Source of the DNA: Chrysoperla carnea
Lineage: Eukaryota; Arthropoda; Insecta; Neuroptera; Chrysopidae
NCBI RefSeq assembly: GCF_905475395.1
Contig: NC_058337.1
Span: 103,348,368-103,412,367, forward strand
Length of the DNA stretch: 64,000 nt
Reading direction: 5' to 3'
This document shows, in pieces, positions 1 to 64,000 of this stretch. Made by a program: the position numbers and the translations under genes. A model generated the notes under the pieces. That model saw only the letters and a program-made list of their open reading frames with translations. It made no database searches and was not told the DNA's origin. Position 1 is the first letter of the stretch. Each line of letters begins with the position of its first letter.

Positions 1-446
1 TGTATTATAATATGTAAAATAGCTTTAGGTATAGATTTATGATGACGTCATATATACAACATAAATAATGACGTCATTATATGGTATAGTATATGTAATA
101 TACATGTAATATACATTACATTATGTATGATATAATGATGACGTATTAAAAATAATATTGATTTTTAAATGTATAGCGCGGTATAATAAGGTTCTATATA
201 TATAAACATTTTATTTTCGAGGTTAAGGTCTTGTATAATATACACCGAGTGCCACCAAAGTAACGTTACTGCCCAAGAACTCTCCATGACAGCATTTTTT
301 TTAACGTTTCAAATAAAAATTTTGAGTATCAAAAGAATCTATTGATATAGTGACCAAATTTGTATGATCTAGAGAAATGACTATGGTCGAAATCATGAAC
401 CTTAGTTTCAAAATTTCAAATAGAAACTCCCATTCTTACACAATCT
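1..446. other. AT-rich non-genic stretch
   Basis: No reading frame, RNA gene or repeat border that I can support. The stretch opens with AT-rich sequence containing several TGACGTCA/TGACGTAT-type CRE-like words near 45, 70 and 130, which may be chance in a region of internal repeats. Confidence 0.4.
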
Positions 447-760
447 ATATATGAAATATATCAAGGTATACTAAGATTAGTTCCAAGTTTGCAACACTTA
501 AAAATATTGATGTTACGAGAAAAATTTGGGTGTAAATAAAATCCATTTCCGATTGTCCGTTCGAATGTCTGCCCGCCCGTCTGTTTGTCCGTCTATGGAC
601 ACGATAACTCAAAAAGAGATATCAAGCTGAAATTTTTATAGCGTGCTCAGGACGTAAAAAGGGAGGCTAAGTTCGTAAATGAACAGCATAGGTCAATTGG
701 GACTTGGGTCCGTAGGATTCATATTTTAAACCGTTCGAGATAGAGCAAAAGTTTTAATGT
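447..760 (-). repeat. R1 dispersed repeat, partial copy
   Basis: Reverse-oriented copy of the commonest repeat in the window. It starts with the terminal hairpin region (ATATATGAAATATATCAAGG), continues through the conserved GTTACAAACTTGG-type block and the degenerate GTCCGTCT tract, and ends at the block that reads TCTATCTCTAACGGTTTA on the other strand. Only the 3' half of the family is present. Boundaries are approximate. Confidence 0.8.
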
Positions 761-2113
761 AATAATTAACCGATTAACCGATATTTCACAAAATTATTAA
801 TTAACTCCGACAACTACCTATACTTGAAGCTTTTTACAATTTAAATGTGCTTTTCTCTTTAGTTTACTATTGTTGGCCTTATAAACGACTTTTAGAAAAA
901 TCTATTTTCAAATATTTAAAAAAAAATGATCCTTTCAAAAGTTCTTGAACTGTCCCGTTACTTTTGCGATACCTTGTATTCAAACACAACATACAAACAT
1001 AGAATGCCTCCTACTGAAAGTACAGGAATAGGATGTTTGTTAAAAAAAATGTAGAAAAATATAATAAGTATACAAGGGCTTGCACTGAGGCTTCTACCCG
1101 CAAAAACTTCCTTTTTTTGAATTGTCGGAGTGTTACTTGTGGAAAATTTATTATAAATATGAAAACGAAACAAATTTTTGAAATTTACATAAAAAATTTA
1201 ATTTTTTCCGACATTTTCGGCAAATAGCTTGACCGATTTCAATGCGATTTTATTTTGAAGCATGTTTAACTGCGATGAAAAAGGAAAATATATCCAAACG
1301 TTTATAGAATTATCGTATTTGCTAACCATAAATACACCCATATGGTATGAACACAGGTCAATACGCTGCTGGACTTTGGAAGAACAAAAGAAAATAATAA
1401 TAAAGTCAAAAATTGTTAAAATATTTAGGTACTCATTTTACTTTTATTGTAGGAAATTTTATTTTGTTTTTTTTTTCCGTAATAAAAAATGCAAATGGAA
1501 ATTTTCTAATTATGAATACTTTATTCGATCCTGCGATAAGTTGCATTCAGGTTTTTTCTAGGCAGACTTTCCGATACAGATAAAAATGTTATTCTTTTTA
1601 AGTGTTCCTCTCTATATGTTTATTACAAAAATATCATGATATGCAAGTACTATCGGAATCATGAACTTTTCTATGCAATATCCTTTTTTTTATTTTAATA
1701 GATTGAGTTTTTAATTGAGGAAAATTTATCGGAATTTTTTTTATTTATTTGTAAAATTTTCAGTAAACAAGTGCCTGATACCCCTTGGTTGTTTAATTGG
1801 TATAATAATTGATAATCTATTCAAACGCATACAAATTCTCTGTTTTGTTCCTAACATGTCAGAAACGCAGCTCAAAATTTTTTACATATTAATTTTTAAC
1901 AAAATTGAATTTATAAAATTTAAAACTAAAAAATATTACAGTGTTACATCGGGTTTTTTATTTTAAATTTTGGAAATTTCATTTGTATACAAAAAAATTT
2001 GTAACTAACTCAAGTTATTAATAATAGTTATTTCCGGAATAATTTAATAGATAATATCTCTAAACTTGTGTGAATATTTATTATAAATATCGTGCTTAAT
2101 TGGTTTTATTTTC
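761..2113. other. AT-rich non-genic stretch
   Basis: Several open frames of 60-100 codons occur on both strands, but they are low-complexity (Phe, Lys, Ile, Asn rich), match no family I know and are what this base composition produces by chance. I see no supported feature. Confidence 0.5.
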
Positions 2114-2378
2114 AGTTCTTGAGTTTAAACTTCAACATTGTATACATTGATATATAATATACTTACAGTGTGTCGTATTTAAGATGAAGACATTCTCATA
2201 TTTTCGTTATTTATTGGAATATCGATTCGGAATCTTGTTCAGTCATGTAGGGTATGGATCACATGTTTTAAGATACTTAGCCGAAATCTAAACTCAGCCC
2301 ACTACAAATTGACAAACAGAGGCGACACACTATATATCGTATACACAATATATACTATGTTTAAACTCAAGAACTGTA
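2114..2378. repeat. Foldback element with nested TIR element
   Basis: The arm CAGTTCTTGAGTTTAAAC at about 2115 returns in reverse complement near 2355. Between the arms, 2167-2331 is bounded by AGTGTGTCG and its complement CGACACACT. The inner part (from ATTTAAGATGAAGACA) matches the ends of the 55745-57277 insertion, so this is a short non-autonomous member of that family sitting inside, or forming the core of, a larger palindrome. Confidence 0.65.
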
Positions 2379-2904
2379 CAAAACTCCAGAAGTTTTTCCT
2401 ACTAAATTGGTTAATTGAGTGATGCAGCTGTTGCATACTCAGTTTCATCATATTCCAAAGTTTGTATTGCTTAGAATTAGCAATCAAAAAACCTGTTTTT
2501 CCAACTTCCAAGTGCAATATCTCGGAAACAACTTAATTAAGCAAATATCAATCGAATTACTTTTAACTTCATAGTCAAGAATTACATCAAAATTTAAAAG
2601 GCAATTTGACTTAAGATGGTGAAGGACTCCCCTTAAGTGATTGGAGTACCCCGATCACTTTCGAATTTGCAGCATGAGATTTATTATACTTAGTTGACTC
2701 CCCTAAAATATTAAGCGCACTCTTTGGTAAAATATACTCTTTTGTCTCAATCACTTAGATATGAACATTAAACATCTGACGCACTCAAAAGTTATGAGGA
2801 CTATATTAAATACAATAAATTGCGAATCCACTTTCTTAAACATTTTTTAGATGACTCAGGGACAAGATATAAATTTTATTTTAATGTAATAATAAACTTG
2901 TACT

Positions 2905-3050
2905 TAAGGATGTACGAGCACCAAGGAAATTTGAAATAAAATGACTCAATTCTGAAAATTTTAGGGGAATTCATCATTAAAGTTGAAAATAAGGTACAAA
3001 TAATTTCAATCCTAAATCTAAAATTTGCCATGGTGCTCGTACTTCCTAAA
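2905..3050. mobile_element. Small hairpin MITE
   Basis: The left end GATGTACGAGCACCAAGG and the right end read in reverse complement (GAAGTACGAGCACCATGG) form inverted repeats of about 30 bases around a short spacer, total about 146 bp. One more end of this family is seen at about 34424 and a degenerate one near 14233. No coding capacity. Confidence 0.65.
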
Positions 3051-4511
3051 AGAATAATTTTTTTACTTTTAAATGTAAGTAAATATTGGGAAAAATTATT
3101 TCGATAGAAGTTGTTCACAAATTTTTCCAGGAAATTAAGAAAGCGATAAAATTTTTATTTACAAATATCTCAAAAACTATAAATCTTATTATACAAAAAA
3201 TGACATTAAGAATTACGAGAAAATTTTTAATATTTTTTTTTTCTGTTTTATTAAACTTAAACACAAATTTTTTCACCATTCAAAAGGACACAAAATATCT
3301 TTTCTATTGTTGTTTTGCATAAAAATTTTTGTCTTAAATCTTTATTCTCTAAGCGAATTTTTGATGAATTTGTTCGTACAGCAAAAATTTAAGATGAAAA
3401 AAAAAATTACTTTTTGAAAAGTTTGAATTGAGCATTGTTTAACTCAATATTGGGACAGCCACGATATTATGAGGTCAATATAATAATTTTTTTTAACCAA
3501 AAACGAAAAAACTAAAGTATTGTAATAAATTCTAGTTAATTCGTCTTTATTCTAATATAATCAGGAAAAAACACACCGTTTTCAAAATATCACGCCGTTT
3601 CCACATTCATATTATATATAGTTGTATTAAAAATAATTTCATTAGATAGATAGAGATTATATAGGTATTTGTAATTAAAATTAAAACACAATATGAACTT
3701 ACATTAGTTAAAACTATTTGTGAATTCTATATCTATAAATATCTATTCTATTCTATTTACTATACTATAACTCTATAACGTTACATTACTTACAATTACA
3801 ATTACAATCATTATAGATATATAGAAAACTTTAAATTATTACACACAAACTTCGTTCTATTCTCCTATTGTGCATCTTTTTTTCTATAAAAAATAGTTTT
3901 TAGATAATTTTTTTTAATTTAAATGTTACTAAAACGAATATTAAGAGATTTTATTTAAAAAAATTCATCTATTACTAACACATAAACGATTAATTAATTA
4001 ATTACGCAATTTTGTGACCTGATTTTTCTAGAGCTTTACTCCGAAACTATAAGAAATAGGATTCCAATGGATCCTTTCCCAGTGTTATAATCGTAAAATA
4101 AGCAAGTGTGATTTAATCAATTGGCAACCTTTTATCTTTCATAGTATACGGAAAAAATCTTTGGAAATTAAAGTACTCAATTGAATTCCCTGTGGTTTTC
4201 AGATATCGAAATTAAATGTTTTCGATAAATTCATTGGTTAATTGTGTATAATTTCTTGCTCAATCAGATTGTTTAATTTTAGGAGAATGAAATGCTATTT
4301 GAGAAATCGGCCTTTATCTCTTTCATTCCCTTATTGTATTATAGACGGATAACTTGAAGTTACCATACTTTTCTATTTCTTTTAATTTATATTTTCCTGA
4401 AAAAATTTTTAATTTACTTAAACCTTTTTTTCTTTTCTCTTTTTTTGTTTTGCATTTTTTAAATTAATGTATCTTTGTGTTAAAAAAAACCCCACAACTT
4501 TACATAGAGTA
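3051..4511. other. AT-rich non-genic stretch
   Basis: Poly-T and poly-A rich sequence without a credible gene. The open frame around 3086-3322 is Phe/Ile/Lys-rich low-complexity translation. No repeat border recognised. Confidence 0.5.
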
Positions 4512-5063
4512 TACAGGATAGTCCATTTTAATCTATTATGGCTAATAACTCGTTTTGTAGTTAACCAACCAAAAATATCCTAAACAAAAGTAGCAGAGTT
4601 AGATGGGGGACGTCTTGTTCTGACATCAGTGACCAAGTTCTTTGGATTACTTTAACTGTCATTTAAAACTTTTTTTTCGAAAATCGTTAGCTTTCGGAGG
4701 AAATGCGACTTAAAAATATGTCCTTACTACATTTAATCGAAAGAAAACACTCTAGATACAAGAAAAAAGGCTTTAGCCAAAGATTTTCATGGGTAATAGA
4801 GAACATTCACCTATATCCATGAGTTTGACCCACAGTTATCGACAAGCTTTAGGCGTATTTTCTTTCGATTAATGTTTTAAATAAAAAATAAATTTTTTTT
4901 TATGAGGAAGATCAACTTTCTAATTTAAAATACTATAGTACAATCTGATGTCAGAACATGATGTCCCCCAACAAACTCTGCAAATTTTGATTAAGTTATT
5001 TTTTTATTGATTAATTTCAAAACGAGCTATTAGCCATAATATATTACAATGGTCCACCCTGTA
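4512..5063. mobile_element. Foldback MITE, complete copy
   Basis: Long inverted repeat. The left arm starts ACAGGATAGTCCATTTTAAT and runs through TTATGGCTAATAACTCG to a GTTCTGACATCAG block. The right arm carries the same blocks in reverse complement and ends GGTCCACCCTGTAC. Arms are about 130-150 bases with several mismatches. Related partial copies lie at 27977-28360 (one arm plus centre) and 38040-38360 (centre only). Non-coding. Confidence 0.8.
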
Positions 5064-8000
5064 CATATATATTATAATTTACATTTTTTGTGACATAGAG
5101 ATACTATGGAATGTAAAACCGCGAAATAAAGAGTATAAAAATATTATTTTTCCAATTCGATAACATTAACTTCTATTTATCATTTATTTTTATAAAAAAT
5201 TAGAATACAAGTGAAAATCTAATTTTAATTATATTATATTAAGTATACTTATATATATTAATAAAATAATATAGATTAAAAATATACTTACATATTACTT
5301 TTATTTTAATTATAAAATAGATAATAAAACACTTTATTTATTAATATATATATATATATATATTAATTAATTAATTAATTAATTTTTTATATATTTAGAT
5401 ATTTATAAAATCATTTTAAACTATATATTATAATAATTATTAATATAAATAATTATAAATTTATAATATATATTATTATTTATATTATCATAATTTGATA
5501 ATATAATTTTATACATTATTATATATTTATTTATTTATTTATTTTTAAATATTATATCACTTTATATGAAAATAAATTAAATCACAAAATGTATATTTTA
5601 ATATAAATAATAATTCACATATATTACAAATGAAGTATGTGTTTTTTAAAAATGTTTATTAACACGTTTTTTCGTTAATAATAATAATATCATCAACAAA
5701 CACACTGCATCATAATACAGGTAACAAAAAAACCAAAAACTAAATAAACAAATCAAACAAACAACAAACACTATAATAATAATAAAAGTATTATACTACA
5801 ACACTACACCACGATTCACGACTCGCTAAAACTATACTTCTTTTTAATTCTTGTACTTGTAGTATCTTACTACTCTCATGTACTGTATTGAATTCAGTAT
5901 TGAACTATACTATACTATAGTATAAGTTTGTATCAACACTATACAGTATACACAAATCTGCAAACACAAATACATAAACATAAACATTCATTACTACATA
6001 AGAAAAGAAGTATACAAACATCACATCATAAGTATATACTTATTTTATTATGTATTATAACTTTTATATATATAGATATATATTATATATTTATTATAAG
6101 TTCTATATAGTGCTCATCAATTTTATATAGACTTACAGTGAAAGGCACATAGAAAGTTTTATGCTAGGTATAAAGAATGAAAACCTCATACTGTGACCTA
6201 CTGTGATTTCAAATGATCACCCATAGCACTCCTCGTTTCACCATTTAAATTACTATAAGTTCAGATAAATATTTTAAATGAGTAAAATTTTACATAATTC
6301 CAACTTCCAGAAATGACACCCGCATCCACAAAATATCTTGTAAATTCCACCGTACAGAGAATTGAAATAAATTTTTTACAAAAGAAGTATAAAAATTTAC
6401 TGTATCATTTTCATTGGATATCGAACCGCAGTTTTTAATAAGAATCAATTCTTTCAATAAATATTGTCGATATTGAAAAAAATAACGGTACTTTACTCCT
6501 AACCAAAATTTACAATTTTTGACAAACCTCGTATACGAATTCAAAAAATTTATATCTGATTTTTTCATTTTGTCTATGCTTAGATATTTGTATTGGACAA
6601 AGAGGCAGAGCCAAGTTTTGCTCGTGATCTGTAGTCACCTTTGAAGTGACAATTGAATTGGGCGGATGACAAAGTATTGCCTAATAGGAATACAATATTA
6701 TTAACGTAGGTACGTCTGCGAAATTTGCACAACAAGTGCGTAGCACGAGTTGGATAATCGCAGAAGTACGTTAATAATGCATTATCACACGTATATACTA
6801 AAAAACTTTTAAATTTTCTTTTTTCACTCCTTAGCCAATCATCCGCCCACTTCAATTTTCACATTTTTCCCACGCATACTGGGAGAAAAATACTTATTTT
6901 CTCATGGATGTAGATAAATAAGCTTTTTGTTTTGACATTTCATATAACTGGTGATGAAGATTTATGGACATCTGTTAATAATAATGTAGCTCAGCCCTCT
7001 ACCTCTTTAGGAAGTATCGTAATTTTCAAATACAAGATTCTTACTAAAAATTTAGTTTTCGACTTTCCATCATATTTGGATTGTTTTTTAACGTCATTAT
7101 ATTGCATTGTTATCAGAGTCTGAGCTATGTAATTATGTCGATTCTAAAGTTAATTTGTTTTATAGCAATAACCATGTGTTATTAAATATGTCTTGAACTG
7201 TATTTATAGTAACATATTATAGGTAATATATTATTGCATACATGAATATTTATACAAATTATTATTTAATATTGAACATTTTTTTTTTATAATAATCAAA
7301 TATAATCATTATAACTTTTTTTATTAAAGAATATTTGTATTAATTAAATAAATAAATAAATGATATCTTAAAGACATTTATATTTATTTGCTACATAATT
7401 ATATGTATATTTTATGTACCTTTTATAATTGTTTATTCGAAGTTATTGTTCATCTTTGGTTCCTTTTTAAGTGCTAGGTCACACGTTATCACTTTTATTT
7501 GACGTATATTAACGTTCGTTTTATACAAGTCAACTAGAAAATTTTTCGAATTAAAATTTCATTTCAAGGTACCGTGCAAACATTGTAGATATCACTACCT
7601 ACTAATTAACGACATTAAAATTTTTGATTGAAACATTTTTTCGAAAGCAAAATTAATTTTACACAAATTAAATTCAAAAATCTAAACATCTTCTTCAGGC
7701 TTGAACAAATGCATAGCTCTGAATCAACATAATTTAAAAACTGGTTTGATATATTTTTTGTTGAATATTTTTAAAAGAATCATTTCTATCAAAGTTATGC
7801 GTAGAAAATGACTACCTACCTACAGGCAATCAAAATTTTATTTTGGTGGAAGCGCAGGGTACATTTAATTTCGTTACAAATAGATAGGTTTAACGTATTG
7901 ACTTGCGCTCCCACCATTATGAAGTGCTTTACACTGAAAACTGTTAGCAAAAATCTGTTAATATGTATATGTCACCGTAATATTTAATTTCCGTCACATT

Positions 8001-8454
8001 TTAAACCAACTAGACATAACGAAATAAGTTGAAGTTTTCAATTATCGCTAGTTGGAGTGGTTTTTTGGAATCCGTTTACAATCTGACAAAAATTTTTTTT
8101 TTACCATATTTCGTTGACATATTTATGTTAGGAGGCTTGTTAGATTCGGAACTCGATGGCAAGAAATGTAAAATATGTTAGCTCTTTTATAAAAGCAATT
8201 TTATAAAAGATTCTTAAAAAAGAAAAAAAAAATTTAAATGAAAGTTCAATTTTTTGAAAGTCAGTCTTCTATTAAAAAATAGCTATCAAACATTGTCGTT
8301 TTAAGCATTTTAAATTTAAAATGGATATTTCCGTTGAAAACTCGAACTTGAATATCGAATTTTTTCACGATTCCTATACTCGTTTTACTTTTCAAGTAAG
8401 TAAACATATGGGTTTAATGAGATACGCATACTGTGATATGATACTTAGATTTTT
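5064..8454. other. AT-rich, low-complexity, non-genic
   Basis: 5180-5640 is almost pure A/T with TA and TTAA microsatellite tracts. The less AT-rich block at about 6580-6860 has a reverse-strand open frame of 91 codons with no motif I recognise. Nothing else can be supported. Confidence 0.45.
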
Positions 8455-8782
8455 ATACCTTGTATATATGAAATATATATGTATCAAGGTATACTTATTT
8501 TAGTTCCAAGTTTGTAACGCTTAGAAATATTGATGATACGAACCAAATTTTGGTATAAGTGTTGTAAAACAACCGAATTAGTCCATTTCCGTTTGTCCGT
8601 CTGACCGTCTATTCATCAGTCACCACGATAACTCAAAAACTAAAACAGATATCAAGTTGAAATTTTTATAACATGTTCAGGACGTAAAAAGTGAGTTTGA
8701 GTTCGCAAATGAGCAACATCAGTCAATTGAGTCTTGGGTGCGCAGAACTCATCTTGCAAACCATTAGAGATAGAACATACGT
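8455..8782 (-). repeat. R1 dispersed repeat, partial copy
   Basis: Reverse-oriented 3' half of the R1 family: hairpin region, GTAACGCTTAGAAATATTGA block, degenerate GTCCGTCT tract and the end block corresponding to TCTATCTCTAACGG. It is truncated before the family's 5' CAAGTGAAAACAAAC start. Boundaries are approximate. Confidence 0.8.
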
Positions 8783-11754
8783 TTAATTTTCCCCAAAATT
8801 AGAAAAGATTTAGCGAGCTTTATGATAGATTTTTATCAAAAAAAAGTTTTCTAGAAAAATTTTCGAAAACTTGACCTGTTTTTAGACTATCTATCGTTTT
8901 GTTCTTTGATCGGATCCCTTGAATGTTAATTACATACACTTTAATTATAAATATCTCGACTTCACAATCGATTGAAAAAAATTTTTTTTACACTATATTT
9001 TTAATTTCAACAAATGCTTTAAAAAAGTAGTTTTATGTCCAAACTACCTCAATGGGTACATTTTTACTAGATTTGCAGTTTTTATCAAATCAATTTTTGC
9101 ATAAAATTTAGTTTTTCCAATATTTTCCGGTTCATTTTACCGCCTCCGTGTATACAGACGTCAAATATATGAATTTTATAATAATTTTTTCAAAACATAA
9201 TCGCTATATAATACATATTCATTTGATCTGTAAAAATATCCGTACTAGTAGCGTGTGACTCATTACTCATTAGATTTTAAACACTCTAATTATAATTTGT
9301 ATTTATATTAGTAAGGGAAGGCGTAATACCTAGAATAAAAATGGACACGTATGTGTCTTTTTAAGGGGTTATATACAGTTTGAATTTTCAAAAAATCAAT
9401 GAATCGATTTTTTTATTGCATTTCTGGTGAGCAAGATTTCTGCGAATCGGCATAACCGACCGGATTCGAATTTTTACGCAATCTTTTTAGATATTTTCCC
9501 CAGGTGTTAATCGAAGGAATACGATTTCTAAAAATTATTTCGATATTTTGGAGTACTTTGAAGTTGGAAATTTTCTGAAGAATTTTGTTTTCTTTTTTAA
9601 GCCGTAATTTTGTCAATAAAAAAAAACCCTTTTTAGCGCTCGCAACTGGATATAGCCCCTTAAAGTCATGCATTAAAATAAACACAGGAAATTGTCTCTG
9701 TTATATCATTGTTATTCCTCAACATTTTTTTTTCGAGAATTTAAATACTAAACAAATATCGATAAAAACATATGAATCAATGTACCTAGAATCACGTCCA
9801 TCGATTATATCTGAAGGCGTTCCCTTCAGCATCTTATCGTTACCGTTCACTTTAGGGAGGAGAACCATAGAATATACGAAATTGAAAACTCTACATCTGT
9901 CTCTTACAGGCATGAGACATAACAGCCCAGCAACAGCTTCCTTCAACTGGTACTTTTGATGACTTTGGATGAATGAGACTTCTCTTTTGCATTTAAGCTT
10001 CACTTACCTATACTTGGTAGATCATATGAAATAAGAATATTAATATAAAACTGACTGCATACATATTATCATGCATCAAGGTACATCATTTTGTTAGATT
10101 CAAGGTACATGACTTTGCGTATTTGAAACTTTACTTCTTCAAAATTTAATGTTATAATATTATATAGAAATAAGACATAACAATTTAATACGCACCAAAC
10201 AATCAACGATTTACAATTTATTAAACAATATGCAATGTTCAGCTTGTAAATTCAAAATTTTTAAATTATTTTGGAACCTCCTTTCAATACAAATGATGTT
10301 CGGTTAATATCAATATCTGTATAAAAACTACATAATAATGAAAGAGTCAATAATTTGAGGATTGGTTATAGTAGTTGTGTACACATACATACTGCGGTCA
10401 GTCAAACAAACGATAGAACAGGGGTCAGATATATGCTATCGAAACCGTTAAGTTTTACGTGGTACTAAAATGAATTTACTAAAGTTAAAAATTGTTATAC
10501 AGATTGTATATTGCATATAAATAACAATCATGATTGTCAGTCAGTTAGGTGTTAGAACAGTGCTGGTCAGTCAGCCCTTATTTTTGAACAATAAATACAT
10601 CATATTCATTTATGATTTCCTTGGTATTTAAATGAATTTATAAAAGCTGAAAATTGTTATACCATAATTCTTAACCCATAATGATTTAAGGTACCAACAG
10701 TTGACTCTAGGTACCACATCTTACCTTAAACTGTATTATGGACATGAATAACTGTGTAGTGTTCAGTTCATTAATTTAATTAATAATACATTTATAGGTA
10801 CAATGTAGGTGGTAAAATATAATATTAAATAACTAAAGGGTGTTATAATTAAATTTTAAAAAAAAATTTTGTTATTTTAATTATATTTAATTAATAAAAA
10901 CAGATATTATTTATATTTTTATATATCATAAGTTTATACACATTTTTTTTTATTAAATTATTTAAAATATTTGAATAATTTAATTAACTATATTTTATTT
11001 ACTTTGGTGGTCTTACTACCTAAATTAATTATTAATTATTTATTACTAATTATTAATAATTATTTATTAGAAATATTAATTAATTGTATAATGTATAAAC
11101 ACATGTAAGTATTTATTTAGTATTTTAAATGTTTATACAATTGAAATTTAATGACTATAATAACAGGGTAGATGGGTAATATGTTCTAACGGATTTGAAC
11201 ATCATAAAAAAGATCTATCACACACATCAAAAAAATATCTTCTGTTTACCTACCTGTAAGAATAAACCTATCGGTGTTTCCGGCTAATTGTCCAAAAGTT
11301 AAGTAAATTATTAAAAAAATATAAAACCCGACTGCGTTAATTAAAATCTGAAAAGAAAGAAACAAGTCAAGTAGTTTACATAGCAACTTTAACTTTAACC
11401 TTTCCTTTTATCCATAAAAATTACACCGGTAAAATATGGTTTTTCAAATAGTTTTAATTTATTATTATTTATAACTCGATTTTTTCATAAAAAAATTAAA
11501 CAAATTATTTTCATAAAATTGAAAACAAATTATTCATAAAATGTATTATGCAAATTTTAAATTTGTTAAATCATTATTTTTAATTTAAAATATAAAAATT
11601 TTAGTTTAAATTTTCCGAACTAAAGTTAACATCAGCTTTTAAACGGTTATTTATCATCATATCTATTACCACCCACGCTAGAAATAAAAACTCAATGTCT
11701 ATCCAATTTATTCTAATTTTTCCAAAGTACTATGAACAGAAAACAAATAAAAAT
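8783..11754. other. Non-genic stretch with a degenerate duplication
   Basis: Overlapping open frames on both strands at 9413-10003 (90-124 codons) have more normal composition than their surroundings, but I recognise no domain. They could be a worn mobile element. Around 10396-10505 and 10537-10665 the sequence repeats imperfectly (GTCAGTCA...GATAGAACAG, then AATGAATTTA...AAAATTGTTATAC). The rest is AT-rich filler. Confidence 0.4.
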
Positions 11755-12300
11755 CAAGTGAAAACAAACAATTGACTGAGTTAATTGTTGAAATACCATG
11801 CATAGTCAGTGTTGATTTCTTTATCACATTACACAAACAAACATGTGACACATACATAACTGATAATCAAGTATAGTACATTTTATAAAATTTCCGCCTA
11901 ATTGGCGCCCTCACGGATAAACAGTGATGTTTACGAAAAAATGTTTCAAACAAAAGTTGTTTAATTTTTGATAAGGAACATTTTTTACATTTAAACTTTT
12001 GTTCTATCTCTAACGGTTTACAAGATGGGTCCTACGGACCCAAGACCCAATTGACCTATGATGCTCATTTACGAACTTGACCTCACTTTTTACGTCCTGA
12101 GTTCAGCTCGGTATCTTTTTTCGTTTTTGAGTTATCGTGTTCACAGACGGACGGACGGACGGACAACCGGAAATGGACTAATTAGGTGATTTTATGAACA
12201 CCTATGACAAAATTTTTTTCCTAGCATCATTATTTTTAAGCGTTACAAACTTGGGACTAAACTTAATATACCATGTATATTTCATATATACATGGTATAA
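11755..12300 (+). repeat. R1 dispersed repeat, full-length copy
   Basis: Near-complete copy. It has the 5' start CAAGTGAAAACAAACAATTG, a small palindrome (ACAATTGACTGAGTTAATTGT form), a GTAAACAGTGATGTTTACG block, TCTATCTCTAACGGTTTACA, a (GGAC)n tract near 12145, a GAAATGGACTAATTAGGTGA block and a 3' terminal hairpin TATACCATGTATAT / ATATATACATGGTATA. About 545 bp, non-coding. It could be a SINE-like or Helitron-like non-autonomous element; I see no target duplication. Confidence 0.85.
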
Positions 12301-12840
12301 TAATTGATATATAATAAAATTTATGGTAAAAATGTAAACAACATAGATTTTTTTCCTATATTGTATAAAATTGTTAACATCAAATGCCAAAGATTAAAAG
12401 TCTCATATGATGAATCTGACAATCCGCTAGTTAAAGATGTTTAATAAATTTTTCTAATCAAATACTTATAGGGCAAAGTGAAGACCCTTTTTTGTTGAAA
12501 AGAGTGTAAAACGAAGTCCCATCAGATTTTTCATAAAAAACATCGTAAATTGTATTTTTATTAAGTAAACTAAATTAATTGATGGTAAAATTTCCAATGA
12601 TAATTAATCAGAACCATAGGACTTATTATTATAGGAACCATAGGAGCAATTTTTTTAAATTATAAATACGTATTTCGACTAAAATATAACCATCATCTAG
12701 TAAAAATTAACTAATCACAATTATTATCCTGAAACATACGTTACTTGCAGCTAATTTTGAAACTGTTAATCCTAGATATAAGAAGGAAATTTTAAGTTAA
12801 TTTTAGGTAAGCGTATATTTACAGCCTTAAATTATAAACA

Positions 12841-13106
12841 ACAAGTGAAAACAAACAATTGATTGAGTTAATTGTTGAAATACCATGTATAAACAGTGTT
12901 GATCACATTACACATATACATGTCACATAGGTAACTGATAATCTCATATTAATACATACTATAAAATTTGTTTGTTAAAATGGACTAATTAGATGATTCT
13001 ATGAACACCTATACCAAAATTTTTTTCGTAGCTTCAACATTTTAAAGCGTTACAAACTTGGTACTAAACTTAATATACTATGTATATTTCATATATACAT
13101 GGTATA
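12841..13106 (+). repeat. R1 dispersed repeat, internally deleted copy
   Basis: Both ends of the R1 family are present (5' CAAGTGAAAACAAACAATTG and the 3' hairpin), but everything from the GTAAACAGTG block to the GGAC tract is missing, leaving about 265 bp. It lies only 540 bases after the full copy. Confidence 0.8.
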
Positions 13107-15039
13107 AAAAGTATAATTATTCAAGAAATAACAGCAGTAGATGATTATTCAGACGTATACATTGTTTCAGATAGATTTTGATATCATTACACCTTTTAGC
13201 GCTACCAGTATGATTTAAGCCAGCTTCTGCCAGATCCATTCTTTGAGTGTTCCAACTTCTGTTGGTGATGAGTTATCCAGGCACATTCTAATAGTCTCAC
13301 AAGAAACAAATCTCACGTTTTGAATTAAGACTAATTTACAATTTACTTAATCAACCTTCAATAATCTTGTGATTTTTCTACAATAATTTACAATTTGTTG
13401 ACACGAATATGTGTGTCCATAAATTATAAATCAACTATGTTTATGATTAATGTCCAAATTATATGATTTAAAATTGATTTATTTACAAAAAAAATATATA
13501 TTCTTTTTTTTTTTTATTAAATTACAATTTGTTAAATATTTGTTAAATTATAATTAATTACAAATTAAATCATATATATATTTAACCAGTAAATTTAACT
13601 ATATTTATATTATTAAATATTTGGGTTTTTAATAATCATTATTATTTCAAAAAAAAAATACCTATTATATATTTATTAATGTCTAATATTCATTGATTTT
13701 GTAATATAATAACCACTTTCGAATTTTATATGTAAATTAATCACAAAAAAATAAAAATAAAAATATATATTTTATATCCAATATATTAAATATATTAATA
13801 AAGACATTATATGCATATGAATTTAAAAAAAAACTATGCAATTATCTATTTATATAATAGAATATTGAATAAAAATTAATTAATTGATTGGATCTAAGCT
13901 ATATTAAATTTGGACCAAATTTCTGCACTCTAGGTGTACAAACAACACACCCTTAATTAGCAAATTAATTATTTGAAAAAAAAAATTACAAACATTTGAT
14001 CGTTTTATACGTAGGAGCAGGATAGCAACTTAAAATTAATTATTTAATATTAAAAGATCGAGTTTTAATGCTTTGATTGCTTTTATGGAGAAATCTCAAA
14101 ACATATTTTGAAAGTTTTTAATAATTTTCACTTAAAATAAAAAAAGACCTATACAAAAAAATTTTTAATAGAGAGTGAACATATGAGCTATGGCATAGAA
14201 TTGAAAAAATTCAAATGTCACCGTCCGTATAAAAGATGTACGAGCAGGGTTGAAATTATTTTTATCTTATTTTTAACTTTAATGATTAATTTTGTTATAA
14301 CTTGTAAATCTATAGACGAAAAATATGAACAAAATTTTTCGATATCTGCTGGTTTTCAATTTTCCATATTTTGAAAATTACACCAAATATCGAAAAAAAT
14401 GTTCTTACCTTTCGTTTTATATCGTCAAAGTACAAATTAATTCAATAACAAAATTAAAAAAAAAATTTTTAATATTATTAACTATTCTATTCTAAGAGTT
14501 CTTGCAGTCTAATTTGGAATACAAATATCAAATTATTTTAATTTTTTATAGATTTATTATTTGTCATTTTTTTCAAGTAAATGGCTACGGAGATAAAATA
14601 GTTTTATCCGCAGTTTTTTTATAATATTTGAAATTCACTGAACATAATTTGATTTTTTTATTAAATCTGAAACACTTTATAGTTTTTGAATACAAAGTAC
14701 CAATTACAAAATATAATAATAAGGGCTTTATTTTTTGAATTTTATCCTCTATATCAGTTTGCTATTTTTATGCGATGCCCTGAAAAAACCTGTATAATGT
14801 ATATTTTTATTATGAAAACAAATTTTTTAATTTTTTCAAATTTTTGTGTACTTTATTTAAGTTATATAACTTAATTATACAACTTATCATATGAGGGTGA
14901 AACTATACACCTGAATGTGTTAACGCCGTTACTTCTGTTCTATGTAAGTGACTCAACTATATGTAACCTCTTCGTGTCTTATTCAATTTGTATATTTGAG
15001 TTTATAGTACACACAATGAGTTCACACTGCTCATATAAA
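13107..15039. other. AT-rich non-genic stretch
   Basis: 13430-14000 is nearly pure A/T. The open frames at 14183-14374 and 14686-14874 are low-complexity. Near 14233 a degenerate GATGTACGAGCA end of the small MITE family is visible. No gene seen. Confidence 0.45.
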
Positions 15040-15333
15040 TGATAGAAATTACATATTTTTATTATAAAACAAAATTTTTACTTTTGTTTCAAAATTTTGT
15101 GTACTTTACATAAGTCAAAGTTCTGCATAATGCTATTAGCTGCTCTCTCCTAGATCTTATGAAATTTGCGCAACCTTTGAGGCTCATCTAGGTGATAGAA
15201 ATTACATATTTTTCTAAAAAAAACCAAATTTTTACATTTGTTAAAAAATTTTGTATACATTATATAAGTCCAAGTTCTGTAAAGCTGCCCTCTCCAAGAT
15301 CTTATGAAATTTGCGCAACCTTTTAGGCGAAAA
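15040..15333 (+). repeat. Two-unit tandem duplication, about 150 bp
   Basis: Unit 1 (15040-15192) and unit 2 (15193-15333) both begin TGATAGAAATTACATATTTT and both contain AGATCTTATGAAATTTGCGC. They differ by small indels and substitutions. A poorer third copy of the left half can be traced at about 14795-14880. Confidence 0.75.
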
Positions 15334-15860
15334 TTTCGTGAATTACCACCAATAAAACCAAAAAATTGTTTTGTCTTTTAGGCAAAAGCTGAGGAAACCC
15401 ATGATTTAAATCTCGAAATTTCACCAAGTTTATTCAATAAATACAAATAATATTTTTTTTATTTTGAAACATTTAAAATGCATTTATATAATATTGAATT
15501 ATATTATATACATTCATATAATCTGTACAATATAATATATAATATAAGTATATAAAAATATTTTTATATAAAATAAATAAATAAAAATATTAGAAGATGT
15601 TTTTATAATAGTATTTAGATGATAATAATAATAATAATAATAATAAAGAGAGAGTTAAGAAGAGTTTTATTAAAATAAAATTTAATATAATATAATAATT
15701 AAAAAATAAAAAATAATTATTATGAAAATATTCATTATTATTTTATTTTTTGTGTTTATAATTAAAACTGTCACTTTTATAACTAATTTTAATTTTATAT
15801 ATATATATAAAACTACTCATTATTACTTAGGTATCTACTATACCTGTAAATATAATAATT

Positions 15861-15904
<44 letters not shown>

Positions 15905-17478
15905 ATTTTTTAATTATTTACCAAAAAAAAAGTAAAATTTTTACAATTTGCTTAGTAGATGTGTAAAACTGTAAACCAAACTTGTAAATTTAAAAATATC
16001 TAAATAAAATTATAATCATCGGCATAGGCTCGCAATATAGAAAAAAAATCAGATAAGAAATATTTTTCTTAAACTTTTATTTAACTAAAAAGTAGAAAAT
16101 TATTTTTCTTATGGTTCACTCGGGCATGAATATTTATAAAAGTTGGACGCGCTCAATTTAAACAAATTTCAAAATTTAAAATGATTTAAACAAATTTAGA
16201 AGAGAAAACTGAAATCTTATCGAAAATATTCAGATTGTTGGCCATTAACGCTTAGACTCATGTGATAACGCTGGCTGAAAAAATTTCAAAACTATCAAGA
16301 CAATCACCAACGTGACATGCCCCCATAGAAAACAATTGCTTGACGATTTTCGATAACTTCTCTTTTTCTTGTGGAGGTGATTCTTCCACGACTAATTTCG
16401 CGAGTAATTGTGAGCTTCCTTTGTATATCTCGTTGAAACGTTTGTCAGAATACCTATTCATGTTTTTTGGACACTCTATATATAGTCCACACAATTAAAA
16501 AAGGTCTCTAAGTTTTTTATTTACCTGCTTTTAATACTTAGAATTTTGAGTTTAAATGCCAATCTATGTTCATAATTTATAAAATCAACTTTGAACAATT
16601 TTTCATATTCTGAAAAACCGTTATAAAAGTTTTATACCTTTCTACAGAGCTTCATATGAAAACCTAAGACCGAAATTATTTGCATCTATTGAATTTTAAT
16701 TTTTAATTTTTCTAAGCAAAACTGTAAAAAGCTATTTTTGAATTTGGGGTCCAAATTTTATTTTATTATAAAAACTAAAATTTTTTAAAGAACTATTTAA
16801 TATTTCTTAAATTTTATTTTACTTAATGACCTTTGTTTTAAAATTTGGAAAAACACCTACGCTCAGCCTTAGATTCCAAAAACGAACTTAAAAATCTCTG
16901 AGCTATCGAAGTTACTACAAGGTTGAAAAATGTAGTTTTAAAAGAAAAATGTGCCTAGATTTTTTCTTGTCCTATCTTGATTTCCAGTCAGGCTACTTTT
17001 CTCATTGAAATGTAAATTCAATTTTAAAATGTTTACTATATATACATATTTTCTTCAAATACAAACAAATTGATAACAAAAACTAAAAAATTTTGAAATT
17101 ATTGGAATACGAGTAATAATTAATCGCACCTACTATCGATTTGATTTTTTTTTCATTTTTAGTTTTGATCCCATTACGGAAATTTTTGCAAATGTCTCTT
17201 TTTTTAATTTCATTTTTTTTTCAAAACTACTCACCATAAAAGTAAAAAGAGTTATTTAAACACCTAACTCAGTCAAATTTATTAGTAATAAGATTTGATG
17301 ATGAAATTATAAATTTAAAAAAAAAAATATTGTATTAATATTTTAACAATAAAATAGATATACTTTACATATATCTAATATTATGAAGTTGACATATTAT
17401 TTGTTATAAATATTATTACGTATATGTTATATTATTATTGATATACATATATTGTAGGAGGAATAAATTTATAAAATT

Positions 17479-17510
<32 letters not shown>

Positions 17511-18099
17511 ATATAAATATATTATCATATGTAGATATGTTAAAAAAAATATATATGTATATAAAAAATAGCGGTAATAAAACAAAATAAAAAACCAGTC
17601 TTTTTATTTTTATAATAACATGAATATTCAATAATCAAATATTATTAATAATATTTAAGTCTGTTTGTCTTATATGTCCATTTATTATTATTATTTGAAT
17701 ACAAAATCAATAGCCGGATTTGAGTATGTGATCAGCGGGGCTAATTTTTTACCTCTAAGCTCAGGCTTGAAAGATCTGAATCAAAATATTTGTAGATTTT
17801 AAAAATAAAAATACAAGATGCAAAATACGTATTTAAATTTTATTTTGAAAGATTTTTAGCAAGGAATATTTTGTATTTGTATTTAAATACTTTTTACCCA
17901 TTGAAAAAATAAGGACTAATTTCAGTCCATTACTCAAGAAAATATATCAGGCTGAAATTAATAGCGGACTCGAGACAAAAAAACTGAGATTACACAAGAC
18001 ATGAAAAAAGATATCAAGCTGAAATTTATAGCGTACTCGGGACAAAAAAACTGAGATTGAGTTCATAAAATTCAATTAAAATTTACTTCAAAAATTGTA
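15334..18099. other. AT-rich stretch with microsatellites
   Basis: Contains (AT)n at 15864-15902, ATA-type triplet repeats near 15627-15645 and AAT repeats near 17481-17506. About 17930-18090 has two worn reverse-oriented copies of the R1 block that includes AAAAGATATCAAGCTGAAAT. A reverse open frame at 16258-16494 has normal composition but no motif I recognise. Confidence 0.45.
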
Positions 18100-18790
18100 T
18101 AAAGTGGGTTTTAGAGACGCCGCAAGTGAGTTTTTGTCGGATTACTTAGATAATAGATATCAAAAAGTTGAAACTAGTTATAATGGATATTTTTATTATT
18201 CCGATTGGAAGAAGTTAGTAAAGGGTATACCCCAAGGAAGTGTTTTAGGTCCAAATTGTTTCAGCTCTTTATAAATGATTTATAAAGCGGATGACATCAC
18301 GATGATTGTACATGATCGAGAGATTATCTCGATGATCGAGAGATTAATTAATTCAGTAAATTAATGGTGTCACAAATCTAGGGGGAAAGATATTTTTCCC
18401 GGCTTATCAATCAAAATAAAAGTTTTGGGTATCACATTTGATAGTAGCTTTAAATGAAAAGTCCACATAGATTTATTATGTGCAAAGCTAAATAAAGTTT
18501 GTTTTCAGACAAGAATAATGAAAAAAATAATTGATAAAAAATCTCTGTTGCTTATTTATTACTTTTACCCGATCATGTCGTTTGGAATAATTTTATAGTG
18601 CTCTAAGAACTGCAACAAAAATTTTTTTCAATTACAAATAAAGGTTATTAGAATAATTGTATTTGGTCTAAAAAAGACTGAAAGTTGTAGAGACATATTT
18701 AAAGATAAGGGAATTTTGATGTTTCACAGTGTTTATGCACTTGAATTGTTAAAACACTTTCGAAAATTTTCGATAATCAAGTAAATTACG
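18100..18790 (+). pseudogene. Decayed non-LTR reverse transcriptase fragment
   Basis: Conceptual translation across frames gives reverse-transcriptase core landmarks of non-LTR retrotransposons. These are SDYLDNRYQKVE, then KGIPQGSVLGP (18224-18253), then KADDITMIVH near 18286 (the catalytic box, with the usual aromatic residue lost), then LGITFDSSFKWKVHI, and later KVIRIIVFGLKKTESCRDIF and KGILMFHSVYALELLKHF. Several frameshifts and stops separate these blocks, so it cannot be functional. The downstream motifs resemble those of the fragment at 62020-62396, suggesting the same clade (jockey/CR1-like in a broad sense). Confidence 0.8.
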
Positions 18791-20344
18791 ACCAAAAGCA
18801 CGCATTCATTGCGTTGGATTTTAAAATTCTTCTTATTTTAAAAATTAATTCAAAGCACTCATATTCAGTCGTAACTCAGTCAATTGTTTGTTTTCACTTG
18901 TTCAATATTAAAGAGAAAAAAATTCTTAAGAGTCACAAGTCTTGCAATACTCCAGCATTACCAATAAAATCATTGCACTAACAATGCTTTGAAGTATGTA
19001 CTCGAATACCATATAAGGATGCCGTCATAGGGTAAATTTTCAAGGACTTGTCCTTGTCCAAAAGAAAGAATGCACTCACTGGTTTTTCCCATATTCAAAC
19101 CCGTCTAGTACACTATATATTCAACTTTGAACAAACGTCGTCGTTCTAAGTCTGTTAGTCTTGCTTAACTTCTTAGTCAGTTAGTTAGTTAGTTATACAT
19201 TGATAGTTGATACAATCATCATCAATAGTTAAGGTAAACTACACTTAAGATATATGATTCAATAAAAAAAAATAAAAAGGTGTTGTATGCCAGTGTGTTA
19301 GTATATAAATAATTTGTTAAGATTAGATTTTATTAATATTTTGTCACATTTATATACTTTAATATTTTGTCCTTGGATCAATATTATATATTTATTTTAA
19401 TATACAAAATATACAGTTATTTTATATAGATATATAAATATGAAATAGTTATTAAATTACTCATATTACGTATACCTATACCAATAAGTCATAAAGCCTA
19501 AATGAATCAAAGCCTAACTATTATATCTATGAGAGTAAATCATACAAAAATTATTTCATTATTTTTGCAATGTCCGTTGTGCGATGTTCGATGTTTGAAA
19601 ATTCGATACAAAGATTGTAGGCGATTATACTAGGGCTTATTTGCAACATATTTGACCAATAAATATGTTATCGAAAATGTATGGTGTACAAACTAGCGAA
19701 ATTTTTAACTTGTTCACACTTTTTTACGAAAAATTGTATGTTGTAAAAAAACTATGACGTATTGGTTAACTAATCTACTTTTGAATAATAGCTAGTAAGT
19801 TAGCCACTCTTTTAAAGCATAATACCTGCCTCAAATCATCATCGCACGGTGGAAAATATTCGGCGTTAAATCACACGAATTATAATTAATAAATCATAAT
19901 GGAGTAAATCAAGGAATTTCTTATTTTTGTATTTAATTTGAGAATAGCTGTGGGCGATTAATTTACCATCATTTCTTATGAGTCTGATAGTGTCCACTTT
20001 TCTAGATTAGCCAGATATTTTTAAGATATTTTTTAAACCGAGATAATTGCTACGTTTCTTTTAGAAAACCAGGCTTAAACCATTCCAACACGATTCCAAA
20101 AAATCTTATGTATTTTTCATCACTCTCCAAGACAGAAACGGAAAAGTAAGGTGTCTTGGCCGATATTCATGTTACAATCTCTAATATATCTCAAAAATAA
20201 TTAATCTAAAAAACTCTAAAAAATTAATTCCTTTAAATACAAAGAAGAAATTATTTTCTTTAAAATAAGCATGTAAGATACATATTTTAAATAACAGTTA
20301 AATTAAAGATACTACTGTACCCAAAAAATAAGGTGATACTGTAT
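18791..20344. other. Non-genic stretch
   Basis: At 18868-18905 there is a reverse fragment of the R1 5' end (CAATTGTTTGTTTTCACTTG). The rest shows no coding or repeat signal that I can support. Confidence 0.45.
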
Positions 20345-20830
20345 TTTGAAAATTCTTAATTTATTCTTCCAAATCAATTTCATCTCCTTCAAAGTATTCC
20401 CCTCCCGAGGCAATTCACTTATGCCAACGGATTGTCCAATCTTCAAAACACTGGTTGTAGTCACTTTCGGGGATTGCCTTCAGTTCGGTCTTCGCTGCGG
20501 CTTGAATCTCTTCTATCGTATCAAAACGGTGTCTCCGGAGCGGTCTTTTGAGCTTGCTAAACAGCCAGAAGTCGCACGACGCCAGATCAGGTGAATACGG
20601 TGGTTACGGAACGGTTTGGGTTGAATTTTTGACTTAATGATCACGAATTATGAGTGCAGTATGGGATGGTGCAATATCGTGGTGTAAAAACCATGAATTG
20701 TCTTTCCACATTGTCTTTTCCGGCCTTTTTAGGCGGATAGCGTTACGCAAATGACGCAAAACGTTCAAATAATATTGTTGACTGTTTGGCAGGGTGGAAG
20801 GAATCCATAATGCACAACAAACGGACGCAG
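20345..20830 (-). pseudogene. mariner transposase C-terminal fragment
   Basis: On the reverse strand the translation shows the hallmark end of a mariner-family (Tc1/mariner) transposase. WFLHHDIAPSHTA carries the second catalytic Asp, YSPDLASCDFWLFSKLKRPL carries the third Asp of the D-D(34)D triad, followed by RFDTIEEIQA, ELKAIPESDYNQCFEDW, RWHK and a final EYFEGDEIDLEE before a stop. An in-frame stop follows RWHK and a frameshift precedes the YSPDLA block. The N-terminal half with the first catalytic Asp is absent, so this is a 5'-truncated dead copy. Confidence 0.88.
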
Positions 20831-21388
20831 TTTAAATTCAAATGTCACCTTATTTTTTTTCCACACAATATTACACAGAAATTAGAAATAGTAATCCGAA
20901 CTATACAATATTTCTACGAATGTATAGTTGCAAGGGGAAATAAAACAAACTTAATATCACGAGATTTTGATAGGATCCAATTGGCGTTTCAATAGTTTTC
21001 AAAAACAAATACCTTTTATCTTTAAAGCAAAATGTGCCTCAGATATCTTGAAACTAATATCTCGAAAATCTTTATTCTGATGGTATTTATTCAATTGGTT
21101 TACTTTCAAAAGGTCAAAGTTAAACGAAAACAAATTTATTTAGTCGAATATTGCATTTATATGGCGATTAAACGAATAGCTTCCGAAATAAGTTTACTAT
21201 TTAATCAATTAATTAATTATCATGGATTTCGATGAAAATCATTTTCTTATATAATTTTAGTACCCAAAAAGCCCAAAAATCGCAGTTATTGGACGGTTAG
21301 ATTAACAACTTCCGAAATATGTCCACTTTAATTACAAGAATCGAGCAAAGCGTTTTTATAACGAAAGTTCAAAAAATTTCATTAAAAA

Positions 21389-21876
21389 CAAGTGAAAACA
21401 AACCATTGACTGAGTTAATTGTTGAAATACCATGCATAGACAGTGTTGATTACTCTATCACATTACACATACATAGATGTCACACATACATAACTGATAA
21501 CCTCATTTAATACATACTATACAATTTACGCCTAATTTGCGCTCTCGCGGGTAAACAGTGTTTTTATCGAAAAAATGTTTCAAACAAATGTTGGTTATTT
21601 TTTTGTAAGGAATATTTTTTATATTTAAACTTTTGTTCTATCTCTAGCGGTTTACAAGATAGGTCCTACGGACGCTGTAATACGTCCTTAGTACGCTGTA
21701 AAAATTTCGCTTGATATCTTTTTTCGTTTTTCAGTTCGTGTTGGCAGACAACCAACTAATTAGGTGATTTTATAAACACCTATACCAAAATTTTTTTCAT
21801 AGCATCAATATTTTTAAGCGTTACAAACTTCGGACTAAACTTAATATACTATGTATATTTTATATATACATGTTAT
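21389..21876 (+). repeat. R1 dispersed repeat
   Basis: Copy with both family ends, 5' CAAGTGAAAACAAACCATTG and 3' hairpin. The GGAC tract and part of the preceding block are deleted (GTTGGCAGACAACC joins directly). Confidence 0.85.
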
Positions 21877-22778
21877 AAAAAGTCCAAATTCTTTGACGGG
21901 TTTTTCATCTCGTCTATATTTCTATCTAAATTGTAAGATAAGAGTCATATTTAGAGAACTATATATGAATGATTGTATCTATTTGATATCAAAAATATAT
22001 AAATTAATATAAATAATTTATATATTTTATTTATTTTCACATTAAATTTATTATTTATTTATTATTATTTGTATTGTAATAAGTTTATGAGTCATTTACC
22101 TATTAATTAATCAATCATTTATTTTTTTTAATTTAATAAAAATAATGATTAAATAAAATATAAACCAAAATTTATATATATATATATTAATTGTTTTTAT
22201 TTGTAATTTTTATTATTATATTTAATTTAATTTATAAATAATTCATTAATATTTTTTAATAGATAATAATTGTTGTGATTGTTTGTAATATTTTTTTTTA
22301 ATTATAATTCTATTATTTATTAATTCAATAGATATGATTTTATTAATAACTTCCCATTGGGAAGTTCTTGTAATGGTTCCGAAAATTTTTTTAATGAAAT
22401 TCTTAACGCGTCTTTAGGTTTCATAGTCAGAAAAATGTATATCACTTTTAAATTGATGTCTATGTGTACGCAAGTATATACGCTCGTTCGTAGACCTTTT
22501 TTCGTTCACGATTTCTCGTTCGCAAAAGGAAATAATGATAACGGATTAGCGCTTGAGATTTTCTGAGAAGACTGGCAAAAGCAGTGCATGGGTACTTTAG
22601 CCGTTGTGGGCAGAAAATTATAAAAACTTGAAAATTTTTCTTTAATATTAAGAACCTGGAAATTTTGGTTATTAGAAAAGTTGTAGAAAATCCATTAAAC
22701 AATAATTTATTCCGTGATTTAGGAATATTAAATTTTATGGTGTTTATCTCTCTAAGATACGTATATCTATGTTACAAA
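21877..22778. other. AT-rich non-genic stretch
   Basis: 21980-22340 is almost pure A/T. Overlapping forward and reverse open frames at 22357-22702 have no recognisable domain. Confidence 0.4.
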
Positions 22779-23526
22779 CAAGTGAAAACAAACATTTGAC
22801 TGTTTTTCGTTTGTTTTTTTACGTCATGTAAGTAAGGAAAGGTAGCCACACTTAGATAGCAACACACATATAACTGATATTCCCATCACAGGTAAACAGT
22901 GATATTTTCGCAAAAATATCTTTTTTCGTATTTGAGTTATCGAGTTGACAGACAGACGAACAGACAACCGAAAATTGACTAAGTAGATGATTTTATGAAC
23001 GCCTATACCAAAATTTTGTTGGTAGCATCAATATTTTTAAGCGTTACAAACTTTAGACTACTAACTTAATATACCTTGATATTCCTATATATAATAAATG
23101 TGAAAGTAAGGATGTTTGTTTGTTTATAACGCTTTCACTCAAAAAACTAGCGAATGAATTTGAATGAAACTGTGCAACAATATAGCTTATACATCAGAAT
23201 AGCACATGAGCTATAAATTTATAAAAATATTTTTGTTTAAATTAAAATTGTTCTGACATTTTACTGCTCCATCTATGATCATCATTTTGAACCATAAATT
23301 GAAGATTTCTGTACAAATTTAAAATAGAAAATGTAAAATAATCCATGGTCATCTTTTCTGAAATACTAAAAAAAATTGAAAACTGTGCATATATTTTAGC
23401 TGTGTAAAACACGACTTTCTGGGTTTTTAATTCGAGTGTTATGGAAGGGGGATATATAAAGCGTCGTTTTTTTAAGCCCAGTGTAGTGGGCGGGTATCAA
23501 GCTAGTATTTCATATATACATGGTAT
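22779..23526 (+). repeat. R1 dispersed repeat split by a Helitron
   Basis: The R1 copy runs from CAAGTGAAAACAAACATTTG to TATACCTTGATA at 23082 and resumes after 23505 with ATTTCATATATACATGGTAT, the other half of its terminal hairpin. The intervening 423 bp is a short Helitron. The R1 copy itself is internally deleted. Confidence 0.8.
23083..23505 (+). mobile_element. Short non-autonomous Helitron
   Basis: 5' end TCCTATATATAATAAATG, then GTGAAAGTAAGGATGTTTGT, and a 3' end with the hairpin GCCCAGTGTAGTGGGC a few bases before a terminal CTAG, followed by host T. These are Helitron end rules (TC at the start, hairpin then CTRR at the end, insertion between A and T). The ends match the 28996-29395 and 41259-45463 elements. 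Non-coding. Confidence 0.75.
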
Positions 23527-23733
23527 AAAAATAATTAAAATATTAATAGTTGGGTAAGTTGATGATGTGAACCATAAGAATCGCACTCACATGAAAAATA
23601 GCTTGTATTTATAAAAATTATTGTAAATAAATTTATAAGAATCTTCTTTAGTTTATAAAATATTTTAATAAATACAATTTTATAAAAGAATCAAAAAGCA
23701 AACCCAATACCAATACACAACATTTACTAATAT

Positions 23734-23735
<2 letters not shown>

Positions 23736-23804
<69 letters not shown>
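23736..23804. repeat. (TA)n microsatellite
   Basis: An uninterrupted TA dinucleotide run of nearly 70 bases, the longest in the window. Similar runs lie at 15864-15902 and 34883-34938. Confidence 0.95.
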
Positions 23805-23808
<4 letters not shown>

Positions 23809-24455
23809 CATAACGAACACAAGCGACTCTGAGATAAAATAAAAGTGAAAGTATAAAATAACAATATTAATAAAAAAAATATTAAGGTGTGTAAGTTTTA
23901 AAATTGTCTACTATTTTTATTTTATTTTTTATTTTTTTATTATTATTATTTTTTAATTTTTATTTTTTTTTTAAATATATGTATGTTGTGTATTTCTTCT
24001 ACCCATAAACCTCTATTTTAAATATTCATCTTTAATTTTATTAATATAGACTACTTTTATTATTATTATGTGTCTACCTACCGTGTATATGTGTATTATT
24101 TTTAACTATATTTATTATTAATTATTATTTATTTAAACATTAATTTCTAGTTCGATTTTATATATAAATAAAATTTGATTTTAATTTGTAACGGTTTTAT
24201 TACACAATCGATGAAAGAAATATATGTAAAAGTTGTTAAAGAGCATAATAGTATTATGGATGATAATCTATTGGGAATTTTGATTAGATTCAAATAAAAA
24301 CGTGGGGTGCTTTTCTTTAGAAAAATTTCTTTTAAGTTAGGCTATAGATGACTTCGTTTTATGGATAACCATAAAATAGCAAAACTCGATCAACAGTGGT
24401 GGACGACTATTTCACTGAAATTTATTTTAAAAAACATAATTGTTTAAAGAAACTA

Positions 24456-24719
24456 AAAAACACGCTTTTGTAACTAGCTAACTAAAAGGTAGAAAATAAT
24501 TTCTTTAAATTCAAAAAAATCATTTTATCGTAAATAAAACGTGGGGTGCCTAATTTCAATTATTGTAAATATTTTAAAGACAGATATTGGTAATAGTAAA
24601 GTCATTATAAAATATCTTTAATTGCACTCCAAGCTTTTTTAACGAAAAAATGATTTTTTTGAATTTAAAGAAATTATTTTATACCTTTTGGTTCATCTAG
24701 TTACAAAAGCGTGTTTTTA
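24456..24719. mobile_element. Foldback MITE
   Basis: Left arm 24456-24549 and right arm 24624-24719 are reverse complements over about 95 bases. Each has a CACGCTTTTGTAACTAG block and a TTCTTTAAATTCAAAAAAAT block. Only about 70 bases separate them. An extra half-copy of the inner end (AAACGTGGGGTGC) sits at about 24297. Confidence 0.7.
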
Positions 24720-25189
24720 GTTGTTAAGACTATTATTATTTATTTATCAAAAATTCAGTATAAATATGGTGGGAGCGCAAATAAATGTATATATTTTCAG
24801 ATATGGAAATATAACTTCGTTATTCCTGAAAAACTTGATCAGGATAATCAAGTAAACTTGTTAAATTATTGTATTTTCGTCAGTTCTTGTTAAGTATGCA
24901 AAATTTCGAGTTAATCCAACGTTTTGAAGGGTGTCAAAATCATGTTCAAAATTTCCGTTACATACTAACATACTAACATACGTATGAATCTAATAAAAGC
25001 GTGTTAAAAAAAGGAAATTAGGTATTAACCTGTCTTCAAACAATCTTTTTTAAGCCAAACTCATTATTTTAAAACTAGTTAGAAAACCTGTCTCTGAGCT
25101 TTTAGCATGTTTTCTAATACCGGGTGTTACAAAGCAGAATATCTATCGTTCCTTCTTACTCATTGCATTCTTGAAGTAATTATTATTAG

Positions 25190-25360
25190 TGATCCCTCTT
25201 TTTGGAAGGTTTATCCCCACTGGAAGTTGTCATTTCTGCTATGGTCAAGCTGACTAAGTACCTATGTTGCAGTAGACGAAAAGTATAATCTGCAATTGAT
25301 ACCAAATAATTGATTCTCGAAGTGGGCCCTAGAAGAAATAAGTTAGAGAACCTTTGCTTT
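25190..25360 (-). mobile_element. Possible hAT-type element end
   Basis: On the reverse strand the segment begins CAAAGGTTCTCTAACTTATT and soon reaches GGGCCCACTTCGAG, the usual style of hAT non-autonomous termini (CAaaGGTTCTCaAAC). I do not see a clean opposite terminus or target duplication. Confidence 0.35.
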
Positions 25361-26155
25361 AGCTGAAGACAGATATACAATTAAGCGAGAATTGAACAAT
25401 CTCTGTTAAAGAATAAATATCTTAAACGGAAACAAATACAATTCTTCACTATCTGAATTAATATTTTGATTATTTACATATTTAATTGTTTTTGTAAACT
25501 TGACATCCTTGTAAGTAAAAATGGCTTTGAAATATATTTTACTCACATAAAAAACGATTGTCTACTTATTCTAATTAAGTAATGACTGAAAAATTATACC
25601 ATTCCTGACCTCAACAACGGATTTGAAAGCTTTTTCTAAGCCATCAGATGATACATAGTGAGCATGCACACATTGTCTTATATTGGCTTAAAGGTGGTTT
25701 TAAACTGCACCTATTTGAAGAGAAATGCATAACTCGATTAAAATAGATCACCTTGTATATTGATTCAAAACTCCCCGTGTGTGAAGCGCCAATCAACCTC
25801 TACTTCATATTTCATATCATTTATAATAAAGTAGACAACAGCTATTGATATCATGTCTGACTATCTATCTGATAACACAATCATTGAAATATATTAAAAT
25901 ATATATATAATAAGATTTGTTATTGAGTAAAATTTTACCACTCCTCTGTCCACATCAACAGTTTATCTTTAAATCGGTAGTAATGGTTTTGATTATTTTT
26001 ATTAAAGAGATACATTATGAAATGAAAACAAAATTATTAAAAAAAAATAAGTATATTCATGTAGCAATTTTTCAATGTCTATGGAAAAATATGGTAATTA
26101 ATTTTAAAATATTTTTACAACATTTTTATTCTCTGAGAAAATTTATCCATTAAAA

Positions 26156-26745
26156 CAAGTGAAAACAATCAATTGACTGAGTTAATTATTGAAATACCAT
26201 GTATAGACAGTATTGATTACTCTCCTATTACACATATACCTATACATGGCACACATACATAACTGATAATCCCATATTAATACATACTATAAAATTTGCA
26301 TCTAATGTGTGCCCTCGTGAGTAAACAGTGATGTTTACAAAAAAATGTTTCAAACAAAAGTTTATTTTTTGATAAGGAACATTTTTTATATTTAAATTTT
26401 TGTTCTATCTCTAACGGTTTACAAAATGGGTTTATTATATTATTATCTCTAACGGTTTACAAGATCCAATTGACTTATATTGCTTATTTACGAACTTGTC
26501 CTCACTTTTAACGTCCTGAGCACGCTGTAAAAATTTCAGCTTGATATCTATTTTCGTTTTAAAGTTATCATGTTTACAGACGAACAGACAGATGGACTGA
26601 CGGACAGACAAACAACCGAAAATGGAATAATTAGGTGATTTTATGAATACATATACAAAAATTTTGTTCGTAGCATCAATATTTTTAAGCGTTACAAACT
26701 TGCTACTAAACATAGTATACCTTGATATATTTCATATATACATGG
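26156..26745 (+). repeat. R1 dispersed repeat, full-length copy
   Basis: Both ends are present. The block TATCTCTAACGGTTTACAA occurs twice (26407 and 26443), a small internal duplication unique to this copy. The tetranucleotide tract reads as mixed GACAGA/GGAC repeats near 26580-26610. Confidence 0.85.
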
Positions 26746-27492
26746 GAAAAAAACTAAGAAAACACAAGTGAAATTTCGATTTTGCTCCTATTTTGTAGAT
26801 CAATTTTTAAATACGTTTATCGAAATGTTTGTGAAATTCAAAAGTATAAATTTTTTTCAACATCTTCAACATTTTTCGTCATATTTAAGATCAAATTCAC
26901 ATGTACGCAAAAATATTTTGATCTTACTATCAATTTTCCATCCACAGGATTTAGGACCATGGGGCTAAATACATAAATCCAGGTCTGATTGTTGCTTCGT
27001 TTGCTAACGTTAAAAATAATTATACCGTTACTATATACGCTTCAAATTTTACGGTCATCTCAACGGTCTATTAGAAATATTAGTGAAATAAGTATTTTTC
27101 AAGATTTCTTGTAGCTAATATCCATATGTAAAACCTTTTAATCACAGTATAATAAAAGTATAACACGAACAAAATTAAAATTTGTTAAGCCGCAAAACAT
27201 CCAATGAATTTACCATACTCAACATTATACACACTAAGAATAGAGATGCATCAATTTAAAATATAAGTACAGTATGATTTGAAATGATTGAATTTATAAA
27301 ACAAAATTATTTCTTTCAATTTAATATAGATGGGTATGCTGATAATTTTATTTAAAATCGCTTTGTACAACATATAAAACACATAATCATTTATAGTATG
27401 CATACGTGTATTTAAGAATTGTAGGTATAAATAAATTCAGATCAATTATTATTTGACTAGACCAGAAGAAATAGATTCTACTTAACTAAATA

Positions 27493-27894
27493 GGTATTCG
27501 TTGTGTGCGTAGTCATGGTAGAGACAATAAAATCAATGCCAGAGCTTCCAGTGAAAAATTTTTGCGATAAAGGAGGCTGTTATGACTAATTTGCAGTTCT
27601 TTACACGTTAATGTTATAGAAAATGTCAAATTAAAATTATTAAAAAACACTAATTAATTAAACTTAATGCATTAAAATTGTGAAAATAAAAAATCAAATT
27701 GAACAAATATTATTTTTCAAATGTAAATTATCATAATTATTTATTTAAATTTGTGAGATAATAATATTAAATTTTCAATGTAAGTCATAAATGCAATCCA
27801 TACAATTATATATGCATCCATACAATTCTATAATTAAAGTAGTGTATCGTTACCATGGAAACGACTTAAATAAAACTCACGCACAGTGCGAATA
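27493..27894 (+). repeat. R2 dispersed repeat, copy 1
   Basis: About 400 bp that recur at 35056-35450 with more than 90 percent identity by eye. It starts ATTCGTTGTGTGCGTAGTCA and ends near CTCACGCACAGTGCGAAT, which reads in reverse as a similar end, so short imperfect terminal inverted repeats are likely. Near the right end it carries GTTACCATGGAAAC, a near-perfect X-box palindrome. Non-coding. Confidence 0.8.
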
Positions 27895-27976
27895 GTATTG
27901 CAACTCCTAACTACAGTCAAAACCGGTTATAACAACGAAAATTAACGGTCTCGGTCGAATCTCTATATAAACATAT

Positions 27977-28360
27977 ACGGGTTGGGCCATTTTAACCTGT
28001 ACACCTATAAATATCTCATTTCGTAGTTAACCAATCAAGAAATAGCTTGAACAAAAGTTGCAGAGTTTGATGGAGAACATCATATTTTGACATAAGATTG
28101 GACCTAGTTCTTCGGGATAATTTAATAGCCAATTTAGATCCTAAACGGTAAAAGATAGTATAGCACTTAGAAAGTTGTTCCTCATATAAAAAACTAACAT
28201 TTTTCATCTAAACTATTTTTCGAAAATCGCCAGCTTTCGAAATCGAAAGAAAACACACTAAACACGGAAAAATGCTTTAGCCAAAAGTTGTCAGCGGCAA
28301 TAGAAGACATTGTCAAGAGCCTGTGTCAATGATATTGACCTACAATTATCGATAAACTTG
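27977..28360 (+). mobile_element. Foldback MITE, one-armed copy
   Basis: The left arm (GGGCCATTTTAACCTGTACA... TCGTAGTTAACCAATC, then GCAGAGTTTGATGG) and centre (CGAAAATCGCCAGCTTTCG, AATGCTTTAGCCAAAAG) match the complete element at 4512-5063. The right arm is missing. Confidence 0.75.
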
Positions 28361-28639
28361 GCGATTCTTCGAATTACAGGTTATTGAAGTGGGGGCTACA
28401 AAGAGAAACACGGCACTCTGATTGGCACGATTCCATCCCTTGGAGAGATGAAAATTTTTTTAAAAATTATTTTTTAGTAAAAATTTAAAAGGAAGATTCC
28501 CACCAAATTTCAAAGAAATCGGTCGAATAGAACAAGATATCATGTCAGCCATCTCCAAAAATATAGTTTCTAAAAGAACGCGTTTTAATTTTGTGAGATA
28601 ATTCAGGCAGGGTAATTCGGATAAAAATATTACTCACTT

Positions 28640-28797
28640 TGGATTACTCAGCTATCCTAGATCCATACATTGAGCCTCTTTCTACTTCATCTGCAATGCC
28701 TTGCAAAGTTAATTCTGCTAAACGACCTGTTTTGCCTTCTTTTGAAACAGCAGAAGCTCGCAGTACACCGATCAATTCAAACATTCGTTACCAGAAT
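28640..28797 (-). pseudogene. Unidentified decayed coding fragment
   Basis: Reverse translation gives about 45 codons of unusually protein-like, balanced composition (for example KEGKTGRLAELTLQ and ADEVERGSMYGSRIAE) in an otherwise very AT-rich region. An in-frame stop follows. A GTGAGT sits just after it, as if a splice donor once closed an exon. I do not recognise the protein. It could be a processed or duplicated gene fragment or part of a transposon. Confidence 0.35.
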
Positions 28798-28901
28798 CAT
28801 CCGTTTAGGAACTTATTCTTAAAGGTCTAACCTTTAAAAATATGGAAAAAAAATGTTGTCTTCAAATTTCTAAACCAGAATACTGCCTTCATAAATCTTC
28901 T

Positions 28902-28975
28902 TTTTTTTAATATTTAAAAAAAAATTTTTAATATTTAAAAAAAAATTTTTAATATTTAAAAAAAAATTTAATATT
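28902..28975 (+). repeat. 22-bp tandem repeat, three units
   Basis: Three consecutive copies of a unit reading TTTTTAATATTTAAAAAAAAA, the last one shortened. Confidence 0.85.
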
Positions 28976-28995
28976 TGTATTTTTGTTTTTGCAAT

Positions 28996-29395
28996 TCTCT
29001 ATATATTATAAATGCGAAAGTAAGCATATTTGTTTGTTTGTTTGTTTGTTTGTTACACTTTCACGCTAAAACTAGCTAATTGTTTTTAATGAAACTGTAC
29101 AGCAATATAGCTCATACTTCAGAATAACACATGAGATATAATTTATAAAGATATATTAATAAAGAATATAAAATATTTCACGGCCATCTTTTCTGATGTA
29201 CTCAATGGATAATTACGACTATCATACATTTAAAAAATTTAAAAACATAAAAAACCATACATATATTTTACCTGTGTAAAACAATCGTTATCATTATTTC
29301 GAGTGTTATAGAAAGGAGATAAGCGAGAGAAAGGAGATAAGGAGATTATTAATCTTTACTTTTAAACCCAGCGCAGCGGCTGGGAATCACTCTAG
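28996..29395 (+). mobile_element. Short non-autonomous Helitron
   Basis: It starts TCTCTATATATTATAAATGC, has GAAAGTAAGC and a TTTG microsatellite, and ends with the hairpin CCCAGCGCAGCGGCTGGG followed by AATCACTCTAG and host T. It is the closest relative of the outer ends of the 41259-45463 Helitron. 400 bp, no gene. Confidence 0.8.
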
Positions 29396-30354
29396 TTACA
29401 AATAAAAACTTTCCTTAAAGGAGCTTCAAAAAATAATTTCGAGGAAAATTCAGAATATAATTATTTAACAAAATTGCATTTATGCCTACAAATAACTGTA
29501 TATTGATAGATTATAAACATAGCATACAACACATCCCAATATATATAAACATATATATAAAATCATCACATCACATCTTTATATATTTATAATAATATAA
29601 AACTTTCACTTTAGTTATATATTAGTAAAATTATATAATATTAAATAATAATCATAATAATAATAAATGAAGATGATAGTCTTCATTTGTATGTATTGAT
29701 TATTAATATCTAATAATAATATCATTATATTAAAATAATATATATTATATAAATATATATTATTATATATATATAACGTTAAACAATATAAACATATGTA
29801 TGAAGTATCAAAAAAAAATAAATTTATTATCAAAAAAATAAAATCAAAATATTGATAATCTACAAAGTTATTAGTTTTTAATTATCATTGAAATAATTAA
29901 TTAAAATAAAATATAATAATATTCATTTATATACATGCTGTTGTGTTGAAGTCAAGTCAATCAAATTCAAATATAGATATAATAAATAAATAGCTAATAA
30001 CAAATATAAATCAATCAAAGAGAATATACTTACAAAAAAAAAAAATTATTTTAATTTTATAATACAATTATTCAATTTTAATTATTTCAATTATATTGTG
30101 TACATGTTTATTATAAATATTATTATATCATTCATATACAGTATTTTGATATTTATTAAAAAGTAATAAAGACATATTCTTAAGATTGTTGTCTGTCTAG
30201 AATTTGTAAAAAGTTTTGGATTATACGCACTTTAAGAGTAGAAAGCTTTTAGTAAAATAATATAAAATTTTTATCTATACTGTACCGATCAACTGTTAAT
30301 ACATAATACATACAATATAATATAATGTACGGTGAGTTTAAAATTATGTTAATA
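29396..30354. other. AT-rich non-genic stretch
   Basis: Almost entirely A/T from 29560 to 30200. A poly-Tyr/Ile open frame on the reverse strand (29615-29833) is composition noise. Confidence 0.6.
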
Positions 30355-31140
30355 TAGTTATTTCTCTTCAACTACAACATCGGTTGAGTAACCATTAAAA
30401 ACTGCAACGTTTTTAATGTATTTTAATTCCTTAAGATAAGAGGATCTAGAAAGTGGAATATTTATTAATCTATTTATGTGACAATAAGAATCTGATGTAA
30501 TGTATCTCTCAGTATGAGTCGCTTTTCTAAGTAATATCAAAATCGAATTTGTTTTTATAACGAGAAATTAATAGGTCTAAAAATGATAAAGTACCATTCA
30601 ACTCAAAGTCAATTGTGAAAATTTCATGTTCGCCGTTGATGGGTTCCATAAATTCCGATATATTTAATTTAGAACTGACACAAACGGTGAGAACATCGTT
30701 AACGTATCGATACCAAACTTTTGGGAAATTTTATTATATTTATCCTTTAGTTTAATTTCTAATTGGCTCATGAATAAATTGGCTAGAAAAGGTGGTAGTA
30801 GGTTGCCCATAGAAGTACCTTGAGTCTGTTTGTAATAGGCCCCTTTGAAAACAAAAAGATTTTCCTCATATAAAGTCGTATCAACGGCAAATATTCCATG
30901 ATGATTTTGACACCACTCTCCATGAGCCAAATTTGATTTAAAGTCAAGAAGATTTAAAGTCATTTCAATTGGGATACTGGGATATAGAACAAGGACGTCA
31001 AAAGAAATGAGCCTATCTTGGAGTTCTAAAACAACATCCTTAACATTGTCTATACTAACACCAAAATTGTTTTTAATCGAGAAACTTTTTGGTGCGCGCA
31101 GATTATTAAATTCCGAAACAAGCCTTTAACAATTTTAAAG
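30355..31140 (-). pseudogene. Penelope-like reverse transcriptase fragment
   Basis: Reverse-strand translation shows Penelope-type reverse transcriptase landmarks in order: SFDVLVLYPSIPIEM, then YYKQTQGTSMGN followed by PFLANLFMSQLE, then VWYRYVNDVLTVC (catalytic box YVND at 30694-30705), then GTLSFLDLLISR and a C-terminal ATHTERYI... block. A frameshift lies near 30725 between the GTSMGN block and the YVND block, and a stop follows near 30540. The GIY-YIG endonuclease expected after the reverse transcriptase in many Penelope elements is not visible, so the copy is broken at both ends. The Asn in place of the first Asp of YVDD would also impair it. Confidence 0.82.
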
Positions 31141-31264
31141 AAAGGAACGTTAATGCCTGAAACTATTGTTCATCAACACAATTGATGATTATCGTATCTA
31201 AGAACTTTTTGTGTCTTGTCATTTTTTATTTTTAAGAAGTATAATCTTTCGAATAGATATCAAA

Positions 31265-31757
31265 CAAGTGAAAACAAACAATTGACTGAGTTAATTGTTG
31301 AAATACCATGTATAGACAGTGTTGATTACTCTGTCACATTACACATACATACATGTCACACACATATAACTGATATACTCATATAATACTACAATTTGGG
31401 TAAACAGTGATGTTTACGAAAAAATGTTTCAAACAAAAGTTGTTTATTTTTTTATTAAGGAATATTCTTTATATTAAACTTTTATTCTATCTCATTTATG
31501 AACTCGACCTCACTTTTTACGTCTTCAGCACGCTATAAAAATTTCAGCTTGATATCTCCTTTTTTTTTTAGTAATCGTGATGACAGACGGATAGACGACA
31601 GACGACAGACGACAAACAGGCAGACAACCGGAAATGGACTAATTAGGTGATTTTATGAACACTTATACCAAAAGTTTGTTCATAGCATCATTATTTTTAA
31701 GCGTTACAAACTTGGTACTAAACTTAGCATACTTTGATATATTTCATATACATGGTT
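31265..31757 (+). repeat. R1 dispersed repeat
   Basis: Both family ends are present. The middle is shortened (the GGTTTACAAGATGG block is lost) and the tetranucleotide tract is expanded as GACGACAGAC repeats near 31590-31615. Confidence 0.85.
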
Positions 31758-33307
31758 TAAAAATATGTGGTCAAGTTTTAGTGTATTGGGTAACAAACAA
31801 CATTAAGGTAGTTCCTCCGCGACCGTCCAGTCAAAAAGTTTTGGACTAATACTATCATTCAGTGCATTAACTGTGCTATGACTATTATACATATACCATA
31901 TATTATTTTCAAAAGACTGTAGTTCCTCACTACTGTTTCTAGTATACATATAAGCACACACACTATGACATATGCCTTTAACATTAGTCTTCATATCTTT
32001 TCCACAAAAATCATCGCTAAAACGAGTTATTTATTTAAGTTTTTTATCGAAACTATATGGTAAATAATTTTTATTTTTATTTATATATTTTCTAAATATG
32101 GTATTCTACATTATATTAGTTTTTCATAGAGATGGTGGACGTCATTCATTGGTAAATAAATATAATATTTGTAAATTTGTATATTTTTATACACTTCTCC
32201 CATGTACACGTACAAATTGCGTCACTTTTAATTGCTAATATCTCATGTATGGCATGGTAAATCATCTTCTAATTTTAACAGCAAGTGTATTATGAATTAA
32301 ATATTTTATATTCTGAGTTTTGAAAAATTCTTGGAATATCACTTTCGTGTAGGTACTACCTTAATAAAATAATTAATTGGTAATAATAATATTTATAATA
32401 CAATTGTACAATATTATTTTATAGATTGAATTGAGTGAATGAATGAGTAAGTTTAATATAAGTGAATGCATGCATGTTTTGTTGATGTAAATAAGTAAAT
32501 AAATATTTAATTTGAACATTGATTTAATATTTATTGGTATAGGTAGATACCTCGAACATTATTACTTACTTATATGTATTTGTTATATTGTTTAATAAGA
32601 ATGAATACACAATAAGTACTTATACTAACTATTATTGTGCTATTGTAGTACCAATTTGAATTAAAATGCGTGTTTTATTTAACAACCAACTAGTATATCT
32701 ATTATTGTATAGATATACTTATTAAATATTTATTATTCTTACCTACATCAAATTAAATTTATATCAAATCAAATCAAAATCAAAATCAAATACATATCAA
32801 TAATATATTAATTATATTATTAATATTTATTATATTTATTAATATATAATTTAAATTATATACTTTTATATTATAGATATGTGTATTTTAATAACTATTT
32901 TATTTTATTTCATATTTATCATCGTTTTTTCTTTTATCATTTTAAGAAATGATTTCAGCGAAGACTACAGTAAAGGTATTCAAATGTAAATAAGCTAATT
33001 TCTTAATGAAAAATAACACTAAAAAAAATGATATTTATCTGAATGCACGTTGGACATTTCAAATAAAAATTATATAGTTTAGCGACAGTTTCTAAGTGAA
33101 GTTTAACTTTTGCGAGTAGAAAAATCATCGTCATATTTTCAGTTTATTCCAGTCTACTCTACTCTACTTTAAACTAAAAGAAAATTTATCTTCGTACATT
33201 GCATTTGTACTATAAATATTATTAATATCTTTTTAATAATTTTATCAATGATTGCGATAAAATTTTTCAAGCAAAACTAAACGGCTAATTTTTGAATCAG
33301 CTTGAAA
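31758..33307. other. AT-rich non-genic stretch
   Basis: No credible gene. 32360-32900 is highly AT-rich with a short AATCA repeat near 32770. Open frames at 31803-31994 on the reverse strand have no recognisable motif. Confidence 0.5.
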
Positions 33308-33714
33308 CAAGTGAAAACAAACAATTGACTGAGTAAATTGTTGAAATACCATGTATAGACAGTTTACATTTAAACTTTTGTTCTATCTCTAACGGTTTAC
33401 AAGATGAGTTCTACGGACCCAAGACCCAATTGACTTATGTTGCTCATTTACGAACTCGACCTCACTTTTTACGTCCTGAATACGCTATAAAATTTCATCT
33501 TGATATCTTTTTTAGTTTTTGAGTTATCGTGTTCACAGACGGACAGACGGACGGAAGGGCGGGTGGATGGACAGCCGGAAATTGTCTAATTAGGTAATTT
33601 TATGAACACATATACCAAAATTTTGTTCGTAGCATCAATATTTTTTAGCATTACAAACTTGGAACTAAACTTAGTATACCTTGTAATTTGCTTATTACAT
33701 ATATTCATGGTATA
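33308..33714 (+). repeat. R1 dispersed repeat, internally deleted
   Basis: It starts CAAGTGAAAACAAACAATTG, jumps from the ATGTATAGACAGT block straight to TTTAAACTTTTGTTCTATC, and continues to a divergent terminal hairpin. The GGAC tract includes CGGACGGAAGGGCGGGTGG. Confidence 0.85.
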
Positions 33715-34423
33715 ATAACTAACCCAGACGCGATTTATCAATCATTTTCAGTTTTGTATAAAATAAATGGCGCTCAGATTTAAATACAAAAATTAAATCG
33801 TCTAGATCCTGACTTATTTTTCGGACTAAGGAGGGATTTGTCTATCTCTAAATTTTTTTTTTAATCTATAAGAAATGTAAGAAATGTTTCTACAAACACG
33901 TTTGTAATCTGTAGATATAATCTTAGATTACCAGAAGATTTTTTTTTTGAAAGTAAATAAATTTTCTAATCGCATAATTTTAAATTATAGCTTTTAAAAT
34001 TTCAAATCTACATAATAATTTACATTATGGATGACATCAATAGACGGTTTTGAAGGTTTCCAATCAATCAATTTTTATTAAAATCTATTTTGTGTACCTA
34101 TTAAAAATTTTGAGTTAAATTTAATAAATTTTTTACAAAATTTAAAAATTGTAACAAAAATTATAATGAGCCATATTTTTTCCGCAAATATAGATTTATG
34201 CTGTATATCGAAGGATAACGGAGAAAGATGGGGGCTTATAACACGATTTATGGGGTTCTATAGATGTCTATTTTTCTCGCTACATTTGGTTGTCTGTAGA
34301 GGGCTCCTTTAATTCAAAGATTTCTCAGGATAAAATTGCTTATTCTACTATTTTAAGGCTTTGTGAATCTCTATAACCTCGTCAAAATAAACTAGATTGT
34401 AGAAAATGTATAGATTAAGGTAG

Positions 34424-34609
34424 TGCGAGCGCCAAGGCAATTTTAGATTTAGGGTTGAAATTATTTGACGGACGGAAATGGACTAATTAGGTGATTCTAT
34501 GAACACCTATAGCAAAATTTTGTGCGTGACATCAATATTTTTAAGCGTTACAAACTTGGGACTAAACTTAGTATACCTTGCATATTACATATACCTATGC
34601 ATGGTATAA
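34424..34609 (+). repeat. MITE end joined to R1 3' fragment
   Basis: 34424-34465 matches one end of the small MITE at 2905-3050 (GTGCGAGCGCCAAGGCAATT form). From 34467 the sequence is R1 from its GGAC tract to the terminal hairpin. Either R1 truncated on insertion into the MITE or the two were joined by deletion. Confidence 0.65.
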
Positions 34610-34881
34610 TAATAGTCCAACTTCATATTAAGAATTTATTTAAGTATATAATAGATAATTACTCTATTGTTTAATGCATATGCCCGCTTTTTATGCACTG
34701 TATCTAATATAACAAATTCATTTTAATGAACATGACTGTAGGTATATAAATTTTGAATTTCGCCTCAATTTCCTAGATCAATTTTTGTATTATATAAATA
34801 CGTATTTCGACTAACAAGAAGTCATGCAATCCGTCACCAAATTAACAACGAGTAACATACACAATAAGAGTAATTACGATT

Positions 34882-34939
<58 letters not shown>

Positions 34940-35055
34940 TACAAAAATTGACCTAGGAAATTGGGGAAAAAATCCAAATTTATTTCGAAATATCCAAGAG
35001 ATCTCATTTATTATCTTTGATAATATTTATATGACTGTATAGTGTATATGTTAGT
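34610..35055. other. Non-genic, with (AT)n run
   Basis: Includes a pure AT dinucleotide run at 34883-34938. No gene seen. Confidence 0.6.
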
Positions 35056-35450
35056 ACCTATTCCTTGTGTGCGTAGTCATGGTAGGGACAATAAAATCGA
35101 TGCCAGCGCTTCCAGTGAAAAATTTTTTCGTTAAAGGGGGCTTTTATTACTAATTTGCAGTTCTTTACATGTTAATGTTATAGAAATGTCAAATTAAAAT
35201 TATTGTAAAACACGAATTAATTAAACTTAATGCATTAAAAATTGTGAAAATAAGAAATCAAATTGCACAAATATTATTTTTCAAATGAAAATTGTCATAA
35301 TTATTTATTTAAATTTGTGAGACAATAATATTAAATTTTCAATGTAAGTCTTAAATGCAATCCATACAATTATATATGCATCCATACAATTCTATAATTA
35401 AAGTAGTGTATCGTTACCATGGAAACGAAACTCAAGCACGGAGCGAATAT
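35056..35450 (+). repeat. R2 dispersed repeat, copy 2
   Basis: Direct-orientation partner of 27493-27894, about 7.5 kb downstream. It carries the same X-box-like GTTACCATGGAAAC at 35413-35426. Confidence 0.8.
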
Positions 35451-36447
35451 GTCTTCTTAAAAATAATACAATATTTTTTGTAGATAGAATAGATATATTA
35501 AATTTATAAAATCAAGACCAAACCTATCAATGACATAATGTTCATAAATTTTAATCATACAAATTTTATATTTATAAAAAAAAAAAAAAAGACACACATA
35601 GGTACTAATACTTATATACATCAAAAGCGGTTTTGTGATTCTTGTGTAATCATTATATATAAGTTTATATATGTATATGCATATAATATATATGAATAAT
35701 TAACTTGAATATGCACTCTTTGGTGTTCAATATCTTTCATGTATACAGGATGCGCATAAAGTTTGTTAACTCTTTGGCAGTGGTTTGGTTACAGTTTACA
35801 CCCTTCTCTCATATTTCACATTTCAATATGCACCCACTTAGGTGAGATAATGCACGCGAAATATGAAATAAGTCATTGATTACTTATTTTTTTTAAATAT
35901 AGACTATCATAGGAGACGGACCATCATTAGTTCCATTACCCCTTAATTCTTAGGAGAATATTAGTTAGTTTTTGTTGTGTTTTGTTGCGTTCAAAACAGC
36001 TACGCCGCCCACAGTGGCTCCGGTACACAGTGGAATAAGACTTACTGTCTAATATAAGTATCAGAAAGGTGACGGAAATTAATTGATGAATTTTAAGAAG
36101 AGGCACGAAATTCTAAGTTTGTGGAAAACTTTGCCACGCATTCTTGCACGAACCGCAACCTTTAACCGTGCTAATATTGAAAGTTTAGAGCTTTTTTTAT
36201 TGATGTTTTTACTCTTTCGATATATAATGCGCCACTGTGTACTAGGACCGAGCCACTGTGGAGCCACTTTATGGTACAAAGTGGCTATTTTCATTTTTTC
36301 AAAAAGGTTCAATATTTTAATTCTCGCTTCATTTTTTAAAAAAATGCCTGAACATCATCTGAAGTGCATTTATTTAGACTGATAGAGGAGGGAAGAGAAG
36401 AAACCTAGCACAAATTAGATGTAATCTGCATTTCGGTTTGGGAAATC
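35451..36447. other. Non-genic stretch
   Basis: Overlapping open frames on both strands at 36079-36382 (77 and 99 codons) have no recognisable motif. A worn transposon is possible but unsupported. Confidence 0.4.
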
Positions 36448-36895
36448 ATAGTTTAAGTCATTCTGAATAAAAGTTCATATGGTCACAAGTCATGAAAATG
36501 ACAGGATTTCAAGTTATCGCTAAATTAATATTGGAAAATGTACTCATTTGTATACAAAAATTATTGTAATTTAATTGTCATATATGTAGCTGAAAATATT
36601 GATCTTAACACTTTATATTATTGATCCACTGAACATTTAACACTGCTTCTTTGAATTTCGTAACATATTCTTCAAAAAAGTAAGAATTAAAAAACAACAC
36701 CCTTACATTAAAAACCACACGTATGCATGTAGTTATACATATCTGTATATGTATTTGCCTATACACACATAGTCATATATTATACAAATGAGTACATTTT
36801 CCAACTTTAATTTTGCTATAACATGAAATCCTGTCATTTTCATGACTTATGACTATAGGAACTTTTCTTTAAAATGGCTTAAACTATCATTATGT
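36448..36895. mobile_element. Foldback element
   Basis: The left arm 36448-36560 (with CAAGTCATGAAAATGACAGG and GAAAATGTACTCATTTGTAT) and the right arm 36783-36890 are reverse complements at roughly 85 percent over about 110 bases. The loop is AT-rich, with no coding region. Confidence 0.75.
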
Positions 36896-38869
36896 GAGGT
36901 CTTTTGTAGGAAAGGGTAGCACGGGGGGGGGGGGGGTGCACCAAGTTCATTATCGAAGACGTCTCTATTTATAAATTTTACTTTTCCCTTAAATCCGCCA
37001 CGCTGGTCAGGTAAAAATTAAAAACTTATATTCTTGTGAGAACGAAAGTAAAAGAAAAGTACCGTTAATTTCTCAACTAGTTTTTCCTCTTAGGTATATC
37101 TCAACATCAGTATCATATGGAATGAATATTATTGAATCAATCGATTCAAAACAACAAACAAACAAAACAAGCACATAATATATAGGTAGGATACATAGGT
37201 ACGACGAATACAAACAAACACAACTAAACTCAACTTATAAACTGAACCCGACCTGGTTGACCTTACTTAACTTTACAACTCTTTATTAATAATATCTACC
37301 TATACTTATTTACCTATATAATATACCTATACCTCTATTTATTATCAACTCAACATTACTCAGTTTAAGTCAGTTTAGCTGTAGCCACATCATCAATATC
37401 AAAAATATATAGGTAGTAGTTAGTATATATGGTATTACTAACACACTTATTTACACATACCTTGCCTGCATTTACATAAGGATCTGAATTTGCAGGGGAA
37501 CTCATCTTAATCGATTGACCTAAATCGTTAATCTAAAATATTTAACCTACAAAATAATTTTTCATAAAAATTATTAACTTTCCAGATTTTGAAAATCTCC
37601 AGTTTTACATATTTCCGCGGTTTCAAGGCCACAATATCGGAATCAATCCTTTTCAATGTAATGTCTGTGTGTGTGTATGTACGTATGTTAACGCGAACCA
37701 GTTATGACATTACGTGACTGGACTTATTCAACGCGTAATCGCGTATTTAAGAACTGAAAGAGTTTTCAGCAGAATTAGTTGAGCCGCTTTTTAATGGTAA
37801 TAACAAAACTGGAAAAAACTGAATAAACAGAATCTGAAAAGTGTATAAAAGACATCATTTATTTACGGAGATAATGATCGTTCCAGCATAAGCTACAGTA
37901 CATGTTCGAAGAATAATCTATGAAGGCTAACAAGACCTTTTTTTTTAATGTTTTTTCCCCATTAGGGAGTTACCCGTGTGGACTACAGGGGTCGCACTCA
38001 CACGATTTCAGTACCACACCGACTATGTACTGCCAATTTATTCAGATTAAAGTGGGACATCATCTAGGGCTAAATCTTCTTAGTCCTTTAATAGTAAACT
38101 CAGATTCTAAACAGTAACAGATAGAATAACACTTTAAATTAGAAAGTTGATCCTCATAAAAAAACTAACTTTTTTTTATTTAAAACATTTTTTCGAAAGT
38201 CGTTAGCTTTCGGAAGAAATGTGACTTTAAAATACGTCATTGTTACATTTAATCGAATGAAAGCACTAGCCACAGAAAAATGCTTTGAAAATGCTTTAGC
38301 GAATAGTTTTCAAGGGCAATAGAAGGACATTCACTTGTCTCCATGATTTTGAAGGTTTTGACAGGCAGCCGAGTTTTTGAAAATTTTGTCGGGCCACCGC
38401 GTGTGCAGGGTCGAAAAAGCAAAAATTAGCATTATGATTACTGAATCGCCTCTATTATTAATGGGGTAATGGCCATAAAAGACTCAGTTTGCATACATAA
38501 TCTATACATACAGCCGTTTTTTTAGTCATCGTTAATCACCTTGGTGCCTCCCTTGATGTGCCCTTTCATACATATTTGTCTTCTTCCCCCTTTATTTAGT
38601 CTTCATAAATGCACTTCGGGTCCCTTTTTGCTGCTTTACTTCGAAGGCATAGTAGGTAACTACTCATTTGTCACCCCTTGAATCCGCACTGAAGGTTGCT
38701 AATGTAAAAATTTCTAATTGAGCCATAACTTTAAATTAGAGAGTGGACAATCGAAAATTTTGGATGGACATGGATGGATGAGCAAAAACGAATTCAATCA
38801 GCATTTTATTAAAATTCACATTTGGGGGTGCTATTTCCTCAGAGGTATTGTTTATGCCAGTTGTTAAAA
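36896..38869. other. Upstream flank of the gene cluster
   Basis: A G14 homopolymer sits at 36923-36936, striking in this base composition. 38040-38360 matches the centre of the foldback MITE at 4512 (CGAAAGTCGTTAGCTTTCGG, then AATGCTTTAG). I see no coding exon and no convincing promoter for the gene at 38870. Confidence 0.5.
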
Positions 38870-38877
38870 ATGAATGA
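38854..38877 (+). promoter_or_regulatory. Short conserved upstream ORF over the start
   Basis: ATG at 38854 opens an eight-codon frame (MPVVKNE, stop) that runs across the ATG at 38870 and ends 5 bases past it. The same arrangement occurs at 46889 and 58675. Alternative readings of this conserved block are a short coding extension (LCQLLK) or an initiator-type promoter element. Confidence 0.35.
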
Positions 38878-40770
38878 AAATAATGAAGTAAATGAAGCAC
38901 AATCATTTGAAATGATTGATTTAAAGAAAATTGATTATAATCAAGTATGTAGAGGCTGTTTGTCACAAGATAATGATTTAAAACCAATGTATACACAATT
39001 TGAGACAAATTTGCATGGTAATATTGTGTTATCTGATATGTTTATGGAGTGTACTTCCATACAGGTAAATTTAATATGAAATTTTTATCGGTATTAAAGA
39101 TATTTTCTAAAAAATTCTTTGGTGTATGTAGTAAATTTTCAATAAACCTTTATCAGTTTTTTAATTATATCTTATATATTATTTCTCTACCCAATTTTTT
39201 TCGGTCTACGCGAGATCTTCCTTATTCCTTCCTCTTAAATCCATTCCATACTTATTCCTTAATCAAATTTTCCATGATTTACTCCTCATTTTAAAACTGA
39301 ACGTGTTGGCTAATGACGATAAATAGAATCACAGTCTAAAAATGTACTGCTTAGGAAAAAACAAGGCTAGAGAAATAATAGTAAGATATAATTTTATTCA
39401 TTTTGTAAGTTGTATATCATATCTGAAATAAAATTGCCTATAAATAAAAAGATAGTAAATTATCTCTTATTTATTGTTTTTCTACCCATTTTTAGCCACG
39501 GGTACCGCATTGCGGAGATCGGTACCGGTCGATGTTATTTTGAATGCATAAAGTAGCGTCAAGTTGCTTGCCTTTTTGGAGTAATATAAATACATACCAT
39601 TAATTCCAAACTGATGATAACTACTTTTTGTTTTAATTACGCATTTTGATTTTGAAATTATATTGCAATTATTATTCGATAATTAAATAGAATTTCTTAT
39701 TTTAGATTAATTATAATGATAATTTACCCAAACAATTGTGTGATAATTGTATATATCAAATAAATCAATCATTTCTATTTAAAAAGAATTGTCTACGTAT
39801 TGAAGAATCTTTACTTCACTATGAAAAACATAAAAACTTATTCGTGGATGATGATAATATTAATAATGATCAATTATCATCAACAGACACAACAACTACC
39901 AGTGATTTTAGAATAAATGATGATAATACTGATGAGGATTTTAAAACCGCAGCTGATGTTGAATATCTTGAAGAGGATATTAATAATGATAACGACGAAA
40001 ACATCATAATCGAAGAGAAATTAATTATCAAAGAAGAATGCCCTAAAGTGATATGTCCCCAAGATGATGATACAAACTTCGAAGGGCTAAAAACCAAAAC
40101 AAGCCTCATTCCTAAGAAAACGAACTTAGATAAAAATGGTAATGATAATAGTAAACGTAAATTTACATGTGAGGTATGTTCAAAATCGTTTATAGCAAAA
40201 AGCCATTTACGAACGCATTCGTTTGTACATACGGGAGAAAGGCCTTATAAATGTACAATATGTAATAAATCTTTTACACAGTCAAATTCTTTAAAGACAC
40301 ATCAATTAACACATTCAGATGTTAAACAATATCAATGTGAACATTGTAAAAAATTATTTCGACATCGTATTGCATTATCACAGCATTTATTAATTCATAA
40401 GGGTATAAAAAAATACAATTGTACATATTGTGATAAACGTTTTACACAATCATCAAATTTAAATTATCATCTACGGACACATACCGGTGAAAAACCATAT
40501 GAATGTGCTGTTTGTCTGAAAACATTTGCAATAAAAGGTAATTTAACTGTACATGAACGTATCCATACTGGAATTACCCCATATATATGTTCAGTATGTC
40601 TGAGGGGTTTTACTGATTCCTCTAGCTTAAAGAAACATCAAAGAGTTAAACATAGTCAAGAGTTAAATAAAAGTGTAAAGATAAAAGATGAAAATATTAA
40701 TATAAGTAACACTGAAATCGCCGCTATTTTCATAATTAAAAAAGACAGTGATGATGATAATGCTAATTGA
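38870..40770 (+). CDS. ZAD-C2H2 zinc-finger protein, gene 1
   Basis: Two exons, 38870-39064 and 39706-40770, joined in phase 0 (CAG/gtaaat ... ttttag/ATT), give about 419 residues. The N-terminal ZAD spans the intron: CRGC in exon 1 and CDNC in exon 2 supply its four zinc ligands. An acidic Asp/Asn-rich linker follows, with IIKEE, a sumoylation-type motif. Six C2H2 fingers then run from CEVCSKSF to the last finger (CSVCLRGF...HQRVKH, with four residues between the histidines), joined by TGERPY/TGEKPY-type linkers. In this family ZAD mediates dimerisation and the fingers bind DNA, so a nuclear regulator is inferred. It has three fewer fingers than gene 2. The start is the ATG after AAAA, shared by all paralogues; in-frame upstream codons remain open. 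AATAAA lies at 41047. Confidence 0.9.
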
Positions 40771-41046
40771 TTGTATGTGTCAAAAGAGATGTTTTTATAC
40801 TACATGTTAAATTACAAAGTTTATTTAAAAATTCATGCCTAATACGAATTCAATTTTAAGTATTATTTCCCAAAAGATGTCATGTGCCATACATAGCTGG
40901 TCGCAAAATAAGTAGATTTTTATATTCTATATATCAAGCAGCGTCTTATACATACACGAAGTAGAAAATAATTAACGTTGAATTTGTATTGGACGTAATC
41001 TTTCAAACAAGCTGTATGTAGCGATTTGTTTTATACTGCATATTTA

Positions 41047-41052
41047 AATAAA
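41047..41052 (+). terminator. Polyadenylation signal for ZAD gene 1
   Basis: AATAAA about 277 bases after the stop codon. The surrounding 3' flank (for example AGCTGGTCGCAAAATAAGTA) is shared with the gene 2 copy near 50810, where the same signal recurs. Confidence 0.6.
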
Positions 41053-41634
41053 ATTAATTTAATTTATATATCAGTTTTTTGTCTCAATTTATTCTAATTT
41101 GCCTAATTCCATTATTCTACGTAAACAAGTAGTCGACTGTCATTTGACTTTTGAAGACCTATCTAGAGATACTCGCTATTTGAAGAAATCCATCCATAAA
41201 TAAATAAAAATCATTTTAATTATTTTGTTTACATCAATTCCAACAATTTATACATACACTAGAGTGATACCCACCCGCTTCGCTGGGTTTAATAGTAAAG
41301 ATTGATAAAGATTGCTCTCGCTTATCCCCTTTCTACAACATTCGAAATAATGGTAAGGATTGTTTTACACAGGTAAAATATATGCATGCTTTCCTATTTT
41401 TATAAAATCTATAATAGTAATTATTCATTGATTATATCAGAGAAGATGGCTGTGAAATATTTTATATTGACTATTTTTACAGAAATCTTTAATTTATGGT
41501 AATGTCAAATATAATTAAATTTTTTTATTTTTTTTTTTTAAATATATCTTTATAAATTATAGTTCATGTGTTATTCTGATATCTAGTTATTGGCGAACGA
41601 AATTACCTAGAGATGGCTCTGGTGTGAATGCAAT

Positions 41635-43292
41635 ATGGCCGATATAGAGGATTTTCGTTCAAATTATCAAAATAAATTTTTGCACTTTTTTTTGTTTATT
41701 TGTTTTTTTAACATGGAGAAAGCCCTGGATATTAATATTAGTGATATATTTTATCTACTTGGTGGATCAGTAAGGCCGTTGATGGAAGGAGAGGCGCTTT
41801 CTCGTTCCAAAAACTTGTTTCTCGTTGGAACCAATCGAAGCAAAATAATTGTTTATTAATCAAATCTTCATGTTTACAAACATCAAACATCACAGAGAAA
41901 CCTCATGAGATCCAAATCAAAGTGTTTGTAGCCAATGAAAACAAAAAAATCGAATGCTATTGTTCTTGCAAAGCGGGCGCGGGAAGCAAGTGTAAGCATG
42001 TTTTTGCGACATTGTTGTTTGTGAACCGGTAAGTTTGTTAATAAAAATAATTTCAAAATATGTATTTTTCATAGTATTTTAATCGAAGTTGCTTTAAAAT
42101 GCCTTTTTTCGTGAAAGTTGATTTATACATACATATGATGATTATAAAAGTTCAATTTTTGCAGAAAAGGCGTTGAAAATTTGCAGAATTTAAGTTGCAC
42201 AGATGTGAAACAACAATGGGGTCAATGCCGCAAAGAAGCAGTGGCTTGTATAACCGAAGGAACACCCTTGGATCAGTTGTGCCACAGCAAACAAATTTCT
42301 TTCGATGATATCAATTTGAGCGAAGATTTGAAGAAAAATTTTTTCTCACTTTGGGTTGAGAGTAAATTAAATTTTTATTTATATCGTAACAATTAGAATT
42401 TTTTTAAAGTTTATCACAAAAATGTTTTTTGATTATAATCCTTTTTTTAGGTTTGACCGACAGCGAAGCATCGATACATTTTGCTCAGGAGAGAAAAACT
42501 ATGGCTGTTGTTGAATCAGAAAGGAACAACAATCAGCTGTTGCTTATCAACAAGATTTTTGAAGTATCACTTCCTGTGCACCCTGAACTTTTAACTGAAA
42601 TGGGCCGAGAAAATAACTTTTATTTACAAACAGTTGTAGTCACCAAAGAAGAAGCGATTAAAATTTGTATCTTAACAAGTCAACAACAAAATGATCTCTG
42701 GCGGCAAGCGAGGAAATGTCGAATCACTGGAAGTGTTTGTTACGAGCTTTTCACGTATACGAGAAACAAAAAACCTGATTGGAATGGAAAAGTACGAAAA
42801 GTTTTTTTCAGTGATTTTTTTGGAAATGCTGATACAAACCACGGTGTACAAAATGAAGGTGAGGCAAAAAGGAAATACGAAGAAGATTATGGAGCATCAG
42901 TAACAGAAATTGGTCTCGTAATTCGCGAACAAATCCCTTGGCTTGGTTACAGTCCCGATGGCATTTTCAATGACGTTCTAATCGAAGTAAAATGCCCTGT
43001 TGCTGGAAAAAAAATGAGTGCCGCAGAAGTAGTGCTACAAATGACTTGTTTCAAGACTGATGAGAACAACATTTTAGAATTTAAGAAAAACCACAAGTAT
43101 TATGCACAAGTTCAACTGGGCATGTTTCTTTTGAATTTGAAAAAGTGTCATTTCATTGTTTATGCTACATATGATAAATCAATCATGGTATTCGAAATAG
43201 ATTACGATAACACTTATATTTTGCGGTTGATTTCAAGTTTAAAAAACGCATACTTTCGTTACATGTTGCCTGAGATTTCACAAAATTATTAG
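41635..43292 (+). pseudogene. SWIM-YqaJ companion protein, frameshifted
   Basis: Three exons: 41635-42028, 42165-42361 and 42451-43292 (joints AACCG/gtaagt, ttgcag/AAAAGG, GAGA/gtaaat, tttag/GTTTG), with phases that agree. Exon 1 carries a SWIM zinc motif, CYCSCKAG...CKH. Exon 3 carries a YqaJ-type exonuclease domain of the lambda-exonuclease fold: RITGS, then HGVQNEGEA, then YSPDG...LIEVKCP with the metal-binding Asp and Glu-x-Lys, then YYAQVQLGMFL. Within exon 1 the frame stops at 41857-41859 (TTTATTAATC), and the SWIM part continues in another frame. One missing base there restores continuity, so this copy is broken or has a sequence error. The true start may be ATG at 41713. In ISL2EU elements this protein accompanies the transposase; its exact role in transposition is not settled. 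Confidence 0.85.
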
Positions 43293-43595
43293 TAGAGGCG
43301 TGATAATGGTCTGTATTTTAATAAGTATTAATGTTATATTATTATTATTAAGTGACACTTGTGATTTTATTCCAAATAAGTGCAAGAATAAGGTGATTAT
43401 TTAAATGCAAACAAATTTGTGATATTTAAGACTTAAGATATTTTTATTCTACTGTTGATTGGTACAAAATATATGATTACAAAACTTATTCCATGTTAAT
43501 ATTTAACAAATGTTTATAATTAAAAAGACAGAAAATGTATGCGAAATTGTTGGCCAAAGATGATAATAAATTACATTTGCAAGCACAATTGGTTT

Positions 43596-45262
43596 TTAAA
43601 ATTTATCAGGACCTAAAATCGGTGTACTTAAATTAACAATACCAGAAAGTACAACCATAATACAATCCATATAAGGAATTAGAGGTCGAGGAATTGGACC
43701 CTTTAAAATGTTGAAAATTTTGAGTCTTTGAATTGTTCGTTCGACGTGAACTCGTGCCGCAGCAATCAGCGCTGTGTTTTGAGTTTCGGTAGCAGAAAAT
43801 TGTTGTTTTTCTTTTCTAAAAAATGGTGGTCGGATCAACTTAACTCCGTATTGAGCACACTCGTTTGCGATCAGAAATCCTTTGTCTACCATGATAGCAT
43901 CATTAGGATTCATTTTTTCTAACAATTTTGATCGAACAACAATTTGTTTATCCGACGCTCTTCCACCGAAACCCTTACTTATAAAACTTATCATTCCAGA
44001 AGGAGTCACCCCAACAAGATACTTAACAGTATGTCGTCCTTTATAATTTGAATACGTGGCTAATCTGCAAGTTAAACACTCCGTACTTTGAGTGGAAACC
44101 TCTGTACAATCCAAAACAACTCTTGTGCTTCTAAATTTTGAAAAACACTTTGGCATGTTATTTAAAATTTCTTCTTTAGATGGCCAGTATACAACGACTG
44201 AAAGCGCGCTCGCCAACAATTTCAATGTTAATTTCATGCAATTTTTCGCGGTGTTCGCTGTAATATCAAAAAACGAAGACACAATTTCAAACGTTGTTTT
44301 TTGTTTTAACATTATGAACGTTAGCAAGACTCGATTTTTAACAGACAGTTTACATTTTTTTGAGTAATTTTCTTGAGTTGCCAACACTTTTGAAACACAT
44401 AAAACGATTGTTTCTAAAAGTTTGAACGATCGAATACCAGTAAGTGCATTCAACTTCTTTTCATTAGATTTGATTATTAAGTCGATTGGCAGTAAAACCT
44501 CTTTTTCAATTGCCATGGGAGTTACTTGGACAGATTTTTCGAGCTTTAATATATCACTTTTCGCAGTTGTATTTTGTTCGGCAAAAGAGTCTTCATGGAC
44601 GGAAGAATTTTGTTCGACGATTTTTTCAACGACGAAATCTCGGTTTCGAACATCCTTTCCTTCTGCAATGTCAGGCTGCCCCTCCTTTGAATCGTCAGTT
44701 ATTGACACTGAATCTTGCACTTCCATCGGAACAGGCACAGCGATACTAAAACAATTCAACTTTATATTGACGTCAATCACTTAATGATTTTTATAATAAT
44801 ACCCAGTTTTTAATTACCTTTCTACTTTTTCCTCTGCTCGTTTTTTCGCTCTTGCTTTTCGTTCAATCACTTGCTTTTGATCACGACGAATTTCTGTCAG
44901 TAACGTCACTGGCAAGTTTTGTGTCGGTACAGCAATGCTCTTTAACCTCCTCCTCTGGCTGTGCTCATCTAAACATTTCATAAAAATATTTACTTTTGTA
45001 ATATCAATAATTAAATTATCTATTCAACAAACAATAGTATGCTAAAAAACATTTATCACTTACCAAAGAAAAAAAAATCATCGTTTTTGAAGTGTGCATT
45101 ACAAACAAGTATGCTCGACTTAAATACTTTCAATTTCAAGTTTTGTATCCACTTTAACCTTAACTTTTCGCATTTTGGAAAATTATGAAAACTGACGCCT
45201 GTAGATCTTGTTTTCCCACACTGGGGAACACCACAACGTTTTTCATTTTTGATAATTTCCAT
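43596..45262 (-). CDS. THAP-DDE transposase (ISL2EU type)
   Basis: Three exons on the reverse strand, 45064-45262, 44818-44968 and 43596-44745, join in phases 1 and 2 to about 499 residues. Exon 1 is a THAP zinc finger (CGVPQC ... CNAHF, C2CH), the DNA-binding part. Exon 2 holds SIAVPTQNLP, the AVPTF box that closes a THAP domain, then a basic helix. Exon 3 is a DDE domain of the HARBI1/IS5-like type: RVVLDCTEV (first Asp), DAIMVDKGF (second Asp), HVERTIQRLK (Glu). No stop or frameshift is seen, so it may be recently active. An upstream in-frame ATG at 45382 lies outside the transposon, in Helitron DNA; I chose MEIIKNEKRC at 45262, inside the element and just before the THAP cysteines. Confidence 0.88.
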
Positions 45263-45463
45263 CTCAACAACAAAAACATTCACACTTGTGTAGCTGTCAA
45301 AATCCTCTATAATAGTTTCACTAGTCCTCGCTGCGCGGCGCCACCGTATCTTGCGATCGCCAATATTGCTGTACAGTTTCATTAAAAACCATTCGCTAGT
45401 TTAAGTTTGAAAGCGTAATAAACAAACAAACATGCTTACTTTCGCATTCATAATATATAGAGA

Positions 45464-46198
45464 TTATTTTGTTTACATCAATTCCAAAAATTTATACATA
45501 CATGTAATACAAGCTGCATATATAAAAAAACATAGAACAGATTTCCAAAAAATACACAAAAAAGTAAAACGTAATTTCAAAATTAATATAATTCTAACAA
45601 TAATTTTCTTGTGACTAATTACTTTTTGAATTCGAATTCAATTGTTTACATGTAATTAACATAATCAAAAATAATAAGTCAAATAAAAATTATTTAAAAA
45701 ACTGAACTTAAGTTGTTGTAACATTGAAAGTTTTAAACTAAAAACAAGGGAAGAAATAACATAAATAATCTTATCATTATCATCTTATTATCATTATTTC
45801 TCTAGCCTTTTTCCTGTTTGTCCACCGCATCCGTGAGATCTTCCTTATCAAATTCCATGATTTACCTCTCATTTTAAAGTTTATTATGCTGGCCATCTTA
45901 AATTTGAGATTTAAAATCTCAATAATAAATAAATAAATATTAACAAAAAAAGTAACAACAAAATTAGGTGTAATTTTGAACGAGCAAACATGTTTCGAAT
46001 AGAACAATTTTTATAGATGTTCTCCTAATACTGAAGACATCATTAAGAAATAACAACAACTTATAAAATAAAGAGTAATTAATTAATTTTAATTAAAAGA
46101 ATATATTACTATTTTTAAAACATGATACCATGGAGGTAAAACTTTATAACCTTTATGCATGATACAATCAATATAGATTGATGAATTAAACCAATTAA
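45464..46198. other. AT-rich spacer after the Helitron
   Basis: It begins with about 40 bases (TTTGTTTACATCAATTCCAA and following) that also precede the Helitron at 41219-41258. The rest is AT-rich with no supported gene. Confidence 0.5.
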
Positions 46199-46206
46199 AC
46201 CACGAA

Positions 46207-46454
46207 TATGGAGTGTAGAGTAAAAGGAGAATCATCTCTTATGACTGTTTGACCAAAAAAGTGTCCACAAAAAGCTGTTAAATTATATTTCCAAAACCAA
46301 CTAAAAAGGCGCTGATGACCACTGATGATTCGATGTGTATATACTTTCTTTCAAATGCCGTCATCAGCTTACGGCAGCGCCACCACAATTTCACATGACT
46401 TTATGGATACTTTTTATATACAGAGATGATTCTCCTTTTACTCTACACTCCATA
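46207..46454. mobile_element. hAT-type MITE with 8-bp target duplication
   Basis: Perfect or near-perfect inverted ends of about 33 bases (TATGGAGTGTAGAGTAAAAG at the left, its complement at the right), flanked by the direct repeat ACCACGAA (46199-46206 and 46455-46462). An 8-bp duplication is typical of hAT elements. 248 bp, no coding region. A left end of the same family is at 58006-58066. Confidence 0.88.
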
Positions 46455-46580
46455 ACCACGAAGTATAGATCATAGAGATAAATACATCATTATTATGGTA
46501 CTACCTCTATGGTATAGATCGAAAACGATAAGTTCCTCACAGGCTGTGAATTATTAGTATTTCGCTTTGAAAATATATAG

Positions 46581-46760
46581 ATGATCCAAGGTAAATCTAA
46601 GGTATTTCGTCACTATGGAAACGTCTGTATAAGAACTCATGCACATAGCGATAGAGAACGAGTAAGGGAGACGTTGCCATGGTAATGATCGAAATATCTA
46701 TTGTTTCTACGATCAATATTATTCTAAGCGTTACAAACTTTAAACTAAACTTAATATATT
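46581..46760. repeat. R2-like remnant and R1 scrap
   Basis: Holds two X-box-like sites (GTCACTATGGAAAC at 46609 and GTTGCCATGGTAAT at 46673) around ACTCATGCACATAGCGATAG, which resembles the R2 right end. From 46715 to 46760 a worn R1 3' block follows (AAGCGTTACAAACTTTAAAC). Confidence 0.55.
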
Positions 46761-46888
46761 GTCTAGTTTGAAAATAAACAGCATTGAGCTGTTTATTGCT
46801 AGCAGCTGGCGCTATCTTTCTCTACAAGCTGGATCTTTAATTTATGTACATCAATATATATGTTTCCCGCTAGAAAGCACTCACTGTT

Positions 46889-46912
46889 ATGTCAGTTGTT
46901 AAAAATGGATGA
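46889..46912 (+). promoter_or_regulatory. Short conserved upstream ORF over the start
   Basis: Eight-codon frame MSVVKNG-stop from ATG 46889, overlapping the main ATG at 46905. It is base-identical to the version at 58675. The block also contains TCAGTT, an arthropod initiator-like word. Confidence 0.35.
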
Positions 46913-49114
46913 AAATAATGAAGCACAATCAATTGAAATGATTGATTTAAAGAAAATTAATTATAATCAAGTATGTAGAGGGTGTTTATCAGAAGATGAT
47001 GATTTAAAGCCAATGTATGCACAATTAGAAACTAATTTGCATGGTAATGTTGTATTATCTGATATGTTTATGGAGTGTACTTCCATACAAGTAAGTTCAT
47101 TACGCACATTTTATCAATATTATGAATATTATCAAAAATATTCCTTGATGTTTGAAGTAAAATTTCAACTTACCTTCATAACTATATCAGTTTTTGTATT
47201 ATATAAATACTTATTTTGAATACATAAAGTATCGTCAATAGGAAATATTCATGTATTTTTTTTATATTTTTAATTCATTGTTTACACCGTTATAACAAAG
47301 TAAAAAATATAAATACTGCTTACAAATGCTGTATTAAGTGTAAAAAATATTTAAAATACATTATAATTTTGAGATATTTAAACATAGTTTTTTGGCGCTC
47401 TCTGTTAATGACGTATAAGTGTGATCTGTCAATTGCTGACAGTTCAATGTATAATTTACACTTTAAAAAAATGAATCTACAACACAAAACACTCGTTATT
47501 ATTAAGTTTTCTAATACTTGCCTTTTTGGAGTTTACAAGTAAATACTATTGGATATATCGAACTGATGATAACTACTCTTTATATTCAAATTAAGTATTT
47601 TGATTTAGAAATTATAGTGCAATTATTCATTGAATAAGTTAATTAAATAGAATATCTTATTTTAGATTGATAATAATGATAATTTACCCAAACAATTGTG
47701 TGATAATTGTATTTATCAAATCAATCAATCATTTCTATTCAAAAAGAATTGTCAACGTATTGAAGAATCTTTACATCAATATGAAAAACATAAAGACTTA
47801 TTCGTTGATGACGATAATATTAATAATGATCAATTATCACCAACAGACATGACAACTACCAATGATTGTAGTTTAAATGATGATAATTCTGACGATGATT
47901 TTAAAAACGCTATTAATGTTGAATATCTAGAGGAGGATATGAATAGTGATAATGAAATTGACTTAAAGGAAGATATCGTAAAGGAAGAAAAATTAATGAT
48001 CAAGCAAGAATGCCCTCAAGTGATTAGTCCCCAAGATGATGATAATACAAACAACGAGGTGACAAAAACTAAACCAACCACTATTCCTAAAAAACGGAAA
48101 TTTGATCAAAACGGTAATGATAATAGTAAACGTAAATTTAAATGTGAGGAATGTTCAAAAACGTTTAAAACAAAAAGCCATTTACGATCGCATTCGTTTG
48201 TACATACAAATGAAAGACCATATGTGTGTTCAGTATGTAGCAAAGGTTTCAATTCGAATCGAAATTTAAAACGACATACTATGATACATACTGGCGAAAA
48301 ACCGTATGCATGTTCACTATGTTCTAAATCATTTAATCAACAAGTTACACTAAATCATCATATGCGAGTCCATACAAAAGATCCCGTATTGCATATCCGT
48401 AGTTATAATAAAAATAATGATAATGAAGCAAACGATAGTAAAATTACTGTATTGGACAGAGTCGAAATAAGAGAGAGGAGAGAAGCAAATAATGATATTT
48501 TAAAACCATTTTTATGTTGTACTTGTGGTAAATCATTTGCATCGAAAGCTGTATTAGAGATACATAGTAGAATACATACGGGAGAAAGACCTTATAAATG
48601 TACAAAATGTGATAAATCTTTTGCACAGAAAAATTCCTTTAAAACACATCAATTAACACATTCAGATGATAAACAATATCAATGTGATCATTGTAAAAAA
48701 TTATTTAAAACTCGTATTGCATTATCTCAACATTTATTAATACATATGGGTATCAAAAAATACAAATGTTCGTTTTGTAGTCGTAAATTTACACAATGGT
48801 CACAACGAAATTATCATCTACGGACACATACCGGTGAAAAACCATATGAATGTTCTGTTTGTCTGAAAACATTTGCATTAAAAGGTAATTTAACTGTTCA
48901 TGAACGTACCCATACTGGTATTACGCCATATGTATGTTCAGTATGTCTAAAAGGATTTAATGATTCATCTAGTTTAAAGAAACATCAAAGAGTTAAACAT
49001 AGTCAAGAATTAAATAAGAGTGTTAATATAAAAGAGGAAAATATGAATATAAGTGACACTGAAGCCGCTATTATTATAATTAAAAAAGATAGTGATGATG
49101 ATAATACTAATTAA
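46905..49114 (+). CDS. ZAD-C2H2 zinc-finger protein, gene 2
   Basis: Exons 46905-47090 and 47666-49114, phase 0 (ATACAA/gtaagt ... ttttag/ATTGAT), give about 544 residues. ZAD ligands are CRGC and CDNC. An acidic linker contains MIKQE. Nine C2H2 fingers follow: three (from CEECSKTF), then a spacer of about 45 residues without a finger, then six (from CCTCGKSF to the final HQRVKH). The C-terminal tail ends [12 protein letters not shown], almost the same as gene 1. Its last five fingers match gene 1 fingers 2-6 closely. The inferred role is a nuclear DNA-binding regulator that dimerises through ZAD. A 1.6-kb insertion sits just after the stop, pushing its ancestral polyadenylation region to about 50959. 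Confidence 0.9.
47237..47466 (-). mobile_element. MITE in the intron of ZAD gene 2
   Basis: This segment of the intron (AATAGGAAATATTCATG... to ...CAATGTATAATTTACACTTT) is the reverse complement of 58096-58337, with long near-identical blocks such as TTTTTTGGCGCTCTCTGTT. The right terminus is worn here; the intact ends are seen in the other copy. Confidence 0.7.
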
Positions 49115-49125
49115 TTATATACTTC

Positions 49126-50702
49126 GTGTCAAAAAAAATTCAAATTAGAGTTTATATGCCACCGCATTTTTGTTCGAATCGTAACTATATAATAAATCTG
49201 GTCAGATTGTAAACTGTCAATAAATTGTAAACAAATTATAAGATTTACAATCTAACGCATTTATTTTCGTTATATTATAAACTAACAATGACCCATTCTC
49301 AGTTTATAATCTAACGATTTTAAGTCGTATGTTTATAAACAAATATGCTTTGCTATCGTCTAATCACTGCACGATATTATTGATTATTTTAGTTTTGTAA
49401 GTCTATGATAAACTTCAGTTTATCAACGTAATTATCTGTATTCATTATTTTACTTTCTTTTTGAATCCCAGACTCCGCTTCACTCATTCTTAGTAATTTT
49501 AAAAAAATTAAATTAATTCATAATAGAGAATTCCACTATTTTTGAAAAAGTACTTCAAAATGTTGATTTTGCTAATAAAAAGCCACCAAAAATTTTTTTC
49601 GGAAAAATACATACGCTTTTTTGCCAAAAACTTAATGACGTAATATGGGTATCACTATACGAAATAACACAAATAAGTTTGACAGATATATTCATAGACA
49701 TCTGATTATAACAAATATAAATACTTATTATCTATGTATATATTATACTCAGCTGTCTACACTGAACTAACTGATGGTCTATGACTCATACCGCTATGAC
49801 ATCACAGCAGAGCTTACCCGCGTTTTACGTCACGTGATATACAGTTTAAAAACTACGATTTTTAATTTAAATATTTTAAAAGAAAAATGTGCTTTTATGA
49901 CTCGAAATCAGAATATTTAAGTATATTTTTACATAAATTTTAACTTTTTTCAAATTTCATGATTTATTTTTGACTAACGATAATACCCTATTATTTATAA
50001 AATTATATATTATTCATACACTAAAACTAAACAATAACGTACCCAAGATCAACTTGTTAATTTATTATTTTTTTTATTTTATTTAAGGTCGCTTTTTAAC
50101 TAGTTTATTAGCGACCGCAGAGATTTATACATTATTTACATGCTTATTATACAATTCTGTTATTTTCTTTAATAAATTTGAAAAGGCCTGGAAAATGTTC
50201 GGGTTTATTAAGAATTTCCTTGGCTTCTGTGGGCAGTCCATTTTTATTTCTCTCATGTTGATATCATTGGCATTCTGAGAGTATGGCATTGTAGAGTAGC
50301 AGTGTGGGAACAAGTTTGGATTATTTTTAGTGATTAGGTGAATATGGCTCATGTTCGTATGTCTATGGAGGTTAGTAGATGGAAGTTTTAGCCATTTTTG
50401 GTTCCAGTGTTAATAAGTTTATGTTCCGGTTTTATTTTATTATTGTTATTATAGAATAAAGATTTCTTCAACCAATCAGTGTACACTTAGCAAATTTTTA
50501 CTGCGCTAAATTATAATTTGACTGGAAAACATTGTAAGTTTATAATCTAACGAAAACAAGACGTTAGAATGTAAATCTTATTGTGCGTTCACAATTTATC
50601 GATAGTTTACAATCTTACTTGATTTATTATAAACCAACGATTCCTATAGTAAAACGGTGACATATATACTCTCTCAAAAGGGATGCGTTTTTTTTTTGAC
50701 AC
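49126..50702. mobile_element. 1.6-kb insertion after the stop of gene 2
   Basis: The ends GTGTCAAAAAAAA (left) and TTTTTTTTTTGACAC (right) are inverted, with partial match continuing about 50 bases (left TTTATATGCCACCGC, right complement TATATATGTCACCG). Just inside both ends are repeated words of the type TTTATAATCTAACG in both orientations. Comparison with the gene 1 3' flank shows the homologous sequence resumes at about 50708 (ATATGTGTCAAAAATTATG), so the block is an insertion. A reverse open frame at 50125-50352 has no known domain. The target duplication is unclear. Confidence 0.65.
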
Positions 50703-50958
50703 TGAGTATATGTGTCAAAAATTATGTTTGTTATAATACATGTTAATTTACAAAGTTTATTATTTGAAAGATCATACCTAATACGAATTCAAATAAAATC
50801 CCTACTATAGCTGGTCGCAAAATAAGTACATTTTTATATTCTTTAGCATGTAGCCTACACATACCTATACGAGGTAGAAAATAATTAACGTTGAATTTGT
50901 ATTTGGCATAATCTTTCAAACAAGCTGATGACGACATATTTATTTTTTACGACATATA

Positions 50959-50968
50959 AATAAATAAA
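50959..50968 (+). terminator. Displaced polyadenylation signals of gene 2
   Basis: Overlapping AATAAA words in sequence homologous to the 3' flank of gene 1. They now lie about 1.85 kb after the gene 2 stop because of the insertion. Confidence 0.5.
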
Positions 50969-51074
50969 ATTAATTTCATATCAATATTTTTGTCTTAATT
51001 TATTATAATTTGCCTAATTCTATTATTCTACTTAAACACGTAATTGACCTATATTCTACTTAAACACGTAATTG

Positions 51075-51340
51075 ACCAAATTGACCTATATTGCTCATTT
51101 ACGAACTCGACCTCACTTTTTACGTCTTGAGTACGCTATAAAAATTTCATCTTGATATCTCTTTTCGTTTTTGAGTTATCGTGTTGGCAGACAGACGGAC
51201 AGACAACCGAAAATGGACTAATTAAGTGATTCTATGAACACCTATAACCAAAATTTTGTTCGTAGCATCAATATTTTTAAACGTTACAAACTTGAGACTA
51301 AACTTAATATACCATGTATATTTCATATATACATGGTATA
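51075..51340 (+). repeat. R1 dispersed repeat, 3' half
   Basis: From TTGCTCATTTACGAACTCGA through the GGAC/GACAGAC tract and GAAAATGGACTAATTAAGTG to a well-preserved terminal hairpin ending TACATGGTATA. It is preceded by a short tandem repeat of TTCTACTTAAACACGTAATT (51026-51072). Confidence 0.85.
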
Positions 51341-51869
51341 ATTAGAGAATATTCCATAGTAGTAATAACATAGAATCGTAATGTGGCCATCCAAACGGTT
51401 GATCGTTATAGAGAGAGACCTAAAAAAAGTACGCGTATAGCTGCCTTCGGTCTCTTTTTAGCGGTCAATAATTCACTTATTGCGTTTCCTATATAACCTC
51501 TTTGGTTAAGTATGCTTTACCAATTTCTTAGTGGTGCAATTTTTATCAATTTTCAACTTGAAACTTGATAAAAATTGCACCAACACTGGCGGGTTTTGGA
51601 AAAATTAATCTGGCAACACTGGTTTCAAGCTATTTAATTTGTTGTCATAATAATATAGATCTGTGAAGTTTTAATCATATGAATCAGGATCTTCTAAAAT
51701 CATATAGGTCTGTGATTTTTGAATAACGACTAACGAGCAAGTTATGTCAATTAGTTTTGACTTAATAAGGCCACATTATAATAGGTTAATGTAACAATTT
51801 TTGACAACAAAAATTTTGAATTATATAAAATATTAAGATAATTGTTTTTATTTTAATTTGGGTCACATT
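51341..51869. other. Upstream region of the THAP-ZAD gene
   Basis: Unique-looking sequence with no repeat I recognise. The 5' part of the THAP-ZAD transcript and its promoter should lie here, but I see no decisive promoter element. Confidence 0.35.
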
Positions 51870-54800
51870 ATGCCGTTAAAGTATCAATGTTGTGTGCCAA
51901 TGTGCAATTCTTCAAAGAAAGTAAATAGCCATATAAGTTTTCATAAATTTCCAAGTGATAATGAAGCAATAAAAATAGGTGGTAAAATGATTAACAGAAG
52001 GCAACTTTGGATAGAAAATCTGAAACTTTCCAATATAAATGTACGTACCAGAGTATGTTCTCTTCATTTTAAAGAAAGTGATTTTTTCAAAGGTATTAAT
52101 TGTAACATAAATTATTTGTACTTACATTATGATTATATAAAAAATATTTATTATTTTAGCGGCAAACAAAAAAACTAAAAGTCTTTTTTTAAAAAGAATT
52201 GCAATACCATCAATTAACAATGAAAAATCAGAATATCCAACACATCCTTCCTGTATTCCATCTATGTTTCCCAAGGATGAAATCAATAAGAATGTAATAA
52301 ATGAAACACAAACAACAGAAATGGTTGATTTCAATAATATCGATCTTAATAAAGTATGTGAAGATCCAACGCGATCTTCCTATATTCCATCTATTTTACA
52401 CGTCGATGAAATCAATAAGAATGCAAGAAATGAAATACGAACAACAGAAATGGTTGATTTCAAGAATATTAATTATGATCGAGTATGTAGGGGTTGTTTA
52501 TCACAAGATGATAACTTAAAATCAATGAATGAATCAATAGAAGATGATGTACATGATAATAATATTCTATTATCTGATATGTTTATGGATTGTACTTCAA
52601 TTCGGGTAAGTTCAATGGCCAGAATAAGAAGGCAAAGCTATTGTGACCAAAAAGCATTAGTAAATTAATTTTTGATGGGTGACCTTTGCACCATCTCATG
52701 TTTTATTTTTTGTAAGCAGGAATTCAGCAGAAATAGTAGGAGAGCTGGTAGACATTTTTGGGTATCTGTTCTAATGCAAAAATGTAGATCTGGCTGGAGC
52801 ATAGCGGTATCGAACCCCTATATAATCAAACATATAAAATTTGTGTTCCCAAAAGAGTCTTTGAGCCAACTTGTCATTTTTTAAAAAGTAAACCTAAATA
52901 CTGAAAAATGAAGAAAAGAAACAAACCAGGTCATTTGCGAGGGAATAAACCTTTGTAATAAATACAAAAAAATACAGGTGATCAAGAAAATTACAAGCAA
53001 AGTAGTTTTGCAAGTATCTTGCAGGATTAAAATTCCCCGCAATGGCCTCGCTTGTTTATTTTGTCACCCCACTCTCGGGCTTAAACGTCATTGTCGTATG
53101 TTACAAGTTGAATTAAGTAATGATTTAATATTCAATAAAATGAGTAAAAAACGATTGAGTCGAAATTGTAGTGTTGTTAATAGACCTTTTTCATGAAAAA
53201 CAGAAATTCTTTTTGTTAATTTTTTTATGAAAATATAGGTCGAATAAAGCCTGTAACTCGAAAATTGCGCATTTTTAACAATAAAAAGACTATAAAAAAA
53301 ATTGTAAAAAAGTCACAATATTTGAAATATTTTAAAACGATTTTTTTTTTGTTCCACCGCACACGTGATCTGTGATGTCAATCCGACAAGCAATGACAAT
53401 AAAACAGTGTCAACAGGCGTATTAATATATCACTGTTATCAACTTTAAATGACGTCAAATCAACATTCGTGTAACATCGTGTGTTTCCGGATCGTTTTCG
53501 CCAATTTGAATTTTAATGATTTTCATTGTCTGTTTTCTCGGTCATATGGCTCCAAAAAAATCGGGGAAAAAAATTAGCCCATTTTTCAAGACATTTACTT
53601 TTATTCAAAAAAAAGAAAAAGAAATGTGAAAAAGGTCTATTGTGCACAGTAATAATCTAAAATTGCAATTTTACCATTTTCCTGGATATTCTTATTAATT
53701 GGAGAGAGAAAAAAAGTGGGTTATAGCAATAAGGTTACGTAAAGTTAATTTTTACGTCTCCAATCATCATTTAGTTTATGTAAATTATTATAATAACCCC
53801 TGTTCATAAAATAAAACACGAGATGTCGTTCTACTTTACTAGCGTATATCATAATTAATAACTTACTCCCCCGAATTGTTATTATTATCAGATATGAGAC
53901 AATGAATACTGATGATGATTTCTAATAGAACTACGTTTTCATAATTTTATTTAGAAATTGACGTACAATAAAATATCACAATTCAAATAAAATAGATTGG
54001 AATTACTTGTTTTAGATTGACGATAATGATAATTTACCGAAACAAATTTGCGATTTTTGTGTATCCCAAATTAATCAATTATATTTATTTAAAAAAAACT
54101 GTCAACGAATTGATGAATCATTACGATATAATTATGAACAACATAAAAAGTTATTCAATGATAATGATTATATTATTAATAATGATGATTTATCATCATC
54201 ATCATTATATTCATCACAAAGAAATGTTGAACTTTACGATAATGATAACATTGATAAGAATGTAAATAAGGATGATGTTGCTTATTTTATAAAGAATGAA
54301 TTATCAAATATAGAAGAAGTCATGATAAAACAAGAAGACCTTAATATTGATAAGAGTAGTGACGAAGAAGATAAAAATGACAATGGTGAAGTCGAATTAA
54401 ATACTGATAAATGGTAAGTACAAATATTGTCGCCACCTGGTAGTCAAATTAAAACTAATCAAAATGGGTTACGGTTATAACTTTTATTTACGAATATTTT
54501 TATTTATGTTCGTTTTTCTTTACTAAAAAAAAATTCAGTATAAAGATGGAAAATACAGAAGATACCTTGGGCACACGATTCCCTCCAAAACAAAATAAAA
54601 GCAAAGCATTTTGTTGTGTTTATGGTTGCGGGAGCAGAGCTTGGAGAAATCCAGACGTTCGATTTCATAAATTCCCCAAAGAAAATGTATGTTTTGTAAA
54701 AGTAACAAACTCTTTGGGAGTAGAAGAAAAAATCGATTGTAGACATATGTGGCAAAGAGTTTTGAAGATCGAAAAAAATATTACAGAACACATGCTAGTT

Positions 54801-57406
54801 TGCTCCTTGCATTTCAGAAAATCAGATTATTTCTTACCAGGTAATTAATTATAATTATCTTTCAGTTTAAAAATTAATATATTTGAAAATAAATTCAAAA
54901 CATTATTTTGTTATGCAGATTTAGATTCTAAAAACAAAAGATGTTTGAAAAAAAATTCAGTACCTTCTAGCAATCTACCGGGCGATGATTACAAAACAGG
55001 ATATGATGTTAAAACTATGTAATTCCAAATTTAATTTAATAAATGAATAAATTTTAACCATTTTTGAAGTGTTTCTTGAAAAATTGAACATATTTTTTAC
55101 AGAGAGGGTGGCTACTTTCGTACAAAAGAAGTTATGATAAAACAAGAAAATTGTAATATTGATAAGACTAATGAAGAAGACAATGAAAATGAAAATGGTG
55201 AAGTCGAATTAAATACTCATAAGCGAGCCTCCACAAGTAGTACAATCAAATTTGATAAATGGTAAGTACAAGTATTGCCAGCTGGTAGGCTAAATTGGAA
55301 CTAATCAAAACAGGGCAGCTGTTATAAGTGTATTATATTTGGTAGTAAAAAGTTAAACTTTTAATTGTGATTATTTTAATTTTTTTCTTTTTTCTCAATT
55401 CAGTATAACGATCGAAAATACAGAAGACACTTTTGGCACAAGATTCCCTTCAAAACAAAATAAAAGCAAAGCATTTTGTTGTGTTCCTGGATGCAGGAGT
55501 AAAGCTTGTAGAAATCCAGACGTTCGTTTTCATAGATTCCCCAAAGAAAATGTATGTTTTGTGAAAGTTAGAAACTGTTTTGGTGTAGAGGAAAAAATCG
55601 ACTGTAGAAAAATGTGGCAAAGAGTTTTGAAGATCGAAAAAAATATTACAGAATACATGCTAGTTTGTTCTTTGCATTTTAGTAAAGCAGATTATTTCTT
55701 ACCAGGTAATTAATTTTATTTATCTTTTAGCTTAAAAATTAATACCCAGTGTTGAATTTAAGACGAAGACACTCTCACATTTAAGTTATTTATAAGAATA
55801 TCGATATTAATTTGAATTTTTGCTCAGCCACACAGGGTGATGGGTCGTATGTTTTAAGATACTTAAACGAAATCTGAACTTAAAACTCAGCCCACTACAA
55901 ACTGACAAATAGAGCAAATTCTTAATATTTTCCCTAGCGTCAGAGAAGGTTAGAGATATCGAAAAAAAAAATTATTAGAAAAAGTTGCTTAGAATATTTG
56001 TATATACCCATATATTGATTTTTATGAAAAAATTCGCAGTTTTAATTCTTTCATTATTTTGGTCTAAACTATTAAAAATTCATTGAAATGTTTGAATACA
56101 TAACAGTAATAAATTCAATCATTTTGTTCAGTTTTTACATATCAATATGATATCTGGTAATTACAAGTATTTCCATCTGGTAGTCTAAATTGGAACTACC
56201 GACTAACGGTCAGCTGTTATAAGTGTATTATGTTTTGTATGAAAAAACTAACTTGTATTTACGATTATTTTTATTTTTGTACGTTTTTCTGAAACAAAAA
56301 AATTCAGTATAACGATGGAAAATACAAAAGACACTTTGGGTAAACCATTTTGTTGTGTTTATGGATGCAGCAGTAAGGCTATGAGAAATCCAGATGTTAG
56401 GTTTTACAGATTTTCCAAAAAAAATGTATGTTTTGTGAAAATTACAAATTTTTTTGGAGTAGGGGGTAAAATCGACTGTAGGAAATGTGGCAAAGAGTTT
56501 TGAGGATCAAGAAAAAAATTACAGAATATATGCAGGTTTTTTCTTTGCACTTTAGAAGATTAGATTATTTCTTACCTGGTTACTACTATTACTATTGTCA
56601 GGTTACTTACTATTATACTTATTTTTCAGCTTAAAAATTAATATATTATTTTGAGAGTAAATTAAAACATTTGGTAATTTTTTATGCAGATTTGAATTCT
56701 AAACGCCTAAGACGTTTGAAAAAAAATGCAGTTCCTTCTTGCAATCTACCTGGTTGAGAAAAAAAAACAGTATCAATGGATATTAAAAATAATGATAGAG
56801 TCAAGAAGATTACAACGATAAAAGAGTAGAAATGAAGTGCTTGCAGCTAATCTATCTACTCATAATCAAAAACCGGATATTTAAATTAACCCAACTACTA
56901 TTAATTTTACTGATGAATTTCATGGTCAAAAAAAATTTAAATATTTTGGATTACGAACTTTTAAAGGAAAATACTGAAATATTAAAAAAAAAACATTAAT
57001 CGATGTTGGCATTCAGGTCAAAAGTGGAGATTTGCTGACTGATTTTTGTGATATAATAAAAACTGAAAAAGAATTAATACATTAACCGGAATCGTATATT
57101 TTGATATTTAAATACAATTATGGATGTTGTTTAAGATGGATTTCCAAAATATGAATACGATAGAATGCATCTTCGAAGTGTGACCCATCACCCTGTATGA
57201 TTGTGCAAAATTTCAAACCGATGTTCCTATAAATAACGAAAATATGAGGGTGTTTTCACCTTAAATGTGACAAACCGTATATTTGAAAATAAATTCAAAG
57301 ATTATTTTGTTATGCAGATTTAGAATCTAAAAACAAAAGAAGTTTGAAAAAGATGATAAAAAAACAGAATATGTTTATAAAACTATGTATTCCAAGTTTT
57401 AATTAA
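51870..57406 (+). CDS. THAP-ZAD-THAP multi-domain protein
   Basis: Exons 51870-52092, 52160-52605, 54016-54413 and 54539-54840, then either a terminal exon to TAA at 55022 (490 residues) or onward 54919-55018, 55103-55261, 55404-55705 and 57318-57406 (672 residues). All phases agree. Domain order: THAP (CCVPMC ... CSLHF, AVPTF-like RIAIPSI in exon 2); ZAD (CRGC in exon 2, CDFC in exon 3); acidic linker with VMIKQE; second THAP (CCVYGC ... CSLHF, then LKKNSVPSSNLP); an acidic repeat of the linker (VMIKQEN); third THAP (CCVPGC ... CSLHF). No C2H2 finger follows. THAP domains bind DNA and ZAD dimerises, so a multi-contact nuclear factor is inferred. Exons 54539-54840 and 55404-55705 are the same length and clearly duplicates. 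The third THAP lacks its AVPTF box. Splicing is inferred only. Confidence 0.75.
52252..52497 (+). repeat. 129-bp in-frame duplication in THAP-ZAD exon 2
   Basis: Units starting at 52252 and 52381 both encode IPS...DEINKN...EIVDF-like sequence (EMVDFNNIDLNKVC and EMVDFKNINYDRVC). The first ends in VCED instead of the zinc-binding VCRGC, so it is a truncated ZAD start placed before the true one. The 43-codon period keeps the frame open. Confidence 0.75.
52708..52875 (-). repeat. Possible tRNA-derived SINE
   Basis: On the reverse strand TTGGCTCAAAGACTC resembles a pol III A box, and GGTTCGATACC about 45 bases later resembles a B box, followed by less AT-rich unique-looking sequence (TCTACCAGCTCTCCTACTAT). 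It lies in the second intron of the THAP-ZAD gene. No flanking duplication or tail could be confirmed. Confidence 0.3.
53179..53641. mobile_element. MITE in a THAP-ZAD intron
   Basis: Inverted ends AATAGACCTTTTTCA at 53179 and TGAAAAAGGTCTATT at 53627-53641. 463 bp, non-coding, in the intron before exon 54016. Target duplication is not clear. Confidence 0.65.
55011..55051 (+). promoter_or_regulatory. Stop codon, splice donor and poly(A) cluster
   Basis: AAACTATGTAATTCC offers either ATG-TAA (stop at 55020-55022) or a splice at AT/gtaatt. The donor joins in frame to AGAGGGTGG at 55103. Two AATAAA words follow at 55038 and 55046. The exon can therefore serve as a terminal exon with polyadenylation or as an internal exon, and the same words recur after 57404. 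Confidence 0.55.
56308..56755 (+). pseudogene. Decayed THAP exon and linker exon inside the insertion
   Basis: After an AATTCAG acceptor, ATG at 56315 starts a third copy of the duplicated THAP exon (CCVYGCSSKAMRNPDV...). Ten codons are missing before the first cysteines, a one-base deletion at about 56483 shifts the frame to a stop at 56501, and the donor GTAATT is now GTTACT. A linker-exon copy at 56688 has two extra bases and stops at 56708-56710. The preceding intron (GTAATTACAAGTATTTCCAT and GCTGTTATAAGTGTATTATG) is closest to that before exon 55404. Not functional. Confidence 0.8.
56990..57086 (+). pseudogene. Possible coding remnant in the insertion
   Basis: One frame reads LIDVGIQVKSGDLLTDF and on to a TAA at about 57086. 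A DVGIQV-type motif is common in the region after the THAP domain of THAP proteins, but 30 codons are too few to assign. A neighbouring frame (GRTFKGKY-like) ends at a TGA near 56975. Confidence 0.3.
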
Positions 57407-58095
57407 ATAAATGAATAAATTTTAACATTTTGAAGTGTTTATTGAAAATTGAAAATATTTTTTACAGACTGGGTGGTTACTTTCGTACAAATTTTATTCT
57501 TGTTTCTCTTTTTTACATATATGTCACATTTCTTTAAGAAATATTAATTTCAGAGATTCAAATAAGTTTTCTAAAAAACATTTTAAGTTAAATTGTTATC
57601 TTTAGGATTTAATTTAACATAAGTTATATGAAAAATTATTTCGTTTATACTACGAGTTTTTTCTCCATATGGAGATTGTATTTCTATCAAGTGGTACATC
57701 ATTTTCTTATACCATCAGGGGAACAACGAAGCCAAGGATAAATTGTCTTTTGAAATTACAAGTCTGCATTGAAATACATTAGCCGATTTACTCCTCATTT
57801 TAAAGTTTATCATGCCGGATAATGACGAAAAATAGTCCGACGATCTAAAAATCCGTACTGGAGAATTCGACCGAACAGGTCGACTAGTATAGTAGGATTA
57901 CATATATGAACGCTGCTAAGTTTGTTTCAAGATCGAGTCGTCATATTTAATTCGAATCTAAATGTTTTTAACAAAAAAATCCAAACACTAGCGCTACTGC
58001 CGTAGTATGGAGTGTAGAATAAAGGAGCACAATCTCTATGTTAAAAAAGTGGTCCCCAAAAGCCTTATTTAAGATTGAGTTGCTGTACCAGATAC
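57407..58095. other. Spacer between THAP-ZAD and ZAD gene 3
   Basis: It opens with AATAAA words at 57406 and 57414 and a truncated copy of the GGYFRT exon start at 57468-57500 (TTACAG/ACTGGGTGGTTACTTTCG), so the tandem duplication extends this far. 58006-58066 is the left end of the hAT-type MITE at 46207. No other gene seen. Confidence 0.6.
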
Positions 58096-58337
58096 AATAG
58101 GGAATATTCATGAAGTGTAAATTATACATTGAACTGTCAAAAATTGACAGATCACGTACTTATACATCATCAACAGAGAGCGCCAAAAAACTGCGTTTAA
58201 ATATCTCAAAATTATAATGTATTTTAAATTACCATTTTTTTTACACTTAAATACAGCATTTATATTTTTACTTTGTTATAACGGTGTAAACAATCAATTA
58301 AAAATATTTTCAAAAAAATACATGAATATTCCCTATT
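58096..58337 (+). mobile_element. MITE with intact inverted ends
   Basis: AATAGGGAATATTCATG at the left and CATGAATATTCCCTATT at the right, about 242 bp, and the reverse of the element in the gene 2 intron at 47237-47466. If the ends are taken as GGGAATATTC, the flanking TA would be the target duplication. Confidence 0.8.
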
Positions 58338-58674
58338 ACTGTCCATACAGTTAAGTTCAGATCACAGAGGTTATATGTAACATAGAGCACTGACCGTTAA
58401 AAAAGGTACCGTAAAATATGACCCTCGTGGTTAATGGACGCTCCCAGAATACTTAAGATACCTATAAAATATAATACAAATTTTTATTATTATGGGAGTT
58501 AGCATGAAAGTACTTTAGTTGACAGTTAATATGTCAAACGCTGGATACATTTCATATTATGCATTGCTGATTGCAGGATTTGAATACCTCCTTTTATATT
58601 ATCCTACCACTATCCAGTGTATCTGTATTCAGATCAGTGATATTCAAAAAATATAACACTATTCAATCAGTGTT

Positions 58675-58698
58675 ATGTCAGTTGTTAAAAATGGATGA
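58675..58698 (+). promoter_or_regulatory. Short conserved upstream ORF over the start
   Basis: MSVVKNG-stop from ATG 58675, overlapping the main ATG at 58691. It is preceded by CAATCAGTG, which with TCAGTT downstream offers two initiator-like words. Confidence 0.35.
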
Positions 58699-60981
58699 AA
58701 AGAATGCGATAAATGAAACACAAACAATAGAAATGATTGACTTAATGAATATTGATTATAATCAAGTATGTAGAGGCTGTTTATCACAAGATGATGATTT
58801 AAAACCAATGCATGCACAATTAGAAGATAATATACATGATAATCTGATATTATCAGATATGTTTATGGAGTGTACTTCAATACTGGTAAGTTCACATAAA
58901 GTAAAATTATAATTTTTTCAAAATTGTATCAAATCATTTTTGTATTTATATCTTAACGCTCCGTTGTATACTTACTCAGATAATTCATACTGATGATAAC
59001 TATCTTGTAATCAAAACGTCCATTGAAAATATAAATTAACTAATTAGAATAACTTGTTTTACATTAATGATAATGATAATTTACACTTATTTACTTAATC
59101 AAATTTTCCATAATTTACCCATCATTTTAAAACTTAACGTGTTGTCTAATGATGATAAATAGACTCACTGTCTAAAAATGTACTGCTTAGAAAAAAACAA
59201 GGCTAGAGAAATAATAGTAAGATATAATTTTATTCATTTTGTAAGTTGTATATCATATCTGTAATAAAATTGCCTATAAATAAAAAGATAGTAAATTGTC
59301 CCTTATTTATTGTTTTTCTGGCTTTTTTTAGCCACGGATACCGGATTGCAGAGATCGGTACCGGTCGATATTATTTTAATTACATAAAGTAGCGTCAAGT
59401 TGCTTGCCTTTTCGGAGTATAATAAATAGATACCATTAGATATTCCAAACTGATAATAACTACTTTTTGTTTTAACGCATTTTGATTTTGAAATTATATT
59501 ACAATTATTATTCGATAATTAAATAGAATTTCTTATTTTAGATTAATGATAATGATAATTTACCGAAACAATTTTGTGATAATTGTATATTTCAAATTAA
59601 TCAATCATATGTGTTCAGAAAAAACTGTCAACGAATTGATGAATCATTACGATTGTATGAACAACATAATAAATTATTTAACGATAATAGAAATATTATT
59701 AATAATGATGAATTATCATTATCATCATTATCAACAACAACACAAACAAAGCTCGAGCTTATAAACGATAATGATAACATTGATGAGACTGTAAATAATG
59801 ATGATGATGATGAAGAGGAAGATGATGATAATGTTGATGATGATATAATAAAGAAAGAATTATCAGCTAACGACGAAATATCAATAAAACAAGAAGACGA
59901 CATTAAAAATGAAAATGATAAACGTAAATATAAATGTGATGAATGTTCAAAAATGTTTATAACATCAAGTCATTTACGTTCGCATCAATTAATCCATACA
60001 AATGAACGACCATATATATGTACGGTTTGCGGTAAGGGCTTTAATTCAAAACCAAATTTAAAACGTCATAATATGATACATACAGGGGAACGTCCGTATA
60101 AATGTAATATATGTTCAAAATCATTTATACAACAAGTTACATTAAATGATCATAAACGTGTTCATACAAATGAAACACCCTATATATGTAAAATATGTTC
60201 ATCCGAATCAAATAATCCAACAAATATTACATTTGCATTTAAACAATCGGGTGAATTACGTCGACATATTAAAAAATATCATGAAACACAACAACAAAAT
60301 AATGAAAAAAAAATTAAAGTAAAAAATAAAATTTTATTAAAATTAAAAAAGAGTAAAATGAAAAATGATAATAATAAAAAAGCATATTTATGTTGTAATT
60401 GTGGAAAATCATTTACATCGAATACATTATTAGATATACATATGAGAATACATACGGGAGAAAAACCATATAATTGTATGGAATGTAATAAATCATTTTC
60501 ACAGATTAGTACATTAAAAACACATCAATTAATACATACAAATCATAAACAATATGAATGTGATTATTGTAAGAAATTATTTCGACATCGTATTGCTTTA
60601 AAACAACATATTTTAATACATATGGGTATTAAAAAATATAATTGTACATATTGTAATAAACATTTTACACAATCATCACAATTAAATTATCATCTACGGA
60701 CACATACCGGTGAAAAACCATATCAATGTTATATTTGTTTTAAAACGTTTGCGTTAAAAGGTAATTTAACTGTACATGAACGTATTCATACTGGAATTAC
60801 GCCATATGTATGTTCAGTATGTTTAAAAGGTTTCTACGATTCATCTAGTTTAAAGAAACATCAAAAACTTAAACATCATCAAGTGTTAAATAATAATACA
60901 AACGATAATATTAATACTGATATCATTGATAATGCTAATATAATTATTAAAAGTGATAATGATAAAGAAAATACTAATTAA
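58691..60981 (+). CDS. ZAD-C2H2 zinc-finger protein, gene 3
   Basis: Exons 58691-58885 and 59542-60981, phase 0 (ATACTG/gtaagt ... ttttag/ATTAAT), give about 544 residues. ZAD ligands CRGC and CDNC are present. The linker is strongly acidic (long Asp/Glu/Asn runs) and holds ISIKQED, a sumoylation-type motif. Ten fingers follow: three canonical; a fourth (CKICSSES...HIKKYH) with about ten extra residues between the cysteines and the helix; a basic Lys/Asn spacer; then six canonical, ending HQKLKH. The last six align one-to-one with those of gene 2. Its codons are more A/T-biased and its tail diverges (IIIKSDNDKENTN). A nuclear regulator is inferred. AATAAA follows at 61029. Confidence 0.9.
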
Positions 60982-61028
60982 TTGTATATTACAAGTATTC
61001 TTTTATTTTATACCACGATATATATTTA

Positions 61029-61034
61029 AATAAA
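61029..61034 (+). terminator. Polyadenylation signal for ZAD gene 3
   Basis: AATAAA 48 bases after the stop codon, within TTTAAATAAATTTAA. Confidence 0.55.
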
Positions 61035-62019
61035 TTTAATTTAATTTTTATTTAAAAATGCTTTTATATTTATTTCAAATTTACCACATTTTTATATGTA
61101 TGATAAAAGGTATAAGTTTATTTATAAATCGAGCTTATTACAATACAATCGTACCGTAGAGTTGATGAATATCTAGAGCTACGGCTAGAATAGTGATAGG
61201 TACTATAATTTAAAAGAGCGCTGGCTAACTTGTATCAAAAGTAATAACAAAGCTCATATGAATATACGGTCTAAATCATAAACAAGACATACTGTACCAT
61301 TTAAGAGATATAATTAATTAAAATAATTCAAAAATACACAGACTCTTATGATTGTCTTTGTTCAATTTAACCGGAGATTATTTGTGCATGCAAAATTGGC
61401 ATATTATAAAACACCTTGATGTATTAAATAGTATTATAAATAGCCGTTGATTTTTTTTTATTGAAAATAATTAATATTTTACACGTGATTTTGCTTACCC
61501 AAAATAATTTGAAATATCGCGGTTTCACACATTTGAGATTTTAGGTCATATTTAGGCATAGAGATATGAATACATAGAGCACGCCAAGGGCCAAAACTTT
61601 AGATATGCGTAGCGAGAGAGAAGATCTGCCTGTGAGTTCCTCTGTGTAACACATGTAATGTAATGACTATTGTGTATAATAAGTATATAAGTGCATATAA
61701 TTATTACAAGGACACAGGTGAACTCACTGACAGTCTTCTCTCTCACTCCACGTATCGCATTCATTTATAGCGTAACAGATCCCTGGCTTCTCTATCTGTA
61801 TTATCTCTATCTAAATGAAATTTTTGGCAATCCACAATACCTTTATATTTGTATATACAATTTGAATTTCACAAAGAAGCATCAAAATGTAGTGTGATTT
61901 ATTTATTATTAAAATATGATTATCACAACTTAATGCATTTATAAAATTGTTCAATTAATAATCAAACGAATGTTATCGAATGATTAATAAATATAATTAT
62001 GTTATGTTAATTATGTTTT
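61035..62019. other. Non-genic stretch
   Basis: No supported gene. Short open frames at 61552-61897 on both strands share the same less AT-rich block (CACTGACAGTCTTCTCTCTC) and have no motif. Confidence 0.45.
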
Positions 62020-62396
62020 TAATTCAAAAGCGCGCTGTTAGAGCTATAATGAATGTGGGCCCCAGAACTTCATGTAAACATTTATTCAAAGATCTACACA
62101 TACTAATGGTTTACGATATATATGTCTTTGAATGTGCTATGTTCAGGAGAAAATACTCAGAGCATTTTTCAGAAAATCTGGTTCAACATACACACAACAC
62201 ACGGGTAAAAAGTCTGTTCAAAATCAATCAAGGCCAGACAACAAAAATGTTTAACGGACCCTATAACTCGATTATAAGAATTTTTAATAATTTACCAAGG
62301 GACATTATTGAATCCAAAAGTATGCCAAAGTTCAAAAATAAACTGAGAACGCTTCTGTTGAAAATCAATGCATACAGTATGAAAGACTTCTTTTAG
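62020..62396 (+). pseudogene. 5'-truncated non-LTR retrotransposon tail
   Basis: The frame encodes the extreme C-terminus of a non-LTR reverse transcriptase protein: QKRAVRAIMNVGPRTSCKHL, LFKDLHILMVYDIYVFECAM, HTHNTRVKSL, IIRIFNNLPRDI, and a final KNKLRTLLL before the stop. The catalytic part is missing, as expected for target-primed insertion with 5' truncation. An ATT-type triplet run at 62483-62506 follows, the usual 3' tail style of several non-LTR clades. The upstream in-frame Met at 61980 is probably not native. Confidence 0.85.
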
Positions 62397-62506
62397 TGGT
62401 ATAGAAAATTTAGTATATCATTAAAGTTTTTATTTTTTATATAAGATTGTACTATATATGTATTTTTATTTTTGTACTATATAATTATTATTATTATTAT
62501 TATTAT

Positions 62507-63073
62507 GGTATTCTAAATAACCAAGTCAGTTGAATTTGACATTTGTTTATGAAAAGTGACTACAATTTTAATGCCCTCTATTATTTTTATAGCTCTATGA
62601 TACCATATATTTTGTTACAAAAAGATGACTGTACATAAATTATATACATATACATATACGCCATATACATTACATACATATAGCTATGTAGTACACATAA
62701 CACATGTAAAAATAAATACGGTTTGAAACGTAATTAAAAAAAAAAAATTAATATTTGATCCGTAATTAACAGTTTACGTTTCGATTATAGTTTATAATTT
62801 ATAGTTGATATAATTGGTGTGACCTATCTATAATATAAAGATAATCATAGAAAATATATAATAAAATACATAAATAATAACAAACGAACGTAAGTAGAAA
62901 CAAATAGAATAGGTATTTTATCTATGACATAATTTTTATTATTTTTGATTGTTTTTTAAATTTAAAAATTATTTACTCATATAGTTAAATATAATGAATA
63001 ATTATTATATGGATTATTTATTTAAAAAAATGTTATTTTTATTAAATACAGATACAGATACGGGATACAAGTA
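62507..63073. other. AT-rich upstream region of a ZAD gene
   Basis: Low-complexity sequence with TACATATA repeats near 62640-62700. The last bases before 63074 include TACAGATACAGATACGGG, which could contain a 3' splice site for a non-coding first exon. Confidence 0.4.
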
Positions 63074-63226
63074 ATGGCATATCAAAAATTACAAGTATCA
63101 ATATTAAATTTTAAAGAGATATGTAGAACATGTTCGTGTCGCGGTGAACTAATACCCATATTCGAAGAGACTGGACAAGATTATAATATTAAAGATTTAT
63201 TATCGCAGGTTTCAGAGGATGTTGAG
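63074..63226 (+). CDS. ZAD gene, first coding exon, partial
   Basis: ATG at 63074 opens 51 codons with a ZAD N-terminal half: EICRTCSCRGELIPIFEE, with CRTC as the first zinc-ligand pair, then YNIKDLLSQVSEDVE. A donor GAG/gtaatc at 63227 in phase 0 lies at the same domain position as the intron in the three ZAD-C2H2 genes. The sequence is not close to the clustered paralogues, so this is an older family member. The second half of ZAD and any fingers are not visible before 64000 and should lie beyond the window. Confidence 0.7.
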
Positions 63227-64000
63227 GTAATCAATGGTTTATATAAAATATACATAACCTTGTTTATGAGTAGTCCGCTAAATTATAAACAGATAAAACC
63301 ATGGAAAAATAATTTTAAATGTTGAATGATGAGTATTGCCAACAACCCTGTTTTTATAATCAACCGACAACTTTTAACTTTTTGATATCGTAAAACTTCT
63401 AAGTTTTCTATTAGTATAAACTAAATTTATTTGAAATGTCTGTGGAAATCACTTTATAAAAACGAGTAAATGGCTTGAAATAAATATTTTTTGTTGTTGA
63501 TTAAAACAATAGATTTTGGTATATACAGGCTACTTAAACAATTAATCACTCTAATTTTTAAATATATTTTTTGTTATTGAAAGTACGTTTAAATTTGTTG
63601 AACCACCTGTATATTAAGCCAATGTTACACAAATAGGTATTTGAAGCGTTATCATGGAAACGAATGTGTCAATAAACACAAAATTAAACATTGCCCCCTC
63701 CCCCTCTCTTCAATAATCTGTCGTGTACATTAATACGATAATTGTCCGTTATCGATTTCAATGTATCTTTCGTTAAAATTCTAAAATAAAAATTAAAATC
63801 AATTGATAAACATGAAAGAAGCAATTAAATAACTGTATCCATCTTTTTATTGCAATCCAATTTTGATATGGAGCCTCTATGGCAGTCGCAAGCTATGACG
63901 TCATCACGTGCTATTTTCGTCTCTTTATATTTGTACATTTGAATCCTTCATATTTTCGTAGTTTTTTATGTTACATTTTGTAACGTTTTTAATATGTCTT
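63227..64000. other. Intron and edge of window
   Basis: Probably intron of the ZAD gene that starts at 63074. An X-box-like GTTATCATGGAAAC lies at 63648-63661. No acceptor followed by a ZAD second half (D-x-LP...CxxC) is seen. Confidence 0.4.

Follow-up and report, generated by a model that had tools for sequence, protein, structure and literature searches.

The window analysed here, a stretch of 64,000 nucleotides from chromosome 1 (103.348-103.412 Mb) of the lacewing Chrysoperla carnea, contains what we read, on balance, as a chimeric host gene, predicted to combine a member of a tandem ZAD-C2H2 cluster with THAP exons of two families of ISL2EU-type transposons. Five exons on the forward strand, within positions 51870-55022, join into one open frame of 490 codons plus a stop codon (Table 1), with introns that are all GT-AG and exon exit phases of 1, 0, 2, and 1. 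The predicted 490-residue product has the order THAP (THAP-a), ZAD, acidic linker, and THAP (THAP-b), and AATAAA occurs at 55038 and 55046, behind exon 5. An initial annotation of this DNA had proposed the exon joins 52092/52160, 52605/54016, and 54413/54539, all of which prove to be GT-AG with compatible phases (1, 0, and 2, respectively); a fourth join beyond these three, 54840/54919 (phase 1), leads to the stop codon at 55020-55022.

Table 1. Predicted exons of the fusion gene, its tandem copies, and the features with which they were compared (window positions, except in the last row, which gives positions within loci).
Feature	Position	Strand	Remarks
Exon 1	51870..52092	+	Start codon and most of THAP-a; GT donor at 52093, phase 1
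Exon 2	52160..52605	+	End of THAP-a, spacer, ZAD N-half; single open exon
Exon 3	54016..54413	+	ZAD C-half and acidic linker
Exon 4	54539..54840	+	Second THAP, copy 1 (THAP-b1)
Exon 5	54919..55022	+	End of THAP-b; stop codon at 55020-55022
Duplicated linker exon, open	55105..55261	+	ATG/GTAAGT donor as in exon 3
THAP-b copy 2, open, phase-compatible	55404..55705	+	Pfam THAP 2.2e-08
Third unit: frameshifted THAP-b copy, then transposase remnant	56309..57177	+	Remnant at 56988-57177
Family-A homologous stretch: 5' flank, exon 1, intron 1, start of exon 2	51783..52240	+	blastn and multiple alignment
Closest cluster paralogue, ZAD-C2H2 gene with 9 finger motifs	58691..60981	+	Comparison gene
Other two ZAD-C2H2 genes in the window	ZAD exons near 38.9/39.7 and 46.9/47.7 kb	+	Cluster comparison
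ISL2EU-type element between two ZAD-cluster genes	41745..45400	both	SWIM and YqaJ frames on +; DDE_Tnp_4/HTH and THAP on -
Short THAP elements or parts	L010 3809-4659; L044 1493-2210; L045 1360-1775	same as ZAD	One THAP exon, upstream of ZAD genes

The Pfam THAP model matches the 490-residue product in two stretches (8.6e-25, 87.8 bits against a cut-off of 23.9; best stretch residues 7-94), and zf-AD matches it once (residues 183-260, 3.3e-12, 46.9 bits against a cut-off of 28), which bears out the earlier proposal of THAP, ZAD, acidic linker, and THAP in a single open frame. The gene had also been annotated as having no C2H2 fingers. Indeed, a scan with the regular expression C-x2-4-C-x12-H-x3-5-H gives 0 matches on both strands of 51870-58650, whereas the neighbouring finger exon (59542-60981) has 9 on its + strand by the same scan. 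Rfam gave no match within the window.

The window holds three same-strand ZAD-C2H2 genes, with ZAD exons near 38.9, 46.9, and 58.7 kb. The ZAD of the fusion gene is closest to that of the gene at 58.7-61.0 kb, with 65% identity in the N-half and 77% in the C-half, in agreement with its initial description as a clear paralogue of the neighbouring genes. The cysteine pairs of the ZAD are present in the fusion frame as the CxxC pairs CRGC and CDFC, and the domain matches the solved ZADs 7pok (8.5e-04) and 6fp5 (3.6e-03). We also observe that intron 2 sits inside the ZAD, as in the neighbouring ZAD-C2H2 genes, and that its GTAAGTTCA donor is identical to, and its acceptor resembles, those of two of the three paralogues, the donor of the third having been missed by the pattern.

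Exon 3 has its homologue in residues 1-134 of the neighbour's finger exon (59542-60981), where the first C2H2 match occupies residues 130-152; the homology to the ZAD-C2H2 neighbour is, by this alignment, at an end at the first finger. On the 5' side, visible homology starts at the start codon of the neighbour, a codon that is lost in the fusion gene, its place being taken by AAG in one copy of a repeat and by GTC in the other. The two copies belong to an in-frame 129-nt tandem duplication in exon 2 (52219-52347 and 52348-52476) containing the THAP-ZAD join, and because the join is contained in it, in frame, the fusion is older than the duplication. No intron separates the tail of THAP-a from the N-half of the ZAD, and this half of the fusion therefore needs no splice.

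A promoter common to the ZAD paralogues was considered and rejected: the region upstream of the fusion gene gave a single 80-nt match (75%), at 51256-51333, to the region upstream of the 46.9-kb gene, lying within a dispersed repeat, and its other matches to the ZAD paralogues were short and weak. The dispersed repeat at 51073-51341 matches at least 17 fetched loci at up to 91%, and another, at 53176-53643 inside intron 2, matches two loci (L016 and L020) at 89-93%. On the far side of the cluster, 63026-63325 (+) resembles a first exon belonging to another, more distant ZAD gene (EICRTCSC...).

The 5' part of the fusion gene was compared with the rest of the genome (559,487,470 bases searched). 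By blastn, 51783-52159 is 79.7% identical over 384 nt to a locus at C6:10.416 Mb (L041/L032), 82-83% in two pieces to L035, 80.6% over 268 nt to L033, 79.6% over 235 nt to L036, and 70% over 343 nt to L040. A multiple alignment spans intron 1 and its splice sites in L041 and L035, and the homology begins at about 51783, within a longer stretch common to the copies. L041 is a dead THAP-transposase copy, with a DDE_Tnp_4 frame behind the THAP (5.7e-08). A search with THAP-a gave at least 50 matches, 5 of them in the window (104 candidates scored), and the best non-window matches listed have 67%, 54%, and 63% identity, the last over 46 residues. A DDE_Tnp_4 match lies within 3 kb in 2 of the 10 best non-window relatives; the other 8, for which this search gave no such match, may be fragments. 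These comparisons support the derivation of THAP-a from an ISL2EU-type transposon, which we call family A. The donor of intron 1 is weak, 16.6% of GT sites being as good or better, and we count this against the chimeric-gene reading.

The second THAP points to another source. A search with THAP-b gave at least 61 matches, 6 of them in the window (86 candidates scored), and the best non-window matches listed have 65% and 67% identity. THAP-b1 is 67% identical to the THAP at C6:2875326 in L042 (C6:2.875 Mb), which is followed by DDE_Tnp_4 frames (6.8e-07 and 1.3e-11), with HTH_Tnp_4 below the cut-off only, and by YqaJ on the opposite strand (5.5e-16); DDE_Tnp_4 occurs within 3 kb in 2 of the 10 best non-window relatives. 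Most autonomous ISL2EU elements are described as having a two-frame plan, a THAP-HTH-DDE frame and a YqaJ frame (PMC4482050), and the same plan is seen at L042 and at 41745-45400 in the window. A derivation of THAP-b from an ISL2EU-type transposon of a distinct family, B, is thus supported at the level of sequence. The initial annotation had the finger array replaced by transposon-type DNA-binding domains, a claim that fits the 80% DNA identity of the first THAP exon with its intron and 5' flank, and the 67% identity of THAP-b, to ISL2EU-type copies. The dimerising factor with a new specificity that it derived from this replacement is more tentative.

The element at 41745-45400 gives Pfam matches to SWIM (2.3e-04), YqaJ (1.9e-10), DDE_Tnp_4 (9.4e-40), HTH_Tnp_4 (1.5e-06), and THAP (6.7e-11). 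Its THAP has 35% identity to THAP-a and THAP-b and belongs to a family different from both; a related piece (92% over 24 residues) occurs in L020, near ZAD genes at C2:87.33 Mb. Two further observations concern sequences outside these families. An open frame of 153 residues at 30664-31125 (minus strand) resembles, by eye, a reverse-transcriptase fragment, and a locus near the end of chromosome 1 (G000:C1:138886126-138887466, L029) has a full-length COX1 match that is stop-free under the standard code, unlike a mitochondrial-like piece with TGA codons at C2:59.569 Mb, and is perhaps of bacterial (endosymbiont) origin.

We rejected the possibility that one THAP arose from the other by duplication within the gene, since each resembles its own transposon family more closely than it does the other THAP. 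A tree of 17 THAPs agrees weakly with the two groups (support 81-84/94; 1 of 14 inner branches starred). A structure model of the THAP-b exon, made from an alignment of 6 sequences, has a mean pLDDT of 74.2 (the best of five, the others 47-61) and a pTM of 0.57, and a Foldseek search of the PDB with it gave 0 matches at E <= 0.001. Beside a THAP-b relative, L043 carries on the minus strand (1925-2986) a second THAP, 43% identical to THAP-b, and then an open frame of 230 residues containing IKEE-like acidic repeats, which may represent a further host gene derived from a transposon THAP.

THAP-b lies in a block of three tandem units, in which the 3' part of the ZAD linker heads copies 1 and 2. 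The initial annotation had allowed for one or two further THAP domains, and this latitude is justified: copy 2 is open and phase-compatible, either directly from exon 3 or after exon 4 via the linker exon 55105-55261 (632 residues), and a next exon near 56690 would close its frame, while the third copy is frameshifted. The originally proposed end point of the gene, 57406, includes this decayed third unit and the transposase remnant. The remnant is 67% identical over 192 nt (6.7e-19) to positions 1348-1539 of L042 and matches the transposase frame by tblastn at 1.8e-05, shuffled queries giving no match. A full THAP-HTH-DDE transposase frame is absent from the fusion gene, the remnant behind the third copy being all that was found of it.

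Transposon sequence flanks the ZAD on both sides, as would be expected of a transposon that had captured a ZAD as its own gene. We consider such a capture highly improbable, since the two flanks come from different families, about 190 nt of transposase matches are left, and two YqaJ queries found no match in 51500-58700. Moreover, the ZAD part stands in order within the same-strand ZAD cluster, and no near-identical second copy is among the matches listed, the best having 67% identity for THAP-a (104 scored) and 67% for THAP-b (86 scored). The fusion gene likewise differs from ISL2EU elements in having neither a DDE domain nor a YqaJ frame.

Counterparts in relatives are found for intron 1 (family A), intron 2 (the ZAD family), and the donor of intron 4, placed as in L042. 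Intron 3, which leads from the linker to THAP-b, is the sole intron with no counterpart in any relative, and this we also count against the chimeric-gene reading. Its donor fits the splice consensus as well as the top 0.9% of the window's GT sites, and its acceptor has 3 of 12 pyrimidines in copy 1 and 10 of 12 in copy 2. If exon 3 were left unspliced, the frame would stop at 54415-54417, immediately behind the donor, and the DNA could then hold two units, a THAP-ZAD gene that carries a single THAP and ends at this stop and, downstream of it, an independent family-B relic consisting of THAP only. The weak copy 1 acceptor and the missing counterpart of intron 3 suit such a division, as do an in-frame ATG in copy 1 near the element's own start position and the existence, elsewhere in the genome, of THAP elements that adjoin ZAD genes unfused. 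We nevertheless regard it as unlikely, since the duplicated block holds linker, GTAAGT donor, intron, acceptor, and THAP together, with open frames, and indels between copies 1 and 2 avoid its exons (the 125-nt intron has six, the linker a single one of 36 nt, and the 302-nt THAP exon none). In addition, copy 2 has kept its THAP frame even though its ATG has become ATC, and THAP-b copy 1 shows signs of constraint.

These signs come from the changes specific to each lineage. In THAP-b copy 1, 11 synonymous and 7 replacement changes are private to the lineage (p < 0.001, with a neutral synonymous share of 0.18-0.24 in these counts), and it looks constrained on this basis. The own changes of copy 2 are 1 synonymous and 7 replacement; copy 3 has 15 synonymous and 19 replacement changes and a frameshift, and so shows a synonymous excess despite the frameshift. 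Between copies 1 and 2, dN is 0.078 and dS 0.299, a ratio of 0.26. In exon 1, THAP-a has 4 synonymous and 12 replacement changes, and purifying selection on it, tested through these counts and through flank and intron rates, was not found, because the rate in exon 1 (16 of 215 sites changed) is not below that in the flank (4 of 87) and intron (3 of 62). The fusion ZAD has 6 synonymous and 17 replacement changes, compared with 4/4, 3/2, and 4/5 in its paralogues. The first THAP and the ZAD thus appear to evolve near-neutrally.

The near-neutral counts of THAP-a and the ZAD, the frameshift in the third THAP unit, and the many dead THAP copies in the genome would all suit a dead or dying chimera, that is, transposon debris round duplicated ZAD exons that is open mainly through its youth. 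We think this quite unlikely, given that the 490 codons are stop-free: in neutral simulations, run without indels, 0.2% of 1500 trials at a divergence of 0.074 substitutions per site left the whole coding sequence without a stop; exon 1, taken by itself, remained open by chance in 44% of 2000 trials. The indels of exons 2 and 3 relative to the nearest paralogue also preserve the frame, being multiples of three or adjacent pairs that together make up such a multiple, and the constraint on THAP-b copy 1 is a further argument for a functional frame. Overall, we read the evidence, which is mixed, as a frame that is retained while some of its parts change fast, with relaxed selection as the alternative; some ZAD-ZNF genes have been reported to be fast-changing (PMC7655104).

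Elsewhere in the genome, THAP matches lie near ZAD matches more often than by uniform placement, a weak null: of 182 THAP matches listed outside the window, 9 are no more than 5 kb from a listed ZAD match, against an expectation of 0.36, and none of 2000 shuffles reached this number. These 182 comprise the merged rows of the general THAP and THAP-b searches minus the window, one small-contig row, and three second-piece rows, with THAP-a relatives left out. As controls, none of the 142 kinase matches listed and none of the 72 DDE_Tnp_4 matches listed (excluding the window row) are as close. Three of the nine pairs come from one region (C1:124.09-124.16 Mb), and the two members are on opposite strands in six, L011 among them, and on the same strand in three, which were read for fusion. 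None of these three was retained as a fusion: L009 (C2:29.23 Mb) has a separate THAP gene that ends, by eye, in its own stop codon; L010 (C1:102.55 Mb) has another open frame between the THAP and the ZAD, and a ZAD exon with its own ATG; and L044 (C2:77.58 Mb) has a damaged THAP in a short element, next to a ZAD with its own ATG. Further fusions may exist, since 150 of 484 ZAD candidates and 150 of 246 THAP candidates were scored.

The short THAP elements at L010 and L044 are bounded by GGATCTGACA inverted ends that lie 0.7-0.85 kb from each other, and a single end of this type occurs at L045 (C1:103.52 Mb), where a THAP lies about 450 nt from a ZAD exon, as seen in open reading frames only, outside the listed matches. 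If ZAD genes have a supply of THAP exons next to them, fusions of this kind would form more easily.

The combination of THAP and ZAD has precedents. Two THAP-bearing ZAD-ZNF proteins, CG6689 and CG10431, have been described in Drosophila melanogaster, as only distantly related (PMC9810180). Like the lacewing gene, they belong to an expanded, clustered family of ZAD proteins and carry a THAP in addition. In CG6689 this THAP is N-terminal, the first two exons encoding it (PMC9810180), just as THAP-a occupies exon 1 and the start of exon 2. The CG6689-type feature, a THAP at the N-terminus that shares an open frame with a ZAD, is present in the lacewing DNA. Nevertheless, CG6689 and CG10431 should keep their C2H2 fingers, because they are classed as ZAD-ZNF proteins, whereas the lacewing gene has none and both of its THAPs are traced to transposons; in the passages of PMC9810180 that describe the two fly proteins, neither a C-terminal THAP nor a transposon source is mentioned. 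The common ZAD, the intron inside it, and the acidic linker are shared with the insect ZAD-ZNF family (PMC7655104, PMC9810180), from which the lacewing gene differs by its lack of fingers. The initial annotation did not know the architecture from described genes. Such genes do exist for the union of THAP and ZAD (CG6689 and CG10431; PMC9810180); for the form without fingers and with a THAP at each end, searches of the open-licence literature of PubMed Central found none. What is new is thus the finger-less form with two transposon captures, the THAP-ZAD fusion itself being already known. A similar logic is found in KRABINER (Cosby et al. 2021, as cited in PMC12062965), in which a host regulatory or oligomerising domain is likewise combined with a transposon DNA-binding domain; in the lacewing genome, too, domains of these two kinds share a reading frame. 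In contrast to KRABINER, the lacewing gene has an insect ZAD in place of KRAB and two captures from two families, and is predicted from DNA.

We propose that a ZAD gene of the cluster would have lost everything from the first finger onward, with a family-B element supplying THAP exons instead, and that a family-A fragment would have joined at the start codon of the ZAD gene, these two steps having occurred in either order. With the family-A fragment joined at this position, the 5' flank, the start codon, intron 1, and the first THAP would now be transposon sequence. The exon 2 join and the linker-THAP block would each have been tandemly duplicated afterwards. ZADs can drive dimerisation and nuclear localisation (PMC9810180). 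In the putative protein, which presupposes splicing across intron 3, the ZAD would dimerise and present transposon-type THAPs on both sides, giving a dimer with up to four THAP modules, whose ancestors presumably bound transposon ends. Such a multivalent binder would recognise ISL2EU-type ends, their relics, or similar host sites, and would, as its simplest function, regulate or repress them with no transposase of its own. We tentatively, and with considerable doubt, extend this to a self-targeting regulator, in which the THAPs of ZAD dimers would sit on ISL2EU ends and relics genome-wide, silencing or rewiring them.

The gene offers a view, at the DNA level, of the exchange of DNA-binding modules, with both source families still recognisable in the same genome and with steps that can be read: the join at the ZAD start codon, the point of finger loss, and the later tandem duplications. 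If true, the self-targeting reading would make it an insect counterpart of the KRAB-transposase fusions, with a target code taken from the enemy itself. If the gene is transcribed, it would allow a direct test of whether a transposase DNA-binding domain, combined with an oligomerising host domain, turns against its own transposons.
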